A program made the position numbers and the translations under genes. Of a DNA stretch of 64,000 bases, positions 1-64,000 are shown piece after piece (the first letter of the stretch is position 1; each line of letters opens with the position of its first letter). This DNA comes from Micromonospora sp. M71_S20 (lineage in GTDB: Bacteria > Actinomycetota > Actinomycetes > Mycobacteriales > Micromonosporaceae): assembly GCF_003664255.1 (NCBI RefSeq), contig NZ_RCCV01000001.1, forward strand, positions 3,658,001 to 3,722,000, written 5' to 3'. Under the pieces are notes generated by a model. It was not told the origin of the DNA. It searched no databases and saw nothing but the letters and a program-made list of their open reading frames with translations.

Positions 1-2
1 TC

Positions 3-1331
3 CCGTTTCCCGACGAAGCGACCAGGAAGGCACTCGATCTCGGCCGGCGCGAGGTGTTCCAGACCTACCGGGTGCTGATGGCCTGCGAACTGCAGCGGCT
101 GCGCCCCGTCGTACGGGCGCTGCCGGCGGGGCTGCGCCGGGACCGGTTGACCGCCCGGCTCGACAAGGTCGCCGCCCTGGCCGTCGGGACCTGGCTGCAG
201 CAGATCTCGGAACGCGGCGCGACGATGCACCAGGCGGCCACCCTGTTCAAGGAGGTGCAGGACTCTCTCGACGGGGTCGTGCCCTCCGTCGTCGGCAATC
301 CCCACCTCACCGCCGCTCTGGACGAACTGAAGACCAGGATCGTCGACGTCATGAACGACGACAGGAGTCCCACGCACGTCGCCGTCAACACCGCGTTCGC
401 GCGTCTGTTCGGGTCCACCTCATCGGTGGCCAAGGCGCGTTTCGCGCAGACGGTCACGGCCCTGCGGGCGCTGCTCACGCGCACCGACGGCCGACGGTCG
501 GGATTCGTGTGCAACCTGTCGCTGCCCGACGGGATGGGCGCGCTGGCCAGCGGTCAGGGCGACACCGCCATCATCAACGTGGGTCGCTCCGCGCTCGACG
601 GGACGATGCACCTGTGGGAGCTCGCCGCCACGCTCGTGCACGAGGGTACGCACATCCTGGCGGACAACCCGACGGTCGACATCGTCTACCGCCACCGCAA
701 CGCCGCCTACTACCTGCAGGGCCAGATCGCCCTGCAGAACGCCGCCAACTTCGAGCAGACCGTCTACGAGGCGTTGGGCCAGGGTGGCCCGTTCCCCACC
801 GACGCCGAGGTGGCCGCCATGCGGGGCCGCAGTGCGCCCCGGACGGACTCGCTGCACACCGTGCTCGCGTCCCGCATCACCCGTGCGTGGGTGCGCACCT
901 ACGACTTCACCTGCCTCGACTTCACCAGGACCGACCTGCCCAAGCCGGTCGCTCTCGTGCTCACCGACCTGCCGCAGGACCGGGCGTACGCGCCGTTGAC
1001 CAAGGCGTACATGGAGGCACTGCACGCGGCGATGCTGGCGCTGATGCGGGCGGAGGAGCGGCTGGTGGTGCGGGCCGAGCCGAAGATGCTGAACCACTCG
1101 ACGGTGATCAACTCGGACGGCACCATCCGGTTCACCATCAACTCCGACCTTGCCGCTCAGACTCCCGTGGCCCAGCTCCTGCACTGGATGCTCGACGAGC
1201 TCGTCGCCGAGGCGAAGTGCCAGATCCCCAAGGACACGGCGCAACTGCTGGCCCTGATCCTGGGCATCGAGAAGTTCGACCGGGACAACGTGCACGACGT
1301 GCTGAACGACTTCTACGGCTCCTTCCACTGA
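3..1331 (+). CDS. HEXXH-motif protein, putative zinc metallopeptidase (5' partial)
   Basis: The reading frame is open to the left edge of the window (PFPDEATRKALDLGRRE before the first possible GTG at 54), so the true start is probably outside. About 425 residues follow that GTG. The clear motif is LVHEGTH, an HEXXH zinc-binding site with its first His at residue 196 counted from the GTG. About 35 residues later comes NFEQTVYEAL, whose Glu could be the third ligand, as in gluzincins. I see no signal peptide or membrane segment in the visible part, so a cytoplasmic or non-classically exported protein is possible. The family is not recognised. Peptidase activity is inferred from the motif alone. 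Two hairpins follow the stop. Confidence 0.6.
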   Translation, partial: PFPDEATRKALDLGRREVFQTYRVLMACELQRLRPVVRALPAGLRRDRLTARLDKVAALAVGTWLQQISERGATMHQAATLFKEVQDSLDGVVPSVVGNPHLTAALDELKTRIVDVMNDDRSPTHVAVNTAFARLFGSTSSVAKARFAQTVTALRALLTRTDGRRSGFVCNLSLPDGMGALASGQGDTAIINVGRSALDGTMHLWELAATLVHEGTHILADNPTVDIVYRHRNAAYYLQGQIALQNAANFEQTVYEALGQGGPFPTDAEVAAMRGRSAPRTDSLHTVLASRITRAWVRTYDFTCLDFTRTDLPKPVALVLTDLPQDRAYAPLTKAYMEALHAAMLALMRAEERLVVRAEPKMLNHSTVINSDGTIRFTINSDLAAQTPVAQLLHWMLDELVAEAKCQIPKDTAQLLALILGIEKFDRDNVHDVLNDFYGSFH

Positions 1332-1370
1332 GCGGCGGCCGCCGAGCGCCGCCGCCCAGGCGATGCCTGG
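1332..1370 (+). terminator. tandem hairpins after the HEXXH gene
   Basis: Immediately after the stop, GCGGCGGC (1332-1339) pairs with GCCGCCGC (1348-1355). Next, CCAGGC (1356-1361) pairs with GCCTGG (1365-1370) around a 3-nt loop. There is no T-tract, which is usual for actinobacterial terminators. Confidence 0.45.
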
Positions 1371-1464
1371 CGGTGCTCGACTCGATGCCGCCCCCCGTGA
1401 CGCCGGGGACGTACCCATCGACCACAATCGGAGGCCGTCAGCGTCCACAGTCGAAAGGACCCGA

Positions 1465-1761
1465 GTGAAGCGCCGCCTTCTGCACGCCCTGACGGTCGCG
1501 ACCGTCGTCTTCTCCGGTACGGCCGTGGTGGCCGCGCCGGCCTCGGCGAGCGACGCGTGGGGCATCGTCTGCAACCTCCGGCAGAACACCTGGCTGCGCG
1601 CCGAGCCGCACGGCCACGTGCTGCTCACCCTGACTGCCGGGCGCGGGTTCCGCTGGCACGGTCAGGTCTCGGCCGTCGACGACGACGTCTGGATCTACGG
1701 CCACGGCGCCGAGCACCCGTCCGTGGACGGTTGGGTCCCGGCCGGCAACACCACCTGCTGA
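1465..1761 (+). CDS. small secreted SH3-like protein
   Basis: A 98-residue protein starting at a GTG preceded by GAAAGGA 5 nt upstream. The N-terminus is a Sec signal peptide: MKRR, then a hydrophobic stretch (LLHALTVATVVFSGTAVV), then a probable AXA cleavage site (APASAS). The mature part of about 70 residues contains NTWLRAEP and ends with DGWVPAGNTTC, the spacing expected of a bacterial SH3 (SH3b) fold, where an L-R-x-x-P strand and a final GWV strand are typical. It has two Cys, one near each end of the mature chain, which could form a disulfide. It is probably extracellular. Its ligand is unknown. It stands alone between two hairpins. Confidence 0.75.
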   Translation: MKRRLLHALTVATVVFSGTAVVAAPASASDAWGIVCNLRQNTWLRAEPHGHVLLTLTAGRGFRWHGQVSAVDDDVWIYGHGAEHPSVDGWVPAGNTTC

Positions 1762-1813
1762 GCCGGCACGTGAGCAGGGGCGGCCGCCGCGCGCTGCCGT
1801 CCCGTCGCAGGGC

Positions 1814-1852
1814 GACGGCCGGGATCCGCTGACCACGCCCATCCCGGCCGTC
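1814..1852 (+). terminator. 12-bp stem terminator after the secreted protein
   Basis: GACGGCCGGGAT (1814-1825) pairs perfectly with ATCCCGGCCGTC (1841-1852) around a 15-nt loop, about 50 nt after the stop of the secreted-protein gene. Confidence 0.55.
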
Positions 1853-1975
1853 CCGCCGAGCCTGGACACCGAACGCCACCGCGGCGCCGACCCGATCGGG
1901 GGCGGCGCCGCGGGTGGTTCCGGCGCAGCCCGCTTCGGCACGCCACCGGCGGAGGTTCCGGTGCGAAAGTAAGGC

Positions 1976-3309
1976 ATGACAAGGCAGAGCGACGGTTACG
2001 TGATCCGGGCCGGCCGACCCTCCGACGCACCCGAACTCGCCGCCCTGCACGCGTCGGTCCAGCTGCAGTGGGTGACCGGCGGGAAGCCGCACCCCGGCAT
2101 CGCCGCCTGGGTCGAGAGCCTGCTGACCGACCATCCCTCGGTCGTGCCCGACGACTTCCTGGTGGCCGTGGACCTGGTGACCGGCCGCCCGGCGGCGAGC
2201 CTCGTGGGCCTCCGACAGGACTGGAGCGTGGCCGGGGTGCGCCTGCCGGTGGCCCAGGTCGAGCTGGTCAGTACGGCGCCGGAGCACCGCGGTAACCGGC
2301 TCACCGAGCGGCTGTTCGCCGCGCTGCACGAGCGGTACGCGTCCCGCGGCGTGCCCGTCGAGGTCATCGAGGGGATCCCCTACTTCTACCGGCGGCTCGG
2401 CTATGACTACGCCCTCGCCAGCGGCGGCGCGCCGGCGGTGCCCGCCGCCGCACTGCCGGCCACTGGTCGGGCCGGGCCGGACGACCTCTCCGACGGCCTG
2501 ACGCTGCGCTCGGCGACCGCCGCGGACGCGAGTGCCCTCGCCGACATCGACCGGCGGCTCGGTGACGGCGACGCCTGGTCTGCCCGAGGGACGCGGGGGT
2601 GTGGCGGTACGAGATCGCCGGACGCCGTCAGGCGGACCTCGCCCGGCGCGTCGTCGCCGTCCTGGTGCGGGGCGCCGAAGTCCGTGGATACCTGGTGCAC
2701 GGTGCCCGGCTCAACGCCGCCGGCGAGCTGGCCGTGTTCGCGGCGGCCTGTACGCGTACCGCCGACTGGACGCAGGCCGCCGTGGCCATGCACGCGTACC
2801 TGGCCCGGATCGGTCGAGGGTACGAGGCGGCGGCGGGTCGACCGTTCGTCGCGGTCAGCCCCGCGCTCGACCACGGGCACCCGCTGGCGCGCCTCGGCCC
2901 GCCGGGCGTACCGAGGCGGCCCAGAGGCTGGTACGTCCGCACCGGCGATCCGGTCGACCTGCTCGCCCGGTTGGTACCGCTGCTGCGGGCCCGTTGGCGC
3001 GCGGCCGACCTGCGGTGGCGTGAGGCGACACTGACCATCGACATGTACGGCCGCGCCGCCCGGCTGATGTTCACCGACGGCGAGCTGACGGCGGTGACGG
3101 CAGTGCGCGGCACGGTCGGCCCGGCCACCGACCCGGCGACCCACGCCGCCGTCCCGCCGGGCGCTCTGCTCCAGCTCGCCCTCGGCAACCGCACCCTGCC
3201 CGAGGTGCTGGACGCCTGGCCGGACTGCCTGCTGCGGGACCGCCTCACCGAGCACTTCCTGACGGTGGCGTTCCCTCGGGTGCCGGTCCGCGTCTGGCCC
3301 CGCAACTGA
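1976..3309 (+). pseudogene. Eis-like GNAT N-acetyltransferase, frameshifted
   Basis: Two overlapping frames together encode one acetyltransferase of about 440 residues. The first (ATG 1976, preceded by GGTGCGAAAGTAAGGC) contains a GNAT domain with the acetyl-CoA loop region VSTAPEHRGNRLTERL and continues to DRRLGDGDAW near 2578. From there the homologous sequence continues one frame over as CPRDAGVWRYEIAGRR and runs to the stop at 3309. The C-terminal part (LTIDMYGRAARLMFTDGELT, then a run ending VRVWPRN) looks like the SCP2-like domain that ends Eis-type GNATs. Restoring the frame requires one missing base near 2573-2582. This may be a real mutation or a sequencing error; if it is an error, the gene is intact. 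The substrate cannot be told from sequence. Confidence 0.7.
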
Positions 3310-3401
3310 GCAGGGCGCGGTTGCCGCCGTACCGGAGGTCGCGGCTGTGCTGACACCTGCCGCCGACCTTCCGGACGCCCGGGCCGTCGGGGCCGGGGTG
3401 G

Positions 3402-4124
3402 CTACCGGGGCGGTAACACGCAGAACTCGTTGCCGTCCGGGTCGGCCATGACCACCCAGCCGACCTCGCCCTGGCCGATGTCGATCCGGGTGGCCCCCAG
3501 GGAGAGCAGCCGGTCGACCTCCGTCTGCTGATCGCCGTCAGCAGGCGGGGCGAGGTCGAAGTGCAGGCGTTGCTTGCCGGTCTTCGGATTCAGCGGTGGG
3601 CCACCCCACGTGATCTTCGGGCCGCCCAGCGGTGAGCGGATCGCGGTCTCCTGGTCCTGGTCCCAGACCAGCGGCCAGCCCAGCGCTTCGCTCCAGAAGT
3701 ACCCGACCTCCTGCGAGCCGTCGCAGGCCAGCGCCCCGACGAATCCGCAGTCGGCAAGGAAGTTGTTGCCCGGCTCGATGACGCAGAACTCGTTGCCTTC
3801 GGGGTCGGCGAGCACCACGTGACCCTCTTCGGGGCGCTGACCGACGTCGATGTGCCGTGCGCCGAGTTCCACCGCCCTGGCCACCGTCTGCTGCTGGTCC
3901 TCGAGGGATGCGCTCGTCAGGTCGAAGTGCATCGGGTTCGGGCCGACCTTCGGCCGCTCGGTCGGAAGGAAACGGAGCCGGAACCCGGTGTCGTCACTGG
4001 GCAGCAGCGCGACACCGTCGGGTGGTTCGTCGGCCATGTCCCAGCCCAGGACCCCGGACCAGAACCGGGCGAGGCGCGGAGGGTGGTTCGCATCGAAGCT
4101 GAGCGCGAACAGTTGACACGTCAT
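3402..4124 (-). CDS. VOC-family protein with two glyoxalase-like domains
   Basis: A 240-residue protein made of two repeats of the vicinal-oxygen-chelate fold. Each repeat ends in the same signature, LADPEGNEFCV (first) and MADPDGNEFCV (second). The first starts MTCQLFALSFDANHPPRLARFW and the second FVGALACDGSQEVGYFW. The His and Glu positions in MHFDL and LHFDL resemble metal- or substrate-binding positions of the family. I chose the ATG at 4124 because similarity begins there; the frame extends to 4256, but that extension is low-complexity. This type is common in actinobacteria, and most members have no proven substrate. It is probably cytoplasmic and transcribed alone. Confidence 0.85.
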   Translation of the reverse strand: MTCQLFALSFDANHPPRLARFWSGVLGWDMADEPPDGVALLPSDDTGFRLRFLPTERPKVGPNPMHFDLTSASLEDQQQTVARAVELGARHIDVGQRPEEGHVVLADPEGNEFCVIEPGNNFLADCGFVGALACDGSQEVGYFWSEALGWPLVWDQDQETAIRSPLGGPKITWGGPPLNPKTGKQRLHFDLAPPADGDQQTEVDRLLSLGATRIDIGQGEVGWVVMADPDGNEFCVLPPR

Positions 4125-4200
4125 ATTCTGCGCATCTCCGATCGGCGGTGTGACCGCTGTCGACAGGACGCCTTGCCGGCGCGTAGGTCGGGAGCCTAAG

Positions 4201-4250
4201 GGCGGGCCGGCGGCGTCCGCAGCCGAGTATTCGACGCCGCCGGGCCCGCC
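4201..4250 (-). terminator. 17-bp bulged stem, terminator of the NTF2-like gene
   Basis: GGCGGGC and CGGCGGCGTC (4201-4217) pair with GACGCCGCCG (4233-4242) and GCCCGCC (4244-4250), leaving one bulged G and a 15-nt loop. It lies just downstream of the leftward NTF2-like gene. Confidence 0.55.
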
Positions 4251-4284
4251 GGTCACCTCGCCGCCGTCGGCGAATGGCGCCGAT

Positions 4285-4695
4285 TCACGAGGATGACGGG
4301 ACCTGCTGCCAGAGCGGGGAGATCCGGGCCCGCGCGAATCGCCAGCCGGTCGGCGTACGTGCGGCGGTGTAGTGGGCCTGGACGCCGGCGGTCCGGTGCG
4401 GCGCCGCGCCCCGGTGGAAGAAGTACACGAGCTGATGGGTGCCGACCTCGGCGTGGTCGCCGTCGAGATCCACCACCACGTCGGTGTTGAAGTGCTGGGT
4501 CAACTCCTCCTCCGGGCTGGTCCGCCGCACGACGTCGACGATTTCGTCGATGCCGCGCAGGGCCCCGCGCGGGCTGCTGGTCTCGGCGTCCGGGGCGTAG
4601 ACGGCCCGCAGGTCCTCGAAGCGCCGCTCGTCCAGCGCCCGCGCGAGTCTGGCGACCAGTTCGGCGATCTCGACGCGGTCGGTCACGTGTGACAT
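4285..4695 (-). CDS. SnoaL/NTF2-like protein
   Basis: A 136-residue protein starting at ATG 4695, with GGAGG 6 nt upstream. The pattern is that of the SnoaL/NTF2 cone fold: an N-terminal helix (EIAELVARLARALDERRFEDLRAVYAPDAE), then GIDEIVDVVRR, then strands containing QHFNTDVVVDLDGDHAEVGTHQLVYFF, ending GWRFARARISPLWQQ. The family includes small hydrolases, isomerases and binding proteins, so the reaction is not determined. The gene is divergent from a marR-type regulator, with two copies of a 17-bp palindrome between them, so it is probably the regulator's target. Confidence 0.8.
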   Translation of the reverse strand: MSHVTDRVEIAELVARLARALDERRFEDLRAVYAPDAETSSPRGALRGIDEIVDVVRRTSPEEELTQHFNTDVVVDLDGDHAEVGTHQLVYFFHRGAAPHRTAGVQAHYTAARTPTGWRFARARISPLWQQVPSSS

Positions 4696-4710
4696 CTCGA
4701 TCCTCCATAT

Positions 4711-4755
4711 CGTTGGCGCGACCAACGGTAAGGCAGATCGTTGGCGCCACCAACG
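4711..4755. promoter_or_regulatory. two tandem palindromic operators for the MarR regulator
   Basis: Two 17-bp sites, CGTTGG-N5-CCAACG at 4711-4727 and at 4739-4755, are perfect in both arms and 28 bp apart centre to centre. They occupy the whole gap between the divergent NTF2-like and MarR genes. The spacing puts both dimers within one helical turn of the same DNA face. The second site overlaps a likely -35 region of the marR promoter. Confidence 0.8.
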
Positions 4756-4761
4756 TCCTGT

Positions 4762-4767
4762 TAGCAT
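4762..4767 (+). promoter_or_regulatory. -10 element (TAGCAT) of a probably leaderless marR transcript
   Basis: TAGCAT lies 8 nt before the GTG start at 4776, with TTGGCG at 4741 upstream and no Shine-Dalgarno sequence. Transcription would start at or next to the start codon. Confidence 0.45.
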
Positions 4768-4775
4768 GGTCACCC

Positions 4776-5225
4776 GTGGAACCGACACCGGACCGTCTCG
4801 CCACGAAGGCGAGCTGGCTCATCACCCAGACGGCCGTGCACGCGAGGCGGTTCGTCTCCCAGGGGTTCGCCGCCGCCGGCGCGCGGGGCTACCACTACCG
4901 GGTGCTCGCCGCGTTGCGGGAGTTCGGCCCCGCGAGCCAGGCGGAGCTGGGGCGGCGCTGCCGCATGGACCGCAGCGACGTCGTCGCGGCCGCGACCGAG
5001 CTGGAGGGGGAGGGCTTCGTCGGGCGCAGCGCCGACCCGACGGACCGCCGACGCAACATCGTCACCCTCACCGAGGCGGGCGTCCGGCAGCTCCGGCGGC
5101 TGGACCGCGCGCTCGACGACGTGCAGGAGGAGCTGCTCGCCCCGCTGTCGGCCAGCGAGCGGCAGGCCCTGGTCGCGTTGCTCGGCAAGGTGCTCGACCA
5201 TCACGGCGGCGCACCGACATCGTGA
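4776..5225 (+). CDS. MarR-family transcriptional regulator
   Basis: A 149-residue protein (GTG start; product begins MEPTPDRLATKASWLITQT). The winged-helix region is PASQAELGRRCRMDRSDVVAAATELEGEGFVGRSADPTDRRRNIVTLT. The DPTDRR wing and the following TLTEAG are classic MarR features, and the terminal helices (LDDVQEELLAPLSASERQALVALLGKVL) form the dimer interface. It very probably binds the two CGTTGG-N5-CCAACG palindromes just upstream, repressing itself and the divergent NTF2-like gene. The inducing ligand is unknown. The start was chosen because it fits the family N-terminus and lies at the right distance from a -10 box. Confidence 0.9.
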   Translation: MEPTPDRLATKASWLITQTAVHARRFVSQGFAAAGARGYHYRVLAALREFGPASQAELGRRCRMDRSDVVAAATELEGEGFVGRSADPTDRRRNIVTLTEAGVRQLRRLDRALDDVQEELLAPLSASERQALVALLGKVLDHHGGAPTS

Positions 5226-5584
5226 TCAGCCGCCCGTAGGGCCGCGACGTCGCCCGTTCGACGTCGTCGGTCCGCCACTGCTGAGCCCGTACCGCCATGC
5301 CCACCGCCGGGCCGGGGCCGACTGCGGCCGCCGACGGTCCCGGTGTGACCTAGATCATCAACTGCTCTCCCGCCGGGACCGCGACCGACCGTCCGCAGCG
5401 CGCTCGGACCGGCCGGACCTGCGACTTCCGCGGATCGCGTCCTCTCGTCCCGCCGACGCCGGTTCGGCTGACCGGCCGATGGGTCGCTGTCGTGTCGGTC
5501 ACTACTGTTAGCGTGCCCTCGTTGTCGATCACGGCCGATTCCTCACGAAATCTGGCTGTTCTGCCACTGCGGAGGGTATTCCTG
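5226..5584. other. intergenic region, 359 bp
   Basis: CGACGTCG (5245-5252) pairs with CGACGTCG (5259-5266) around a 6-nt loop, 20 nt after the marR stop, and is a likely terminator. The rest must hold the promoter of the MoxR-cluster genes, but I cannot identify convincing -35 and -10 boxes. Confidence 0.4.
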
Positions 5585-6442
5585 ATGGGCTGGCTACCGG
5601 TGGGGGACTCGTACGAGGTCTCTCTCGTGGACGGAAAGGTGGCGGCCCGGTCCATCGGCCCGCGGGCCGGCGGCCGTCCGCTGAAGACTCTGCCGAAGGC
5701 GCTGCGGGACGACCCGGAGGTCGACCGGCTGCGCCAGCTCGCCCAGTGGCTCGACCGGCACGCCGCGGAGTGCCTGGCCCGGGTCGACGCCTGGGTGGTG
5801 TCCTCGCTGCCGGTGCCGACGGGGCTGCTGGCCCGGGTCTGGCCGGACCCGGCCTGGCAGGACGCGTTGCGCGACCTCGTGGTGCTCGGGGACGACCCGG
5901 CCGCGCCGGGCTTCCTGCGCGACGTCACCGACACCGGCGACCTGCGCGTGGTCAACCTCGACGGGGAGACCGTCCGGCTCTCGCCGGTCAGCGCCACGCT
6001 GCCCCATCCGGTGCGCCTGCCCGAGCTGGCCGACCTGCGCGAGTTCGCCGACGAACTGGACGTCTCCCAGCGGATCGAGCAACTGCACCGGGGCACCTGG
6101 GGCAGACCCGACGACCTGAAACAGCGCGACACGACCATCACCGACTTCCGCGGCACCGCCGTGCCGAACCGGCTCGCCGCCCGGGCCGCCACGCGCGGCT
6201 TCCGGGTCTCCGGCTCGCAGGTCAAGTGCCGGGTCTGGGAGGCCGGCCGCACGGTCGAGGCCGCCCTGTGGTTCGACGAGGACTACTGGGACTCGGAGGC
6301 GACCCTGGGCAACCTCTCCTGGTCGGTGGTGGACGGGCCGACGTTGCGGTTGACCGAGGTCGGGCCGGTGGCCTGGTCGGAAGGAATGCGGATGGCGACG
6401 GCCCTGTCCGGCGCCGTGACCGGAACGGGGAAGAAGGCGTGA
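5585..6442 (+). CDS. DUF4132-like protein of the MoxR/VWA cluster
   Basis: A 285-residue protein starting at ATG 5585 with GGAGGG 8 nt upstream; the frame extends 31 codons further but without a ribosome site. The central part reads FLRDVTDTGDLRVVNLDGETVRL, then LPHPVRLPELADLREFADELDVSQRIEQLHR, then VPNRLAARAATRGFRVSG. This order (a strand, an LxHPVxLPE helix start, a QxxEQLxR motif, then an RGxR motif) matches the DUF4132 domain found at the C-terminus of E. coli YehI, here as a stand-alone protein. The assignment is from remembered family patterns. Function is unknown. It overlaps the next gene by GTGA or lies 5 nt from its ATG, so the two are translated together. Confidence 0.7.
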   Translation: MGWLPVGDSYEVSLVDGKVAARSIGPRAGGRPLKTLPKALRDDPEVDRLRQLAQWLDRHAAECLARVDAWVVSSLPVPTGLLARVWPDPAWQDALRDLVVLGDDPAAPGFLRDVTDTGDLRVVNLDGETVRLSPVSATLPHPVRLPELADLREFADELDVSQRIEQLHRGTWGRPDDLKQRDTTITDFRGTAVPNRLAARAATRGFRVSGSQVKCRVWEAGRTVEAALWFDEDYWDSEATLGNLSWSVVDGPTLRLTEVGPVAWSEGMRMATALSGAVTGTGKKA

Positions 6443-6447
6443 CCGGG

Positions 6448-9400
6448 ATGACGACGACGGCTGACGATGGCGCGGTCGAGAACCTGCTGACCGCCGGCGC
6501 GGTGCTGCCGGCCGACACCGCCGGGGCCGGTGACCGGGCGGTGCCCCTCACCGCCCGCACCTACCGGCACCCGGCCCTCGACGACCGGCCGGTGGTCCGC
6601 CTGGTCGACGCCGCCCTGGGCGAGGGCGAGGACATCGCCGTCGGGTTCCTCGGCCTGTCTCCCGGCGCCGAGCCGGTCGTCGTCGGGCTGGGTCCCCGCC
6701 GACCGCTGGCCTTCCCGGAGTGGGTGCTGGTGCACCACCCGGCGGACGGCCGGCACGCGTTGGCGGTGGTGCCGGAGTTGCAGAAGCTGGCCAAGCAGGT
6801 GCGGTCGCGGCCGAAGGCCGCCCTGGACGGACACCAGAGCATCGCCGACCGGCTCGCCCGTACGCTGCCGCACCTCCTGCCGACGTTCTTCGAGCAGGCG
6901 GCGCGGGTGTTCCTGGCCGCCGGGCAGGACGCGTACGCGACGCAGCTGTTCAACAAGGCGCGCAAGGCGGAGGCGCAGCACGGCCTGCCGGTCGACCTGG
7001 ACCGGCTGGACGAGGTCTACGTGGAGTTCGCCTCGGCCAAGGTGGTGTCCGCGACCGCGTTGGCCGGCTACGCCAAGGAGTTGTCCGCCCAGTTGCCGGC
7101 CGACGAGGCGCTGGAGCGGTTCTGCCGGCTGGCACTGCGGGCCGCGACCGCCGGCGTGGTTCCGTCCACCCAGTCGGCCGCCGTGGTGAACCGGCTGGTC
7201 CGGGCCGCCACCAAGGCCGCCGGCAAGGCCGGGGCCGCCGCCGTCGCCGAGCGTGAGGCGGCCTATCTGACCGAGCTGCTCCGGCTGCCGGTGGCCGCCG
7301 AGGCGCCGGCCGGCTGGTGGAAGGCGCACCTGCCGGCGCTGACGGCGCTGGCCGGTCGCGACCCGGCGATCCGCGGCAGCCTGCTCGACCTGATGCCCGC
7401 CGGCCGGGACGACCTGGTCACCTGGCTGGCCCTGCTGACCGACACCGGTGCGCTCGCGGGGCTGTCCGACCCGGACGTGCCGGACCCGGCCCGCCCGCAG
7501 GACGGCTCCGTCGGCTGGCTGCGCCGCTTCGTGAGCCGGGTCAACTCCGGCCACCAACGCCGTCGGCTGCCGCAGCTGTACCCGCTCGTCGAGCGGATGG
7601 CCGACCGGCTGCGCGTCGAGCTGGCCGACAGCGGCGAGACCCTCGGGGCCGACGGGGACCTGGAACTGCTCGACCTGCTGCTCGCCCTCGACCTGCCGGT
7701 GGCCGCGCCGAAGGAGCACGAGGCCCTGGACCTGGCGAGCTGGGTCACGCGTGGGGGAGAGCGCGACCTGCTCGCCGTCGCCGGCGACGACCGGTTCACC
7801 GGTGCCCTGCGCCGGGGCCTCGACCAGCTCGACGACCAGCAGGCCGCCCTGCGCCGGATGGTCGAGACGCCGGGCATCCGGCCGATGCTGATCGACTGGC
7901 TGCGGGCCCGCATCCGCGACCGGTTCGCCGCCGGCCTGCCGTACCTGCCGGCGTCGGTGGACTGGCTGGGCAGGCTCCCGGTCGAGGCGCTGCGCCTGGT
8001 GTCCGACGAGCTTGACGGAACCGGTGAGCCCGGTCGGGGCGGCGACGTCGGGCAGGCCCTCGGCGTCGACCTCGCCGAGCGCGTCGCCCGCAGCCTGCGC
8101 GGCGGGATCCTCGACGAGTTGGGCTGGCCGGACTGGGAACTGGCCTGGCAGGAGGTGACCGGCGGCGACCGTCGGATCGAGGTGGTCCGGCAGGAAGCCT
8201 GGCCGTACGTGATCCTGGGCGGGCCGACCACGGTGCGCGTGATCGGCGCCGAGGGCATCGTGCTCCGCCACGACCTGCGCATCCCGGCCGGCGACATGTG
8301 GGGTCAACCCGGCTACCACTACGTCGACGGTCAACTGCTTGTCTACTGGCGTTCCAAGGCGCTCGACTACGACCTGCGGGGCTACTGGCACTCGTCGCCG
8401 GGCGAACCGCAGCTCATCCAGGGCCGTCACCACGGCAAGCAGCCGCGCGGGAAGCAGATCACCCTGCCGCTGGCCGGCGGCGGGCGGACCACCGGCGACG
8501 GCGTGCTGCACGCCGGTGACACGGCCGTCCCGTCCGAGCTGCCGGTCATCACCGACGGCACCTCGCACTGGGTGTACCGGCACAGCGAGGAGGACGACGC
8601 CTACGGCTGGCGCGAGTACGACCCGGTCGCCAACACCCACGGCCGGCGCGGCCTGCCCCGGTTCCTGGCCGACCTCCCGGTCGACGGAAGCCACCTCCGG
8701 GAGTCGGCCAGCTGGCTGCGGCCGGCCCTGTCCGACCGGGCCACCCCGGCCGCCGTCCCGGTGGACGGGCTGCTCGGCTGGCGGGTGGTCACGCTGCCGG
8801 ACGGCTCGGTACGCGGTGAGGACCTGGCCGGTCGTACCGTCACCGTGGCCGCCGGCCAGGAACCGATTGCGGCGCTGGTGCTGCCCGGCGACGACCGGCC
8901 GCGTGCCGTGCTCCATGGTCCCGTCCTGGTCGACCCGGACGGGATGGTGTCGGCCGCCGCCGGACCGCCGTCCAGCCGGGACTACAGCCCCGGCGCGGTT
9001 CCGCTGCCGGCACGGCAGTTCCTCGGCAACATGCTGCCCCGCGACCCGGCCGGCTCCACCGCCCTGCGCCGGATGGACCGGGAGACCGCCGCCGCGCTGC
9101 TGAAGGCCGCCCTCGACGAGCGCCGCGCCGCCCTGGCCGAAGAGGCCGCGCGGGCCGCAGCCCGCGCGGCGCGATCCGGGTTGACCGCGGCCACGCAGGC
9201 CGTCACCGGCCTTCCCGTCGCGGTTCCGGCGACCATGGTTGGCGGCGCCGGCTCCGGGCCCGCCACCACCGGCGCGACCGCTGACGAGGACGACACGGAC
9301 GCGCTGGTCGAGCTGGTCCGCTCGACGCTGCCGGCCGTCAGCCACGACGCCGTGCTGACGGGGGTGGCCGGGGTGCTGCGGCTGGCCGCCCGGGTGCGCA

Positions 9401-11496
9401 CGGACCTGGACGCGGTGACCGAGCGGCTCACCAGGTCGTTGTCCGCCCCGGCGGCGGTGGCGCCGGCGGTCACCGTGACCGGACCCACCGACCGGCAGCT
9501 CAACGCGGCGCTGGACGGCCTGCGTGGCGCGGCCCACGGGGCGGGCACCGCGACCCACGCCTTCACCCAGTTCCAGGCGTTCACCACCCAGTGGTCCACC
9601 GCCGGCGGGGGCGCCTCCGCCGTACGCCTGCACCTCGACGGGCCGCCGCTGCCGTCCGCGCTGGACTGGTGGTCCCTGCTCGGCGGGCTGGCCGCCGTCG
9701 CCTACCGGGCCGTCGCGGCGGTCACCCCGGACGAGCACCGGGAGACGCTGCGCGCCCTGCTCGCGGCGCTGGACCGGCTTGACCTGACCGCGGCGGCCGC
9801 GCCGGGGCGCTGGCGCCGGTGCAGGCTGCACCTGCGCGACGACGACCTGAAGAACCCCGACGGCTCGCGCCGCTACCCGAGGCCGGGCATCCTGCCGTTG
9901 CCCGACGGGGCGTTCCTCGCCGTCCTCAACTCCAGGGGCACGGCCACCGGCTACTTCTTCGACGCGCTGCACCACGACCCGGCGGGCGTGTTCGCCGTGC
10001 CCGAGCCCTACACGGCGCAGTCCTCGGAGCCGGTCGGTGACGAACGGCCGGCCGGCTGGCTGGCCGGTTTCCTCACCGAGGCGGCCGCGCGCGGCCCGCT
10101 GCCCTGGCGGCCGGAGGCGGCCGAGCAGTTCGCCGAGCTGACCGGCGTCACCCCCACCGCCGCGAAGCTGCTGCTGGCCGGCCTTCCGTACGTGGACTCG
10201 GCGAACACCGTGCCGACCGAGCTGCGCAAGGCGCTCGGGATCAGGCAGGTCGGGGAGGTCAAGCTGGCCTTCGGGGTGCTGAGGGAGGCCAGGCCGGGAC
10301 TGCGGCGGGCCGTGGTCTCGGCGCTGCTGCCGGAGGACCCGGCCCGGCTGTGGACCGACGGCCCCGACGTGGCCGCCGCCGCGGCGGTGTGGAACGCCGC
10401 CCTGGGACGCCGGGTGGTGGTGCCCGAACAGCTGCTCGCCGAGGCGACGCGCACGGTCCGCACCGGCTGGGAGCCGGCCAAGGCGTTGCCGGCGCTGCTC
10501 GACCCGGCCCGTTCGACCGAGCTGAGCACCGACCTGGCCTTCGAGATCAGGGGCGACCGGGTCCGGCCGGTCGACGGCCGCGCGGCGGGCTTCACCGGTC
10601 ACGTGCTGCGCTCCACGGTCGCCCTGGCGGCCTGGGTGGCCCACCACACGCCGGCCGGCGACGCGTGCCGGGCTGCGCTGCCCGCCGCGCTGGCCGCGAT
10701 CCGGGACCGGCTGGCCAACCCCGGCCTGTTGCTCGACCTCGACCAGTACGTCTCCCTGCCCGCGTTCCGGCAGGTGGCGGGCACCCCGTCGGAGACCGGC
10801 CCCGGCTGGGAACGGTACGGCGCCATCGTGCTGTCCACCCACGACAGCCAGCCGTCGCCCGCGCTGCGGCCGGACCTGCTCGACGCCGACGGGTCCGACC
10901 CGTACCTGCCGGCGCTGCGCGGTGACGCCGCCAAGCCGTACCCGGTCGAGGTGGCGCTGCGCCTGGTCCGCGACCCACGCTTCGCGGCGCTGCTCGGCGA
11001 TCCGGGGGAGCCGGGCGGCGGCGCGCGGGCGGCGGACGGCACCTGGTGGCCGCAGGATCCGACCCGGTCGGTGCCGGACCTGGTCGCCGAGGTGGCCGGG
11101 GCACACGGCCTGGGCGCCGACGCGGCGGCGGTGTACCTGATGCTGCTGGCCATGCCGGATCCGACCGACCGCAACACGGCGAAGTGGACCGGCTGGAAGC
11201 CGGCCCGGCTGAAGGCGGCCCGCGCCGAACTGGCCGGCACCGACCTGGTCGTCGAGGCCAGCCGGTCCCGGGCCGGCCGCTCGCTGTTCCTGCCCGGCCC
11301 CTGGCTGGAACGCGGCAGCGGGCAGGCGCCGATCGAGGGCTGGAAGGTGACCCTGTTCGACCTCGCACCCGACGGCACGGCCGCGCTCGGCGTGACCGTA
11401 CCGTTCGAACCGGCCGCCGAGCTGCACCGGCGGGCCTGGCAACGCCTGCGCGACGGCGACCGGCCCCGCTTCGACAACCTGCCCACCCGCCGCTGA
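6448..11496 (+). CDS. very large uncharacterised protein of the MoxR/VWA cluster (1,682 aa)
   Basis: The start is either ATG 6448 (AAGAAGG 10 nt upstream) or GTG 6439, which overlaps the previous stop. The N-terminal 700 residues are Leu/Ala-rich helical sequence that looks repeat-like (LPHLLPTFFEQAARVFLAAGQDAYATQLFNKA resembles a TPR-type hairpin). Residues about 590-900 are strand-rich with Trp/Tyr/Gly motifs (WPYVILGGPTTVRVIG, GYHYVDGQLLVYW, HWVYRHSEEDD), suggesting a beta-propeller or repeated beta domain. The C-terminal half is again mostly helical, with Ala-rich linkers. I recognise no enzyme motif, signal peptide or membrane segment. It may be the target-recognition or scaffold component handled by the MoxR ATPase. 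This is inference from position only. Confidence 0.75.
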   Translation: MTTTADDGAVENLLTAGAVLPADTAGAGDRAVPLTARTYRHPALDDRPVVRLVDAALGEGEDIAVGFLGLSPGAEPVVVGLGPRRPLAFPEWVLVHHPADGRHALAVVPELQKLAKQVRSRPKAALDGHQSIADRLARTLPHLLPTFFEQAARVFLAAGQDAYATQLFNKARKAEAQHGLPVDLDRLDEVYVEFASAKVVSATALAGYAKELSAQLPADEALERFCRLALRAATAGVVPSTQSAAVVNRLVRAATKAAGKAGAAAVAEREAAYLTELLRLPVAAEAPAGWWKAHLPALTALAGRDPAIRGSLLDLMPAGRDDLVTWLALLTDTGALAGLSDPDVPDPARPQDGSVGWLRRFVSRVNSGHQRRRLPQLYPLVERMADRLRVELADSGETLGADGDLELLDLLLALDLPVAAPKEHEALDLASWVTRGGERDLLAVAGDDRFTGALRRGLDQLDDQQAALRRMVETPGIRPMLIDWLRARIRDRFAAGLPYLPASVDWLGRLPVEALRLVSDELDGTGEPGRGGDVGQALGVDLAERVARSLRGGILDELGWPDWELAWQEVTGGDRRIEVVRQEAWPYVILGGPTTVRVIGAEGIVLRHDLRIPAGDMWGQPGYHYVDGQLLVYWRSKALDYDLRGYWHSSPGEPQLIQGRHHGKQPRGKQITLPLAGGGRTTGDGVLHAGDTAVPSELPVITDGTSHWVYRHSEEDDAYGWREYDPVANTHGRRGLPRFLADLPVDGSHLRESASWLRPALSDRATPAAVPVDGLLGWRVVTLPDGSVRGEDLAGRTVTVAAGQEPIAALVLPGDDRPRAVLHGPVLVDPDGMVSAAAGPPSSRDYSPGAVPLPARQFLGNMLPRDPAGSTALRRMDRETAAALLKAALDERRAALAEEAARAAARAARSGLTAATQAVTGLPVAVPATMVGGAGSGPATTGATADEDDTDALVELVRSTLPAVSHDAVLTGVAGVLRLAARVRTDLDAVTERLTRSLSAPAAVAPAVTVTGPTDRQLNAALDGLRGAAHGAGTATHAFTQFQAFTTQWSTAGGGASAVRLHLDGPPLPSALDWWSLLGGLAAVAYRAVAAVTPDEHRETLRALLAALDRLDLTAAAAPGRWRRCRLHLRDDDLKNPDGSRRYPRPGILPLPDGAFLAVLNSRGTATGYFFDALHHDPAGVFAVPEPYTAQSSEPVGDERPAGWLAGFLTEAAARGPLPWRPEAAEQFAELTGVTPTAAKLLLAGLPYVDSANTVPTELRKALGIRQVGEVKLAFGVLREARPGLRRAVVSALLPEDPARLWTDGPDVAAAAAVWNAALGRRVVVPEQLLAEATRTVRTGWEPAKALPALLDPARSTELSTDLAFEIRGDRVRPVDGRAAGFTGHVLRSTVALAAWVAHHTPAGDACRAALPAALAAIRDRLANPGLLLDLDQYVSLPAFRQVAGTPSETGPGWERYGAIVLSTHDSQPSPALRPDLLDADGSDPYLPALRGDAAKPYPVEVALRLVRDPRFAALLGDPGEPGGGARAADGTWWPQDPTRSVPDLVAEVAGAHGLGADAAAVYLMLLAMPDPTDRNTAKWTGWKPARLKAARAELAGTDLVVEASRSRAGRSLFLPGPWLERGSGQAPIEGWKVTLFDLAPDGTAALGVTVPFEPAAELHRRAWQRLRDGDRPRFDNLPTRR

Positions 11497-11513
11497 CCCA
11501 CCCCTGACGCGGT

Positions 11514-11555
11514 GGTGGTGTCCGCGACGACCTGCCCGGCCGTCGCGGCACCACC
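11514..11555 (+). terminator. 14-bp stem-loop between the large protein and the MoxR gene
   Basis: GGTGGTG and CGCGACG (11514-11529) pair with CGTCGCG and CACCACC (11541-11555) around an 11-nt loop, with a small internal mismatch. It fills part of the only sizeable gap (119 bp) inside the cluster, so it could attenuate read-through or protect an mRNA end. Confidence 0.5.
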
Positions 11556-11615
11556 GGGCCGCCAACCCCTGTCCCGACCCACCCCCATCCGAACCAGAGA
11601 GATCGAGGAACGCCC

Positions 11616-12806
11616 GTGACCGTGACGGAACACGTCCGCCCCACCGTGGCGCCGGAGACCGCCGCCCAGGTCCTCTCCGCCGAGCAGCGGTACGCCGACG
11701 AGCTGGCCTTCCTGGCCGCGTACGACGACGGCGCCCGGCCGCCGGGCTGGGCACTGACCCCGCGCGCCGTGGTCACCTTCATCCAGGGCAGCGACGGCGA
11801 GGCGTTGAAGCTGCCCGCCGACCGGCGCACCGGCCCGGACGGCGCCGAACTGCCGGCCAGCATGACCATCCCGGCGAAGTTCGTCGGCGAGCGGAGCCTC
11901 GTCGAGCGGTGCGTGGTCACCCTGGCCGGCGAGCGGGGCCTGCTGCTGGTCGGTGAGCCCGGTACCGCCAAGTCCATGCTCTCCGAGCTGCTGGCCGCCG
12001 CCGTCTGCGGCACCAGCGCGCTGACCGTGCAGGGCACCGCCGGCACCACCGAGGACGCCTTCCGCTACGGCTGGAACTACGCCCTGCTGCTCGCCCAGGG
12101 CCCGACCCCGCAGGCGCTGGTCGACTCGCCGGTGCTGACCGCCATGCGCACCGGCCGGGTGGTGCGCATCGAGGAGGTCACCCGCTGCCTGCCCGAGGTG
12201 CAGGACGCGCTGGTGTCCATCCTGTCCGACCGGCGGATGAACGTGCCGGAGCTGTCCGGCACCGAGGACGGGCTGATCCGCGCCGTGCCCGGGTTCACCG
12301 TGATCGCCACCGCCAACCTGCGGGACCGGGGCGTGTCGGAGATGTCCTCGGCCCTCAAGCGCCGGTTCAACTTCGAGACCATCCACCCGATCTCGGACGC
12401 GGACGTCGAGACCGACCTGGTCCGCCAGCAGGCCACCGCCGCCGTGCAGCGCGCCGGCGCGGCGTACACGGTGGACGACGCGGTGCTGGACGCCCTGGTC
12501 ACCGTGTTCCGCGACCTGCGTTCCGGCCGGTCGGGCGAGGGCTGGGACGTGGAGCGGCCCGGCACGGTCATGTCCACCGCCGAGGCGGTGCAGGTGGCGG
12601 TGTCGCTCGGCCTGGCGGCCGCGTACCTGCCCGACGGGGACGCGCTCGACCTGGTGCCCGGGCACCTGCTCGGCGTGGTCCGCAAGGACGACCAGAACGA
12701 CCACGCCCGCCTGCTCGGCTACTGGGACGGTCCGGTCCGTCGCCGCGCCGAGGACGGCTCGGCGATGTGGCGCCGGCTCTGGGACCTGCGGGAGAACCTG
12801 CGGTGA
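11616..12806 (+). CDS. MoxR-type AAA+ ATPase (YehL-like)
   Basis: A 396-residue AAA+ protein with a GTG start and GAGGAA 5 nt upstream. Walker A is GEPGTAKS at residues 113-120. The Walker B region reads RVVRIEEVTRC (181-191): the usual hhhhDE is IEE, so the Asp is replaced by Glu. Sensor 1 is TVIATAN (228-234), followed by SALKRRFNFE, which carries the arginine-finger and sensor residues. MoxR ATPases usually act with a VWA-domain partner as chaperone-like remodelling machines. Here the VWA partner is encoded by the next gene, which overlaps by GTGA, and a SWIM protein follows. The closest described arrangement is E. coli yehL-yehM-yehP-yehQ. Confidence 0.88.
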   Translation: MTVTEHVRPTVAPETAAQVLSAEQRYADELAFLAAYDDGARPPGWALTPRAVVTFIQGSDGEALKLPADRRTGPDGAELPASMTIPAKFVGERSLVERCVVTLAGERGLLLVGEPGTAKSMLSELLAAAVCGTSALTVQGTAGTTEDAFRYGWNYALLLAQGPTPQALVDSPVLTAMRTGRVVRIEEVTRCLPEVQDALVSILSDRRMNVPELSGTEDGLIRAVPGFTVIATANLRDRGVSEMSSALKRRFNFETIHPISDADVETDLVRQQATAAVQRAGAAYTVDDAVLDALVTVFRDLRSGRSGEGWDVERPGTVMSTAEAVQVAVSLGLAAAYLPDGDALDLVPGHLLGVVRKDDQNDHARLLGYWDGPVRRRAEDGSAMWRRLWDLRENLR

Positions 12807-15800
12807 CGACCCTCTCCAGCCCACCGACCGGTGCGGCCCCGGCGACCGCCGACCCGGTGGGAGCCGACGCGACGTCGGCCGATCCGCGTGCCGTGGTCGA
12901 CGCGCTCGCCGGTTCGGTGCGGCCGTACCTGATCGGGGTGCGGCACCACAGCCCGGCGCTGGCGGCGGCGGTCCCGGCGCTGCTGGACGCCGCCGGGGCC
13001 GAGGTGGTCTGCATCGAGTTGCCGGCCGACTTCCAGCGCTGGCTGCCGTACCTCTCCGATCCGGCCGCGCGGGCCCCGCTGGCCCTGGTCGGCAGCCACG
13101 GCGCGGACGGGCCGATGGGCTTCTACCCGTTCGCCGACTTCTCCCCGGAGCTGGCCGCGATCCGCTGGGCCCGGCAGCGCGGCGTGGAGGTGGTCTGCTG
13201 CGACCTGCCGCTGGCCGACCCCGGCTGGACCGCCGGCCCCACCGACCCCGGCCCGACAGCCGGCGCCGACCCGACTGCCGGTGGCGAGCCCGCACCGGAC
13301 GCGGGGGAGCCGGTGCCCGGCCTGCGCCGGTCCTACGCCGCCGCGCTCAGTGCCAGCGGCACCGGCCGGGACGGCGACGACCTGTGGGACCGGGTGGTCG
13401 AGGTGCGCGCCCCGGGCTGCCCGCCCGAGGCGGTCCGCCGGGCCGCGCTCGGCGTCGGCTGGGCGATGCGTACCGACAGCGCCAACCGCGACGGCGTGCC
13501 GGCCCGGGACCTGGCCCGCGAGCGGCACATGCGCCGGGTGCTGGCCGAAGCCGGCGTCGACGGCCGGCGGGTCGCCGCCGTCATCGGCGCCTTCCACGCC
13601 CCGGCCCTGGTCACCACCCCGTCGACCGCCGAGGTCACCGTCGCGTCCGCCCGGCCCGGCACCGCCGCGGCCGATCCCGTCCGCTCCGTGACGACTGCGC
13701 CCCGACCGGCCGCCACCGACGGCGGCGGCACGGCGGTCACCTCGCTGGTGCCGTACGCGTTCGACCTGCTCGACTCCCGGTCCGGCTACCCGGCCGGGAT
13801 CCGCGACCCCCGCTGGCAGCAGTCCGTCTTCACCGCCGCCGGCGACCCGGAACGGATCCGGGCCGCCGCGGCCCGCGCGGTCACCGACCTGTGCCGGGAA
13901 CTCCGCGCCGCCGGCCACACCGCCGGCACCGGTGAGGCCACCGAGACGGTACGGCTCGCCGACGACCTGGCCCGGCTGCGGGACCTGCCCGCCCCCGGCC
14001 GGGGCGAGGTGCTGGAGGCGGTGACCACCGTGCTCGGCCAGGGCGAACTGCTCGGCCGCGGCCGGGCGCTGGCCAAGGCCCTGGAGAGCGTGCTGGTCGG
14101 CGCCGAACGGGGCCGCATCGCCCCCGGCACGCCGCGCTCCGGGCTCGGCCCGGCGGTCGAGGCGGAACTCACCACGCTGCGGCTGCCCCACCCGGACAGC
14201 CCGAAGGCTCGCGAGGTGCGCCTCGACCCGCTGCGCACCGAGCTGGACGGGCGGCGGGAGATCCTGCTGCAACGCCTCCAGGTCTGCGGCGTCGGCTACG
14301 GCGAGCCGATCGCGGTGTCCGGCACCGGCGACGGCGCCGCCCTGACCACCCGCTGGCAGCTGGTCTGGACCCCGTCCGTGGCGGCCCGGCTGGACCTGGT
14401 CGGCGTACGGGGGGTGACCGCGGCGCTGGCCGCGGCCGGCACCCTGCGGGAGCGGTTCCGCCGGGAGGCCGCCGACGGCGGACCCACCGCCGCGCAGCTG
14501 CTCACCGGCCTCCGCGACGCCGCCCGGTGCGACCTGCCGGAGCTGGTCACCGACCGGCTCGAGCTGGCCGCCACGGTGCTGCCGGGCACCGGCACGCTGC
14601 CCGAGCTGCTGGCCGCACTGGACCTGCTGGAGGCGCTGCGCCGCGAACACCTGCCCGGCACGACCCCCGACGGCCGGGCCCGGGCGGCCGAGCTGGCCGT
14701 CGTGCTGCTGGACGCGGCGGTGCGCGGGCTGCCCGGCCTGGCCGGCAGCGACACCCCGGCGGACGCCGCCGCGCTGGTCGACCTCGCGGTCCGCGCCGGC
14801 GAGGACCGCATCGGGCTACGCCTGGACGAGGCCCTCGACCACCTGGCCCGCACCGGTTCGCCGCTGATCCAGGGCGCCGCCCTGGCCGCCCGGGTGCTGC
14901 TCGACCTGACCGACCTGGAGACCCTGGGCACCCGGGTGGCCGGCTGGGTCGACGCGGCGACCGGACCGGACACCCGACGGCACCTGCACCGGCTGCTCGG
15001 CGGCCTGCTCACCGGGGCGCACCCGCTGTTGCAGTCCGCCCCGGCCGCGCTGGACCCGCTGCTGGAGCGGATCGAGCGGCTTCCCGACGCCGACTTCCTG
15101 GACCGGCTGCCCGCGCTTCGCGGCGGGTTCGACGTGCTCACCCCGGCGGCCCGGGGCCGGCTGCTGGACACCGTCACCGAGCGGCTGGGCGACCGGCTCG
15201 ACCTGAGCCTGTCCGCCCCGCCGGAGCTGCTGGCCCGCTGGGCCGCCGCCGACGCGGCCGGCCGGGCCGCCCTGCTCGCCCGCCGCATCCCTGTCCCGGG
15301 CACGCCGGCCGGCCCCGCCGACGCCGACGCCGATGCCGGCGCCGCGCCCGGGCCGGGCACGCCGGACGCCCGGCTCACCGCCACCGACCGGTGGCGGCTG
15401 CTGCTGGGCCGCCAACCCGACCGGTTGCCGGCCGACGCCCGCCGCTACGCCCGCGCCCTGGACGAGCTGTACGGGGCGGGTCAGGGCGAGGGCGCCACCG
15501 ACCTCGGGCAGGCGGCCGGCGGCGGTCAGGAAGCCTCCTTCCCGACCGCCCGCGAGTGGGCCGACGAACTCGAGGCGCTGTTCGGCACCGCCGTACGCGA
15601 GGAGGTCATCGCCCGGGCGGCCGAGAACGGCCGTACCGACGTGCTCACCGAACTCGACCCGGCCGCGGTACGCCCCTCGATGGAGCTGCTGACCTCGGTG
15701 CTGTCGCTGGCCGGCGGCCTGCCCGAGGGGCAGCTCGCCAAGCTGCGGCCCCTGGTGCGGAGACTGGTCGAGGAGCTGACCAGGCAGCTGGCCACCCAGG

Positions 15801-16483
15801 TGCGCCCGGCGCTGACCGGGCTGACCAACCCGCGTCCGACCAGCCGTCCCGGTGGCCGGATCAACCTCGCCCGTACGCTGCGGGCCAACCTCGCGCACAC
15901 CCAACGGCTCGGCGACGGCCGGACGGTGGTGGTGCCGCAACGCCCGGTCTTCAACAGCCGCACCCGCAAGGAGGCCGACTGGCGGCTGGTGCTGGTGGTC
16001 GACGTGTCCGGCTCGATGGAGGCGTCGGTGGTGTGGTCGGCGTTGACCGCCGCCGTACTGGCCGGGGTGCCCACCCTGTCCACCCACTTCCTCGCCTTCT
16101 CCACCGAGGTGGTCGACCTGACCGACCGGGTCGACGACCCGCTGTCGCTGCTGCTGGAGGTGCGCGTCGGCGGCGGTACGCACATCGCCGCCGGGCTGGC
16201 CGCCGCCCGCTCGCTGGTGACCGTGCCGAGCCGCACCATCGTCGCGGTGGTCAGCGACTTCGAGGAGGGTTATCCGCTGGCCGGGCTGCTCGGTGAGGTC
16301 CGCACGCTGGTCGGTTCGGGCGTGCACCTGCTCGGCTGCGCCGCGCTGAACGACAGGGGAGCGCCCTGCTACTCGGTGCCGGTAGCCGAGCAGCTCGTCG
16401 CGGCCGGGATGCCGGTCGCCGCTCTCAGCCCGCTCGAACTCGCCCGCTGGGTGGGCGACCGCATCCGCGGAGGATCACGTTGA
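12803..16483 (+). CDS. DUF5682-VWA fusion protein (YehM-YehP type)
   Basis: A 1,226-residue protein starting at GTG 12803, overlapping the ATPase stop. The N-terminal part (YLIGVRHHSPALAAAVPALLDAAGAEVVCIELPADFQ) is the DUF5682 start, a ChaN/TraB-like strand-helix pattern with a conserved RHHSP. A long helical middle (about 350-1030) follows. The C-terminal VWA domain begins WRLVLVVDVSGSM, with MIDAS residues D1067-x-S-x-S1071, a Thr in GGGTHIAAG and an Asp in VVSDFEEG. All three metal-site elements are intact. E. coli encodes these parts as two proteins (YehM about 760 aa, YehP about 380 aa), so this is a fusion of about the summed length. It probably works with the MoxR ATPase. Confidence 0.88.
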   Translation: MTTLSSPPTGAAPATADPVGADATSADPRAVVDALAGSVRPYLIGVRHHSPALAAAVPALLDAAGAEVVCIELPADFQRWLPYLSDPAARAPLALVGSHGADGPMGFYPFADFSPELAAIRWARQRGVEVVCCDLPLADPGWTAGPTDPGPTAGADPTAGGEPAPDAGEPVPGLRRSYAAALSASGTGRDGDDLWDRVVEVRAPGCPPEAVRRAALGVGWAMRTDSANRDGVPARDLARERHMRRVLAEAGVDGRRVAAVIGAFHAPALVTTPSTAEVTVASARPGTAAADPVRSVTTAPRPAATDGGGTAVTSLVPYAFDLLDSRSGYPAGIRDPRWQQSVFTAAGDPERIRAAAARAVTDLCRELRAAGHTAGTGEATETVRLADDLARLRDLPAPGRGEVLEAVTTVLGQGELLGRGRALAKALESVLVGAERGRIAPGTPRSGLGPAVEAELTTLRLPHPDSPKAREVRLDPLRTELDGRREILLQRLQVCGVGYGEPIAVSGTGDGAALTTRWQLVWTPSVAARLDLVGVRGVTAALAAAGTLRERFRREAADGGPTAAQLLTGLRDAARCDLPELVTDRLELAATVLPGTGTLPELLAALDLLEALRREHLPGTTPDGRARAAELAVVLLDAAVRGLPGLAGSDTPADAAALVDLAVRAGEDRIGLRLDEALDHLARTGSPLIQGAALAARVLLDLTDLETLGTRVAGWVDAATGPDTRRHLHRLLGGLLTGAHPLLQSAPAALDPLLERIERLPDADFLDRLPALRGGFDVLTPAARGRLLDTVTERLGDRLDLSLSAPPELLARWAAADAAGRAALLARRIPVPGTPAGPADADADAGAAPGPGTPDARLTATDRWRLLLGRQPDRLPADARRYARALDELYGAGQGEGATDLGQAAGGGQEASFPTAREWADELEALFGTAVREEVIARAAENGRTDVLTELDPAAVRPSMELLTSVLSLAGGLPEGQLAKLRPLVRRLVEELTRQLATQVRPALTGLTNPRPTSRPGGRINLARTLRANLAHTQRLGDGRTVVVPQRPVFNSRTRKEADWRLVLVVDVSGSMEASVVWSALTAAVLAGVPTLSTHFLAFSTEVVDLTDRVDDPLSLLLEVRVGGGTHIAAGLAAARSLVTVPSRTIVAVVSDFEEGYPLAGLLGEVRTLVGSGVHLLGCAALNDRGAPCYSVPVAEQLVAAGMPVAALSPLELARWVGDRIRGGSR

Positions 16484-18396
16484 CGGACCGCACAGCCACT
16501 GCCGTGGACACCGACCGGTTGCCGCCGGTGCTGCCGGCGGTCGCCGCCGCGGCGGTGGCGGCCCTGCCACCCCGGCTGCACAAGCGGCTGGACGCCGCCG
16601 TCGAACGGCTGGCCGGCATACCGGTCGGCCCGGTCGACGGGGGCGTGTCGGTCGACTGCGGCCCGGAGTCGCTGGTCACCCTGACGCCCGGAGCGACCGG
16701 CGTGGTCACCGACCCGCACCAGGCGCGGTGCAACTGCCTGCTGGCGCCCCGCTGCCTGCACCGCGCCGCAGTCCTTCTCGCCTGCCCGGTCGCCGACCCG
16801 GCCACCCACCCCGATCCGGCGTCCGCCGCCGCCGCGGCGTCGTCGACGTCGGGCCGCGCCGACGCGGCGTCCGGCCGCACCGGGCGTACCAGGAAATCGG
16901 CTGGCGCGGCCGGCGGCGCGGCACCGACGAAGGCGCAACGGGCCGCCGCCGGCGCGCTGTGGCGGGCGGCCGCCGCGGTGCTCGCGGCCGGCGTGCCGGC
17001 CGCCGGGGCGGTGCCCCAGGCCGAACTGCTGCGGGCCGCCCACGGCGCCCGGCTGGCCGGCCTGCCGCGGGCCGAGAGCGCCGCGCTGCGCACGGTGCGT
17101 GGACTGCGCGCGCAGCGGGGACGGCAGAACGGCCACCGGTTGGCCGAGCTGGTCGAGGTGCTGCACGACCTGCTGTACGTCGCCGGCCGGCTGGCCGCCG
17201 GCGATGCCGACCCGGCGCTGGTCGGCGTCCTGCGGCGGGCCTACCAGCCGGACGGCACCCTGGAGGTGCACGGCGTCTGCCGGGAGCCTGTGATCAGCGC
17301 GACCGGGTACGCCGGGGTGGTCACGCACCTGGTCGCCGCCGACGGGCGCCAACTGTCCTTCGGCGACGTGAAACCGGGCGGTCCGGACCGGGCGCGGGAC
17401 TGCGCCCGGGCGGTCACCGAGATGGGCGCGGTCGCGGTCAACCACGCGGTGCTGGCCCGTGGCGGCCTGCGGATCACCGGCACCACCGTCTCCCCGGACG
17501 GCCGGCTCGGTGCCGGTAAGGGGGTACGGGCCACCCCGCTCGCCGGGACCGACTGGTCCACCGGGCCGCTGGCGCACCTGTTCGCCCGCCCGCTCGCCGA
17601 GGTGGTGACCGCGCAACTCGCCACCGACGACCCGGAGGACCCGGCCCGGGCGGGGACCGCGTTGTTCGGCGGCGACCTGATGGTGGTGGGTGCCGTCGGT
17701 GACCAGGTGCTGGCCCGCGAGCTGGTCCCCGCCACCGACGCGGGACGCGAGCGTGCGCCGGTGCCGGACGGGCCGGTGATCCGGCTGGTGCCGGTCGACT
17801 CCCATCCGATGCTGGCCCACGTGGCCAACCTGCGGCGGCTCGCCTCCCGGCCCGGCCTGCGGGTCCGGGTGGTCGGTCGGCTGGACCCGGACCGGGCCAG
17901 CACGCTGCGACCGCTCGCGGTCGGCCCGGTGCCCGGTGCCGCCGCCACGTTGCGGCTGCCGGCGGACTGGCACGGCCGGGCGGACCTCGGCTACGACGAG
18001 ATCCAGGGCGGCCACCTGCCGCCGCGCGACCCGGCCGAGGTGACCGAACCGGTTCTCGCCGTCGGCGCCGACGCGGTTGCGGAGTCCCCGCTGTGGCGGG
18101 TCCGCCGCCTGGTGGAGTTGGCCGTCTCCGGTGGTCGCCGCGCCGTCGCCGAGGCGGCCCGCGGCGACGGCACCGGCCTGGCCGGCCCGCTGCGCCGCGC
18201 CGGCTTCACCACCGCCGCCGCGCTCACCACCGGGTTGGCCGACGAGTCCGACCGGCGCGGCCGGGACGTGTTTGGCCGGCGTACCGATCCCGACCCGGAC
18301 CGGTACGCGTGGGCCTGGCTCGCCGCCACCGCCCACCTCGCCGCCGCCGAGCGGGAGCTGATCCGGTCCTCCTGGACGACGCCACCCGTCGGCTGA
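16480..18396 (+). CDS. SWIM zinc-finger protein (YehQ-like)
   Basis: A 638-residue protein starting at TTG 16480, with GGAGGA 5 nt upstream and TTGA overlap with the VWA gene. The SWIM motif is CNCLLAPRCLHR, giving C84, C86, C92 and H94 (CxC-x5-CxH). Nearby are an Ala/Ser/Thr-rich linker (105-150) and a helix resembling SWIM-associated regions. The remaining ~480 residues include strand-rich segments (GVCREPVISATGYAGVVTHLVAADGRQLSFGDV) of unknown fold. SWIM fingers bind DNA or proteins, and YehQ of E. coli has a similar size (about 680 aa). It is the last gene of the cluster. Confidence 0.85.
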   Translation: MTDRTATAVDTDRLPPVLPAVAAAAVAALPPRLHKRLDAAVERLAGIPVGPVDGGVSVDCGPESLVTLTPGATGVVTDPHQARCNCLLAPRCLHRAAVLLACPVADPATHPDPASAAAAASSTSGRADAASGRTGRTRKSAGAAGGAAPTKAQRAAAGALWRAAAAVLAAGVPAAGAVPQAELLRAAHGARLAGLPRAESAALRTVRGLRAQRGRQNGHRLAELVEVLHDLLYVAGRLAAGDADPALVGVLRRAYQPDGTLEVHGVCREPVISATGYAGVVTHLVAADGRQLSFGDVKPGGPDRARDCARAVTEMGAVAVNHAVLARGGLRITGTTVSPDGRLGAGKGVRATPLAGTDWSTGPLAHLFARPLAEVVTAQLATDDPEDPARAGTALFGGDLMVVGAVGDQVLARELVPATDAGRERAPVPDGPVIRLVPVDSHPMLAHVANLRRLASRPGLRVRVVGRLDPDRASTLRPLAVGPVPGAAATLRLPADWHGRADLGYDEIQGGHLPPRDPAEVTEPVLAVGADAVAESPLWRVRRLVELAVSGGRRAVAEAARGDGTGLAGPLRRAGFTTAAALTTGLADESDRRGRDVFGRRTDPDPDRYAWAWLAATAHLAAAERELIRSSWTTPPVG

Positions 18397-18786
18397 CCTG
18401 CCGGAAACCGCGATCGACCTCGAGGCCGGTGGCTGGCGGGCCGGACGGCTAGGGTCCTCAGCCGGTGGCGCGGCAGGCGGCGTCGACGCGGTCGCAGACC
18501 ACGCCCGGCCGTTCAGCGCCCGGCACCCGTCCGAACCCGGGCGGGTGCCGGCCCCTCGACTGCGCCCGAGCCGACGCTGAAATCTCCCGCGGCATTCGCC
18601 GCTACTCCCGATCCGAAAGCGGGAAATGAGTGCCCTCACGCGACTGCGGGACGGACGATTCCGGCTATCCCGGACAACCTCAGCAGTTAGCCTGAGCCGG
18701 CGGCTTTGGCGTCGTCGTCCGATCAGTCCGGCGCTCTGTCGATCCGATGAACCAGGGCAGTTTCCCTCACCGACGGGAGATGTGGC
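18397..18786. other. intergenic region, 390 bp
   Basis: CCGGCACCCG (18520-18529) pairs with CGGGTGCCGG (18542-18551) around 12 nt, a likely terminator of the SWIM gene. From about 18580 the DNA is less GC-rich than its surroundings, and the promoter of the following dehydrogenase must be here. I see no convincing gene in it. Confidence 0.4.
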
Positions 18787-19566
18787 GTGCGTGGACTAAC
18801 GGACAAGGTCGTGCTCGTGACGGGGGGCGGATACAGCCCCGAGCAGGTCGGCTCCGGACTCGGTCAGTCCATGTGCGTGGAGCTTGCCAAAGAAGGGGCG
18901 AAGGTCGTCGTTTCCGACCTCTCCCTGGAGCGAGCCGACGCGACGGTCAGGCGGATCCGTGACACCGGAGGAGACGCGACCGGGGTGGCGGCGGACGTCA
19001 CCGACGAGGATTCGGTCGACGCCATGGTGAGCGCCGCCCTCGACGCGTACGGCCACGTCGACGTGCTGGTGAACAACGCCGGCGTGTTCGGCGCCTACCT
19101 CCCGCTGCTCGAAATCGAGACCAGCCAGTGGGAGCGCGTCATGGAGGTCGACCTGAAGGGCGTCTTCCTCGCCACGAAGGCCACGCTTCCGCACATGCTC
19201 GAGCGCGGGAGCGGCGTCGTGATCAACGTTTCCTCGGCATCTGGTCTGGTCGCCAGCGAAGTCGGGGCTGAGTACACCACCGCCAAGCACGGCGTCATCG
19301 GGCTGACGAAGCAGATCGCCTACGACTACGGCCACCGAGGCATCCGTGCAGTGGGCATCGGACCCGGCGTCATCAAGACCGCGGCCTTCGAGGGCGCGGA
19401 GATCACCAGTGACTTCCCGTTCTACGACCTCACGATGCAAGCCCCGGCGGGCCGGTACGGTGAACCCCACGAGGTGGCCCGGGCGGTCTGTTTCCTCGCG
19501 AGCGACGACGCCTCCTTCATTCACGGCCACACCATCCCGGTCGACGGTGGATCTCCCGTCAGGTGA
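18787..19566 (+). CDS. short-chain dehydrogenase/reductase (SDR)
   Basis: A 259-residue classical SDR with a GTG start and GGGAGA upstream. It has a Rossmann glycine motif (VTGGGYSPEQVGSGLG; the loop is several residues longer than the usual TGxxxGxG), VNNAG at 95-99, catalytic Ser in INVSSASG (149/150), and Y163-x3-K167 (YTTAK). The C-terminus SFIHGHTIPVDGGSPVR is typical of the FabG-like group. It should use NAD(P)H on a hydroxyl or keto group of an unknown substrate in the cytoplasm. Its base composition is slightly lower in G+C than the genes around it. It is transcribed alone. Confidence 0.9.
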   Translation: MRGLTDKVVLVTGGGYSPEQVGSGLGQSMCVELAKEGAKVVVSDLSLERADATVRRIRDTGGDATGVAADVTDEDSVDAMVSAALDAYGHVDVLVNNAGVFGAYLPLLEIETSQWERVMEVDLKGVFLATKATLPHMLERGSGVVINVSSASGLVASEVGAEYTTAKHGVIGLTKQIAYDYGHRGIRAVGIGPGVIKTAAFEGAEITSDFPFYDLTMQAPAGRYGEPHEVARAVCFLASDDASFIHGHTIPVDGGSPVR

Positions 19567-19624
19567 TGGAGCCGTCGGCGTGATCCCAGGCCTGGGCAGC
19601 AGCGGCCGAACTGCCGGACCGCCT

Positions 19625-19642
19625 TGCTAATTCGTATTAGCA
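19625..19642. promoter_or_regulatory. AT-rich palindrome TGCTAAT-N4-ATTAGCA
   Basis: A perfect 7-bp inverted repeat with a 4-nt spacer stands out in very GC-rich DNA between the SDR and the Tat-exported protein. It looks like a repressor site or a promoter region, but no adjacent regulator is encoded. Confidence 0.45.
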
Positions 19643-19810
19643 TCTTGACGCCGCCGAGACGCCACGCGCAGACTCATCGACCAACGGCACCGCCCGCGAC
19701 GAGCGTCTGCACCGATCGGCCGCTCTGCGAGGCGGAGTGACACCTGCCCCGTCACGGCCGGCCCGCTTCCCCTGCCCCCGTCGGCCCGCCCCACGAACGG
19801 AGGGAACGCG

Positions 19811-20818
19811 ATGACGCGTACCCCGGAAGGCTCCTTCTCCCGACGCACGCTGCTGCGTGGTGCGGCAGCCGCCGGTGTCGCGACCGCGACCACCGGCGCC
19901 GGCCTCGCCGCGACGCCCACGCCGGCGCTCGCCGGACCGGCCGGCTTCCCCAACTACCGGTACGTGCGCGACGCGTTCGACAGGCCGTTGCGTTACAACC
20001 CGACCGGCGAGTTCATCTTCCCGTGCGTCCGCGGCGTCTACGACAAGATCGGCGGCTACCTCGGCCGCTACTACCTCTACTACGCGCCGCACGACGCGCC
20101 CGGCGGGATCTGCCTCGCCTACGCCGACCGGCTCGAGGGCCCCTACACCGAGTACGCCGACAATCCCGTCATCGACCGGGTGCTGCCGTCCACGACGGTG
20201 AGCCACGTGTCGTCGCCGCACGTCGTGTGGGACGCGCCGACCCGGCAGTTCTACCTGTACTTCCACGGCGAGAACCACACGACCCGGGTCGCCCGCTCGA
20301 CCGACGGCGTCCGCTTCACCGACGAGACGCCGATCCTGTCGACGAACCTGGTGCCCAACACGACCGAGACCTCGTACGCGCGGGTCTTCGAGCACCCGGT
20401 GGCCGGCAAGGGAAACCGCTACGTGATGGTGTTCATGGGCGCCCACACCATCCGGCCGGGCACCCGGAAGATCTTCTGGGGCTGGTCGCCGAACGGCTGG
20501 AGCGGCTGGCAGTTCTCCCCGAACCCGCTGGTGTCGCCGTCGGGTGACGGGCTCACCGACATCTCCGCGCCGCACCTGCTGAAGCGCAACGGCACCGCGT
20601 ACATCGCGTACCACGGCGGCAGCGGCAACATGTATCTGACCGAGGTCGGCAACAACTTCGACCGCGAGGTCCACCTCGGAGTGTTCCACCGGCCGATCGC
20701 GTCGGACAACGGCCGGGTGGCGTCGCCGACGTTCGGCACCGACGGCGGCGTGGAATACATGCTCTACGAGGCCGGGCCACGCCTGGACGCCAGGATCTGC
20801 GTGGCCCGCGCGGTCTAG
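19811..20818 (+). CDS. Tat-exported five-bladed beta-propeller protein (GH43-like)
   Basis: A 335-residue protein with a twin-arginine signal: FSRRTLLRGAAAAGVATATTGAGLAATPTPALA, with RR at residues 11-12 and cleavage near ALA-GP. The mature part has repeated propeller-type strands: GRYYLYYAPHDAPGGICLAYADRLEGPYTEY, HVVWDAPTRQFYLYFHGEN, SAPHLLKRNGTAYIAYHGG. The phrases YYLYYA, GPYTEY and SAPHLLKRNG resemble GH43/GH32-clan and related glycoside-processing proteins. I cannot confirm the three catalytic acids, so it may be a lectin-like or non-catalytic relative. The ATG follows GGAGGGAACGCG. Its Tat route implies export in folded form. Confidence 0.78.
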   Translation: MTRTPEGSFSRRTLLRGAAAAGVATATTGAGLAATPTPALAGPAGFPNYRYVRDAFDRPLRYNPTGEFIFPCVRGVYDKIGGYLGRYYLYYAPHDAPGGICLAYADRLEGPYTEYADNPVIDRVLPSTTVSHVSSPHVVWDAPTRQFYLYFHGENHTTRVARSTDGVRFTDETPILSTNLVPNTTETSYARVFEHPVAGKGNRYVMVFMGAHTIRPGTRKIFWGWSPNGWSGWQFSPNPLVSPSGDGLTDISAPHLLKRNGTAYIAYHGGSGNMYLTEVGNNFDREVHLGVFHRPIASDNGRVASPTFGTDGGVEYMLYEAGPRLDARICVARAV

Positions 20819-20843
20819 CCCCGGCGCACACGAACCCTCCTGG

Positions 20844-22835
20844 CTACGCGGTAACTGCCTGCGGATCACCGGCGGCGTCATGGGCGGCCATGCTCTCCTG
20901 CCGGCGGGGTTCCTCGCGCAGGATGGCGGCGTGCAGCCACGTGTCGGGGATGGCGAAGCCGTCCACGAGTGTCCGCATGTGCGGGCGCAGCTCCTTGAGT
21001 AGACCGTTCACCACACCGGTGATCGCCTTGGACCGGGCCGGCGTGAGACGGCCGTGCTCCAGGAACCATCCCTTGTCGGCCTCGATGACGCTGAGCGCGT
21101 ACAGGTCGCAGACCCGGGAGAGCAGCGCCCGGACCGCCGGGTCCGCGGTGTCCTCGATGCCGGCGACGAACGCCTCCAGGGCGACCCGGTCGACGTGCGC
21201 GGCGGCGACGGCGAGGACGTGGTCCTGGACGTCGTTGAAGATGTCGAAGGGACGGTCCTTCTTCGTGGCCGCGCCGTTGCGCAGGCGGCGGACCGCGCCG
21301 TCGAGGAGGTGCCGCTCGCGGTCCTCGAAAGCCTTGAGCTGCCAGCCGCGGTCGGTGACGGCGACCTCCTCGTCGCGGCCGGGCACGGCGCTGACCAGCC
21401 GCTCGATGAGCGACCGCGCGGCGGTGCGCTCGAGCACCATCTCGCGGACCTGCTCGGCGACGAAGGAGGCGCGTCCCCAGCCGTCCAGCGAGCCGAACTC
21501 GTCCCGGTGGCCGGTGAGCAGTCCCTTGGCGACCAGCTGCAGCAGCACCGTGTTGTCGCCCTCGAACGTGGTGAAGACGTCGGTGTCGGCCTTGAGGCTG
21601 GGCAGCCGGTTCTCGGACAGGTAGCCGGCGCCGCCGCACGCCTCGCGGCACATCTGGATGGTGCGGGTCGCGTGCCAGGTCTGCGCGGCCTTGAGGCCGG
21701 CGGCCCGGGACTCCAGCTCCCGTTGCCGGTGCTCGTCGACCGGCCCGTCGCCGCCCTGCACCTCGTCCAGCGCGGCGACCAGCTCGGCCTGGGCGAAGTG
21801 CAGCGCGTACGTGGTGGCCAGCGCGGGCAGCAGCTTGCGCTGGTGGGCCAGGTAGTCGTTGAGCAGCACCTCCCGCTCCGCGTCGGGCGTGCCGAACTGG
21901 CGGCGGATGTCGCCGTAGCGCACGGCGATCGTCAGCGCCGACCTGGTGGCCGCCGACGCGGCGCCGCCCACGCTCACTCGACCGCGGACCAGGGTGCCGA
22001 GCATGGTGAAGAAGCGCCGGGAGTCGTTCTCGATCGGGCTGGAGTACGTCCCGTCCTCCGCGACCTGACCGTAGCGGTCCAGCAGCATGTCCCGCGGCAC
22101 CTGCACGTGGTCGAAGCTGAGCCGCCCGTTGTCGACGCCGAGCAGGCCCGCCTTGGCCCCGGCGTCCCCGATGGTCACGCCGGGCAGCGGCTTGCCCTGC
22201 GCGTCGCGGATCGGGACCAGCCACGCGTGTACGCCGTGCCGCCGCCCGTTGGCGATCAGCTGCGCGAAGACCACCGCCATCCGCCCGTCCCGGGCCGCGT
22301 TGCCGATGTAGTCCTTGCGGGCCGCCTCGTGCGGGGTGTGCAGGTCGAAGGTCTGCGTCTCCGGGTCGTACGTGCAGGTGGTGCGCAGCTGCTGGACGTC
22401 GGAGCCGTGGCCGGTCTCGGTCATCGCGAAGCAGCCGAAGATCCTGCCCGAGATGATGTCCCGCAGGTAGGCGTCGTGGTGCCGACGGGTGCCCAGGGCC
22501 GCGACGGCGCCGCCGAACAGGCCCCACTGCACGCCCGCCTTGACCATCAGCGACAGGTCGACCTGGGCCAGCATCTCGGTGGCGACGATCGAGCCGCCGA
22601 CGTCGGACCTGCCGCCGTACTCGGTGGGGAAGGCCGAGGCGATACCCAGCTCGACGGGGAGTTCGCAGAGCAGCCGGGTGATCCGCTCACGCGCCTGGTC
22701 ACCGGTCTCGCCGTACACCGGGAGGAAGCGCGCGTCGAGGTGCTTCCGGTGGGCGTTGCGGACCTCGGCCCACGGTCCGTCGAGCACTTCCTGAAGGCGG
22801 GCGAGGTCGATGCGGCCGGACGCGTGATCGGGCAT
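20844..22835 (-). CDS. acyl-CoA oxidase / long acyl-CoA dehydrogenase
   Basis: About 663 residues, matching the acyl-CoA oxidase (ACOX) length rather than the ~380 residues of ordinary acyl-CoA dehydrogenases. It has the FAD/substrate region CFAMTETGHGSDV (position of the flavin-contacting loop), then RVSVGGAASAATRSALTIAVRYGDIRRQFG, and then MCREACGGAGYLSENRLPSLKADTDVFTTFEGDNTVL. The Glu in TFEGDN is the usual catalytic base, and the C-terminal ACOX domain follows. It oxidises acyl-CoA to trans-2-enoyl-CoA with transfer of electrons to O2 or a flavoprotein; the chain length is unknown. ATG 22835 follows GAGGGG; a GTG at 22841 is the alternative. A palindromic operator lies just upstream. Confidence 0.88.
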   Translation of the reverse strand: MPDHASGRIDLARLQEVLDGPWAEVRNAHRKHLDARFLPVYGETGDQARERITRLLCELPVELGIASAFPTEYGGRSDVGGSIVATEMLAQVDLSLMVKAGVQWGLFGGAVAALGTRRHHDAYLRDIISGRIFGCFAMTETGHGSDVQQLRTTCTYDPETQTFDLHTPHEAARKDYIGNAARDGRMAVVFAQLIANGRRHGVHAWLVPIRDAQGKPLPGVTIGDAGAKAGLLGVDNGRLSFDHVQVPRDMLLDRYGQVAEDGTYSSPIENDSRRFFTMLGTLVRGRVSVGGAASAATRSALTIAVRYGDIRRQFGTPDAEREVLLNDYLAHQRKLLPALATTYALHFAQAELVAALDEVQGGDGPVDEHRQRELESRAAGLKAAQTWHATRTIQMCREACGGAGYLSENRLPSLKADTDVFTTFEGDNTVLLQLVAKGLLTGHRDEFGSLDGWGRASFVAEQVREMVLERTAARSLIERLVSAVPGRDEEVAVTDRGWQLKAFEDRERHLLDGAVRRLRNGAATKKDRPFDIFNDVQDHVLAVAAAHVDRVALEAFVAGIEDTADPAVRALLSRVCDLYALSVIEADKGWFLEHGRLTPARSKAITGVVNGLLKELRPHMRTLVDGFAIPDTWLHAAILREEPRRQESMAAHDAAGDPQAVTA

Positions 22836-22862
22836 GGTCACCCCTCGGAATGGCGGACATAT

Positions 22863-22879
22863 GGGTACAGTCTGTACCC
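22863..22879. promoter_or_regulatory. 17-bp palindromic operator upstream of the acyl-CoA oxidase gene
   Basis: GGGTACAG-T-CTGTACCC is a perfect 8-bp inverted repeat around one T, 28 bp before the ATG at 22835. Sites of this design are typical of TetR-family repressors that control fatty-acid and acyl-CoA genes. No such regulator is encoded beside it, so it would act from elsewhere. Confidence 0.65.
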
Positions 22880-23019
22880 GATCAAGAGTACCGGCCCGCT
22901 ACGGTGACCCGCCGAGCAAGACCGCGGTGAGACGGGACACCATCGTTGCCGGCCGCCGGCAGCGCACTCCGACCGCGTAAGACGTCCGCCCGCAGGCTCA
23001 CCCACCGGCTCACCGTTGG

Positions 23020-25617
23020 TCAGGGCAGGATCTCGACGTACCCGTCGGTCGCGTGCACGCGAATCCGCTGCCCGTCCCGGATCAGCGTGGTCGCCTGCTC
23101 CACGCCGACGAGGGCGGGCAGGCCGTACTCCCGGGCGACCACCGCCCCGTGGGTCATGAGGCCGCCCACCTCCGTCACCAGTCCCTCGATCGCGACGAAC
23201 AGGGGTGACCAGCTCGGATCGGTGTAGGCGGTGACCAGGATGTCGCCCGGTTCGAGATCGGCCTTGGCCAGGTCCAGGATGACGCGGGCCCGCCCCTCGA
23301 CGACCCCGCCGGAAACCGGGAGGCCGACCAGCGCGCCGGTCGGCACATCCTCGCGTCGGTACGCGCCGGCGATGCCCTCACCCTCCGACGTGAGCACTCG
23401 GGGCGGGATGAGCCTCTGGTACGCCCTGAACGCTTCCTTCCGCCGCTGGATGAGCTGATCGTCCACCTTGCTCGTGCGCACGACGTCGGAGAGTTCCTGG
23501 AACGTGAGGTAGAAGATGTCCTCCCTCTCCGGAAGCACGTCGGCCCGCACGAGACGTTCGGCCTCCTCGAGCAGGGCCTGCTTGTAGATGAAGTAGCGGC
23601 TGACGATGGCGTACTTCGGATACTCCCGGTACCCGACGAAGGTTCGGACCCGGTCGATCACCCGCTTCGTCTCTTCCGCCTTCCGCTCCCCGTCCGGCAG
23701 GGCCCGCAAGCGCGCCAGAACCTCCTGTTCCTTCTGTTCCGCCTGCTGGCGCCCCTGCGCGAAGCGCCGCTTGCGAGCGCCCGGCGCGAGGTTCCTGATG
23801 TTGTCGAGGATGACGGGCACGAGCGTGCTGGGGCGTTCGCTCCAGCGCGGCCTCGTGATGTCGATCTCGCCGGCGCAGCGCATGCCGTACGCGTCGAGAA
23901 AGGTCCGGATGGCGTCTCGCGCTTCCTGTCCGCCCGGGAGCCCGGCCAGCTCATCCACGAAGCCCTCGTCCTCGACCTGCCGCAGGAAGGCCACGACCTC
24001 CGGGTACGGGCGGATGACGTCCGCGACGTCCAGCAGCGCCAGTCCCATCTCCGACGTGACGTTGTGGGGCGCGGACAACGTGAGCGCGTCGGCCGCGTTC
24101 TTCTCGCCCAGCCACTCGTGCAGCTTGTCGTTGAGCCACCACGTGGCCTCCATCCCCGCCATGATCGCCTGCATGTTGAGCGGATCACTGAGGGCGCGCT
24201 TGTGCTCCTCGAAGGCCTCCCGCAGGAAGTCGAACAGCGCCGGTCCGGATTTCGTCCGGATGTCGCGCTGCAGGGTGGCGACAGACGCCCGGCTGCGTTC
24301 GATCAGTTCGCTGACGATGGCCGGATCGGTCTCGATCGGGGCGGGCGCACCGCCGGCGGGCGGCCCTGCGGGACCCTGGTCGGGGAGCGACGGAACGAAG
24401 TCGCCGCGGTCGAGGACGGTCTCCAGCGCGTCCCTGACCAGTGGATCGGACCTGCCCACCATCTCCAGCAGACCGGCGCGGCTCGCGGGTGCGGCCAGGC
24501 GCCGGGTGACGTCGACGAACAGCCTCCCGCCGGCCTCGTGCATCGGCGCCATGGCCGTCAGCTGCCACATGGACACCCCGAGGGGCCTCATGGCGTCGGT
24601 CATCATCTGCTGGTGACCGACGGAGACGTAGACGTGGTTCTCTCCATCGCCCGTCTCGGGGATCGGGAACAGGGTGGTGATCGGCCGGCTCTGGACGATG
24701 TGGAAGTCGTCGTCGACCAGGCACCACTCGATGTCCTGGGGATGGCCGAAATGGGCTTCGATCCGCCGGCCCAACCGCACCAGCCGCAAGACCTGCGCAT
24801 CAGTCAGCGCCGGCTGCTCCTGCCGCTGTGGGTCGATCGCCTGTTCCGCCGTCCCGCCCGCCGGCAGGGCGTGGATGGCAAGTCGTTTGGCCGCGATCGC
24901 CTTTTCGATGATCTCATCGCCGCGCACCCGATAGGTGTCCGTGTTCACCAACCCGGAGACCAGAGCCTCGCCGAGGCCGAAGCTGGCCTCCACGGAGGCG
25001 ACCCTCCGGTTGGACGTGACGGGGTCGGCGGTGAACAGGACGCCGGCCGCCTGTGGAAAGACCATCCTCTGCACGACGACGGCCATGTGGACCGTGCGGT
25101 GGTCGATGCCGTTGCGTCGACGGTAGGTCACGGCCCGCTCGGTGAAGAGCGAGGCCCAGCACCGGCTGACGTGCTGGAGGATGGCCGCCGGCCCCATGAC
25201 GTTCAGGTACGTGTCCTGCTGGCCCGCGAAGGAGGCCGTCGGCAGGTCCTCCGCCGTCGCGCTGGACCGGACGGCACAGGCGGCTCGCTCGCCGAGCTGG
25301 GAGACAGCCCGGATGATCGCCGCCGCCACCTCGTCGGGGAGGAGTGTCGCTTCGATGCTCCGGCGGATCTGCGCACTGACTGTGCGGATCGACTCCCGGT
25401 CGTCCGGGTCCAGGCGCGACAGCTGGTCGAGCCGCTCGTCGATCGACGGCGTCTCGGCCATGATCCGCCGGAAGGCGTCCGTCGTCACGCAGAAGCCCGC
25501 CGGCACCCGGATGCCGCCGATCCGCGACAACGCCCCCAGGTGCGCGCCCTTGCCGCCGACGATCGCGACCTGCACGTCGTCCACGTCCTGGAGACCCAAC
25601 ACGTACTGCCCGGTCAT
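23020..25617 (-). CDS. rph: rifampin phosphotransferase (PEP-synthase-like)
   Basis: An 865-residue protein of the size and order of rifampin phosphotransferase: N-terminal ATP-grasp domain (VGGKGAHLGALSRIGGIRVPAGFCVT; RSSATAEDLPTASFAGQQDTYLN), a central rifampin-binding domain, and a C-terminal His swivelling domain with the phosphorylatable His in GLMTHGAVVAREYG at residue 823. Rph transfers the beta-phosphate of ATP to the C21 hydroxyl of rifampin and so inactivates it. The ATG at 25617 is marked by the family's N-terminus; its Shine-Dalgarno is weak. A rifamycin-associated element lies about 95 bp upstream. A general PEP synthase is the alternative, but length and context favour rph. Confidence 0.9.
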   Translation of the reverse strand: MTGQYVLGLQDVDDVQVAIVGGKGAHLGALSRIGGIRVPAGFCVTTDAFRRIMAETPSIDERLDQLSRLDPDDRESIRTVSAQIRRSIEATLLPDEVAAAIIRAVSQLGERAACAVRSSATAEDLPTASFAGQQDTYLNVMGPAAILQHVSRCWASLFTERAVTYRRRNGIDHRTVHMAVVVQRMVFPQAAGVLFTADPVTSNRRVASVEASFGLGEALVSGLVNTDTYRVRGDEIIEKAIAAKRLAIHALPAGGTAEQAIDPQRQEQPALTDAQVLRLVRLGRRIEAHFGHPQDIEWCLVDDDFHIVQSRPITTLFPIPETGDGENHVYVSVGHQQMMTDAMRPLGVSMWQLTAMAPMHEAGGRLFVDVTRRLAAPASRAGLLEMVGRSDPLVRDALETVLDRGDFVPSLPDQGPAGPPAGGAPAPIETDPAIVSELIERSRASVATLQRDIRTKSGPALFDFLREAFEEHKRALSDPLNMQAIMAGMEATWWLNDKLHEWLGEKNAADALTLSAPHNVTSEMGLALLDVADVIRPYPEVVAFLRQVEDEGFVDELAGLPGGQEARDAIRTFLDAYGMRCAGEIDITRPRWSERPSTLVPVILDNIRNLAPGARKRRFAQGRQQAEQKEQEVLARLRALPDGERKAEETKRVIDRVRTFVGYREYPKYAIVSRYFIYKQALLEEAERLVRADVLPEREDIFYLTFQELSDVVRTSKVDDQLIQRRKEAFRAYQRLIPPRVLTSEGEGIAGAYRREDVPTGALVGLPVSGGVVEGRARVILDLAKADLEPGDILVTAYTDPSWSPLFVAIEGLVTEVGGLMTHGAVVAREYGLPALVGVEQATTLIRDGQRIRVHATDGYVEILP

Positions 25618-25996
25618 CGCGGGACCGCCAAGGCAACCGTCCTGCGCCGCGACAAGAACATCCGCACCTCGTGCCCCGTTTCTTCGTCAGTTCTGGGTCC
25701 GGCCGACGATTTTGCGGCAAGACCCGGGTCTTGCCGCAAGCAGCGGGGTGCGATATACGTTTAAGTGGGAACGGTTTCCTTATCGTTTTCCGCTGCGGAC
25801 CGGAATCTCTTTCACTGAAATCCTCACGGCGGTGCGCCGCGCCGACGACGCCGGGGGAGCAGCGGACCTGGCCCGGCTGGTGCACGGCATCGCCGGAGCC
25901 ACCCGTCGCCGGTGGCTGCGGGCGAACGGCCACCCGCCGCCGTGTCGCGGCGCCGGGTGGCACGATCACCGGTAGGTGATCGACACGATCGGTGTC
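25618..25996. other. regulatory region upstream of rph, 379 bp
   Basis: This gap holds the rifamycin-associated palindrome and, on the far side from rph, an AT-richer block (around 25752-25795) that could contain the promoter. A possible 47-codon frame at 25832-25975 (+) has no ribosome site and is not called. Confidence 0.4.
25712..25739. promoter_or_regulatory. rifamycin-associated element (RAE), two inverted copies
   Basis: A perfect 28-bp palindrome with arms TTGCGGCAAGACCC and GGGTCTTGCCGCAA. Each arm carries the CTTGCGGCAAG-type core known from the rifamycin-associated element, which precedes rifampin-inactivation genes such as rph in actinobacteria. The arm on the rph side reads (T)TTGCGGCAAGACC and the other arm CTTGCGGCAAGACC on the opposite strand. 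Confidence 0.85.
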
Positions 25997-26710
25997 TCAG
26001 GCCAGCAGTTGCTCGCGCATCCTCGCGCCCGGGTTGAACCCACCGACGACCCGGGGGCCGGCCGGGTCGTGCACGTCGAGGGTGTTGTTGCGGCGCATGA
26101 GCTCACGGACCGCGGGCGGCAGCCGGGGCGGGTCGTCCATGGCGGCGAGGACCTGTCCGGCGCTGGAGATCAGCCGATCGGCCAGGGCGGCGGCGTCGGT
26201 GTCCACCCGCACCCGGCCGTACTCCCAGCCGGCGGTGGTGAGGTCGAGCACCTCGAAGAGGTGGGTCACCAGGGGGTTCGGGTCGGTCACCCGGTCGAGC
26301 CGGGCGGCCTGGCTGCCGAGCACCGCGACCGCGGCGGCCACCTGCGTGTACGGGTGGAAGCCGCTCGGCAACGTGAACAGCGGCCAGCGCAGGGCCGGGC
26401 CGGCCTCCTTCCACAGCGGCCGGTAGTTGCGGCGGTGCACCAGGAGCCGTCGGCCCGTTCGCCGGTGTACCTCGTGGGCCTGGGCCTGGAGGTCCGCGTG
26501 GGCCTCGTCGGCGACCTGGCTCACGATCCGGGCCGCCACCACCAGGCCGTCGTCGCCGTCCAACATTCCGGTGACCGCCTCGACCTGCTCGGGAAACCGG
26601 AGCTGCGCGTGGGCGCCGTACCGGTGCTGGACGTCCCGTAGCAGAGCCTGCTGCCGTCCCGGATCGAGCTGGACCCGCCCGCCGCCCAGCAGTCGCTGGA
26701 GCCAACCCAT
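25997..26710 (-). CDS. hypothetical protein (236 aa)
   Basis: A protein starting MGWLQRLLGGGRVQLD at ATG 26710, with GAGG 5 nt upstream; a longer frame to 26749 lacks support. It is a soluble, mostly helical sequence: QQALLRDVQHRYGAHAQLRFPEQVEAVTGML, then DEAHADLQAQAHEVHRRTGRRLLVHRRNYRPLW, then RRNNTLDVHDPAGPRVVGGFNPGARMREQLLA. I recognise no family, signal peptide or catalytic motif. The C-terminal VGGFNPGARMREQLLA looks like a flexible tail. Its neighbours, rph and a membrane protein, are not obviously linked with it. Confidence 0.7.
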   Translation of the reverse strand: MGWLQRLLGGGRVQLDPGRQQALLRDVQHRYGAHAQLRFPEQVEAVTGMLDGDDGLVVAARIVSQVADEAHADLQAQAHEVHRRTGRRLLVHRRNYRPLWKEAGPALRWPLFTLPSGFHPYTQVAAAVAVLGSQAARLDRVTDPNPLVTHLFEVLDLTTAGWEYGRVRVDTDAAALADRLISSAGQVLAAMDDPPRLPPAVRELMRRNNTLDVHDPAGPRVVGGFNPGARMREQLLA

Positions 26711-26879
26711 TTCGCCTCGTTTCAGCAGAGCCGTCCCGGACTGCGGCAATGCTAGTGCGTCGAACCTACCCGGGTGCGTAAGGGGTGGCTGAGCGTTGCT
26801 CCCCGGCCGGTAGGCACCCTCCTGTCAGGTGTCCGGCTTATCCGACCCCCTGTGGACAGGTGCCCTCTAGCCTGCCGTC

Positions 26880-27365
26880 ATGCAGCCAACCGCAGAGTCG
26901 CGTGGGTCTTTTCTCATCCGTCTTTCCGGGCCGATCGCATGGACGATCTGGGCAGTCTCCGCCGTGATCGTGGTCGTGATCGCCGTTGAACGCGCCCCGC
27001 TGCACACGTTCGGGGACTGGGGGTGGTTGGCCCTGGTGATCGCCATGGCGACGGTGATCCCGCTGTTGCTGGTGCTGTCCATGCACCAGCTGGCACTCAC
27101 CGGGGTCGGACGGTTCCTGGCCTACCTGGTGTTGACCACGATCGTTCTGATCCTGCTGTGGTTCTTCGGCTGGCAGGTGCTGGACTGGTACGAGGCGGCG
27201 GACTCGGGCTTTCACGGCTTCAGCGGGCGTGTCGTCGGGTACCTGATCTTCGTCTCTGCCCCTGGGCTCGGGCTGGGCATCCTGGCTGGACACCTGGAGC
27301 TCGCGCGGGCGGTGGCCCGGAAGGCGCTGAGGTCGCAACAGGGTGGGGACGTGGTGGACCGCTGA
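26880..27365 (+). CDS. four-helix integral membrane protein, uncharacterised
   Basis: A 161-residue protein with four hydrophobic segments: IAWTIWAVSAVIVVVIAV, WLALVIAMATVIPLLLVLSM, FLAYLVLTTIVLILLWFF and VVGYLIFVSAPGLGLGIL. The last is followed by a short charged C-terminal tail (RAVARKALRSQQGG). The segments are evenly spaced, as in small DUF-type membrane proteins. No transport or enzymatic motif is visible. The ATG is preceded by CTGCCGTC without a clear Shine-Dalgarno. It is convergent with the sugar ABC transporter and separated from it by a strong hairpin. Confidence 0.65.
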   Translation: MQPTAESRGSFLIRLSGPIAWTIWAVSAVIVVVIAVERAPLHTFGDWGWLALVIAMATVIPLLLVLSMHQLALTGVGRFLAYLVLTTIVLILLWFFGWQVLDWYEAADSGFHGFSGRVVGYLIFVSAPGLGLGILAGHLELARAVARKALRSQQGGDVVDR

Positions 27366-27417
27366 GACCCCATCGGTGACTCTGCTGTGGCCGGTTCTCC
27401 TCCGTGCGGCTCATGCA

Positions 27418-27462
27418 GACGCGGCGTCGGGCCCGGCGGGCAGCCGGGCACGACGCCGCGTC
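27418..27462. terminator. bidirectional terminator between convergent genes
   Basis: GACGCGGCGTCG (27418-27429) pairs with CGACGCCGCGTC (27451-27462). Inside it CCCGGC pairs with GCCGGG around a 5-nt loop, leaving a 2x2 internal loop. It lies between the membrane protein and the converging permease gene. Confidence 0.75.
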
Positions 27463-27469
27463 CGGGAGA

Positions 27470-28417
27470 TCAGCCCTTGCGGCCCTGGGTGGCGACGCCC
27501 TCGATGAAGTACCGCTGGCCGAAGCTGAACAGCAGCAGCATGGGCAGCGTGACGAGCAGCGAGGCGACCATCACGTACTGGTAGTCGCCCTCCCCGCCCG
27601 CCGTGGGGCTGTACTTCGTCATGGCGTACGCGATGCCGAGGGGAGCGGTGAAGTCCTCCATCGACTCACCGTTGAGATAGATCAGCGCGCCCTGGAAGTT
27701 GTTCCACGCCGCCTGGAACTCGAACAGGAAGACGATGACGAACGACGGGATGGACAACGGCATGGCGATCTTCCAGAACAGCTGCCAGTAGTTGGTCCCG
27801 TCGATCCGGGCCGCCTCGAACAGTTCCCGAGGCAGGCTCAGGTAGAACTGCCGTTGCAGAAAGATGTAGAACGCCGAGCCGAACAGGTTGGCGCCGAACA
27901 GCGGCACCCAGGTGCCGAGGAAGCCCGCCTCCTTCCAGATCAGGTACATCGGGATCATCGTGACCGCGCCGGGCAGCATCATCGTGCCCAGGACCAGCCC
28001 GAACAGGATGTTGCGGCCGGGGAAGCGGAAGTAGGCGAACCCGAAGGCCACCATCGAGCTGGAGATGGCGACCGTCGTCGCGGCGAGCAGTGAGATCGAC
28101 ACGCTGTTGAACACCCAGTGCAGCAGCGGCAGCTCGCTCCAGACCTGGACGTAGTTGTCCCACCGCCAGGTCTCGGGGATCAACGAGTTGTCGAAGACCT
28201 GGCTGGCCGGCTTGAGGCTGGCCGCGACCAGCCAGACCAGGGGATACAGGAACAACGCGGCGAACCCGACGAGCAGGAGGGTGAGCAGTACCCGCCCGAT
28301 CGTCCACCTCGTGGGTGGGCGCCCGGGATCCCGTTGCCCTCCGGGGGGCGCGGCGTCCACGGCCTGGGCCAGGACGGGGGCCGCGGTGGGTGCGGTGCTG
28401 GGGCCGATTGTCGTCAC
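27470..28417 (-). CDS. carbohydrate ABC transporter permease (MalG type)
   Basis: A 315-residue inner-membrane permease with six membrane helices (the first VLLTLLLVGFAALFLYPLVWLVAA). Its EAA loop reads FEAARIDGTNYWQLFWKIAMPLSIP, the site that contacts the transport ATPase. The GTG start at 28417 overlaps the stop of the MalF-type gene (GTGA). It forms the importer with the partner permease and the lipoprotein 30880-29516. No ATPase gene is present, so it probably uses a shared multiple-sugar ATPase encoded elsewhere, as Streptomyces does with MsiK. The sugar is unknown but is likely an oligosaccharide of the adjacent GH38/GH84 locus. Confidence 0.9.
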   Translation of the reverse strand: MTTIGPSTAPTAAPVLAQAVDAAPPGGQRDPGRPPTRWTIGRVLLTLLLVGFAALFLYPLVWLVAASLKPASQVFDNSLIPETWRWDNYVQVWSELPLLHWVFNSVSISLLAATTVAISSSMVAFGFAYFRFPGRNILFGLVLGTMMLPGAVTMIPMYLIWKEAGFLGTWVPLFGANLFGSAFYIFLQRQFYLSLPRELFEAARIDGTNYWQLFWKIAMPLSIPSFVIVFLFEFQAAWNNFQGALIYLNGESMEDFTAPLGIAYAMTKYSPTAGGEGDYQYVMVASLLVTLPMLLLFSFGQRYFIEGVATQGRKG

Positions 28418-29385
28418 GACCGCTCTCCCTCGTAGTACACGAAGCGGTTGCCGACCTTGACCTGGATGAAGGTCAGGATCATCAGGATGACGAAGAGCAG
28501 CCAGGCCATCGCCGCGGCGAAGCCGAAGTTGAACTGCCGGAACGCCTCCTGGAACAGGTAGACCGCGTAGAACAGCGACGCCTCCGGCGCCACGTTGTTC
28601 TGGTCCCGCCAGAACAGCAGGTACGCCTGGTCGAAGACCTGGAACGCCGCGATGGTCAGGATGATGACGTTGAAGAACATCGCCCCGGAGATCATCGGCA
28701 GGGTGATGGAGAAGAACTGGCGGACGGGTCCCGCCCCGTCGAGCGAGGCTACCTCGTACAGGTCACGCGGCACGTTCTTCAGCGCGGCCAGGAAGATGAC
28801 CATCGTGCCGCTGACCGTCCAGAGGGTCATGAGCACGATCGACGGCTTGACCCACGTCGGGTCGACCAGCCACTGCGGGCCCTCGATGCCGATGAAGCGC
28901 AGGCCCTGGTTGATGGCGCCGGTGTTGCCGTTCAGCAGCAGGAAGAAGATCGATGCCGTGGCCACCGCCGGGGTCATCTTCGGCAGGTAGTAGACCGTGC
29001 GGAAGAAGCCGGCGCCGCGGCCCACCCGGTTGAGCAGCACCGCCAGCAGCAGCGCGAAGCAGATCTCCAGGGGTACGGCCAGCACGGCGTAGAACAGGGT
29101 GTTCGCCAGCGACTTGGCGACCTTCGGGTTCTCCAGCAACGCCTCGTAGTTGCTGGTCCCGGTGGGCCGGATGACGTTCGTCGCCAGGTTGTACTTGCTG
29201 AACGAGATGACCAGGCTGTAGATCATCGATCCGGCGGTGAAGACGAGGAAGCCGATGATCCACGGCGAGATGAAGAGGTAGCCGGCCAGCGCCTCCCGGC
29301 GGTTGTACTTCCTTCCCCGGCCCGGCCGTTTCCTGCTGCTGTCGCGAGTGCCGTCGCCGGAGGGTGCGACGGTGGTACTTGTCAT
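28414..29385 (-). CDS. carbohydrate ABC transporter permease (MalF type)
   Basis: A 323-residue permease starting at ATG 29385 with GGAGGC 6 nt upstream. After a basic N-terminus (SSRKRPGRGRKYNRREA) come six hydrophobic helices (LAGYLFISPWIIGFLVFTAG, PLEICFALLLAVLLN and others). The EAA loop is YEVASLDGAGPVRQFFSITLPM. This is the MalF-like half of the importer and is translationally coupled to the next permease. A strong stem-loop separates it from the solute-binding lipoprotein gene, so the two permeases may be made at a lower level than the binding protein. Confidence 0.9.
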   Translation of the reverse strand: MTSTTVAPSGDGTRDSSRKRPGRGRKYNRREALAGYLFISPWIIGFLVFTAGSMIYSLVISFSKYNLATNVIRPTGTSNYEALLENPKVAKSLANTLFYAVLAVPLEICFALLLAVLLNRVGRGAGFFRTVYYLPKMTPAVATASIFFLLLNGNTGAINQGLRFIGIEGPQWLVDPTWVKPSIVLMTLWTVSGTMVIFLAALKNVPRDLYEVASLDGAGPVRQFFSITLPMISGAMFFNVIILTIAAFQVFDQAYLLFWRDQNNVAPEASLFYAVYLFQEAFRQFNFGFAAAMAWLLFVILMILTFIQVKVGNRFVYYEGERS

Positions 29386-29453
29386 CCAACGCCTCCATGG
29401 TGTGCCGGGTGCCGGAGATTCCCGGGGGGTGGATCGCAAGATCTCCACAATGC

Positions 29454-29494
29454 GGCGTGGCGGGCTCCCGCGCCATGCGAGGGCCCGCCACGCC
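29454..29494 (-). terminator. 12-bp stem-loop between solute-binding protein and permease genes
   Basis: GGCGTGGCGGGC (29454-29465) pairs perfectly with GCCCGCCACGCC (29483-29494) around a 17-nt loop. Such intercistronic hairpins behind binding-protein genes stabilise the upstream message or cause partial termination, raising the binding-protein to permease ratio. Confidence 0.65.
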
Positions 29495-29515
29495 CACGAG
29501 GAACGTTGCTGGCGG

Positions 29516-30880
29516 TCAGCCGCCGGTAACGGTCTTGTACGCGTTCATCGATGCCGTCTGGGCGTCGGCGAGCGCCTGCTGGGCGGGCTTGCTGCCGAGC
29601 AGCGCCGCGGTGACGGCGTTCAGCAGCTCCTGCTTGATCTGCTGGCCGGCCGGCGAGGCTCCCACGCTCTTGCCGGCGTCCGCGACCTCGTAGTAAGTGC
29701 TGATCACCTGGTCGAAGCCGGCGTCACCGCTGGGCTTGACGTACTTCTCCCGGATGGCCTTGTCGGACACGGGCGACCCGGTGAACAGGCCGGTGTTGAT
29801 GGACTTCTTCTCCTGCACCGTCTTGGCCCGAGCCTCGGCGGCGGCGTTCCAGGAGCCCTCCTCGGTCAGCGCGAGCGCCCACTTGCAGGCGGCCGAGGGG
29901 TTCTTGGCCTGGGCGGGGATCACGAACGAGGTGCCGCCGGCCTGGGTGACCGGGTTGCCGTCCTTGCCCTTGAACGGCACGGCGCCCAGCTTGATCTTGT
30001 CCTTGTACGGCGAGAGGACGTTGGGGTACCACTGGGCGTCCACCTCCGCCCCGACCTGGTTCTGGACGAACTGGTTCTTCTCACCGAACATGTCGAACGA
30101 GTCGGTGAAGCTCTTGTACTTGGCGAACCCGCCCTGCGCGTCCACGATCTTCTTGAGCAGTTCGAGCGCGGCGACGTTGTTCGGGTCGTCCAGGGTGGGC
30201 TTGCCGTCCGCGTCGGCGAGCTTGCCGCCCATGCCGACGAGCCAGAGGTTGATCTGGCCGGTCGCCTGCGGGTTGAACCCGAGCGTCGTCGGCACGCCAC
30301 CGTTGGCCTTGTACATCTTCGCGACGGCGGCGAGCAGCTTGTCGGGGTTCGACGTGTCGATGTCGGCGTCCTGCACGCCCGCCGCGTCCATGGCCTTCTT
30401 GTTCAGGATGATCGCCGCCGGCTGGTAGAACTGCGGCACCGCCCACATCTGGCCCTTGTACGTGACGTCGTTGGCCACCGCCGGGTACCAGCGGTCCTTG
30501 GTGACCTTGTTGACCTCCAGGCACTTGTCGAGCGGCTGGATGAGGCCCTGGGCGGCGTAGGTGAGGACCAGCTCACGGTCCATCTGCACCACGTCGGGGA
30601 CGTTGCCGCTGGCCTGGCGGGTGGTGAACTTCTGCGCGTCGAAGCCCGTCTGGTCCATCTCGATCTTGACGCCGTCGAGCTGCTTGGCCGCGTACTCGAT
30701 CCGGGCCTTGCCGACGTCGTCGGCGTTGTTGAAGCCCCAGGCGCTCAAGGTCCCGGTGGGCTTGGCGTCGAAGTTCGCGGCCTCGCCGCCGCTGTCGCCT
30801 TCGGACGATCCGCAGGCGGCAGTCGCGACAAGTGCGGCGGCGACGCCTGCGGCTATGAAGGCAGCTCGCCTTTTCCTCAT
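29516..30880 (-). CDS. extracellular sugar-binding lipoprotein
   Basis: A 454-residue protein of the ABC solute-binding family 1. The N-terminus is a lipoprotein signal (MRKRRAAFIAAGVAAALVATAAC) with the lipobox TAAC and Cys at residue 23, followed by a GSSEGDSGGE linker. The body has the usual bilobal pattern (DVVQMDRELVLTYAAQGLIQPLDKCL; MWAVPQFYQPAAIILNKKAMDAAG; TEEGSWNAAAEARAKT). It is anchored outside the membrane and delivers sugar to the permeases. The ATG is preceded by AAGGGA 6 nt upstream. It is the first gene of the transporter operon, with one good and one weaker candidate LacI-type site upstream. Confidence 0.92.
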   Translation of the reverse strand: MRKRRAAFIAAGVAAALVATAACGSSEGDSGGEAANFDAKPTGTLSAWGFNNADDVGKARIEYAAKQLDGVKIEMDQTGFDAQKFTTRQASGNVPDVVQMDRELVLTYAAQGLIQPLDKCLEVNKVTKDRWYPAVANDVTYKGQMWAVPQFYQPAAIILNKKAMDAAGVQDADIDTSNPDKLLAAVAKMYKANGGVPTTLGFNPQATGQINLWLVGMGGKLADADGKPTLDDPNNVAALELLKKIVDAQGGFAKYKSFTDSFDMFGEKNQFVQNQVGAEVDAQWYPNVLSPYKDKIKLGAVPFKGKDGNPVTQAGGTSFVIPAQAKNPSAACKWALALTEEGSWNAAAEARAKTVQEKKSINTGLFTGSPVSDKAIREKYVKPSGDAGFDQVISTYYEVADAGKSVGASPAGQQIKQELLNAVTAALLGSKPAQQALADAQTASMNAYKTVTGG

Positions 30881-30942
30881 CTGGGTCCCTTCGACGGCGT
30901 GCGGGGCCGGCGGGGCCGGCCCTCAAGAGGCTGAAGTCAGCA

Positions 30943-30956
30943 TGGAATCCGTACCA
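30943..30956. promoter_or_regulatory. candidate LacI-family operator upstream of the sugar transporter
   Basis: TGGAATCCGTACCA matches 11 of 14 positions of TGGGATCGATACCA, the reverse complement of the site found twice elsewhere in the locus. It is 63 bp upstream of the lipoprotein start and about 150 bp before the divergent GH38-type gene. Confidence 0.5.
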
Positions 30957-31106
30957 GGCGGGACCGTATCCGAACGTGACACCTGACACAAGTGGAGAAT
31001 GTTTCCATTTGGTATCGGCCCAGGTCAGAGGCAAAACTGGGGTTGCCAGAAGGGCCAAAGTGGAGTTGGATCCGGTGTGACAACGATGCCACAATTGGGG
31101 GCCTGA

Positions 31107-33605
31107 GTGCCGGCCATCAGCCAGATCCTGCTCATCGGACATACCCACCACGACGTGGGCTACACCAACAGCCCGCGGCTGCTGGACGACCAGCACCGGC
31201 GCGTCGTCGCCGAGGTGCTGCGGCTCTGCGAGGCGGACCCGGAACCGGGCCCGGCCCAGTTCCGCTGGACGTTCGAGGTGGCCCGGCCGGTGCTGCGCCA
31301 CCTCGCCGAGACCGGCGAGGCCGGGGCGGCTCGGCTGCGGCAGCTCGTGCACGAGGGCCGGATCGCCGTGACGGGTGGCTACCTCAACATGACCCAGTTG
31401 CCGTCCGATGCGGAGTTCGGGGCGGCGTACGACGCGGTCCAGGTGCTCCGGGCCGCCGGGCTGCCGGTGCGCACCGAGCAGCACGGCGACGTCAACGGCA
31501 TCGCCTGGGGCACCGTCGAGGCGATGCGCCGGGCGGGGATGTCCCGGCTCGTGATGGCGCTCAACCCCGACCACGGCCGGGCACCGTACGAGCAGCCGAC
31601 CGGGTTCTGGTGGGAGGGGCCCAGCGGCCAGCGGGTGTTCGTGTGGCTGTCCACGCACTACGGCATCGGCGAGGAGTGGGGGATCGTCGACGGCGACGTG
31701 GTCGCCGCGCAACGCCACATCGCGGCCTTCGTCGAGCGGCTGGCGGCGCGCCCGGACTACCCGTACGACGTCGCGGTGGTCCACGCGGCGAACGACAACC
31801 GTTGGCCGACGCCGTTGTTCCTCGACGTGGTGCGGCACTGGAACGCCGTGCCGGGCAACCCGCCGATGCGCACCGCGACCATCGACGAGGCCCTCGACCT
31901 GCTGGAGCCGCAGGCCAGCCGGGCGGACGTGCCGGTCGTCCGCGGCGAGTGGTCGGACTGGTGGTCGCACGGCCACGGCTCCACGGCCAGGGAGGTGGCC
32001 GTCTACCGGGAGGCCCGGTCGTTCGCCCGGGCGGCCCAGACGAGTCTGGGGCTGACCCTGCTCCGGGGGGACGGCGAACCGGCGCTCGCCCACGTGCTCG
32101 GCTACCGGCGCGGGCCGACCCGGCTGCGCGAGGAACACGAGGTGGTCGCCGACCTGGCCAGGGTGGACGAGGACCTGCTGCTGTTCGGCGAGCACACCTG
32201 GGGTTCCTGGGAGACGTACTCCAAGCCGCATTCCACCTTCAGCCACTCGCACTGGAACGCCAAGGCCGGATTCGCGTACCAGGCGTACGACCTCGCGCGT
32301 GACCTGGCCGTCGAGGGGATGTTCCGGCTCGCGGCGAGCGGCACGGACCCGGCCGGCGCGGCGCCCGCGCCGGCCGCGGGCGACGGGATCCTCGTGGTCA
32401 ACCCGACCGAGCGGGACCGGACCGAGCCCGTCGAGGTCGAGCTGGACACCACCCGCCGGGCTCGGCTGGTCGCCCGGGCGCCGGCCTTCGGTGTGGCACT
32501 GCTGCCGACGCCCGGAGCGTCGACGGCGCGGACCGGCCGGGAGATCGCCAAGGGGCCGTACCGGGTGGTGGTCGATCCGGCGCGCGGTGGCGTGGTGTCC
32601 CTGGTCGACCGGCGCGACGGCCGGGAGCTGGTGGACCCCGCCGTGCCGCACGGGCTGGGCGCCGTGGTGATCGAGAGGATCCCCGTCGGCTGCGACCATC
32701 CGATGGTGGTGCGCTCGCCCAAGGACTTCCATCCGGACTTCCCGGGGCCGGACTTCGAGCGGTTGGTCGCCCGGGGCGAGGACGAACCGGCGATCGCCGA
32801 GTCGGCCGAGCTGGCCACCATCACGTGGCGGGTCACCCCGGCGGATCTCCCGGCGGCCACCGTGGCGCTCACGCTCTACCGCGACGCCGACGTCGTGGAC
32901 CTCGACGTGCACCTGGTCAAGCCCGCGCGGCTGGAACCGGAGAGCATCTTCGTGGCGTTCCCGTTCGCGGTGCCCGACCCGGAGTTCCTGCTGGAGACCG
33001 CCGGCGCGGTGTACGCGGCCGGGACGGAACAGCTCCCGGACACCAGCAGGGACTGGCACTCGGTCCAGCACGCGGTCGGTGTGACCAACCGTGACCACGG
33101 CATCCTGTGGGGCAGCTTCGACGCGCCGCTCGTGCAGGTGGGCGGCTTCCACACCGGGCGGTGGGCGCGGACCCTCGCGGTGGCCGGTGGGCAGGTGAAC
33201 AGCTGGCTGATGAACAACCTGCACTTCACCAACTTCCAGGCGAGCCAGGACGGCACCCGGCGGTACCGGTACCGGTTCGCCGCGCGCTCCGGCCCGGTGA
33301 CCCGTGAGCAGGTCCGGGTGTACGGCCGGAACCTGCTGGAACCGTTGCAGGCGCGGCGGTACGCGGGGCCGGTCGGCGCGGCGGGCGGCAGCGGGCTCCG
33401 GGTGGAACCGGCGGACCGCCTGCTCGCCGAGGTCCGGCCGGCCGGCGATCAGGCGGTGCGGGTACGGCTGCGCAACATCGGCGCCGAACCGGTGGCGGCC
33501 ACCGTCGAGTGGGCCGGCCCGGGGGTGACCGGCGGCGGTCCGGTGACCGTCGCCGGCCACGGGATCGCCGACGTGACGCTGCGCCGCGCCGACCCGCCGT
33601 CCTGA
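31107..33605 (+). CDS. GH38-type glycosyl hydrolase-related protein
   Basis: An 832-residue protein, divergent from the sugar transporter. The N-terminal sequence ILLIGHTHHDVGYTNSP places zinc-binding His and Asp residues at 12-16, and the probable nucleophile Asp lies in QHGDVNGIAWG (D128). A helical bundle follows and then a beta-rich C-terminal half, as in the alpha-mannosidase (GH38) clan. The overall pattern is of the DUF5054/GH38-related group, which is less well characterised than the true alpha-mannosidases further along. There is no signal peptide, so it is probably cytoplasmic. The start is GTG 31107, with GGGGG 5 nt upstream. It acts presumably on mannosides imported by the adjacent transporter. 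Confidence 0.75.
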   Translation: MPAISQILLIGHTHHDVGYTNSPRLLDDQHRRVVAEVLRLCEADPEPGPAQFRWTFEVARPVLRHLAETGEAGAARLRQLVHEGRIAVTGGYLNMTQLPSDAEFGAAYDAVQVLRAAGLPVRTEQHGDVNGIAWGTVEAMRRAGMSRLVMALNPDHGRAPYEQPTGFWWEGPSGQRVFVWLSTHYGIGEEWGIVDGDVVAAQRHIAAFVERLAARPDYPYDVAVVHAANDNRWPTPLFLDVVRHWNAVPGNPPMRTATIDEALDLLEPQASRADVPVVRGEWSDWWSHGHGSTAREVAVYREARSFARAAQTSLGLTLLRGDGEPALAHVLGYRRGPTRLREEHEVVADLARVDEDLLLFGEHTWGSWETYSKPHSTFSHSHWNAKAGFAYQAYDLARDLAVEGMFRLAASGTDPAGAAPAPAAGDGILVVNPTERDRTEPVEVELDTTRRARLVARAPAFGVALLPTPGASTARTGREIAKGPYRVVVDPARGGVVSLVDRRDGRELVDPAVPHGLGAVVIERIPVGCDHPMVVRSPKDFHPDFPGPDFERLVARGEDEPAIAESAELATITWRVTPADLPAATVALTLYRDADVVDLDVHLVKPARLEPESIFVAFPFAVPDPEFLLETAGAVYAAGTEQLPDTSRDWHSVQHAVGVTNRDHGILWGSFDAPLVQVGGFHTGRWARTLAVAGGQVNSWLMNNLHFTNFQASQDGTRRYRYRFAARSGPVTREQVRVYGRNLLEPLQARRYAGPVGAAGGSGLRVEPADRLLAEVRPAGDQAVRVRLRNIGAEPVAATVEWAGPGVTGGGPVTVAGHGIADVTLRRADPPS

Positions 33606-33614
33606 CCCCCAACG

Positions 33615-33663
33615 ACCCGGGCGTGGTCTTCGCTGACGGAGTCAGCGAAGACCACGCCCGGGT
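33615..33663. terminator. perfect 23-bp bidirectional terminator
   Basis: The arms 33615-33637 and 33641-33663 are perfectly complementary over 23 bp with a 3-nt loop (GGA), lying between the convergent GH38-type genes. This is a very strong stem by any standard, and it ends both transcripts. Confidence 0.9.
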
Positions 33664-33677
33664 GTCACCACGCTCTC

Positions 33678-36600
33678 TCAGTCCCGCGCCGGCGTCAGCC
33701 GGAGCGTCACCACCTGGAACGGCGTCAGGGCGAAATCGACGGCGTCGCCCTCGACCGTGACCGGGGCCAGCGCGGCGACCGATTCGTCCGCCCGCTCCAG
33801 CAGGTCGACCACCCGGGCCCCGGCGAGGGCGAACGAGGCGCGCAGGCGGGCACGGGCGCGTCCGCCGAGCGACTCGTACAGCCGGACGATCACGTCGCCG
33901 GAGCGGTCGTCGGCCAGCTTCACCGCCTCCACCACGACGGCCGGGTCGCTGACCTCGATCAGCGGGTCCACCGGGTGCCCACCGGTGCGGCGGCGGACCG
34001 GCAGGTTGGCCCGGTAGCCCTCGCGTACCGCGTCCTCGATCTCCGCCCCGCAGACCAGCGCGTAGCCGAAGCGGTGCGCGCCCCGGTCGGTGTCCGGGTC
34101 GGGGTAGCGGGGGCCGCGGAGCAGGGACAGCCGTACGGTGGTCGGCTGCGCGCCCTGCGCGTCACCGGGCGGCCGGCGCGTCACGTCGTGGCCGTACGTG
34201 CCGTCGTTGACCAGCGCCACGCCGTATCCCGGTTCGCCGACGTGCAGCCACCGGTGCGCGCAGATCTCGAAGCGCGCCGCGTCCCACGAGGTGTTGGTGT
34301 GGGTGGGCCGCTGGAGGTGGCCGAACTGGATCTCCGAGCTGGAGTGCGTGGCCTGGACGTCGACGGGGAAGGCCACCTTGAGGAAGGTCTCCCGCTCGTG
34401 CCAGTCCACCTCGGTCTCGAACCGCAGCACGCGCTCCCCGGCGGCGAGGGACACCGTCTGCACGTACGCGGAGTTGCGGTCGGTGCGGCTGATCCGGACG
34501 CGGACGCACCGGGGATCGTCGGCCTGGACCGTCAGCTCGGTGACCTCGGTGAGGTCGTGGCGCCGGTTGCGGTAGAACTCGTCGACGTCCCAGGCGTCGA
34601 ACTTGTTCGGCAGGTCCGGGTGCAGTTGCAGGACGTTGGCCGAGGTGCCGGCCGGCAGCACCTCCCGGTCGGCCACCAGGTCGCGGATGGCCGCGACGGT
34701 CCCGTCGGTGGCGATGCGCACCCGGAGCAGGCCGTTGTCCAGCACGGTGCCGTCCGGGCCCGTCCGCACCGACACCGCCGGGGCGTCGGCGTCGGACCCG
34801 GTGCCGTCCGCGGGGGTCGTCGCGATCCCGAGCGCCGGCACGCCGGGCCGCGTGTGCGGCGCGGCGTTGGCGACCAGCGGCACCGACCCCGGGCCGGTGA
34901 GCGCCGCGAGCGCCGCGTCGATCAGCGTCTCCAGCCGGTCGGCCAGTCTCGCGTACGTCTGCCGGGCCTCGCGGTGCACCCAGGCGATCGAGCTGCCCGG
35001 CAGGATGTCGTGGAACTGGAGCAGCAGGGTCTCCTGCCAGATGGCGTCCAGCTCGTCGTACGGGTACTCGTGGCCGGTCCGCGACGCCGCGGTGGCGCAC
35101 CACAGCTCGGCCTCGCGCAGCAGGTGCTCGGTGTGCCGGTTGCCGCGCTTCATCGCCGACTGGCTGGTGTACGTGCCCCGGTGGTATTCGAGGTACATCT
35201 CGCCGTTCCACACGGGCGCGTCCGGATACTCGTGTTCCGCCTCGGCGAAGAACTCGGCCGGGGTGCGGATGGCCAGCCGGGGCGAGCCTTCGAGGTCGGC
35301 GACCCGCCGGGCGATCTCCAGCATCTCCCGGGTCGGCCCGCCGCCGCCGTTGCCGTAGCCGAACGGCAGCAGCGACACGGTGGAGCGCCCGTGCTCGGTG
35401 AAGTTGGCGACCCCGAACGCCAGCTCGCGACCGCTCAGCTCCGAGCTGTACGTCTCGGCCGGCGGGAAGTGGGTGAAGACCCGGCTCCCGTCGATGCCCT
35501 CCCACCAGAAGGTGTGGTGCGGGAAGCGGTTGGTCTGGTTCCAGGACATCTTCTGGCTGAGGAACCAGCGGAAGCCGGCGAGGCGGGCGAGCTGCGGCAG
35601 GGACCCTGAGTAGCCGAACGAGTCCGGCAGCCAGACCTCGCGTGGTTCGATGCCGAACTCGGCGGCGAAGAACCGCTTGCCCTGGGTGAACTGGCGCACC
35701 AGGGCCTCGCCGCCCGGCATGTTGGTGTCGGACTCCACCCACATGCCGCCGACCGGCAGGAACTGCCCGCTGGCCACCTTCTCCGCCACGCGGCGGTACA
35801 CCTGCGGGTGGTGCTCGCGCAGCCAGGCGTACTGCTGGGCGGAGGAGCAGGCGAAGACGAGTTCGGGGTACTCGTCGGCGAGCGCCACGACGTTCGAGAA
35901 GGTGCGCGAGCACTTGCGGATGGTCTCGCGTACCGGCCAGAGCCAGGCCGAGTCGATGTGTGCGTGGCCGACGGCGGTGACCCGGTGGGCGCTCGGCGCC
36001 GCCGGGGAGGCGAGGACGCCGGCCAGCCGCTTGCGGGCGGCGGGCGCGCTGCCGGTGAGGTCGCCGAGGTCCAGTTCGTCGAGCATCAGCTCCAGGGCGC
36101 GACGGATCTCGTGGTGCCGCGGGTCGGTCACGGCCAGCTCCAGGGCGAGCTGGTGCAGCACCTGCACGTCCAGGACGAGCGCGTACACCTCCTCGTCCCG
36201 CATCGCCAGCTCCGCCCGGTCGAGCCGGTAGAGCGGCGTGTCGGGGGCGGTCTCCCGGTCACCGAGCTGCGTGACGGTGCCGTCGAAGCGGGGGTTCGCC
36301 GCGGCCTCGACGTACACCTCGACGCGCTCGCCGCCGGCCGCCTCCCGCGCCACCGGCACGTACGCAGTGCGTGGCTCGATGCCCTTGATCGGCGTGCCGT
36401 CCGCCGTGTACGCGAGGCCCTCCGAGCGGAAGCCGGGCCCGGCCCGTTCGAAGCCGAGGTCGACGATCAGTTCGACCCGCCCGCCGCGCATCCGCTCGGG
36501 CACCTCGCCGGTGAACCGGAACCAGGTGGTGCTCCAGGCGGGGCCCCAGAACTGGCCCACGGTGAACGGCGCGTAGGGCAGCGCCAGCCCGACGTCGGCG

Positions 36601-36731
36601 GGCACCGGCTCGCCGGGCAGGTGGGCCGCCTCGACGGTCACGGGTTCGACGTCGCGGTGGATCGCGGGGATCAACCGTTCGAGCAGCACCCGGTCGATCC
36701 GTTGGGTCAGGTTGGACAGAGAGCGATGCAT
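33678..36731 (-). CDS. alpha-mannosidase, GH38
   Basis: A 1,017-residue protein. The catalytic domain starts RVTAVGHAHIDSAWLWPVRET (zinc residues H258, D260) and has the nucleophile D370 in VWLPDSFGYSGSLPQL, then KMSWNQTNRFPHHTFWWEGIDGSRV, which carries conserved substrate-site His and Trp residues. The first 250 residues form an N-terminal beta-domain, and the C-terminus has the beta-sandwich domains usual in the Streptomyces/Thermotoga-type enzymes. It removes alpha-mannosyl units with retention, using zinc. The ATG at 36731 follows GGGAGC. There is no signal peptide, so it works inside the cell on imported oligosaccharides. A LacI-type operator lies 150 bp upstream. Confidence 0.9.
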   Translation of the reverse strand: MHRSLSNLTQRIDRVLLERLIPAIHRDVEPVTVEAAHLPGEPVPADVGLALPYAPFTVGQFWGPAWSTTWFRFTGEVPERMRGGRVELIVDLGFERAGPGFRSEGLAYTADGTPIKGIEPRTAYVPVAREAAGGERVEVYVEAAANPRFDGTVTQLGDRETAPDTPLYRLDRAELAMRDEEVYALVLDVQVLHQLALELAVTDPRHHEIRRALELMLDELDLGDLTGSAPAARKRLAGVLASPAAPSAHRVTAVGHAHIDSAWLWPVRETIRKCSRTFSNVVALADEYPELVFACSSAQQYAWLREHHPQVYRRVAEKVASGQFLPVGGMWVESDTNMPGGEALVRQFTQGKRFFAAEFGIEPREVWLPDSFGYSGSLPQLARLAGFRWFLSQKMSWNQTNRFPHHTFWWEGIDGSRVFTHFPPAETYSSELSGRELAFGVANFTEHGRSTVSLLPFGYGNGGGGPTREMLEIARRVADLEGSPRLAIRTPAEFFAEAEHEYPDAPVWNGEMYLEYHRGTYTSQSAMKRGNRHTEHLLREAELWCATAASRTGHEYPYDELDAIWQETLLLQFHDILPGSSIAWVHREARQTYARLADRLETLIDAALAALTGPGSVPLVANAAPHTRPGVPALGIATTPADGTGSDADAPAVSVRTGPDGTVLDNGLLRVRIATDGTVAAIRDLVADREVLPAGTSANVLQLHPDLPNKFDAWDVDEFYRNRRHDLTEVTELTVQADDPRCVRVRISRTDRNSAYVQTVSLAAGERVLRFETEVDWHERETFLKVAFPVDVQATHSSSEIQFGHLQRPTHTNTSWDAARFEICAHRWLHVGEPGYGVALVNDGTYGHDVTRRPPGDAQGAQPTTVRLSLLRGPRYPDPDTDRGAHRFGYALVCGAEIEDAVREGYRANLPVRRRTGGHPVDPLIEVSDPAVVVEAVKLADDRSGDVIVRLYESLGGRARARLRASFALAGARVVDLLERADESVAALAPVTVEGDAVDFALTPFQVVTLRLTPARD

Positions 36732-36880
36732 CGGGAAGCTCCCGGGGGAGTGAGCGGCCGGACCGCTTGTGGGAACGAATCCACAGACGCAACCACACGC
36801 TTTTTGCTTGTGTCAATGCGTTCTGTCCGTCCGATCCCTGGCCCCGTAGGGGTACTTACGCTATCTTGGCGGCTCAATAG

Positions 36881-36894
36881 TGGTATCGATCCCA
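36881..36894. promoter_or_regulatory. LacI-type operator (site B)
   Basis: TGGTATCGATCCCA lies between the divergent GH38 gene (start 36731) and the alpha/alpha-barrel gene (start 36908), 13 bp before the latter. It is identical to the site at 46579-46592 and one mismatch from the perfect palindrome at 43500-43513. Confidence 0.8.
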
Positions 36895-36907
36895 GAGCGC
36901 GAAGGAT

Positions 36908-38905
36908 GTGCACGTCACGGTGACCGGCCCCCTGCCCGCTGCGGTCGCAGCCCTCATGCCACTGCGAAACACGGCCGGTCAGACGGTCGGCTCGGCGCCC
37001 GGGACGGTCGACGTCGTCTGGGCCGACGGCCGGACCGAACCGGCCGCCGACGGGCCGTTCACGGCCACCCTCGACTGGGCGCCGCCGTCGGCCACCGGGC
37101 GGCGCAACGTCCGGCTGACCGTCGAGTACCGGGGCGACGCGGTGGTGGACGCGGGAATCCGGTACCGGGTCGACCTCGCCGCCGACCCAGACCCGCCGTG
37201 GTGGCTGCTGCCCGGCGCGTTCTACGGCGAGAACCGGCCGGCGGACTGCCTGCGGGTGTATCCCCGGTTCGCCGTCGACGGCACCGACCACGCCGGCATG
37301 GTGAGCGACCACTGGGAGTTCCGGGCCGACCGGGCGGCCACCCCGGCGGTGTTCGGCTGGACCGGCGAGGGCGGCGTCGCCCTGGTCGCCGACGAGACCA
37401 CCGCCCTCGGCATGACCGGGCTGGGGTTCGGGCACGACGCCGGTCGCGGCCGCGGCCACCTGCACCTGACGTTTCCGTTCCGGGAGGCGCCGGTCAGCTA
37501 CGACGGATCCGCGGCACCGGGGCCCACCGAGGTCAGCACGTACACCTGGCGCCCGGGCGAGCGGGTGGAACTGGACCTCGCCGTCTACGCGCTGGACCGG
37601 GACCGGCACGGCTACGCGGCCGTGCTGCGCGAGGAGCACGCCCGCCAAGCCGCCGACGCCCCGCTGCGGCCCTGGGTCGACGTCACGCAGGCCGCCGAGC
37701 TGGCCGCCGAGGGGTTGCGCCGGTGGCACTACGCCGAGCCCGGCGTCCTGCTGGAGACCGTCGCGTTCGACCGGGGCATCAGCGGCCAGGACGGGCTGCC
37801 CGTGGACCGGCAGGCCATGCACGTGGGCTGGGTCAGCGGCATCCCGTGGGCGTACGCCCTGCTGGCCCACGGCCGGCGGGTCGGCGCGACGGCCGACGTC
37901 GCGGCCGCGGAGCGGGTCATCGACTTCTGCTGCGCCGAGCTGTCCCCGTCCGGCACCTTCTGGGGCGTCTGGTACCGCCACCGGGGCTGGTCGCAGAGCT
38001 GGTCACCGGTGCCGCACACGCTGCACTCGCGCACCCTCGCCGAGGCGACGCAGTTCCTCGTCCGGGCCCTGGAGCTCGACGGTGACCCGGGCGGCTCGCG
38101 GCCGGCGTGGATCCACGCGGTCCGGTCCAACCTCGACGCGGTCGTCGCCCGGCAGCGCCCGGACGGCAACCTCGGCTCGACCCACCACGCGCTGACCGGC
38201 GAGGTGCTCTCCTGGGCCGGCTGCGCGGGACTGGCCTGGGTGGGCGCGCTGGCCGAGGCCGCCCGCTGGGACGGGCCGGACGGCGCCGGGGGCGAGTACC
38301 TGGCCGCCGCCGTCCGGGCCGGGGAGTACTACGCGCCGTTCGTGGAGAGCGAGTTCCTGCACGGCGCGCCGGAGGACGTGGACCTGGCCCCCACCTCGGA
38401 GGACGGCTACGTCGCCGTGATGGCGTACCTGGCGCTGCACCGCCGCACCGGCGAGCGGCGCTGGCTGGACCTCGCCCGCCGCGCCGCCGACTGGACGCTG
38501 ACCTTCCGGTACACGTACAACACCACGTTCCCGGCCGGCACCCTGCTGCACACCTACCGCTTCGCCACCCGGGGGGCCGACAACGCCTCGCCCTCCAACC
38601 AGCACCTGCACGCGTACGGGCTGATCTGCACGGCCGAGTTCGCGCAACTCTCCGCCGCCTGCGGCGACCCGCACTACGTCGAGCGTGCGCGCGAGGCGCT
38701 GGCCTGCTTCCGCCAGTTCGTCGCGCGCTTCGACGGCGACTTCAACGCGTACCGGGGGATGGTGAGCGAGCGGTACTACCAGACCGCCTGCTTCCAGCCC
38801 AAGGGCATGCTGCTGACGCTGTCGCACGCGTGGAGCGTGGGGGTGCTGCTGCTCGGCTGCGAGCAGGCGCTGGCCGACCCCACCCTCCTGGTCCCGCCCC
38901 GCTGA
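36908..38905 (+). CDS. alpha/alpha-barrel carbohydrate-active protein, uncharacterised
   Basis: A 665-residue protein. The N-terminal ~230 residues are strand-rich. The rest has repeated paired helices (EVLSWAGCAGLAWVGALAEAARW; DGYVAVMAYLALHRRTGERRWLDLARRAADW; HLHAYGLICTAEFAQLSAACGDPHYVERAREALACFRQF), the pattern of an (alpha/alpha)6 barrel. The family cannot be named. Related folds occur in glycoside hydrolases, epimerases and lyases acting on sugars. The GTG at 36908 is the first start with the correct frame but sits almost on the GAAGGA sequence, so the true start may be a few codons further in. It is regulated by the operator just upstream and belongs to the mannosidase regulon. Confidence 0.72.
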   Translation: MHVTVTGPLPAAVAALMPLRNTAGQTVGSAPGTVDVVWADGRTEPAADGPFTATLDWAPPSATGRRNVRLTVEYRGDAVVDAGIRYRVDLAADPDPPWWLLPGAFYGENRPADCLRVYPRFAVDGTDHAGMVSDHWEFRADRAATPAVFGWTGEGGVALVADETTALGMTGLGFGHDAGRGRGHLHLTFPFREAPVSYDGSAAPGPTEVSTYTWRPGERVELDLAVYALDRDRHGYAAVLREEHARQAADAPLRPWVDVTQAAELAAEGLRRWHYAEPGVLLETVAFDRGISGQDGLPVDRQAMHVGWVSGIPWAYALLAHGRRVGATADVAAAERVIDFCCAELSPSGTFWGVWYRHRGWSQSWSPVPHTLHSRTLAEATQFLVRALELDGDPGGSRPAWIHAVRSNLDAVVARQRPDGNLGSTHHALTGEVLSWAGCAGLAWVGALAEAARWDGPDGAGGEYLAAAVRAGEYYAPFVESEFLHGAPEDVDLAPTSEDGYVAVMAYLALHRRTGERRWLDLARRAADWTLTFRYTYNTTFPAGTLLHTYRFATRGADNASPSNQHLHAYGLICTAEFAQLSAACGDPHYVERAREALACFRQFVARFDGDFNAYRGMVSERYYQTACFQPKGMLLTLSHAWSVGVLLLGCEQALADPTLLVPPR

Positions 38906-38966
38906 CCCGCCCCGGACGCGCAGCGCGGAAGCGGGCCAGCGGGGGAGCGGTCCCGCGCGCCGGGAC

Positions 38967-41801
38967 TCAGCCGCCCTCGCGACGGCGTTGGTTCGGGGCC
39001 AGCCGCTCGGCCGGCATCGTCGCGTCGGAGGACTCGCGGTCGGGCTCGGTGCTGCGCCGCCCGCCCGGCGCCGCCGGAATCGCCGACTCCGTGACCGACC
39101 CGGGCGACGCCTCGGCGAGGTCCCACTCGATGAGGTCGACCTCCCGGACGGCGCCCCCGTCGACCGGCACCCGGAAGGTGCGCAGCTGGCTGGGACCGAA
39201 GTCGGCCTCGATGACCCGCCCGAGCACCGGCAGGTCGATGCGGACCCGGGCGGGCCGGCCGGTGGTCTCCACCGCCCGGACGATCAGGTCCGGGGCTCCG
39301 CCGCCGTCCTCGTGGCCCTTCACGGCGGTCACCATCACCTGGTCACCGCCGTCGGACAGGTAGCTCTGCTGGGCGGGCAACGGACCCCGGTGGAAGCTCT
39401 CCAACATGGCCCGGACCGGCGCGCCCAGCTCGGCCGCCCGCCGGAACAGGCCGGCCTGCCGCCAGTCGCCCCCGTGCGGCACGAGCAGGTAGCGGAAGGA
39501 CTGGATCCCCTGGTCCTGGTACGAGTAGAAGCCGTCCGGATCGAGCTGGCGCGGATCGTGCCAGGAGTAGACGGGGCTGCGCACGGCCGTGATGCCGATG
39601 CTCGGGGTGTCCCCGTCGGGATCGCCGGGCGAGACGTCGTACCCGTGCTTGGCGTTGTTGACCACCGCGAGCCCGGCGGACCGGCCGTCCAGCGTGCCGC
39701 TGACGTCCACCCACGACTGTGCGGGGTTCTCCCCGCCGTCGACCGGCTGCCCGATGGACCCGAACGGGATCTCGTAGGTGGCGACCGGGTCGCTCACGGC
39801 CGTCGGGAAGCAGAGCTTGAGCAGGTGGGCCTGCTCCCGCCAGTCGAGGGTCACCCGGACCTCGACGTGGTCGTCGCGGTGCCCGAGGATGAACTCCTCC
39901 ACCATCGTGGAACGGTTCCACGCCCGCTCCACCCGCAGCCGGGCGCGCAGCGGCCCCGCCTCGCGCAGGGTGACGCGGCTGGTCCGCATGGGAGCACCGG
40001 GCCACCGGTACGAGACGACCCGGTGGCCCCAGGTGTCCGTCGGGTCCTGGCAGATCTGGGTGTGCTCGCCCCGGGCGCCGGCCACCAGGTCCACCCCGGT
40101 CCGCTTGTCGAGCAGCCCGCGCAGCCATCCGGTCTCCGGGTCGATCTCCACCCGGAGCAGGTCGTTCTCCAGGACCGTGTCGGTGGCCCGCAGGTTGCCC
40201 GCGGGCCGCTCACCGGCCCGCGTGTACGCCGGCGCGGCGCCGGACCGCAGCCGGTAGAGCCGGTAGCCCAGCGGCGGCAGCACCGCCTCGAACACTGTCG
40301 CCCCGCGTCCCTTGTCGTCGGTGGTGGCCACCGACTGGGTCCGCTGGGCGAGCGTCACGCGGTCGTCGGCGTCGACCACGTGCACCCCGGTGGGCTGCGT
40401 GCCGTACTGGAGTTCCACCTGCGCCGTCACCGGCCACGGATGGGGGTTGAAGACCAGGACGGGCTGGGTGCCCTCGACCAGCGGGATGTCGACGTGCCGG
40501 GCGATCACGTTGTGCGTACGCGTGATGATCCGCTTGGCGACCGCCACCGCCTCGCCGAGCTGGTCGCGGGCGTCGTCGTACGCGCTCTCGATCGCGGAGC
40601 CGGGCAGGACGTCGTGGAACTGGTTGAACAGGATCTGCCGCCACGCCCGGCCGAGGTCGTCGGTGGGGTAGTCCAGCCCGAACAGCGTCGAGCCGAGCAC
40701 CGCCCACCGCTCCGCGGACAGGATCGCGGCCTGCGCGCGGCGCTGCCAGAGCTTGATCCCGGAATGCGCCGAGTAGCAGCCCGGGGCGTGCATCTGCAGG
40801 TCGTCCCGCCAGACCGGCAGCTTCGCCAGCCCTTCCTCGCCCTGGTTCTTGGCGAACTCGTCGAAGTAGCGGGCCGGCGAGGAGATGACCATCCGGCCGA
40901 ACGAGCCCATCCGGTCGTAGCGGTGGATGGACTCGATGTTGGCCCGGGTGGGCCCGCCGCCGTGGTTCCCGACGCCGAAGTAGATCATCATGTCGCCCAG
41001 GCCGTGGTCGAGCACGCCGAGCGACTTGTCGGTCTGCCCCGCCACGTCACCCGGCGGGCTGCAGTACTCGAACGGGATCCGGTAGGCGAGCACGCGGGAA
41101 CCGTCGGGCGACTCCCACCAGAAGGCGGTGCCGGTGAGGTTGGACTCGTGCGGGCCGGGCCGCAGGAAGCAGTACGCGTGCATGCCCTGGCCGCGCAGGA
41201 TCTGCGGCAGCATGCCGTTGTGCCCGAACGGGTCGACGTTCATGCCGACCGTGGCGGTGACCCCGAACTTCTCCTTGAGATAGCGCTGGCCGTACAGCCC
41301 CTGCCGGACGAACGACTCGCCCGAGGGCATGTTGCAGTCCGGTTCCACCCACCAGCCGCCGACCATCTGCCAGCGGCCCTCGGCGACCCGTTCCCGGATC
41401 CGGGCGAACAGTTCGGGGTCGGACTCCTCCACCCAGCTCAGCAGCACCACCTGGTTGCAGGTGAACACGAAGTCCGGATACTCCTCCATCCGGTGGATCG
41501 CCGACCAGAAGGTGGCCCGGGTCTCCTGGTAGCCCTCCTGCCACGGCCACAGCCAGACCGGATCGAGGTGGGCGTTGCCGATCATGTGCAGGGTGCGTTG
41601 CGGCGTCGCCGCCGGGCGGCGCGCGGGGTGCAGGCCGGGCGGCTGGTCGCCGGAGGGGGCGTTGGCGACCGGCGCCGTCGGGCGTCCGGTGGTGGCGTCC
41701 GCCGCCGGCCGCTGCCGGGGCGGCTGCGCCGTCGGGCCCGACGGCGGTGCCGATGGCGTGGTGCCGGTGCGGGTGCCGTCGCGGTGGTCGGGCTCGGTCA
41801 C
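38967..41801 (-). CDS. alpha-mannosidase, GH38 (second catalytic paralogue)
   Basis: A 944-residue protein with a GTG start that overlaps the SIS gene stop (GTGA). After a low-complexity N-terminal extension of about 65 residues comes RTLHMIGNAHLDPVWLWPWQEG, with zinc residues H78 and D80, and then the nucleophile D190 in VGMNVDPFGHNGMLPQ. The Asp is followed by PFGHNG rather than the SFGYSG of the first paralogue, so the two probably differ in specificity. A strand-rich C-terminal part follows. It is the third gene of the ROK-SIS-GH38 operon, controlled by the perfect palindrome upstream of ROK. It acts in the cytoplasm. Confidence 0.88.
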   Translation of the reverse strand: MTEPDHRDGTRTGTTPSAPPSGPTAQPPRQRPAADATTGRPTAPVANAPSGDQPPGLHPARRPAATPQRTLHMIGNAHLDPVWLWPWQEGYQETRATFWSAIHRMEEYPDFVFTCNQVVLLSWVEESDPELFARIRERVAEGRWQMVGGWWVEPDCNMPSGESFVRQGLYGQRYLKEKFGVTATVGMNVDPFGHNGMLPQILRGQGMHAYCFLRPGPHESNLTGTAFWWESPDGSRVLAYRIPFEYCSPPGDVAGQTDKSLGVLDHGLGDMMIYFGVGNHGGGPTRANIESIHRYDRMGSFGRMVISSPARYFDEFAKNQGEEGLAKLPVWRDDLQMHAPGCYSAHSGIKLWQRRAQAAILSAERWAVLGSTLFGLDYPTDDLGRAWRQILFNQFHDVLPGSAIESAYDDARDQLGEAVAVAKRIITRTHNVIARHVDIPLVEGTQPVLVFNPHPWPVTAQVELQYGTQPTGVHVVDADDRVTLAQRTQSVATTDDKGRGATVFEAVLPPLGYRLYRLRSGAAPAYTRAGERPAGNLRATDTVLENDLLRVEIDPETGWLRGLLDKRTGVDLVAGARGEHTQICQDPTDTWGHRVVSYRWPGAPMRTSRVTLREAGPLRARLRVERAWNRSTMVEEFILGHRDDHVEVRVTLDWREQAHLLKLCFPTAVSDPVATYEIPFGSIGQPVDGGENPAQSWVDVSGTLDGRSAGLAVVNNAKHGYDVSPGDPDGDTPSIGITAVRSPVYSWHDPRQLDPDGFYSYQDQGIQSFRYLLVPHGGDWRQAGLFRRAAELGAPVRAMLESFHRGPLPAQQSYLSDGGDQVMVTAVKGHEDGGGAPDLIVRAVETTGRPARVRIDLPVLGRVIEADFGPSQLRTFRVPVDGGAVREVDLIEWDLAEASPGSVTESAIPAAPGGRRSTEPDRESSDATMPAERLAPNQRRREGG

Positions 41802-42379
41802 GCCGTGGGCTCCTCGCCGGCGGCCCACGCGTCGACCATCTCGCTGATCACGTGCAACATCAGGGTGTGCATCTCCTGGATCCGCTGGGTGCTCTTGCTG
41901 GGCACGAGCAGGGCGTGGTCGGCGTGGATCCGGGCCGGACCGCCGTCGCCGCCGGCGAACAGCACCGTCGTGGCGCCGCCGGCCTGCCCGGCGGCGAGGG
42001 CCGCCACGACGTTGGGGGACCGCCCCGAGGTGGTGAAGGCGATGACCACGTCGTCCGGGCGGGCGAGCGCGCGCACCTGGCGGGAGAAGACGTCCTCGTA
42101 CGAGTAGTCGTTGGCGATGCAGGTCATCACGCTGGCGTCGGTGCTCAGGGTCACCGCGGGCAGTGGCCTGCGGTCGCGTTTGTAGTGGCCGATGAGCTCG
42201 CCGGCGAGGTGCTGCGCGTCCGCGGCGCTGCCTCCGTTGCCGAGGGTGTAGACGACGCCGCCGCGGGCGAGCCGGTCGCAGACGAGCTCGCCCACCGTCC
42301 GGATGTCGTCGGCCAGCGTGGTGGTCGCCTCGGCGACGGCCACGTGGTCGTCCAGTTGGGTCTTCAACCAGTCAGACAT
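41798..42379 (-). CDS. SIS-domain phosphosugar isomerase (GmhA-like)
   Basis: A 193-residue single SIS domain with the signature TLGNGGSAADAQHLAGEL and AFTTSGRSPNVVAALAAG, both shared with sedoheptulose-7-phosphate isomerase GmhA. The conserved LHVISEMV end is also of that group. It isomerises or binds a phosphosugar in the cytoplasm. It lies between a ROK kinase and a GH38 enzyme, and its ATG overlaps the ROK stop by a few bases. The likely role is the phosphosugar step after ROK, for mannose, N-acetylmannosamine or a related sugar, not heptose synthesis. The assignment to GmhA function is therefore uncertain. Confidence 0.82.
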   Translation of the reverse strand: MSDWLKTQLDDHVAVAEATTTLADDIRTVGELVCDRLARGGVVYTLGNGGSAADAQHLAGELIGHYKRDRRPLPAVTLSTDASVMTCIANDYSYEDVFSRQVRALARPDDVVIAFTTSGRSPNVVAALAAGQAGGATTVLFAGGDGGPARIHADHALLVPSKSTQRIQEMHTLMLHVISEMVDAWAAGEEPTA

Positions 42380-43412
42380 GGGCTCGCTCCACTCGCAGGT
42401 TCCGGGTCAGCCCGCCGGCCAGATCGGCCTCGGCGAGCAGGTCGTGGCCGATGGCTCCGGCGCCCACCACGCAGACCAGGTCGCCGAGTTCGGCCGGGAC
42501 GACGCGGGCGGCGCGGGCCGCCGGCGCCATGGCCTCCCGCGCCACGAGGGCGCGGACCGGGTCGATCAGCATGGCTCCGGCCCGGGTGACGCCGCCGCCC
42601 AGCACCACCATGTCGGGTTCGAACACGTTCACGAGGTCGGTGACCGCCGCGCCGAGCAGGTCGACGGTCTCGGCCCACACCCGCACGGCCAGCGGGTCGC
42701 CGGCGGCGGCCGCCGCCGAGACGTCCGCGGCGGTCACCGTGGGCAGCGCCGACATCGACGAGGCCGCGCCACCGGCCAGGGCCTCGCGGGCGCGCTGGGC
42801 GATCGACGTGCCGGAGGCGTACGCCTCGACGCAGCCCCGTCGTCCGCAGCCGCATCGCCGGCCGCCACGGTGCACGGTCAGGTGCCCGAACTCCCCGCCG
42901 TTGCCCGCGGCGCCGCGGTGCGGGCTGCCGTTGATGACGGCGCCGCCGCCGACTCCGGTCGAGACGGTCAGGTAGAGCATGGTGGTGGTGCCCCGGCCGG
43001 CGCCGAACCGGTACTCGGCGATGGCGCCGACGGTCGCGTCGTTCTGCAGCGCGAACGGCACCCCGAACGCGTCCGCCGCGAGCGGCCCGATGGGCACGTC
43101 CGTCCAGCCGGGCAGGTGCGGTGGGGACAGCAGCCTGCCGGACGGCGCGTCCAACGGTCCGCCGCAGGCGATGCCCACCGCCCGGACGGGGCCGACGCCG
43201 GCGAGTTCGACGGCGCGGCGGCCCATCTCGAAGAGCCGCCGTGTCACGACGCGCCAGCCGTCCTCCCGGCGGGTGGGCTCCACCACCAGGCCGTGGCTGG
43301 AGCCGTCGGCCGTCACCACGCCCACGGCCAGCTTCGTGCCGCCGATGTCGAGGGCCAGAACCGGGCCCGGGCTGCCGGCGGGCGGCAGGGCGAACGGGTC
43401 AGGGTCGGTCAT
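42372..43412 (-). CDS. ROK-family sugar kinase
   Basis: A 346-residue ROK protein. The phosphate-binding motif is ALDIGGTKLAVGVV (D22), the catalytic segment is FALQNDATVGAIAEYRFGAG (the Asp of QNDA), and the zinc motif is CGCGRRGCVEAYASG. There is no N-terminal HTH, so this is a kinase rather than a ROK repressor. It should phosphorylate glucose, mannose, GlcNAc or ManNAc with ATP. The ATG at 43412 lies 87 bp downstream of the perfect LacI-type operator. Context (GH38, GH84, SIS) favours mannose or an N-acetylhexosamine. Confidence 0.87.
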   Translation of the reverse strand: MTDPDPFALPPAGSPGPVLALDIGGTKLAVGVVTADGSSHGLVVEPTRREDGWRVVTRRLFEMGRRAVELAGVGPVRAVGIACGGPLDAPSGRLLSPPHLPGWTDVPIGPLAADAFGVPFALQNDATVGAIAEYRFGAGRGTTTMLYLTVSTGVGGGAVINGSPHRGAAGNGGEFGHLTVHRGGRRCGCGRRGCVEAYASGTSIAQRAREALAGGAASSMSALPTVTAADVSAAAAAGDPLAVRVWAETVDLLGAAVTDLVNVFEPDMVVLGGGVTRAGAMLIDPVRALVAREAMAPAARAARVVPAELGDLVCVVGAGAIGHDLLAEADLAGGLTRNLRVERAHV

Positions 43413-43499
43413 GGGAGTCCTCTCGGTCGGCCCCGGAGAGTGGTGCAGCGGGATGCCCGCAGGTCCCCGGGGCGGGCCGTCCGAAGGGCGGGCGGTCTA

Positions 43500-43513
43500 T
43501 GGGATCGATCCCA
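43500..43513. promoter_or_regulatory. perfect LacI-type operator (site C)
   Basis: TGGGATCGATCCCA is a perfect 14-bp palindrome, 87 bp upstream of the ROK start. On the leftward strand it is immediately followed by CATAGA, a plausible -10, so the repressor would block RNA polymerase. Confidence 0.85.
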
Positions 43514-43602
43514 GACAGAGCCTATGAGTGTGCCCGGACGCCGTCAAGACAGGGCGCCCGGGCACGTGCCGGGTGATCGGGTTGGCCCCGTCGGGCCGCG
43601 GG

Positions 43603-44649
43603 TCAGCGTGCGGGGGGCGGGGCCGTCGAGCCGCGGGAGGTGACCGTGGCCGAGAGCAGCACGGTGCGCACCGGCGCGTGCGGCGACTGGATGCGCTCGA
43701 AGAGCTGGGAGATGGCCGCCTCGCCGAGGGCCACCGGATCCTGCGCCACGGCGGTCACCCCGGGCTGGACCAGGCTCATCCACGAGACGTCGTCGAACGA
43801 CACCAGGCTGAGCTGATCGGGGATGGTGAGGTTGAGTTCGGTCGCGGCCCGCCACACGGCCTCGGCCAGGACGTTGTTGGCGGCGAACACTGCGGTCGGT
43901 GGCTCCGGCCGGCTGAGCAGCTTGTGTGCCTCGATCCGGGCGGCGTCGACGTCCCAGCCGGCGCTGACCACCAGCGAGTCGTCGAACGGCACGCCGGCCG
44001 CCGCGAACGCCGCCCGGTAGCCGGCGAGCCGGTCCCGGCCGGTGGTCCAGTGCATCTCGTCGATCACCATCGCGATGCGCCGGTGGCCGAGGTCCAGCAG
44101 GTGCGAGGTGACCTGCCGGGCGGCACTGCTGTTGTCGACCATGACGGCGTCGCAGGCGCCCAGCGAGAACTGGCGGTCCACCTCCACCACCGGGATCCGC
44201 TGCCGCGCCAGGTAGGTGCTGATCTCCGCCGACACGGGGGTGACGATGACACCGGCCACCCGCAGGGCCACGAACGCCTCGGCCGCCTCCGCCTCGACCT
44301 CCGGGGAACCGCCGTCGTCGGCCAGCATCATCGTGTACTGCCGCTTGCGGGCCTGCTGGCTGATGCCGGCCGCGAGCCCGGCGTAGAACGGGTTGTTCAG
44401 GTCCGACACCAGCACGCCGATCGACTGGCTGGCCTGCTGCCGCAGGTGCCGGGCGGTCGCGTCGGGCACGTAGCCGAGGCTGCGGGCGACCTCCCGGACC
44501 CGGTCGCGCACCGCCGGTGCGACGTACCCGCGACCGGTCAACGCCCGGGAGGCGGTCGACCGGGACACCCCTGCCGTCTCGGCGACCTCCCTGATGGTAG
44601 GCCGACGTGCCGGAGGAAACCCGTCGGGCACTGTCAGCCCACTCTTCAT
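43603..44649 (-). CDS. LacI-family transcriptional repressor
   Basis: A 348-residue regulator. After about 16 residues the HTH reads PTIREVAETAGVSRSTASRALTGRGYVAPAVRDRVREVARSLGYVPD, with the recognition helix STASRAL. A periplasmic-binding-protein-like effector domain follows (SIGVLVSDLNNPFYAGLAAGI; VFAANNVLAEAVWRAATEL). It very likely binds the TGGGATCGATCCCA-type sites and thus controls the mannosidase/GH84/MBL genes. It lies 22 bp downstream of the tandem MBL gene and so is probably co-transcribed with it and regulates itself through the site at 46579. The effector is presumably a sugar or phosphosugar. Confidence 0.92.
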   Translation of the reverse strand: MKSGLTVPDGFPPARRPTIREVAETAGVSRSTASRALTGRGYVAPAVRDRVREVARSLGYVPDATARHLRQQASQSIGVLVSDLNNPFYAGLAAGISQQARKRQYTMMLADDGGSPEVEAEAAEAFVALRVAGVIVTPVSAEISTYLARQRIPVVEVDRQFSLGACDAVMVDNSSAARQVTSHLLDLGHRRIAMVIDEMHWTTGRDRLAGYRAAFAAAGVPFDDSLVVSAGWDVDAARIEAHKLLSRPEPPTAVFAANNVLAEAVWRAATELNLTIPDQLSLVSFDDVSWMSLVQPGVTAVAQDPVALGEAAISQLFERIQSPHAPVRTVLLSATVTSRGSTAPPPAR

Positions 44650-44671
44650 TCGGCCACCCGTCCCGCTTCCG

Positions 44672-46570
44672 TCACGTCGACCCAGCTTCTGTCACGTCCA
44701 CCAGTGCCTCCGCGTGCTGACCCAGGCGGAGATCGCCGATGCTCACATCGGCGGCCATCCGGGCCCGTCGTCGCGCCGGCCCTGTCATCGTCACCTCGAC
44801 CTCTATCTCCCCCTGCCCGAGCGGGGGCAACGAGATCGCCGCGACGTCCGGCACAGCGACCCAGCCTACCGGCAGCACAAGACATACCACGGCTTTCTCG
44901 ACGGAGGGTCGTGGGTTGCTCACGCTGACGACGAAGCGGGCGACCGTGCCAGTCTGCGCCCGCGAGTAGTACGGCGCAATTCGGGCGAGTACGCCGTCCG
45001 CGACGACCTCGCCCTCGTCCAGCGGCAGCAGGTCCTGGTGGATGCGGACGAGGTCGTCGCCCGCCTCGGTCAACAGCTCAAGGTAGTCGTCGGTGACCCA
45101 GCGCGGCGCCCAGTGCCCGGAGACCATCAGCCCCGGGCCGACCCGGCGGTACAGCTCGGCGCTCGCCCGGTAGTCGCCGATGCGGAAGCGGTTGCGGTAC
45201 TGGTAGTTCAGGACCTCGCGGGGGCCGCCCCGCACTCCCGAGCCGACCTGTTGGTCGCTGGTGACCAGCACGGTCACTCCGTCCACCACGAACTCGTACG
45301 CCGCCGCGTAGAGGGTGTGGCCGGGCAGTTCGTGGACCATGATCTCGTACTCGTGCCAGGTGAAGCTCTCGCCCAGCGGGAGCCGCCGGTCCACCGGGAT
45401 CGGGTCGTACCAGGTGCACGGCAGGTCCTGGACCATGGGTTCCTCGAGGATCCCGGCCACGTTCTCCGGCGCCCAGATCTCGGTGCCCGCCACGTCCCGC
45501 AGCAGGTTCATCCCGGCCACGTGGTCGTCGTGGTAGTGGGTCGGCAGGGCCACCTCGATCGACGTGACGCCGTGGTTGCGCCGCAGTGCCGGCAGGGAGG
45601 CCAGCCAGGGGCGGCGCGACGCCCGGTCGGTGCCCGAGGGCAGGCCGGTGGTCAGGTCGTAGCCGTAGTCGATCACGAGCGCCGCGCCCGTCTGCGACAG
45701 CAGGACGTAGCTGCACGAGTTGCTGGTCCGGTTCAGCAACAGGTGCTCGGTGAGCGCGGTGAACGGGTTGTCCAGCCGGTCGCGCAGGTCCCAGGGGTAC
45801 GGGCGGCGTGAGTCGACGTACTGGCCCATCCGGGTGGCGAGCAGGCCCAGGGCCGCCCGCGGCTCGTCCATCGGCTCGCCGTGCGAGGGCAGCAACAGGT
45901 CGAGGTCGCGCTCCATGAGCTGGTAGCAGCTCAGCACCGTCATCGCCGGGCCCTCGTTGTCGGTGTACGACCACTGCGTGGCGGCCAGCGACCAGACCTT
46001 TCCGGGGGCGTAGACCAGGTCGCCGGTGAACGCGAGGCGACGGCCGTCGCGCTCGACGAGGTAGGTCACCGACCCGGTGGTGTGGCCGGGCGTGGGCACC
46101 ACCTCGACGGTGGTTCCGGCGTACGTGCGGCGCCGGTACTCGGGCACCACGTCGTGCACCGGTACCGACTCCAGTAGCGAGAACCTGTCCTGCCGCAGGT
46201 TGTAGTCGTTGTGGAGGGTGCGCGCCTGCCACATCCCCTCCACGTCGGCGAACAGGTCCCGCTCGACCGGCGGCACGTGGATCCGGATTCCCGCGGCCAC
46301 CGCCAGCGGCAGGCCCTGCCCCTGGTCGCGGTGATGGTGGGTCATCAGGACGTCGGTGATCCGGTCGATCCCCATCTCGGCCAGGTGATCGAGCGCGAGA
46401 CCGGAGCCGAAGTCGATGGCGAAGGCGGTGCGCGGGGCCGGGGCGCCGCCCTGGCCGGTCACGCCGTCCGGTCCCTCGGACCCTTCCGGCGAACGCACCA
46501 CGTAGACGTTGCAGGTGTCCCTTACCCGGAAGATGCCGGGCGCAATCTCCGATACGCGCGACGCGGTCAT
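44672..46570 (-). CDS. tandem metallo-beta-lactamase-fold hydrolase
   Basis: A 632-residue protein with two MBL domains. Domain 1 has LMTHHHRDQGQG (H78-x-H80-x-D82-Q83; the usual last His is Gln), then GHTTGS (H163), FTGDLVY (D184) and SHGEP (H230). Domain 2 has PTHYHDDHVAG (H345-x-H347-x-D349-H350), then GHTLY, SDQQVGSG and SGHWAPRW, all intact. A strand-rich domain of about 100 residues ends the protein. Such a double MBL protein is unusual in a sugar locus; the substrate may be an ester, phosphate or amide of a sugar. The ATG at 46570 lacks a Shine-Dalgarno, and a -10-like TACCAT lies 7 nt upstream, so the transcript is probably leaderless. Operator D lies 9 bp upstream. Confidence 0.85.
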   Translation of the reverse strand: MTASRVSEIAPGIFRVRDTCNVYVVRSPEGSEGPDGVTGQGGAPAPRTAFAIDFGSGLALDHLAEMGIDRITDVLMTHHHRDQGQGLPLAVAAGIRIHVPPVERDLFADVEGMWQARTLHNDYNLRQDRFSLLESVPVHDVVPEYRRRTYAGTTVEVVPTPGHTTGSVTYLVERDGRRLAFTGDLVYAPGKVWSLAATQWSYTDNEGPAMTVLSCYQLMERDLDLLLPSHGEPMDEPRAALGLLATRMGQYVDSRRPYPWDLRDRLDNPFTALTEHLLLNRTSNSCSYVLLSQTGAALVIDYGYDLTTGLPSGTDRASRRPWLASLPALRRNHGVTSIEVALPTHYHDDHVAGMNLLRDVAGTEIWAPENVAGILEEPMVQDLPCTWYDPIPVDRRLPLGESFTWHEYEIMVHELPGHTLYAAAYEFVVDGVTVLVTSDQQVGSGVRGGPREVLNYQYRNRFRIGDYRASAELYRRVGPGLMVSGHWAPRWVTDDYLELLTEAGDDLVRIHQDLLPLDEGEVVADGVLARIAPYYSRAQTGTVARFVVSVSNPRPSVEKAVVCLVLPVGWVAVPDVAAISLPPLGQGEIEVEVTMTGPARRRARMAADVSIGDLRLGQHAEALVDVTEAGST

Positions 46571-46578
46571 GTGCGGGA

Positions 46579-46592
46579 TGGTATCGATCCCA
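46579..46592. promoter_or_regulatory. LacI-type operator (site D)
   Basis: TGGTATCGATCCCA is identical to site B and lies between the divergent MBL-lacI operon and the GH84 gene, 9-22 bp upstream of the MBL start. It overlaps the putative -10 (TACCAT on the leftward strand). Confidence 0.82.
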
Positions 46593-46673
46593 TAGCCCTT
46601 GGGGAAGATTGAGTTTTCGCACCAAGATAAGCGTTGGTCCATAAGGGAAGGACCTGCTGATAACGTTCCCAGA

Positions 46674-48776
46674 ATGTCGGCTCTCATCCCCTCCCCGGCT
46701 GGTCAACCACCCCCCGTCCTGTCCACCCGCGGCACCGTCGAGGGCTTCTACGGCCCGCCCTGGTCGCACGCCGAGCGCCTGGCGCACCTGGAGTTCTCCG
46801 CCCGCGTCGGCCTGAACGCGTACGTCTACGCCCCGAAGAACGACCCCTACCACCGGGCCCGCTGGCGGCACCGGTACCCGGCACCCGACCTCGCCCGGCT
46901 CGCCGAGCTGGCGGAGACCGCCCGTGCGCTGGGCATCCGCTTCACGTACGCGATCAGCCCCGGCCTGTCGATGCGGTTCGCCGAGGAGGTGGACTACCAG
47001 GCGCTCACCGCGAAGGCCGCCCAGTTGCACGACGCCGGGGTGGACTCGTTCGCCCTGTTCTTCGACGACGTACCGGCCGAACTGACCCGGCCCGAGGAGG
47101 TGGACCGGTGGCCCGGCGCCGGGGCAGCCGGCGCGGCGCACGGCGAGACGTGCACCCGGTTCGTGGCGGAGTTCCTCGCGCCCCGTGGCATCCGGGAGCC
47201 GCTGCTGGTCTGCCCCACGGACTACGCCGGGGTCGAGGAGACCGCCTACCGCCGGCGGTTCGCCGCGACCGCCCCGCCGGACGTCGTGGTGGCCTGGACC
47301 GGGCACGACATCGTGGTGGGCGAGGTGAGCCGGTCGGACATCGACAAGGCCTCGGCCAGCTACCGGCGCCGCCTGATGCTGTGGGACAACTTCCCGGTCA
47401 ACGACTTCGAGCCGAGCCGGCTCTTCCTCGGCCCGCTCACCGGGCGCACCACCGAGCTGGCCGGCTCGCCGCTGGTCGGGGTGCTCGCCAACCCGATGAT
47501 CCAGGCCGTGCCGTCGCGGATCCCGTTGATGTCGGTGGCCGACTGGGCCCGCGACCCGGATCGTTACGACCCGGCGGCGTCGGCCCGGCGGGCGCTGGAC
47601 GCGGCGGCCGGGGCCGGAGCGGAGCACCTGGCGCCGCTGGTCGGGGTGTGCGGCTCCTGGCCGCCGAGCGCCGAACCGGACGCCGAACTGGTCCGCGCGG
47701 TGGCCGACACCCTCGCCGGGCGGCCGGGCGCCGCCGGGGTGCTGACCGGACGCCTCACCGGACTGGCCCGGGCGTGCCGCGCGGCGGCCGAGCCGGAGCC
47801 GCTGGTGGCGGCCCTGCGTCCGTGGCTCGTCGCGGGCGCCGACATGGCGGCGGCCGGACTGGCGGCCGTGCGCCTGCTGGACACCGCGACCGCCGACGCG
47901 GTCGAGGAGACCCGGCGGGCCCTCGCGCGGGCCGAAAGCCACTACGCCGACGTCCTGCGCGCGGTCGTCCCGCCGTTCGTGCGGGAGGTTTTGGACCGCA
48001 CCGGCCAGCCGGATCCGGGACCGGCCGGACAGGCGGAGCGGCACGCGGCCGGCCGCCCCGCTCGCGCCAAGGGCCGGCCGGTGGCACTGCTGGTCACCGG
48101 CGAGCGCCGTACCGCCGGGGACGAGGCCGTCGCCGCGCTGCTCGGCGAGCGGGGGTACGCGGTGTGCCGGCGGCACGCGCCGGGCCCCGACGAGGTCGCG
48201 GCGGCGTCGCTCGTCGTCGTCACCCGGGGCGCCGACGGACCGGCGATCGAGGCGGTCGCCCACGCCGGCGCACCGCTGCTGGCCTGGCACGGCCTCGTCC
48301 CGCTCGGGCTCGCCCGGCACAGCGAGGTGCTGCTCGCCCGCGACCGGGTGCGGATCGTGGACCCGGCCGACCCCGCCGCCGCCGGGCTCGCCGACGTGGT
48401 GTCGGTCTACCGGGGACCGGCCAAGCTGACGGTCGCCGAGGTCGGGCCGGACGCGCAGATCGTGGCGCTGGTCGTGGACGAGAACCGCCCGGCGCTGTTC
48501 CGCTACCCGCGGGGCGCCCGACTGCCGGACGGGACCGTCGCACCCGCGCCGCGGGTCGGCGTGTTCCTGGGCGCGGACGGCCTGGCGCCGTGGCTGATGA
48601 CCGCCGACGGGAGGGCGCTGGTCGTGGCCGCGCTGGACGCCTGCGCGGCCCGGGGCCGGCCCGCGCCCGACGCGGGGGAGCGGCCCGACGCGGTCGCGAC
48701 GGGCCCCGCCGCCAATCGGCAGCGGGGGGCGTCACAGCCCGAGGACCTGCCCCGCGTCCCGGAGGTGTCGCTGTAG
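46674..48776 (+). CDS. GH84 beta-N-acetylglucosaminidase
   Basis: A 700-residue protein with the GH84 catalytic TIM barrel: RGTVEGFYGPPWSHAERL near the N-terminus, then YAPKNDPYHRARWR, and the adjacent catalytic Asp pair in LFFDDVPAEL (D131, D132). GH84 enzymes remove GlcNAc (O-GlcNAc or chitobiose-type) by substrate-assisted catalysis. A helical domain follows, and the last 200 residues contain a Rossmann-like segment (VALLVTGERRTAGDEAVAALLGERGYAV) unusual for the family. No signal peptide is visible. The start is ATG 46674, weak in Shine-Dalgarno. It is divergent from the MBL gene across operator D and overlaps the convergent FAD oxidoreductase gene by 45 bp. Confidence 0.9.
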   Translation: MSALIPSPAGQPPPVLSTRGTVEGFYGPPWSHAERLAHLEFSARVGLNAYVYAPKNDPYHRARWRHRYPAPDLARLAELAETARALGIRFTYAISPGLSMRFAEEVDYQALTAKAAQLHDAGVDSFALFFDDVPAELTRPEEVDRWPGAGAAGAAHGETCTRFVAEFLAPRGIREPLLVCPTDYAGVEETAYRRRFAATAPPDVVVAWTGHDIVVGEVSRSDIDKASASYRRRLMLWDNFPVNDFEPSRLFLGPLTGRTTELAGSPLVGVLANPMIQAVPSRIPLMSVADWARDPDRYDPAASARRALDAAAGAGAEHLAPLVGVCGSWPPSAEPDAELVRAVADTLAGRPGAAGVLTGRLTGLARACRAAAEPEPLVAALRPWLVAGADMAAAGLAAVRLLDTATADAVEETRRALARAESHYADVLRAVVPPFVREVLDRTGQPDPGPAGQAERHAAGRPARAKGRPVALLVTGERRTAGDEAVAALLGERGYAVCRRHAPGPDEVAAASLVVVTRGADGPAIEAVAHAGAPLLAWHGLVPLGLARHSEVLLARDRVRIVDPADPAAAGLADVVSVYRGPAKLTVAEVGPDAQIVALVVDENRPALFRYPRGARLPDGTVAPAPRVGVFLGADGLAPWLMTADGRALVVAALDACAARGRPAPDAGERPDAVATGPAANRQRGASQPEDLPRVPEVSL

Positions 48777-50270
48777 CAGGCGGGTGTCCACCGACTGCAC
48801 GGGTCGGCCGTCGCGCAGCGCCAGCGTGGCGGCCAACCCGGCGACGTGCCCCAGCATCTGGTACTGCACCTCCATCCGGATCGACGAGAACGCCACGTGC
48901 GAGGCGGAGACGCAGACCGGGACGACGAGGTTCAGGCAGTCGGCGTAGCGGGGCACCAGCGCGCGGTACGGGATCGGGTACGGCGGCGTGGGCACCGACA
49001 GGTAGCCCTCGGTGAACACCATGGCCACCGGCCGGGGGTGCTCCGGCACCCACCGCCAGGTCCGCTGCACCTCCCGGACGTCCAGGTGGTACGAGCCGAG
49101 GGCGACGACGTCGTGCTGCGGCCGGGCGCCGAGCAGGTCGTGCTCGGTGAGGACGTACTCGCCGAGCATCCGGCGCGCCTCCCGGACGTAGAGCTGGTGC
49201 GGCAGGTGCCCGGTGTCGGGGAACTCGTCGGCCGGCAGGCCCCAGCGCCGCAGCTCCCGCCGTACGCTCGCCGGGACGGCCGGGTCGTTGGCCAGGAACC
49301 AGAGCAGGTCCTGGGTGTGGTGCAGATGGTGCAGCCGCAGCTCCTCCCGGCGCGCGGGGTCGGCGTCGGGATACTCCCAGGCCGAGCCGTCGAGGACGTT
49401 GAGCGAGAACGGGCCGAGCGAGTTGCCGTCGCACTTGCCGTTCGGCAGGTTGGCCTCCAGCCCGAGCAGTGCCCCGGCCGCCGGCTCGAAGCCCTGTCGG
49501 CGCCAGTGGTGGAACAGGCGGCGGCCGAGTTCCCAGTGGGCCTCGTCGTAGCCGTCCCGGCGGGAGAACGGGACCCGGTCGGCGTCGGTGGTGAGGCAGA
49601 CCCGGTAGCCGTACGCCATGACGCCGCCGTCGCCCGTGCCGACCGGGGCCAGCGGGCCGGTACGCAGCTGCGGCAGCACAGGGCCCTCGCGGTGGCCCGC
49701 CGGATCGTCCCGGAACGGGGAGATGAACGGCGGCATGGTGTGCCGGCCGGGCAGCAGTTCCTGGCGTCCCGCCCAGCGCTCTCCGTACGACGCGCGGTCC
49801 TCCCGGCCCACGGCGTACGGGACCCCGGCGAGCGCGAGGAGGTCTCCCTCGTAGCTCGCGTCGACGAAGACGCCGCCGGCGAACGTCCGGCCGTCGCCGG
49901 TGGCCACCTCGACGATCCGGCCGTCCCGCAGCCGCGCCGAGCGCACCGCGCTGTCGGTGACCAGCCGGATCCTCGGGTTGTCGAGCCAGCGCTGGAAGAT
50001 CGCCTCGGCGACCCGGGGCTCGGGGCCCGCGTAGTGGCCCACCGGCACGCCGTAGTGCTCCGCGACCTCCCGCCGGAACCGGGCGGCCGGGCCGCCCAGC
50101 ACCCGCACGTCACCGACGTCGGTGTAGCCGAGTCCGCCGGAGGTCATCCCGCCGACGTGCCGGCCCGGTTCGAGGAGCAGGACGTCGGCGCCCGCGTCCG
50201 CGGCCGCGACGGCCGCGCACACGCCGGCCGAGGTGGCGGCGTACACGACCACCTCGGCCGGCGTGCTCAT
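48732..50270 (-). CDS. FAD-dependent oxidoreductase
   Basis: A 512-residue flavoprotein. The N-terminal dinucleotide motif VVVYAATSAGVCAAVAAADAGADVLLLEPGRHVGGMTSGGLGY is of the FAD_oxidored type: a GxxAG variant of GxGxxG (here A-T-S-A-G), a terminal Glu, and the HVGGMTSGGL signature. The C-terminus GHVAGLAATLALRDGRPVQSVDTRLLQRHLR fits the FAD end of this family, which acts on sugars or aryl groups. The ATG at 50270 overlaps the glycosidase gene stop by ATGA. It is the last gene of the six-gene operon. The 3' end runs 45 bp into the convergent GH84 gene. Confidence 0.85.
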   Translation of the reverse strand: MSTPAEVVVYAATSAGVCAAVAAADAGADVLLLEPGRHVGGMTSGGLGYTDVGDVRVLGGPAARFRREVAEHYGVPVGHYAGPEPRVAEAIFQRWLDNPRIRLVTDSAVRSARLRDGRIVEVATGDGRTFAGGVFVDASYEGDLLALAGVPYAVGREDRASYGERWAGRQELLPGRHTMPPFISPFRDDPAGHREGPVLPQLRTGPLAPVGTGDGGVMAYGYRVCLTTDADRVPFSRRDGYDEAHWELGRRLFHHWRRQGFEPAAGALLGLEANLPNGKCDGNSLGPFSLNVLDGSAWEYPDADPARREELRLHHLHHTQDLLWFLANDPAVPASVRRELRRWGLPADEFPDTGHLPHQLYVREARRMLGEYVLTEHDLLGARPQHDVVALGSYHLDVREVQRTWRWVPEHPRPVAMVFTEGYLSVPTPPYPIPYRALVPRYADCLNLVVPVCVSASHVAFSSIRMEVQYQMLGHVAGLAATLALRDGRPVQSVDTRLLQRHLRDAGQVLGL

Positions 50271-52159
50271 CCGACCTCCAGCGGTCGGCGCGCGGTCGTC
50301 GTCGGAGCGTCGCCGGCCGTCTCCCGCCCGGCCCGGTAGTCCCGCCAGGTGCGGGCCACCAGGGCGAGGTCGTCCCCGGTCAGCTCCTCGGCGGAGCGGT
50401 CGATGCGTTCGGCGTAGTAGAGCGCCGGCACGCCGAGTCGGCGCTGCGCCTCGACGTACGCGCGCCACTCCGCCCGGTCCGCGATCGGCCACTGGTCGGT
50501 GTCGACGGGGTGGTCGGGCATCGCCGCCGCGACCACGGCGTGCCGGAAGGCGAGCTGGTCGACGGCCGGGACGACCCCGCCGGCCGGGTCGCGTTCGAGG
50601 ATGTCGTTGAGCCGGATCATGTCGCAGACGTCGCCGAAGCCGGGATGCGGCGTGTGGGTGACGACGAGAGCGTCCGGCTTGACCGCCTTCGCCGCCCGGT
50701 ACAGCGTCTCCAGCATCCGGTGCAGCGCGGCGATCCCCCACGGGGCGTCGGCCGGGACGCCCGGTCGCCGCAGCCCCCGCCCGGTCGGCGCGCGCTGGGT
50801 GAAGTCGATCTTGAAGCCGTCCGCGTCCAGGCCGTCCGGGCCGAGCAGCCCGGTCACGATCCGGGCCAGCCGGTCGAGGTACGCGGGGCTGCCGGGGTCG
50901 ACGGCGACCGGCCGCCCGCCCGGGTCGGTCACGCATTCCGCCGCCGGCAGGCCGGTCGGGTCCCACGCCTTCCACCAGAGCAGCACCCGCTGGCCGGCGG
51001 CGTGCCGCTGGTCGATCCAGGACCGCAGGTCGGGCCAGCGGGCCGGGTCCGGCTCGGCGGTGCCGTACGCCAGCTGCCAGCGGTCGTCGATCACCACCGT
51101 GCCCGGGACGACGTCGTGTTCCGCGAGCCGGCCGAGCCAGCCGTCGTAGCGGTCCTGGCGGGCCAGGTCGAAGGCGATCGGCAGGCCGTCGGGCACCAGC
51201 GCCGGCCCGAGCTCCGACAGGTGGTACGGGTACGACATCGGCTGGCCCGGGATGGGCGCGGCGGCGCACTGCGCGCCCCAGCCGCAGAAGATCGGCTCGG
51301 TCCACCAGCCGGCCCGGGGCATGGCCGCGGCGGCGGGCGCGAAGCCGCGCTCCACCAGGTCCGCCCGGTACGTCGCCAGGCCCTGCCACGGGTCGGCCGC
51401 CGGCCGGAGCACGACGGTGGGGCTCTCGAACGACCCGTCGACGCGCGTGTGCCCGTCGTAGTCGAGCTCCAGGAGGAAACCGCCGTCCAGCGGGACGTAC
51501 CTCAACTCGGTGAAGCGCAGGTCGGCGACGTGGCCCAGCACTCCCGCGGTGAGCCAGCCACCGTCGGGGACGTCGGTGGCGTGCCGGGCGGGTTCCCGCC
51601 CGAACGCCAGCAGCAGCGGCGGTGGGGAGAAGACGGCGTGCAGTCGTCCGGCCGAGGCGTCGCCGACGATCCCGAGGGCGGCGCCGGCGGAGGCCGGCCG
51701 CACCACCTGGACCGGCTCGGTGGGGGTGGGGTTGAACACCGAGGCGAAGTCGGTCGAGGAACGGAAGGTGCCGCACGCCCCGCTGGGCAGGACCGCCCGG
51801 CCGCCCAGCAGCCGGACGTCGCCGAGCGTGCCGGAGCCGGTGACGCTGACCGACGTCTCGATCCGGTCGGCGAAGCAGCGCAGCCGGACCGACTTGGCCG
51901 TCCACGCGGTGCTCCGGCAGGCCAGTTCCACCTCGACGACGTCCTCGCCGTCGCACTGCCCGGCGGACACCACGGGCTCGTCGAAGTCGTACGACTCGTC
52001 CGCCAGGTCGACCCGGTCCACCGAGGCCAGCAGGCTCAGCCGGGACCAGATCCGGCCGTCCGCGTCGGCCAGGACGGCGAGCCGCTGCGGACCGCGTACC
52101 TGCAACACGTAGCCGGCAGCCGTGACGGTGTGGGTGCCGGGCCCAGAGGTGAGCTTGAT
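50267..52159 (-). CDS. TIM-barrel glycosidase (GH31/GH36 clan), possible AUC start
   Basis: A protein of about 630 residues. The C-terminal half is a TIM barrel: DVVPGTVVIDDRWQLAYG, then GQRVLLWWKAWDPTGLP, then GLDADGFKIDFTQRAPTGRG, in which the Asp of FKIDF is the likely nucleophile, as in GH31 and GH36. The N-terminal half is strand-rich. The substrate may be an alpha-galactoside or other alpha-glycoside. The first standard codon is GTG 52108, but it has no Shine-Dalgarno. An ATC codon at 52157-52159 has a perfect AAGGAG 7 nt upstream and gives the natural N-terminus (I/M)KLTSGPGTHTVTAAGYVLQV. I therefore propose an AUC start. It is coupled to the FAD gene. Confidence 0.78.
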   Translation of the reverse strand: MKLTSGPGTHTVTAAGYVLQVRGPQRLAVLADADGRIWSRLSLLASVDRVDLADESYDFDEPVVSAGQCDGEDVVEVELACRSTAWTAKSVRLRCFADRIETSVSVTGSGTLGDVRLLGGRAVLPSGACGTFRSSTDFASVFNPTPTEPVQVVRPASAGAALGIVGDASAGRLHAVFSPPPLLLAFGREPARHATDVPDGGWLTAGVLGHVADLRFTELRYVPLDGGFLLELDYDGHTRVDGSFESPTVVLRPAADPWQGLATYRADLVERGFAPAAAAMPRAGWWTEPIFCGWGAQCAAAPIPGQPMSYPYHLSELGPALVPDGLPIAFDLARQDRYDGWLGRLAEHDVVPGTVVIDDRWQLAYGTAEPDPARWPDLRSWIDQRHAAGQRVLLWWKAWDPTGLPAAECVTDPGGRPVAVDPGSPAYLDRLARIVTGLLGPDGLDADGFKIDFTQRAPTGRGLRRPGVPADAPWGIAALHRMLETLYRAAKAVKPDALVVTHTPHPGFGDVCDMIRLNDILERDPAGGVVPAVDQLAFRHAVVAAAMPDHPVDTDQWPIADRAEWRAYVEAQRRLGVPALYYAERIDRSAEELTGDDLALVARTWRDYRAGRETAGDAPTTTARRPLEVG

Positions 52160-52177
52160 GGGAGTTCTCCTTCGATG

Positions 52178-53572
52178 TCAGCCGAACGGCGGCACGGTGG
52201 GGCGGGTGTCGGGAAGCTGGCCGGTGGCGGCGATGCGGGCGTACACCCTGCCGGAGTCCTTCACGGTCAGCCGGCCGGAGGGATAGTCCACGTGCACCAG
52301 GCCGAAGCGGGGGCGGTAGCCGAGCGCCCACTCGAAGTTGTCCAGCAGCGACCAGTGCAGGTATCCCACCACCTCCGCGCCCGCGTCGATGGCCGCACGC
52401 ACCGCCCGCAGGTGGCCGAGCAGGAAGTCGACGCGCCGCTGGTCGTGCACCAGCCCGTCGTGGGTGGGGGTGTCGCCGTACACCGCCCCGTTCTCCGTGA
52501 TCATCAGAGGGACCCCGGGGTGCTCGCGGTGCAACCGGATCAGCAGGTCGCGCAGGCTGTCCGGGGCCACCTCCCAGCCCTCGTCGGTGCGGGTCACGTC
52601 ACCGGAGGGGCCCACCACCCGCCACGGGAAGGGGCGCCCGGGGCCCGGCTGCGCCGCGGCCATGACCCGGCGGGTGTAGTAGTTGACGCCCAGGAAGTCA
52701 CTGCGCCCGCCGATCAGCTCGGCGTCGCCGGGCCGGATGATGTCGTCGAGGCCGCCACCGAGGGCCCGTTCGTAGTGCGCCCACATGTCCGCCGGGTAGC
52801 CGTCGCCGAGCAGCGGGTCGAGGTACCACCGGTTCACGTAGCCGTCCGAGCCCCGGGCGGCGGCCAGGTCGGCCGGGTCGTCGCTGGCGGGGTCGCACGG
52901 GAACAGACTCAGCGCGCAGCCGACCCGTGCCTGCGGCGTGCGGGCGTGGATCACGTCGGCGCCCGCGCCGTGCCCGAGCAGGACGTGGTGACCGGCCGCG
53001 ACCGACGCGCGCAGGTCCCGGACGCCGGGGGCGTGCAGGCCGAGCTGGTAGCCCAGCAGCGCGATGATCCACGGCTCGTTCTGGGTGATCCACCAGTGCA
53101 CCCGGTCGCCGAGCCGGTCGGCCACGGCCGCCGCGAACTCGGCGAACGCGTCAACGCTGGACCGGCCCACCCAGCCGCCGTCGGCCATCAGCGCCTCCGG
53201 CATGTCCCAGTGGTTGAGCGTGAGGACCGGCGTCACGTCGCGGGCGAGCAGCGCGTCGACGAACCGCTCGTAGTGGTCCAGGCCGCGCGGCTCGACCCGG
53301 CCGCGACCCTGCGGCAGGATCCGGGACCAGGAGACCGAGAACCGGTACGCGCCCAGGCCGAGCCCGGCGACCAGCTCCACGTCGCGGTCCCACCGCCGGT
53401 ACGAGTCGCAGGCCCGCGAGCCGTCGCCGCCGCCCTCGACGGTGCCCGGACGCGCGGCGAAGGTGTCCCACACCGAGGGCCCCCGCCCGTCGGCGTCGAG
53501 GCTGCCCTCGATCTGGTACGCGGAGGTCGCCGCGCCCCAGAGGAAGCCGGGCGGGAAGCGGTGTGTCGTCAT
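52178..53572 (-). CDS. GH1 beta-glucosidase/beta-glycosidase
   Basis: A 464-residue GH1 enzyme of standard length. The N-terminal signature FPPGFLWGAATSAYQIEG is followed by the acid/base Glu in TQNEPW (E166) and the nucleophile Glu in MITENG (E360). The substrate pocket Trp motif LHWSLLDNFEWALGYRPRFGLVHVD is also present. It cleaves beta-glucosides or beta-galactosides with retention in the cytoplasm. The ATG at 53572 has AGGAAG 7 nt upstream. It lies 28 bp downstream of the racemase-like gene and 18 bp before the TIM-barrel glycosidase gene, within the same operon. Confidence 0.93.
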   Translation of the reverse strand: MTTHRFPPGFLWGAATSAYQIEGSLDADGRGPSVWDTFAARPGTVEGGGDGSRACDSYRRWDRDVELVAGLGLGAYRFSVSWSRILPQGRGRVEPRGLDHYERFVDALLARDVTPVLTLNHWDMPEALMADGGWVGRSSVDAFAEFAAAVADRLGDRVHWWITQNEPWIIALLGYQLGLHAPGVRDLRASVAAGHHVLLGHGAGADVIHARTPQARVGCALSLFPCDPASDDPADLAAARGSDGYVNRWYLDPLLGDGYPADMWAHYERALGGGLDDIIRPGDAELIGGRSDFLGVNYYTRRVMAAAQPGPGRPFPWRVVGPSGDVTRTDEGWEVAPDSLRDLLIRLHREHPGVPLMITENGAVYGDTPTHDGLVHDQRRVDFLLGHLRAVRAAIDAGAEVVGYLHWSLLDNFEWALGYRPRFGLVHVDYPSGRLTVKDSGRVYARIAATGQLPDTRPTVPPFG

Positions 53573-53600
53573 CGGTCACTTCCTGGAAGGTGCTGCCGGA

Positions 53601-54287
53601 TCAGTCCGGCCGGTCGGACAGGACACGCAACAGCGCGGCCACGCCGCCGTGCGGCGAGCTGAGAACCGGTACCGCGACGTCGGCCAGCGCCGCGGCGCGG
53701 GCCATGGAGGCCTGGGCCAGCACGACCACGTCCGCGCCGGCCGCGGCGTGGGCGACGGCCGCCGCGACGAGGCTGTCCACGCGTTCCCGGTCGCCGCGGT
53801 CCTGCGCCTCGGCGGCGTCCGCCACCAGTTCCGCGGTCACCTCCACGGGCCGGCCGGCGCTGCGGGCCGCCCGCTCGACGAGCCGTCCGGTCGGCCCGAG
53901 CGTGGACGGGAGGGTGGCGAGCACGCGGATGCGTCCCCGCGCCCCGGGGCCGGCGGCGACGGCGACCGCCTCGTCGGCCATCGCCGCGTCCACCCGTACG
54001 ACCGGAACGCGCACCCGCCCGGCCGCCGCCTCCGCCGCCTCGCCGATGGAGGAACAGGTGACCAGGACGGCGTCGACCCCGACCGACTCCAGGTTGCGCA
54101 GGTGCGCGAGCACGGTGTCCCGGACGGCCGGCGTGACGCCCTCGCGGCGTGCGGTGTCCAGCAGCCAGGCGTCGGCGACGTGGATCCGGCGGGGCGTCGC
54201 GGTCGAGGCGCGCAGGAGGTCGTCGAACGTCGCGGCCAGCGCGGGAACGGTGTGCAGCAGGCCGACCGTGCCCGGGTCGGCGCTCAC
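53601..54287 (-). CDS. Asp/Glu racemase-family protein (second Cys missing)
   Basis: A 228-residue protein starting at GTG 54287, overlapping the aldolase stop. It has the Asp/Glu/hydantoin racemase pattern: TVGLLHTVPALAATFDDL at the N-terminus, then VDAVLVTCSSIGEAAEAA with the first catalytic Cys, then ADVVVLAQASMARAAALAD. In racemases this last motif normally carries a second Cys, but here it reads AQASMA with no Cys. With one Cys it may be a decarboxylase-like or isomerase-like member rather than a racemase. It is placed between the sugar aldolase and GH1 genes, so its substrate is probably a sugar-acid intermediate. Confidence 0.82.
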   Translation of the reverse strand: MSADPGTVGLLHTVPALAATFDDLLRASTATPRRIHVADAWLLDTARREGVTPAVRDTVLAHLRNLESVGVDAVLVTCSSIGEAAEAAAGRVRVPVVRVDAAMADEAVAVAAGPGARGRIRVLATLPSTLGPTGRLVERAARSAGRPVEVTAELVADAAEAQDRGDRERVDSLVAAAVAHAAAGADVVVLAQASMARAAALADVAVPVLSSPHGGVAALLRVLSDRPD

Positions 54288-55189
54288 GCCTTCCGCCACG
54301 GCGTCGCCTCCCGGTCGACCACCTCGACGAGCCGTTCGAGGCGGGGCACGGAGATCTCGGCCAGTGCCCGGTCCACGTCGGGGCGGCCCACCACGTCGCT
54401 CCACAGCGCCCGGCCGGCGAGGAAGCCGCTGGCACCGCCCTGGCAGGCGGCCCGGACCGCGCCGAGGAAGTCGTCGCGGTGGACGCCCTGGGACAGCACC
54501 ACCCAGGGGCCGGTGACGGCGGAGCCGAGGTCCTCGCACGCCCGCCGGAGTTCGTCGGTCGTGCCCCGGCCCTGCCGCGGCACCTGCGCCTTGTAAAGGC
54601 TGGGACGCAGCGGGGAGAGTTCCCGGGCCGCCTCGAGGATCGCCGCGTCCTGGTCCCACCGGCCGGCGGACAGTTCCTCGGGGGTGGCCCGGACCACCGG
54701 CTCCAGCACCGAGAGCACGTCGCGCTCCGCGGCCAGGCCGATGAACCGCCGGGCCAGTTCGACGCGTTGCTCGCGGTGCGCGTCGCGGCGCCAGAGCAGC
54801 AACAGCTTGATCGCCCGTACGCCGGTGAGGTCGAACTCCGGCGCGGCGACCACCTCGTCGAGCCGGGTGTCCTCGACCGGTTGGCCGGGCTCCTGGTCGA
54901 GGGCGTCGGCGGCGAGGATCAGCCCGCACCCGGCGGGCAGCAGCCCGTCGCGGCGGACCTGATCGAGGCCGGTCGTCCGGTCGATGAGGAACCCGGAGGC
55001 CAGCGGGCCGAGCGCGCGGGCCACCGCGGTCTTGAAGGCGACCATCCCGTCGTGGTCCGGCCGGCCGGCGCCCGCCTCGGCGAACATCGTGCGCAGGCTC
55101 TCCCGCTGGTCCATCGCCACCATCGCGAACCCGCCCGCCGGCCGCGCGATGGCGTCCAGGGTGGGCGCCGCTCTTCCCGATCCCGTCAT
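54284..55189 (-). CDS. class I aldolase, YihT/LacD-like
   Basis: A 301-residue protein starting at ATG 55189 (AGGAG nearby). The sequence closely follows E. coli YihT (sulfofructose-1-phosphate aldolase): GGFAMVAMDQRESLRTMFAEAGA, then GVRAIKLLLLWRRDAHREQRVEL with the Schiff-base Lys in AIKLLLLW, then LYKAQVPRQG and GGASGFLAGRALWSDVVG. LacD (tagatose-1,6-bisphosphate aldolase) is the related alternative. It should split a ketose-1-phosphate to DHAP and an aldehyde. It overlaps the FGGY kinase by ATGA and the racemase by GTGA. No sulfolactaldehyde reductase or SQ isomerase is visible, so a sulfosugar is not proven. Confidence 0.85.
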   Translation of the reverse strand: MTGSGRAAPTLDAIARPAGGFAMVAMDQRESLRTMFAEAGAGRPDHDGMVAFKTAVARALGPLASGFLIDRTTGLDQVRRDGLLPAGCGLILAADALDQEPGQPVEDTRLDEVVAAPEFDLTGVRAIKLLLLWRRDAHREQRVELARRFIGLAAERDVLSVLEPVVRATPEELSAGRWDQDAAILEAARELSPLRPSLYKAQVPRQGRGTTDELRRACEDLGSAVTGPWVVLSQGVHRDDFLGAVRAACQGGASGFLAGRALWSDVVGRPDVDRALAEISVPRLERLVEVVDREATPWRKA

Positions 55190-56751
55190 CTGACCTCTTC
55201 TCCTCGCGAATCGTCGTCGGCCGCCTCGGCACCGGTCGCGGCCGTCACGAACCTGGCGAACGGCTCGTCGTAGTCCCGGCCGGCGTCCGCGACCGCCGGT
55301 CCTGGCCGCCAGGCCAGTGCGGGGGCCGCCGGCCCGGCCCGGTGCGCCCGGACGGCGGCGACGATCGCCGCGCCCGCGGCCACCGGCTGCGCCGCCGGCA
55401 CCACCCGCAGCTCGGCGGGGAGGACGTGGGCCCTGACCCGGAGCCAGGCGGGGTTGGCCGCGCCGGCCCCACCCAACAGGGTCACCGCCGCATCGGCGGG
55501 CCCGCCGGCGAGCCGGGCCTGCTCGTGCAGCATCCACCGGGTCTGCAGGCACAGCCCTTCGAACATCGCGCGGGCCAGCTCGGCGGGTGTGTGCGTGGGG
55601 CGCCGCCCGAGGACCCGCAGCCGGGCCCGCGGGTCGGGCGCCGGGGCCTGCCGCCCGGACAGGTACGGCAGGACGATCACGTCGGTGGGCCGGTCACCGC
55701 GGCCGAGCACCTGGGCGGACAACTCGGCAGCCGGGACGCCGCCCGACTCGTGGGCCAGCCACCAGGCGACGGTGGCTCCGGCGCTCGACGAGCCGGCGAG
55801 GATCGCCCGGTGCCGGCCGGCCACCGGGACGACCGTGCTCATGCCGGCCCGGGCCACCGCCACCGGGTCGGGGCAGCCGGCGACGACGGAGAGCACCGCC
55901 TCGGCCGTACCGAGCGAGTTCGCGACGTCGCCCGGCTCCCGCACCCCACAGGCGTACGCGCCGACGGCGTGGTCGTGGCCCGCCACCACCACCGGTGTCC
56001 CGGACCGCAGCCCGGCGTCCATGAAGGCCGGGTCCCGGACGGTGGCGGCGAACGTGTCCGGCGGCACGACGGTCGGCAGCTGCTCCGGCCGCAGGCCCAC
56101 CTCGGCCAGCAGGTCGGTGTCGAAGGCCTCCGGCACCGGCTGACCGGGCCGGGGCAGCCGGTACGCCATGGTGCGCCCGGCCAGCGTGTGGTCGGTCGTC
56201 AGGTGGCCGGTGAGCAGCAGGCAGACGAGGTCCGCCGCGCCCGCCCAGGACGCCATGGCCCGCCACTCGTCCGGCCGGTTGGCCCGCAGCCACGCCCAGG
56301 TGGCCAGCGGGACCTTGGCGCTGGGTCGTACCCCCGTCGCCGCGACGAGGTGCGCCCAGCCGAGCCGGCGGGACAGCTCGTCGGCCTCGGTCCCGGCCCG
56401 GTGGCCGTCCCAGCGCAGCCAGGCACCGAGTGGCGTTCCGGTCGCGTCGAGCGGCACGCCGGTCTCGGCCATCGAGGCGACGCCCACGGCGTCCGGCGCC
56501 GGCGACCCGTCCAGCACCTGGCGGAGCAGGCCGACCAGCACGCGCCGCACGGAATCGGGCGGGGGAGTGGGGGCGGTGGCGACGGCGCGTACCCGGGCGG
56601 CGGAGCCGTCGATCGCCACGAGGGCCACCTTGGTGTTGGTGGTCCCCACGTCGATGCCCACGCTCAGGCAGGCCCCGCCCGAGGGGCCGCCACGCGGAGT
56701 CTCCGGCGGGTCGGCCTCGGCCGCGTCGGCGGGACGCGTGGCGCCATTCAC
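55186..56751 (-). CDS. FGGY-family carbohydrate kinase
   Basis: About 521 residues from GTG 56751 (a TTG at 56787 would add 12). The first FGGY domain begins CLSVGIDVGTTNTKVALVAIDG, and the catalytic Asp lies in VVVAGHDHAVGAYACG. The second domain has LLGGAGAANPAWLRVRA and the terminal ATP-site features AGAAIVAAVRAH. It phosphorylates a sugar or polyol, possibly a ketose at O-1, to feed the adjacent YihT-like aldolase. It is the first gene of a six-gene leftward operon and divergent from a DeoR regulator; a GTTCG-N4-CGAAC palindrome lies between them. Confidence 0.88.
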   Translation of the reverse strand: MNGATRPADAAEADPPETPRGGPSGGACLSVGIDVGTTNTKVALVAIDGSAARVRAVATAPTPPPDSVRRVLVGLLRQVLDGSPAPDAVGVASMAETGVPLDATGTPLGAWLRWDGHRAGTEADELSRRLGWAHLVAATGVRPSAKVPLATWAWLRANRPDEWRAMASWAGAADLVCLLLTGHLTTDHTLAGRTMAYRLPRPGQPVPEAFDTDLLAEVGLRPEQLPTVVPPDTFAATVRDPAFMDAGLRSGTPVVVAGHDHAVGAYACGVREPGDVANSLGTAEAVLSVVAGCPDPVAVARAGMSTVVPVAGRHRAILAGSSSAGATVAWWLAHESGGVPAAELSAQVLGRGDRPTDVIVLPYLSGRQAPAPDPRARLRVLGRRPTHTPAELARAMFEGLCLQTRWMLHEQARLAGGPADAAVTLLGGAGAANPAWLRVRAHVLPAELRVVPAAQPVAAGAAIVAAVRAHRAGPAAPALAWRPGPAVADAGRDYDEPFARFVTAATGAEAADDDSRGEEVR

Positions 56752-56762
56752 GGGGCCATTCT

Positions 56763-56776
56763 GTTCGGTTTCGAAC
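56763..56776. promoter_or_regulatory. inverted repeat GTTCG-N4-CGAAC between FGGY kinase and DeoR genes
   Basis: A 5-bp inverted repeat, extended partly by flanking bases (TTCGGTTTCGAACGAAC), lies just upstream of the FGGY start and 64 bp before the DeoR start. It is a candidate operator. Confidence 0.4.
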
Positions 56777-56839
56777 GAACGGGTCAAGGTCGATGTTCGG
56801 CGATTGACAAAGTGGGTGGGGTCGCACTTGGATGGACCG

Positions 56840-57667
56840 GTGCGCTACACGCAGGCCCCCGAGCGGCGTCGCGAACTCCTGCGCCGGGCGGCCGAGGCCG
56901 GCTACGTCTCCTCGACCGACGCCGCGGCCGAGCTGGGCGTGTCGGAGATGACCATCCGCCGTGACCTGCGGCAGTTGGCCGCCCAGGGACTGGTGAACCG
57001 GGTCGCCGGTGGCGCGAGCGCCCCCGTGCCCGCGTACGGCGTCCCGTTCGAGCAGCGCAGGGATGCCGCGACGGCGGAGAAGGAAGCGGTCGGCCGGGCC
57101 GCCGTGCCGCTCGTACCGGCGGGCGCCGTGGTGGCCCTCGACGCCGGCACCACGGTCGCGGCCCTCGCGGCCCGGCTGCCCGGTGGCCTCACCGTCGTCA
57201 CCCACTCGGTACCGGTGATCCTGGCGTGCACCGGACGGGAGGACCTCGAACTGATCTCCCTCGGCGGCGCCTACCACCGCGCGACCCGCTCCTTCACCGG
57301 GCCGATCACCCGTGGCAGCCTGGAGGACCTGGCGGTGGACGTGGCCGTGCTTTCCGCGACGGCGGCCGGGCCGACGGGGGTCTACTCCGCCAACGCCGCG
57401 GACGCCGAGATCAAGCGGGCGATGGCCCGCATCGCCCGCCGGGTGGTCCTGCTGCTCGACCACGGCAAGCTGGCGGCGCACGCTCCGATGCGGTTCCTGG
57501 ACCTGGCGGCGGTCGACACGGTCGTCGTCGACGCGGGAACGGACACCGACCAGCTCGCGCTGCTGCGGGCGACCTGCCGGGAGGTGGTGGTCGCGCCGCT
57601 GGACGCCGGGACGGCCGTCCCGGCGTCCAGGCCGGCGGCGCCCGCGACCCGGGAGGTCGGGACGTGA
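56840..57667 (+). CDS. DeoR-family transcriptional regulator
   Basis: A 275-residue regulator starting VRYTQAPERRRELLRRAAEAG at GTG 56840. The HTH is YVSSTDAAAELGVSEMTIRRDLRQLAAQGLVNRV, typical of DeoR. The effector domain has LDAGTTVAALAARLP (the phosphosugar-binding loop) and ISLGGAYHRATRSFTGP. DeoR regulators respond to phosphorylated sugars. It is divergent from the FGGY operon and overlaps the acid-sugar kinase by GTGA, so it presumably regulates both. Confidence 0.9.
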   Translation: MRYTQAPERRRELLRRAAEAGYVSSTDAAAELGVSEMTIRRDLRQLAAQGLVNRVAGGASAPVPAYGVPFEQRRDAATAEKEAVGRAAVPLVPAGAVVALDAGTTVAALAARLPGGLTVVTHSVPVILACTGREDLELISLGGAYHRATRSFTGPITRGSLEDLAVDVAVLSATAAGPTGVYSANAADAEIKRAMARIARRVVLLLDHGKLAAHAPMRFLDLAAVDTVVVDAGTDTDQLALLRATCREVVVAPLDAGTAVPASRPAAPATREVGT

Positions 57668-58968
57668 CCGGGCCCTGGCTCGGTGCCGTGGCCGACGACC
57701 TCACGGGGGCCTGCGACCTCGCGGACGCGGTGAGCGAGGCGGGTGGGTCGGCGGTCGTGGCGGTGGGCCGCCCCACGGCGCCGCCGCCCGCCAGCCACTG
57801 CGTGGTCGTGGCGCTGAAGTCCCGGACCGCACCGCGCGACCAGGCCGTCGCGGAGTCACTCGCCGCGGCGCGGTGGCTGCTCGACGCCGGCTGCACCACC
57901 CTCTACCAGAAGTACTGCTCGACGTTCGACTCCACCGACGCGGGCAACATCGGCCCGGTGGCGGACGCCCTGGTCGACCTCATCGGGGACGCCGTCGCCG
58001 TGGGCACGCCGGCCACGCCACGGGTCGGCCGCACGGTCTACCAGGGACACCTCTTCGTCGGCCGGCAACTGCTCTCCGAGTCGCCGCTGCGGGACCACCC
58101 GCTCACCCCGATGCGCGACCCCGACCTCGTGCGGGTGCTCTCCCGCCAGGCCGAGGGTGGGGTCACGCTCGTCGACCTGGCCACGGTCACCGCCGGCCCC
58201 GCCGCCGTCGCCGCCGCGATCGGGGCCGCCCGCCGGGACGGCGCCCGGCACGTGATCGTCGACGCCCTCGCCGACGGCGACCTGGACACGCTGGCCACGG
58301 CGCTGCTGGCGACGCCGGACGGGCTGCTGGTGGGCGGTGCCGCCGGGCTGGCCGCCGCGCTGGCGCGGGTCTCCGGCGCGGGGGCGCGGTCCTCGACGGC
58401 CGGCGCCGGCCCGGGTGGCGCGGTCACCGCGCGGGCCGTACCGACGGTGCCGGAGGGCCGGCGGTTGATCCTCTCCGGCAGCTGCTCCGCACGCACCCGC
58501 GAACAGGTCGACGCGTTCCCCGGGCCCCGGGTCACCCTGTCCCCGGTCGACCTCGACACCGGTCTTCCGGAGACGGTCGACGCCGTCGCCGACGCCGTGG
58601 CCCGGGCGTACCGGGACACGACCGGACCCGTCCTGGTCACCTCCTCGGCCGACCCGGAACAGGTCGCGCGGTACGAGTCCCGGCTCGGCCCCGGGCGAGC
58701 CGCCGCGCTGCTGGAGGCGGCGACCGCGGAGATCGCCCGCCGCGCGGTGGACACCCTCGGGGTCCGCCGCCTGCTGGTGGCCGGCGGTGAGACGTCGGGG
58801 GCGGTGGTCCGGGCACTAGATGTCGGCACGCTGCGGGTCGGACCGGCGGCCGGCCCCGGCCTGCCGTGGATGGTTCCCGAGGGCGGCCCCGCGCTGGCCC
58901 TGTTGCTCAAGTCGGGGAACTTCGGCGACCCGGACCTGTTCACCACCGCCTGGCGGCACTGCCCCTGA
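57664..58968 (+). CDS. four-carbon acid sugar kinase (OtnK/DtnK family, DUF1537)
   Basis: A 434-residue protein of the four-carbon acid sugar kinase family. The N-terminus GAVADDLTGACDLADAVSEAGGSAVV and YQKYCSTFDSTDAGNIGPV are the DUF1537 signatures. The C-terminal half holds the nucleotide domain (LVAGGETSGAVVRAL). Members phosphorylate D-threonate, D-erythronate or related sugar acids. It is co-transcribed with the DeoR gene by GTGA overlap and is divergent from the FGGY/aldolase operon, so the pathway probably produces or uses a sugar acid. Confidence 0.85.
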   Translation: MTGPWLGAVADDLTGACDLADAVSEAGGSAVVAVGRPTAPPPASHCVVVALKSRTAPRDQAVAESLAAARWLLDAGCTTLYQKYCSTFDSTDAGNIGPVADALVDLIGDAVAVGTPATPRVGRTVYQGHLFVGRQLLSESPLRDHPLTPMRDPDLVRVLSRQAEGGVTLVDLATVTAGPAAVAAAIGAARRDGARHVIVDALADGDLDTLATALLATPDGLLVGGAAGLAAALARVSGAGARSSTAGAGPGGAVTARAVPTVPEGRRLILSGSCSARTREQVDAFPGPRVTLSPVDLDTGLPETVDAVADAVARAYRDTTGPVLVTSSADPEQVARYESRLGPGRAAALLEAATAEIARRAVDTLGVRRLLVAGGETSGAVVRALDVGTLRVGPAAGPGLPWMVPEGGPALALLLKSGNFGDPDLFTTAWRHCP

Positions 58969-59017
58969 GGGCCGCCGTGGTCGCCGTGCGAGTCGAGCCC
59001 GAGCGGATCCGGGTCCT

Positions 59018-60238
59018 TCAGTGCGCCGGGGAGGGCTGCTCGGGTGGGCGGCGGGCGGCGTGGCCGGCGTCGGCCAGGGCGACACCGAGCAGCACGAGCG
59101 CGGCCACGACGGCGGCGACCAGCGGCGGGGCGAGATACAGCGGTACGGCAGCCGCCGCGAGGGTGGCGATGGCGACGACCCGGCGGATCGACAGCCGGTC
59201 GAACACGACCCGTTCCAGGCGGATGCGGCCGTAGAGGAACAGCGCCGGCCCGCCGAGAATCACCGCGAGCCACACCGGCTCCGGCCGGCCGCCGGGGTGT
59301 TCGAGCACGATCTCGTAGCCGACGGCGGTGGTGACGATCCCGACCACCATGACGATGTGGGCGATACCGGTGGCGCGGCCGGCGGCCAGCCGGTCCCTGG
59401 CAGCGACGACCGCGTCGGTGAGGACCTGCCCGGAGCGGTAGAAGTAGATCCGCCAGAGCAGCACCGTCGACAGGTACGCCACCACCAGCGCCGCCGACGT
59501 GGCCGCGGTGGCCGGCTGGTCGGTGAAGGTGATGCCCGCGGCCAGGACGGTCTCCCCGAGGGCGATCATCAGCAACTGCTGGTAGCGCTCGGGCAGGTGG
59601 CGGCCGCTGTCCATCGCCCACGCGCTGATCGGTGGCCGGGCCCGGCCGGGTATTGGCCAGCGCAGTTGAGCGGCGACGATGTCCACCGTCACCGCGACTC
59701 CCCAGAGGGCGGCCCGGGCGACGCCGCTGACCAGCCCGCCGGCGATCCAGATCGCCGCCGCGGCCGTGCACCACAACACCGATCGGACGTAGAGGTCGCG
59801 CAGGGCGTGGCCGTGCAGGCTGGGCAGGAGGATCAGTGGGCGGGCGCAGTGCAGCACCAGGTACGGCAGCACGAACGCCCAGCCCCGGGTGTCGAACGCG
59901 TACGGCAGGGACGAGGCCATGACCAGCAGGCCGAACGCGCTGGCCAGCACGATCAACTGGATCTTGCGGCGGCGGGGGTCGAACCAGCTGGTGATGTGCG
60001 CGGTGGTGATCCACAACCAGATCAGCGGCATGGCCAGGACCAGCAGGTACGCCAGCGACCGCCACCGCACCAGCGGATCGCCCGCGGTGACGTCCTGCAT
60101 CACCCGTTCGACCACCCCCGCGAGGGCGAACACCAGCACCAGGTCGACGAAGAGTTCCAGGAAGTTCGCCTGCCGCACGTCCTCGCGGCGTTCCAACAGG
60201 TCCCGTCCGTCACCTCCCCGCAGCCCCATGCCGCCCAT
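59018..60238 (-). CDS. ltrA: low-temperature requirement protein A (LtrA)-like membrane protein
   Basis: A 406-residue protein starting at ATG 60238 (the frame runs to 60400, but a membrane protein N-terminus is expected near here). The hallmark NFLELFVDLVLVFALAGVV is the LtrA N-terminal segment, followed by about ten hydrophobic helices (SLAYLLVLAMPLIWLWITT; IQLIVLASAFGLLVMASSL). A conserved acidic/Arg pair precedes the first helix (REDVRQANFLELF). The family is widespread in bacteria, with no proven transport role. It may be the last gene of a small leftward set with the TPP enzyme, but the 264-bp gap makes this uncertain. Confidence 0.8.
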   Translation of the reverse strand: MGGMGLRGGDGRDLLERREDVRQANFLELFVDLVLVFALAGVVERVMQDVTAGDPLVRWRSLAYLLVLAMPLIWLWITTAHITSWFDPRRRKIQLIVLASAFGLLVMASSLPYAFDTRGWAFVLPYLVLHCARPLILLPSLHGHALRDLYVRSVLWCTAAAAIWIAGGLVSGVARAALWGVAVTVDIVAAQLRWPIPGRARPPISAWAMDSGRHLPERYQQLLMIALGETVLAAGITFTDQPATAATSAALVVAYLSTVLLWRIYFYRSGQVLTDAVVAARDRLAAGRATGIAHIVMVVGIVTTAVGYEIVLEHPGGRPEPVWLAVILGGPALFLYGRIRLERVVFDRLSIRRVVAIATLAAAAVPLYLAPPLVAAVVAALVLLGVALADAGHAARRPPEQPSPAH

Positions 60239-60502
60239 GCTCGCCCCCGCGAGATCGGCCAGGAGGCCGGTTCGATGCGGTCCACCCGCAGGAAGTCGGT
60301 CCCGGCAGTTGGAGTGCAGCACCGAAGCCGGCTGTACCCACCGGTCCACGTCCGCCTCGGTCAGGTCACCGTCGAGGAACCGGTCACCCGCACCGGCCAC
60401 TCCTGCCCCGGCCCGTACGGGGTCCGCTCACCCCACGGGTCGGCGATCCGGTCCACCACGACGCACTCCCTCCGATTCCCGGTCGGCACACCTGTCCCGT
60501 CG

Positions 60503-62296
60503 TCACCGCGGGTCGTCGAAGCCCTCGGTGGCCCGTTCGCGGCGCAGGTGCGCCAGCGCCCGCCGGCCCAGGTCGGTGTCCTCCCGGCCGAGCGCCTCGT
60601 ACATGGTCGCGACCTTCTCGTACGGCTGGGCGGGCGGCAGCAGCGGGATCGCCGGATCCACCATCGCCTCGATGAGCGTCGGCCGGTCCGCCGACAGGGC
60701 CCGGTCCCAGGCGGCGTCGACCTCGGCCGGCGTGCTGACCCGGACGCCGTGCAGGCCCAGCAGCTCGGCCCAGCGGGCGTACGGGGCGTCCGGCAGGCGC
60801 TGGGAGTCGACGAAGCGGGGATCGCCCTCCATCTCCCGCTGCTCCCAGCTCACCTCGGCGAGATCGCGGTTGTGCAGCACCAGCACCACGAACCGGGGGT
60901 CCGCCCAGTCCCGCCACCGGTGGGCGACGGTGAGCAGCTCGGCGAGCCCGTTCATCTGCATGGCCCCGTCCCCGGCGAGGGCCACCACCGGCCGGTGCGG
61001 CTCGGCGAGCTTCGCGGCCAGCCCGTACGGCAGCGCCGAACCCATCGAGGCCAGCGTGCTCGACAGGTGCGCGTCGACACCGACGGGCAGCCGCAGGTGC
61101 CGCGCGTACCAGTAGGTCACGGAGCCGACGTCCACCGACACCTGCGCGTCCCCGGGCAGCCGGTCGGTGAGGGCGTGCACGACGTACTGCGGATTGAGCG
61201 GCTCGGCCTCGGCGGTGGCCCGCCGGCGGGCGATGTCGCGCCACCGGGCCACCTCGCCCTCGACGCGCTGCCGCCAGCTCCGGTCGGACCGGGGCGTGAG
61301 CAGTGGCAGCAGGGCCCGGATGGTCTCGGCGGCGTCGCCGAGCAGCGGCACCTCCACCGGGTAGCGCATGCCGAGGCGCCGGCCGTCGATGTCGATCTGC
61401 ACCGCCCGGGCCTGCCCGGGCGCCGGGTAGAACTCCGACCAGGGATCGTTGCTGCCGACGATGAGCAGCGTGTCGCACTCGCTCATCAGGGCGCTGCTGG
61501 CGGTGCTGCCGAGGTGTCCCATCACGCCGGTGTGGAACGGCAGCGACTCGTCCAGCACCGGCTTGCCCAGCAGCGACGCCGTCACTCCCGCGCCGAGCGC
61601 CTCGGCCAGCTCGACCACCTCGCCGGCGGCGGCGCGGGCGCCCTGCCCCACCAGGATCGCCACCCGCTCGCCGGCGTCGAGCAGGTCGGCGGCGGCCCGC
61701 AGGTCCTCCGCGCGGGGGCGCAGCTCGGGCACCGGCAGACCGGGGTTGGTCACCATGATCCCGTGCTCGTGGGCCCGCAGGTCGGGGGCGGGGGCGGTCT
61801 GCACGTCGTGCGGCAGGATGACGCAGGTCGGGCTGCGGGTGGCCAGTGCGGTGCGGATCGCGCGGTCGAGGAGCATCGGCAGTTGCTCGGGCGTGTACGC
61901 GGTCTGCACGAACTGGGCGCACACGTCGCCGTACAGGCGGACCAGGTCGATCTCCTGCTGGTAGCCGCTGCCCAGCACCGACGTCACCTGCTGTCCGACG
62001 ATCGCGAGCACCGGCTGGGAGTCCAGCCGGGCGTCGTAGAGGCCGTTGAGCAGGTGCACCGCGCCCGGCCCCTGGGTGGACAGGCACACCCCCAGCCCGC
62101 CGGTGTACTTCGCGTGGCCGCAGGCCATGAGCGCTGCGGTCTCCTCGTGCCGGGCCTGCACGAACTCCGGCCGCCCGGCGCGGCGCAGCGCGCCCATGAG
62201 CCCGTCGATGCCGTCACCGGAGTAGCCGAAGACCCGGCCCACGCCCCAGTCCGCCAACCGGGCCACCACCAGGTCCGACACCGTCGCGTCCGTCAT
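60503..62296 (-). CDS. thiamine-diphosphate enzyme, PoxB-like pyruvate oxidase/dehydrogenase
   Basis: A 597-residue TPP enzyme. The N-terminal domain has VFGYSGDGIDGLMGAL and the catalytic Glu in ARHEETAAL (E51), then STQGPGAVHLLNGLYDA. The central domain binds FAD or is its remnant. The C-terminal domain has the TPP motif GDGAMQMNGLAELLTVAHR with the following Asn in LHNRDLAEV, and ends with a charged tail. The pattern is of pyruvate:quinone oxidoreductase (PoxB) rather than acetolactate synthase. It oxidises pyruvate to acetate and CO2. The ATG at 62296 has AGGAGG 5 nt upstream. Confidence 0.85.
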   Translation of the reverse strand: MTDATVSDLVVARLADWGVGRVFGYSGDGIDGLMGALRRAGRPEFVQARHEETAALMACGHAKYTGGLGVCLSTQGPGAVHLLNGLYDARLDSQPVLAIVGQQVTSVLGSGYQQEIDLVRLYGDVCAQFVQTAYTPEQLPMLLDRAIRTALATRSPTCVILPHDVQTAPAPDLRAHEHGIMVTNPGLPVPELRPRAEDLRAAADLLDAGERVAILVGQGARAAAGEVVELAEALGAGVTASLLGKPVLDESLPFHTGVMGHLGSTASSALMSECDTLLIVGSNDPWSEFYPAPGQARAVQIDIDGRRLGMRYPVEVPLLGDAAETIRALLPLLTPRSDRSWRQRVEGEVARWRDIARRRATAEAEPLNPQYVVHALTDRLPGDAQVSVDVGSVTYWYARHLRLPVGVDAHLSSTLASMGSALPYGLAAKLAEPHRPVVALAGDGAMQMNGLAELLTVAHRWRDWADPRFVVLVLHNRDLAEVSWEQREMEGDPRFVDSQRLPDAPYARWAELLGLHGVRVSTPAEVDAAWDRALSADRPTLIEAMVDPAIPLLPPAQPYEKVATMYEALGREDTDLGRRALAHLRRERATEGFDDPR

Positions 62297-62429
62297 CGCC
62301 GCCTCCTCGCCCCGACTCGGCCCTCCCAGCATGTGGCGATACCCCGGACCGCCACGCCGAACCGGACCGACAGCACCGGTTCGGGTGTCCGTACCGGCCG
62401 CCTCGACCGACGATCCCCGCAGTCGGCGA

Positions 62430-63659
62430 TCATGGCCGCACGCTGAACCGGCGCGAGGAAGGCACCAGCGCCGCGGCGGCGGGCGCGGCGAAGCACACCA
62501 CGGCACACCCGGCCAGGACGCCGACCGCGCCGAAACGGTCGATCGCGGGAGCGATGAGCGCCAGACCGACAGGCGCGAGTCCGTAGGACAGGAGGAAGTC
62601 CAGCGAGGACACCCGGGCGAGCTTCGTCGGCTCGACCTCGCGCTGCGTGGCGGTGAACCAGGGGACGTTGAACAGCTCGATGCCGAGCCCGGCGAGCACG
62701 TACGCGGAGACGACCAGCGCAGGATGCACCGGCAGGAGCAGGCTGAGCGGTACGAGCCCGTACAGGGCGAGCCCGGCCAGGGCGGTCCAGCCCGGTGCCG
62801 GCGGGCGCCACCGCCCGATCACCACGGCGCCGGCGAGCGCGCCGAGGGTGTACGCGGTCATGGCGGCGGCGAGCACGGCCTCGGTGCCGTAGCGGTCACG
62901 GCTGACCAGTGGAAGGACCACGCCGGTGGCCGAGTATCCGGTGGCGATGACCGCGGTCAGCGCGGCCAGGCCCGCGAGGAACCAGGGGTGACGGCGTGCC
63001 TCGCGCACGCCGTCGGCGAACTCGGCCAGGATTCCGGGCCTGGTGACGGGCAGGTCGGGTCGGCCGGTCCCGGCGGGTGGGACCAGGGCGGCCGCCAGCC
63101 ACAGGCCGCCGACGCCGAGCAGGAGCATCGGAACGGAGACGACCAGGGCCAGCAGCGCGGTCAGGCTGGGGGCGACGAGGGTCGTGACCCGCACGGCGAG
63201 GGTGATCGCGGCGTTGGCCTGCTGCCGTTGCGGCTCGGCGACCACCTCGGCGGTCAGCGCCTGGAAGGCGGGCCGGCACGCGCCCTGTCCCGCACCCATC
63301 ACGGCCGCCGCCACGGCCGTCAGGGCGAGCGACCGGCCCATGCCGAACACCATCACCGGGGCGGCGAGGGCGCCCATCAGGCCCGACCACAGCACCACCC
63401 GCCGACGCGAGTGCCGGTCGGCGAGCACGCCGCCGATCGGGACGGCGACGAGAAAACCCACGGTCCGTACGGCCAGCAGCACACCCAGTTCGATGGCGGT
63501 CAGTGATCGGTCGAGCACCGCCAACCCGAGGATGAACGGCAGGGCCCACGTGGCCATGCCCGAGGCCGTCGTACCTGCCCACAGCCGGACGAAGGACGTG
63601 CTCCGCAGCGCCGATCCCGGCTCCGGGCGGGTCTGGACGGTGTCGTCAAGCATGCGCAT
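62430..63659 (-). CDS. MFS exporter (EntS-like)
   Basis: A 409-residue major-facilitator protein starting at ATG 63659, with AAGGAA 3 nt upstream; ATG 63653 is the alternative, 9 nt from the same site. It has about twelve hydrophobic helices and the MFS loop motif GGVLADRHSRRRVVLW between helices 2 and 3. The early segment FVRLWAGTTASGMATWALPFILGLAVL resembles the siderophore exporter EntS group. Its start lies 22 bp from a Fur/Zur-type palindrome, so it is probably induced by metal limitation and may export a metallophore. The substrate is not proven. Confidence 0.83.
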   Translation of the reverse strand: MRMLDDTVQTRPEPGSALRSTSFVRLWAGTTASGMATWALPFILGLAVLDRSLTAIELGVLLAVRTVGFLVAVPIGGVLADRHSRRRVVLWSGLMGALAAPVMVFGMGRSLALTAVAAAVMGAGQGACRPAFQALTAEVVAEPQRQQANAAITLAVRVTTLVAPSLTALLALVVSVPMLLLGVGGLWLAAALVPPAGTGRPDLPVTRPGILAEFADGVREARRHPWFLAGLAALTAVIATGYSATGVVLPLVSRDRYGTEAVLAAAMTAYTLGALAGAVVIGRWRPPAPGWTALAGLALYGLVPLSLLLPVHPALVVSAYVLAGLGIELFNVPWFTATQREVEPTKLARVSSLDFLLSYGLAPVGLALIAPAIDRFGAVGVLAGCAVVCFAAPAAAALVPSSRRFSVRP

Positions 63660-63674
63660 CGATTCCTTGGCCCC

Positions 63675-63702
63675 TTGACCTGACAATGATTGTCATTATA
63701 GT
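63675..63702 (+). promoter_or_regulatory. sigma-A-like promoter covered by a Fur/Zur-type box
   Basis: TTGACC (63675-63680) and TATAGT (63697-63702) are 16 bp apart. The spacer contains TGACAAT-G-ATTGTCA (63681-63695), a perfect 7-1-7 palindrome. A bound Fur-family repressor would block the promoter. It drives the small gene at 63737. Confidence 0.7.
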
Positions 63703-63736
63703 AACGGGCGCGGTTCGTCTCGTCCCGGAGGTGTCC

Positions 63737-63913
63737 ATGTCACGTCCCACCCGGCCCGGCTGGGCGTTCGACGCCGCGGCCCTGGCCACTGGCCGCGCCG
63801 TCCCGGACGACGGTGCGACACCGACGGCCCCGGCTCGCGGCGCGGCGGTCGACAGCTGCGGCCGACGACCGACGTTCTCCAGTACGCCGCACCGACCGCA
63901 GCCCGCCCGCTGA
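63737..63913 (+). CDS. hypothetical small protein (58 aa)
   Basis: A 58-residue frame starting at ATG 63737, with GGAGGT 5 nt upstream, downstream of the promoter covered by the Fur/Zur-type box. The sequence starts MSRPTRPGWAFDAAALATG and has no signal peptide, membrane segment or recognised domain; it is rich in Pro, Arg and Thr. The next gene starts 13 bp after its stop, so both are probably one transcript. It could be a short leader peptide or a real small protein. I cannot say more. Confidence 0.5.
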   Translation: MSRPTRPGWAFDAAALATGRAVPDDGATPTAPARGAAVDSCGRRPTFSSTPHRPQPAR

Positions 63914-63926
63914 CCCGAGGAGGACC

Positions 63927-64000
63927 ATGAACATCAGCCTGGCCGACCTGCCACCGGTACTGCCCGCCGACCACGTCATCGCCATCAACCAGCCCAGAGC
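63927..64000 (+). CDS. start of an unidentified gene (3' partial)
   Basis: ATG 63927 has GAGGAGG a few bases upstream and runs off the window after 24 codons (MNISLADLPPVLPADHVIAI, then NQPR). Too little is present to assign a family. It shares the metal-type promoter with the small gene before it. Confidence 0.6.
   Translation, partial: MNISLADLPPVLPADHVIAINQPR

Follow-up and report, generated by a model that had tools for sequence, protein, structure and literature searches.

A conserved five-gene actinobacterial unit combining a YehL-type MoxR ATPase, a DUF5682-VWA fusion, a SWIM protein and a giant protein with a predicted beta-propeller

Gene layout of the locus

The window analysed here is a stretch of 64,000 nucleotides of Micromonospora sp. 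M71_S20 in which five genes lie on the plus strand between positions 5585 and 18396, in the order DUF4132 protein, giant protein, MoxR ATPase, DUF5682-VWA fusion and SWIM protein. The initial annotation had placed five same-strand genes here, and both their strand and their coordinates hold. The genes and the features within them are the following:

5585..6442, plus strand: DUF4132-only protein, 285 aa (ATG at 5585, frame open from GTG 5492; PF13569)
6448..11496, plus strand: giant protein, 1,682 aa (ATG at 6448; 1,128 homologs)
8092..9075, plus strand: predicted beta-propeller of the giant, residues ~549-876 (structure model)
11616..12806, plus strand: YehL-type MoxR AAA+ ATPase, 396 aa (GTG start; AAA_5; identity to YehL)
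11952..11975, plus strand: P-loop GEPGTAKS of the MoxR ATPase (sequence)
12803..16483, plus strand: DUF5682-VWA fusion, 1,226 aa (GTG at 12803; PF18934 and PF05762)
12887..13621, plus strand: putative TraB/TIKI-like N-terminal alpha/beta domain of DUF5682 (model, conserved motifs, fold matches)
12944..12949, plus strand: conserved His-His, H20 H21 (HHxP), invariant in A2, A5 and 11 representatives
13016..13018, plus strand: conserved Glu E44, strand 2, invariant in A2, A5 and 11 representatives
13517..13522, plus strand: conserved Arg-Glu, R211 E212 (RExxM), invariant in A2 and 11 representatives
13595..13597, plus strand: conserved His H237 (GxxH), invariant in A2 and 11 representatives
14234..15196, plus strand: predicted alpha-solenoid between the enzyme-like domain and the VWA domain (model; helical-repeat matches)
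15788..16453, plus strand: VWA domain (CoxE-type) with MIDAS motif (DxSxS, T, D) (PF05762)
16480..18396, plus strand: SWIM zinc-finger protein, 638 aa (TTG start; CxCx5CxH)
16729..16761, plus strand: SWIM motif CNCLLAPRCLH (sequence)

The GTG start of the fusion overlaps the stop codon of the MoxR gene (GTGA, 12803), and the TTG start of the SWIM gene overlaps that of the fusion (TTGA, 16480). A promoter and terminator scan of positions 4800-5700, confined to the sigma-70 type, found nothing. The giant gene is overlapped by a minus-strand open reading frame of 1,823 aa (6283-11754); conservation follows the plus frame.

Conservation and distribution of the five-gene unit

Of the named actinobacterial loci, 65 extend far enough to be judged, and 62 of these carry all five genes. 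Another 15, in which the sequence past the giant is shorter than 7.3 kb, are left out of this count, although three of them are complete; the survey took in 80 of the 136 relatives found by the scan. Two of the three incomplete loci have lost parts (L059 and L070), and the third, L066, shows a rearrangement and is truncated where the fetched sequence ends. Each of 90 loci with the giant also has a DUF4132 gene, placed downstream rather than upstream only in L066, and DUF5682 and VWA are fused in all 75 loci that have all parts. Because 1,128 of the 7,979 candidate proteins scored match the giant at E ≤ 0.001 and the loci with room nearly always hold the full gene set, this association exceeds chance, and the five genes form one unit that is kept together. 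The co-occurrence in other genomes by which the initial annotation wished its proposal to be judged is thus strong; its view of an actinobacterial version, marked by the fusion and the huge extra protein, stands as well, although other genomes have the fusion too.

The unit is carried by some soil actinobacteria and absent from others, the giant being present in 22 of 101 Micromonospora genomes. Its surroundings vary: 17 of 18 relatives have no flanking genes in common with the window, the commonest flanking family reaches 10 of 90 loci, and neither a recurrent sixth gene nor a nearby client enzyme was found across these 90 loci. Some loci sit on plasmids, and several DUF5682 cluster classes occur side by side. 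Such patchy occurrence, varying surroundings, plasmid copies and coexisting classes would suit an anti-phage or anti-plasmid conflict system (Kaur et al., 2020), in which the propeller giant would sense the intruder and the MoxR/VWA pair deploy DUF5682 as a toxic effector. That source also describes GXXXTAKS, the P-loop variant to which GEPGTAKS belongs, in two of its four types of MoxR-vWA system, and one of these types includes a third protein in which TPR and beta-propeller regions occur (PMC7159879). However, a PADLOC scan of the five proteins gave no match, only a REase_II row for MoxR at E 0.028, no effector is recognised among the parts, and the yeh set is chromosomal in E. coli K-12; such an anti-phage or anti-plasmid system is judged rather unlikely.

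The MoxR ATPase and the SWIM and DUF4132 proteins

The MoxR protein of the window matches AAA_5 (Pfam, E 5.2e-37) and shares 46% identity with E. coli YehL over 373 aa (BLAST, E 2e-96), and its family profile matches YehL at 2.2e-112; judged against YehL alone among the MoxR subfamilies, it can be placed by sequence in the YehL subfamily. The GEPGTAKS P-loop recurs in 82 of 82 relatives and in YehL, and at the place of Walker B the window protein reads RIEEV. The VWA patterns of the fusion, searched over the whole protein, are kept in its relatives as well (DxSGS in 74/76, GGGT and SD[FW] each in 76/76), and P-loop and MIDAS motifs read as intact in the window.

The presence of MoxR and VWA proposed initially was confirmed by domain search, and SWIM was recovered by its motif, though at 14.6 bits it falls under the Pfam cut-off of 19.6. 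The CxCx5CxH motif is intact in the window protein and CxCx4-7CxH is found in 73 of 76 relatives; BLAST and profile comparison gave no significant match to YehQ. A literature search found no paper joining a SWIM zinc finger and MoxR. The DUF4132 protein matches PF13569 with E 2.8e-25 (Pfam).

The DUF5682-VWA fusion and its putative enzyme domain

DUF5682 (PF18934, 3.6e-207) and VWA_CoxE (PF05762, 3.8e-63) are found by Pfam in a single open frame, and the VWA domain closes the chain (residues 1008-1229 of 1238). A model of the fusion, whose alignment held 49 of 64 trimmed class-B loci and 38 of 120 listed class-A relatives, supports a chain order of TraB/TIKI-like alpha/beta domain, alpha-solenoid and VWA. 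In the predicted solenoid (model residues ~450-770), most ten-residue blocks reach a pLDDT of 80-98, with helical-repeat matches; Foldseek alone, run on the 1,198-aa fusion model, returned matches filled by alpha-solenoids. For the DUF5682 N-terminus two fold libraries point to TraB, with modest scores and a poor rmsd in the BFVD row.

This N-terminal domain keeps a set of His, Glu and Arg motifs. Four DUF5682 classes were sampled with 11 representatives, one of them YehM, and each of the 11 carries HHxP, E, RExx[ML] and GxxH; PE is also among the conserved motifs. Over 82 DUF5682 proteins, the GxxH pattern is absent from four (L028, L033, L065, L070), GxRHHxP, ExP and SPE are each missed in L119, and RExxM is missed in L070; the second DUF5682 copy of the same genome (L024) is not matched by the motif pattern and stands outside the set of 11 representatives. 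RExxM and GxxH are missing from the invariant list of alignment A5 because some of its pieces end before them.

Comparison of DUF5682 with TraB and Ere profiles gave hhalign probabilities of 0.15-0.4%, no better than the YehI control, the profiles being thin and one-sided. The profile scores were 18.1 for Ere and 14.7 for TraB/GumN, against 18.8 and 12.7 for the YehI and giant controls and 13.1 and 12.5 for the reversed Ere and TraB/GumN profiles, respectively; the unrelated YehI control scores as high as the best. Proof from sequence of a kinship with TraB or Ere, sought in this way, failed for want of a significant profile match. The yardstick was E. coli YbaP (TraB/GumN), alone and as a 9-row profile, and PDB searches with it returned nothing useful; a local TraB yardstick is not to be had, since PF01963 occurs in just 1 of 149 Actinomycetota genomes, where the contig appears to be proteobacterial. 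The invariant His and Glu residues lie at fitting places, and they line up with Ere only when a global alignment is forced.

In all, the DUF5682 N-terminus looks like a putative TraB/TIKI-type enzyme domain; a literature search found no paper on DUF5682. The initial annotation had called the target of the system unknown, and this stays true, yet DUF5682 is itself a plausible client of the motor, since it seems to carry such a domain.

The same parts could instead be those of a maturation chaperone of the NorQD/CbbQO kind, in which MoxR and VWA would act on an external enzyme by remodelling it or inserting metal, with DUF5682 as a mere substrate-binding platform of inactive TIKI-like or other fold. 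MoxR/VWA pairs of known function are chaperones or metal inserters (PMC13036017; PMC3893208), and NorD likewise consists of an N-terminal domain, a linker and a VWA domain (PMC13036017). However, no recurring neighbour presents itself as the client, the five genes change context together, and the putative catalytic residues common to all four DUF5682 classes would be unusual for a mere platform; such a chaperone is held to be unlikely.

The giant protein

The giant has no match in Pfam, NCBIfam or PADLOC and was rejected as a known protein of these collections; a Pfam search of 13 members of its family gave only one leucyl-tRNA-synthetase piece, in one member (E 0.052). It was likewise rejected as a YehI homolog (hhalign probability below 1%, and no homology by BLAST or HMM), and no DUF4132 domain was found in it or in the 13 members by Pfam. 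A model built from 67 relatives covers residues 490-1682 (pLDDT 85.5, pTM 0.67), leaving the first 489 residues outside, and supports a beta-propeller in the middle of the protein through weak but consistent matches, followed by a C-terminal half of mixed helical and beta structure. The giant was described initially as unrecognised, which is borne out as regards protein families but no longer applies to the whole chain, part of which models as a propeller.

Several database sources label the giant a "DNA-binding protein". Taken with the SWIM and DUF4132/MolR-type parts, this name could suggest a DNA-damage or nucleoid stress response, in which these parts would attach the motor to DNA-protein complexes for remodelling. 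A class C YehI-like protein (L039) combines WGR with DUF4132, and one source describes how, in D. radiodurans, proteins with DUF4132 and with WGR rise upon DdrO depletion, and says that MolR is in the LexA regulon (PMC8533742). However, Pfam found no DNA-binding domain in the giant or in the 13 family members, and the name may be transitive annotation; this role appears improbable.

A tentative model of the unit

The explanation preferred here, at a probability of about 0.4 for the whole, is that of an autonomous, laterally moving unit with a YehL-type MoxR/VWA motor at its core; this motor would remodel or gate the domain fused to it. By analogy with NorQ-NorD, a MoxR hexamer may grip the VWA domain in a finger-in-pore manner. 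ATP-driven twisting of the chain would move the solenoid linker, and this motion could switch the fused enzyme-like domain, load it or present it to its substrate. The giant and its DUF4132 partner may act as the sensor or adaptor through which the trigger or target arrives. The SWIM protein might bind nucleic acid or protein and tie the complex to it, and the setting would lie outside housekeeping, in an accessory response to stress or conflict.

A bolder and somewhat doubtful version of this model makes DUF5682 the TraB/TIKI-like hydrolase of all YehL-type MoxR systems, that of E. coli included, switched by the MoxR ring via the VWA handle, with DUF4132 and the propeller giant as an exchangeable sensor module. 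If true, it would represent a new way for an AAA+ motor to control an enzyme in cis. The fusion in actinobacteria of a catalytic-looking domain to the handle of the motor poses a concrete question, namely which residues are needed and what is cut or bound, and the conserved five-gene unit offers clean targets for deletion and reconstitution.

Comparison with known systems

In the ternary MoxR-vWA beta-propeller systems (Kaur et al., 2020), an often present GXXXTAKS P-loop and the combination of MoxR, VWA and a large third protein resemble the unit described here, as does the beta-propeller of that third protein, which in the giant is a predicted one. However, their vWA protein strictly carries a beta-propeller C-terminal to vWA (PMC7159879), whereas nothing follows VWA in the window fusion. 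The bpMoxR score is 22.4 against a Pfam cut-off of 27, and the text of PMC7159879 makes no mention of SWIM or DUF4132. NorQ-NorD and CbbQ-CbbO also pair an AAA+ MoxR with a VWA protein but serve a known enzyme, whereas the window cluster has no recurrent client nearby and its N-terminal part looks TraB/TIKI-like. With the TraB/PrgY, TIKI and erythromycin-esterase-like superfamily the DUF5682 N-terminus shows a modest fold match and an apparently similar order of His/Glu motifs; it differs in the long predicted solenoid and VWA attached to it and in showing no significant sequence-profile match.

Class A clusters (L037; Deinococcus taeanensis L161) have the motor, DUF5682, VWA and SWIM parts, but with DUF5691 in place of DUF4132 and the giant and with DUF5682 and VWA as separate proteins. 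The closest parallel drawn by the initial annotation, that with E. coli yehL-yehM-yehP-yehQ and YehI, is upheld by the domains found in each: DUF4132 in yehI (2.1e-47), DUF5682 in yehM, VWA in yehP, SWIM in yehQ and AAA in yehL. E. coli K-12 has two MoxR proteins, YehL being one (PMC3893208), and a literature search found no function for the YehL cluster. By sequence, the MoxR, DUF5682 and VWA parts are the same as YehL, YehM and YehP; the fusion is colinear with YehM then YehP, the SWIM gene comes next and a DUF4132 gene lies upstream. In E. coli, however, yehM and yehP are separate, overlapping genes, and upstream of MoxR the window has a small separate DUF4132 protein and a giant with a predicted beta-propeller and no detectable homology to YehI, where E. 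coli and class C have a YehI-like protein. To the known YehL-type engine the analysis adds the predicted beta-propeller of the giant and the putative TraB/TIKI-like N-terminus of DUF5682.

Organization of the five-gene set

The initial annotation described a cluster of five same-strand genes, and this was borne out: in the 7.8-Mb host genome, whose nearest proteins are from Micromonospora, window positions 5585-18396 carry five plus-strand genes with the following Pfam assignments.

Gene 1 (5' end of the set), plus strand: DUF4132 protein (2.8e-25)
Gene 2, plus strand: giant protein of 1,682 aa, without a Pfam match in the scan of the five proteins
Gene 3, plus strand: MoxR ATPase (AAA_5, 5.2e-37)
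Gene 4, plus strand: fusion of DUF5682 (3.6e-207) followed by VWA_CoxE (3.8e-63) in a single open frame
Gene 5, plus strand: SWIM protein (SWIM sub-threshold, 14.6 bits against a cut-off of 19.6)

Gene junctions are tight throughout: five bases separate the DUF4132 stop from the giant start and 119 bases the giant from MoxR, while the MoxR/fusion and fusion/SWIM junctions are GTGA and TTGA overlaps. Opposite the giant lies an open frame of 1,823 aa (6283-11754, minus strand), probably a GC-rich antisense frame. Outside the set, the minus strand encodes a protein with PPDK_N and PEP-utilizer domains (23020-25617), an architecture that we take to be of the PEP synthase or rifampin phosphotransferase type.

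Conservation and mobility

The set is real, well conserved and mobile. Genomes were scanned with an alignment of the giant, and the 80 relatives retained of 136 found are all from Actinomycetota (by record title Streptomyces, Micromonospora, Streptosporangium, Plantactinospora, Nonomuraea, Kitasatospora, Wenjunlia and Actinocorallia, plus one member of the Micromonosporaceae without assigned genus). Where the sequence extends 7.3 kb or more past the giant (65 loci), the complete set is present in 62; of the other three, L059 and L070 lack parts of the fusion and L066 is rearranged and truncated by the fetched end. In L059 and L070, from Streptomyces adelaidensis and Kitasatospora, the DUF4132, giant and MoxR genes are still present and much of DUF5682-VWA is gone. 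The fusion highlighted by the initial annotation is real but not particular to the window: it is fixed throughout the subfamily, being a single protein in 75/75 loci that hold all parts, a count that takes in ten Micromonosporaceae loci chosen by DUF5682 score. Pairwise identities between components correlate (r 0.81-0.94), to which shared species history contributes. DUF5682 itself is present in 47/61 Micromonosporaceae genomes and in 10/149 genomes spread across the phylum.

No sixth gene recurs: when flanking genes are chosen mechanically by frame and GC3, no further family stands beside more than 10 of the 90 loci. A MoxR/VWA set could be a metal-insertion chaperone serving an outside client, but no recurring client gene lies nearby.

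Within Micromonospora the set is patchy, with the giant found in 22/101 genomes, its N-terminus 73-100% identical in 11 of these and 41-45% in the other 11. Over the flanking sequence fetched, 17 of the 18 relatives have no match of at least 150 bases to the window flanks; the 18th shares just one stretch. Lateral transfer fits the data: the giant of Micromonospora HM5-17 is closer to that of Plantactinospora mayteni (71% identity) than to that of Micromonospora MP36 (58%), and the giants of two Plantactinospora are 57% identical. Fusion and giant also occur on five Streptomyces linear plasmids, one of which, read completely, carries all five genes in the same order. A VWA match to the fusion C-terminus lies in an unannotated 14-kb phage record (MT835988.1, 9362-10168).

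This patchy occurrence, together with the P-loop variant, agrees with a conflict system of the kind described by Kaur et al. (2020); however, there is no recognised effector and no match to the PADLOC anti-phage models, and the window does not fall under their beta-propeller type because its VWA has no C-terminal propeller.

Modularity of DUF5682 loci

From their neighbouring genes, and with Pfam searches on ten selected proteins, 20 loci were sorted into four classes (labels of this analysis).

Class A: SWIM-DUF5691 protein (in L037), MoxR, DUF5682 and VWA
Class B: the five-gene arrangement of the window
Class C: DUF4132 protein resembling YehI (L039 adds WGR), MoxR, DUF5682, VWA and a sub-threshold SWIM protein (L035, L040); E. 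coli-like
Class D: VWA, MoxR and weak DUF5682, one locus (L024) being in the window's own genome

L024 (G000:C1:4754144-4755964) is a second, weakly similar DUF5682 set of the host, in which the order of VWA and MoxR differs. The class C-like L035 (124-7647) has three adjacent genes related to the L039 YehI-like DUF4132 protein, one a 288-aa C-terminal piece.

The unit is modular and divides into a motor set on one side and DUF4132 plus giant on the other, since the giant has no match at E 1e-4 in any of the ten class A, C and D loci and the DUF4132 and giant-like pair also occurs, on plasmids of Streptomyces nigrescens and Embleya, without motor genes in about 10 kb on either side. Near the pairs at L158 (10818-15558, S. 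nigrescens SNP1) and L159 (about 11260-16625, Embleya), MoxR, DUF5682, VWA and SWIM gave no match; this pair may thus be an independent module. A second Embleya plasmid has a lone partial giant match.

Proposed mechanism and comparison with known systems

In the current NorQD model (PMC13036017), a VWA finger sits in the AAA+ pore, and the linker that joins the N-terminal domain of NorD to its VWA is stretched by ATP-driven rotation. The window's fusion has a comparable order of three parts. By analogy, MoxR would twist the VWA of the fusion, moving the solenoid modelled before it, which could switch, load or present the putative TraB/TIKI-like domain predicted at the DUF5682 N-terminus. The sensor/adaptor role would fall to the giant and DUF4132 protein, and tethering to the SWIM protein. 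TraB proper (PF01963) occurs in 1/149 genomes of the phylum, and the erythromycin-esterase family (PF05139) in 50/61 Micromonosporaceae genomes. The SWIM protein would also suit a DNA-damage response, as would the WGR/DUF4132 relatives found in DdrO/LexA contexts (PMC8533742). Within the literature searched, the interpretation of DUF5682 as a putative TraB/TIKI-like domain that the motor would drive is new.

The five-gene set is a variant, itself new, of the YehL-type MoxR/VWA cluster. YehL is 46% identical to the window MoxR across 373 aa, and the fusion matches YehM (25% across 836 aa) and then YehP (41% across 249 aa). BLAST gave no significant match between the Yeh proteins and the giant, DUF4132 or SWIM protein; DUF4132 is common to both sets at the Pfam level. 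VWA/SWIM genes of yehP/yehQ type lie on large E. coli plasmids and one Iodobacter plasmid (H13-H16, H18), so the E. coli type can be plasmid-borne too.
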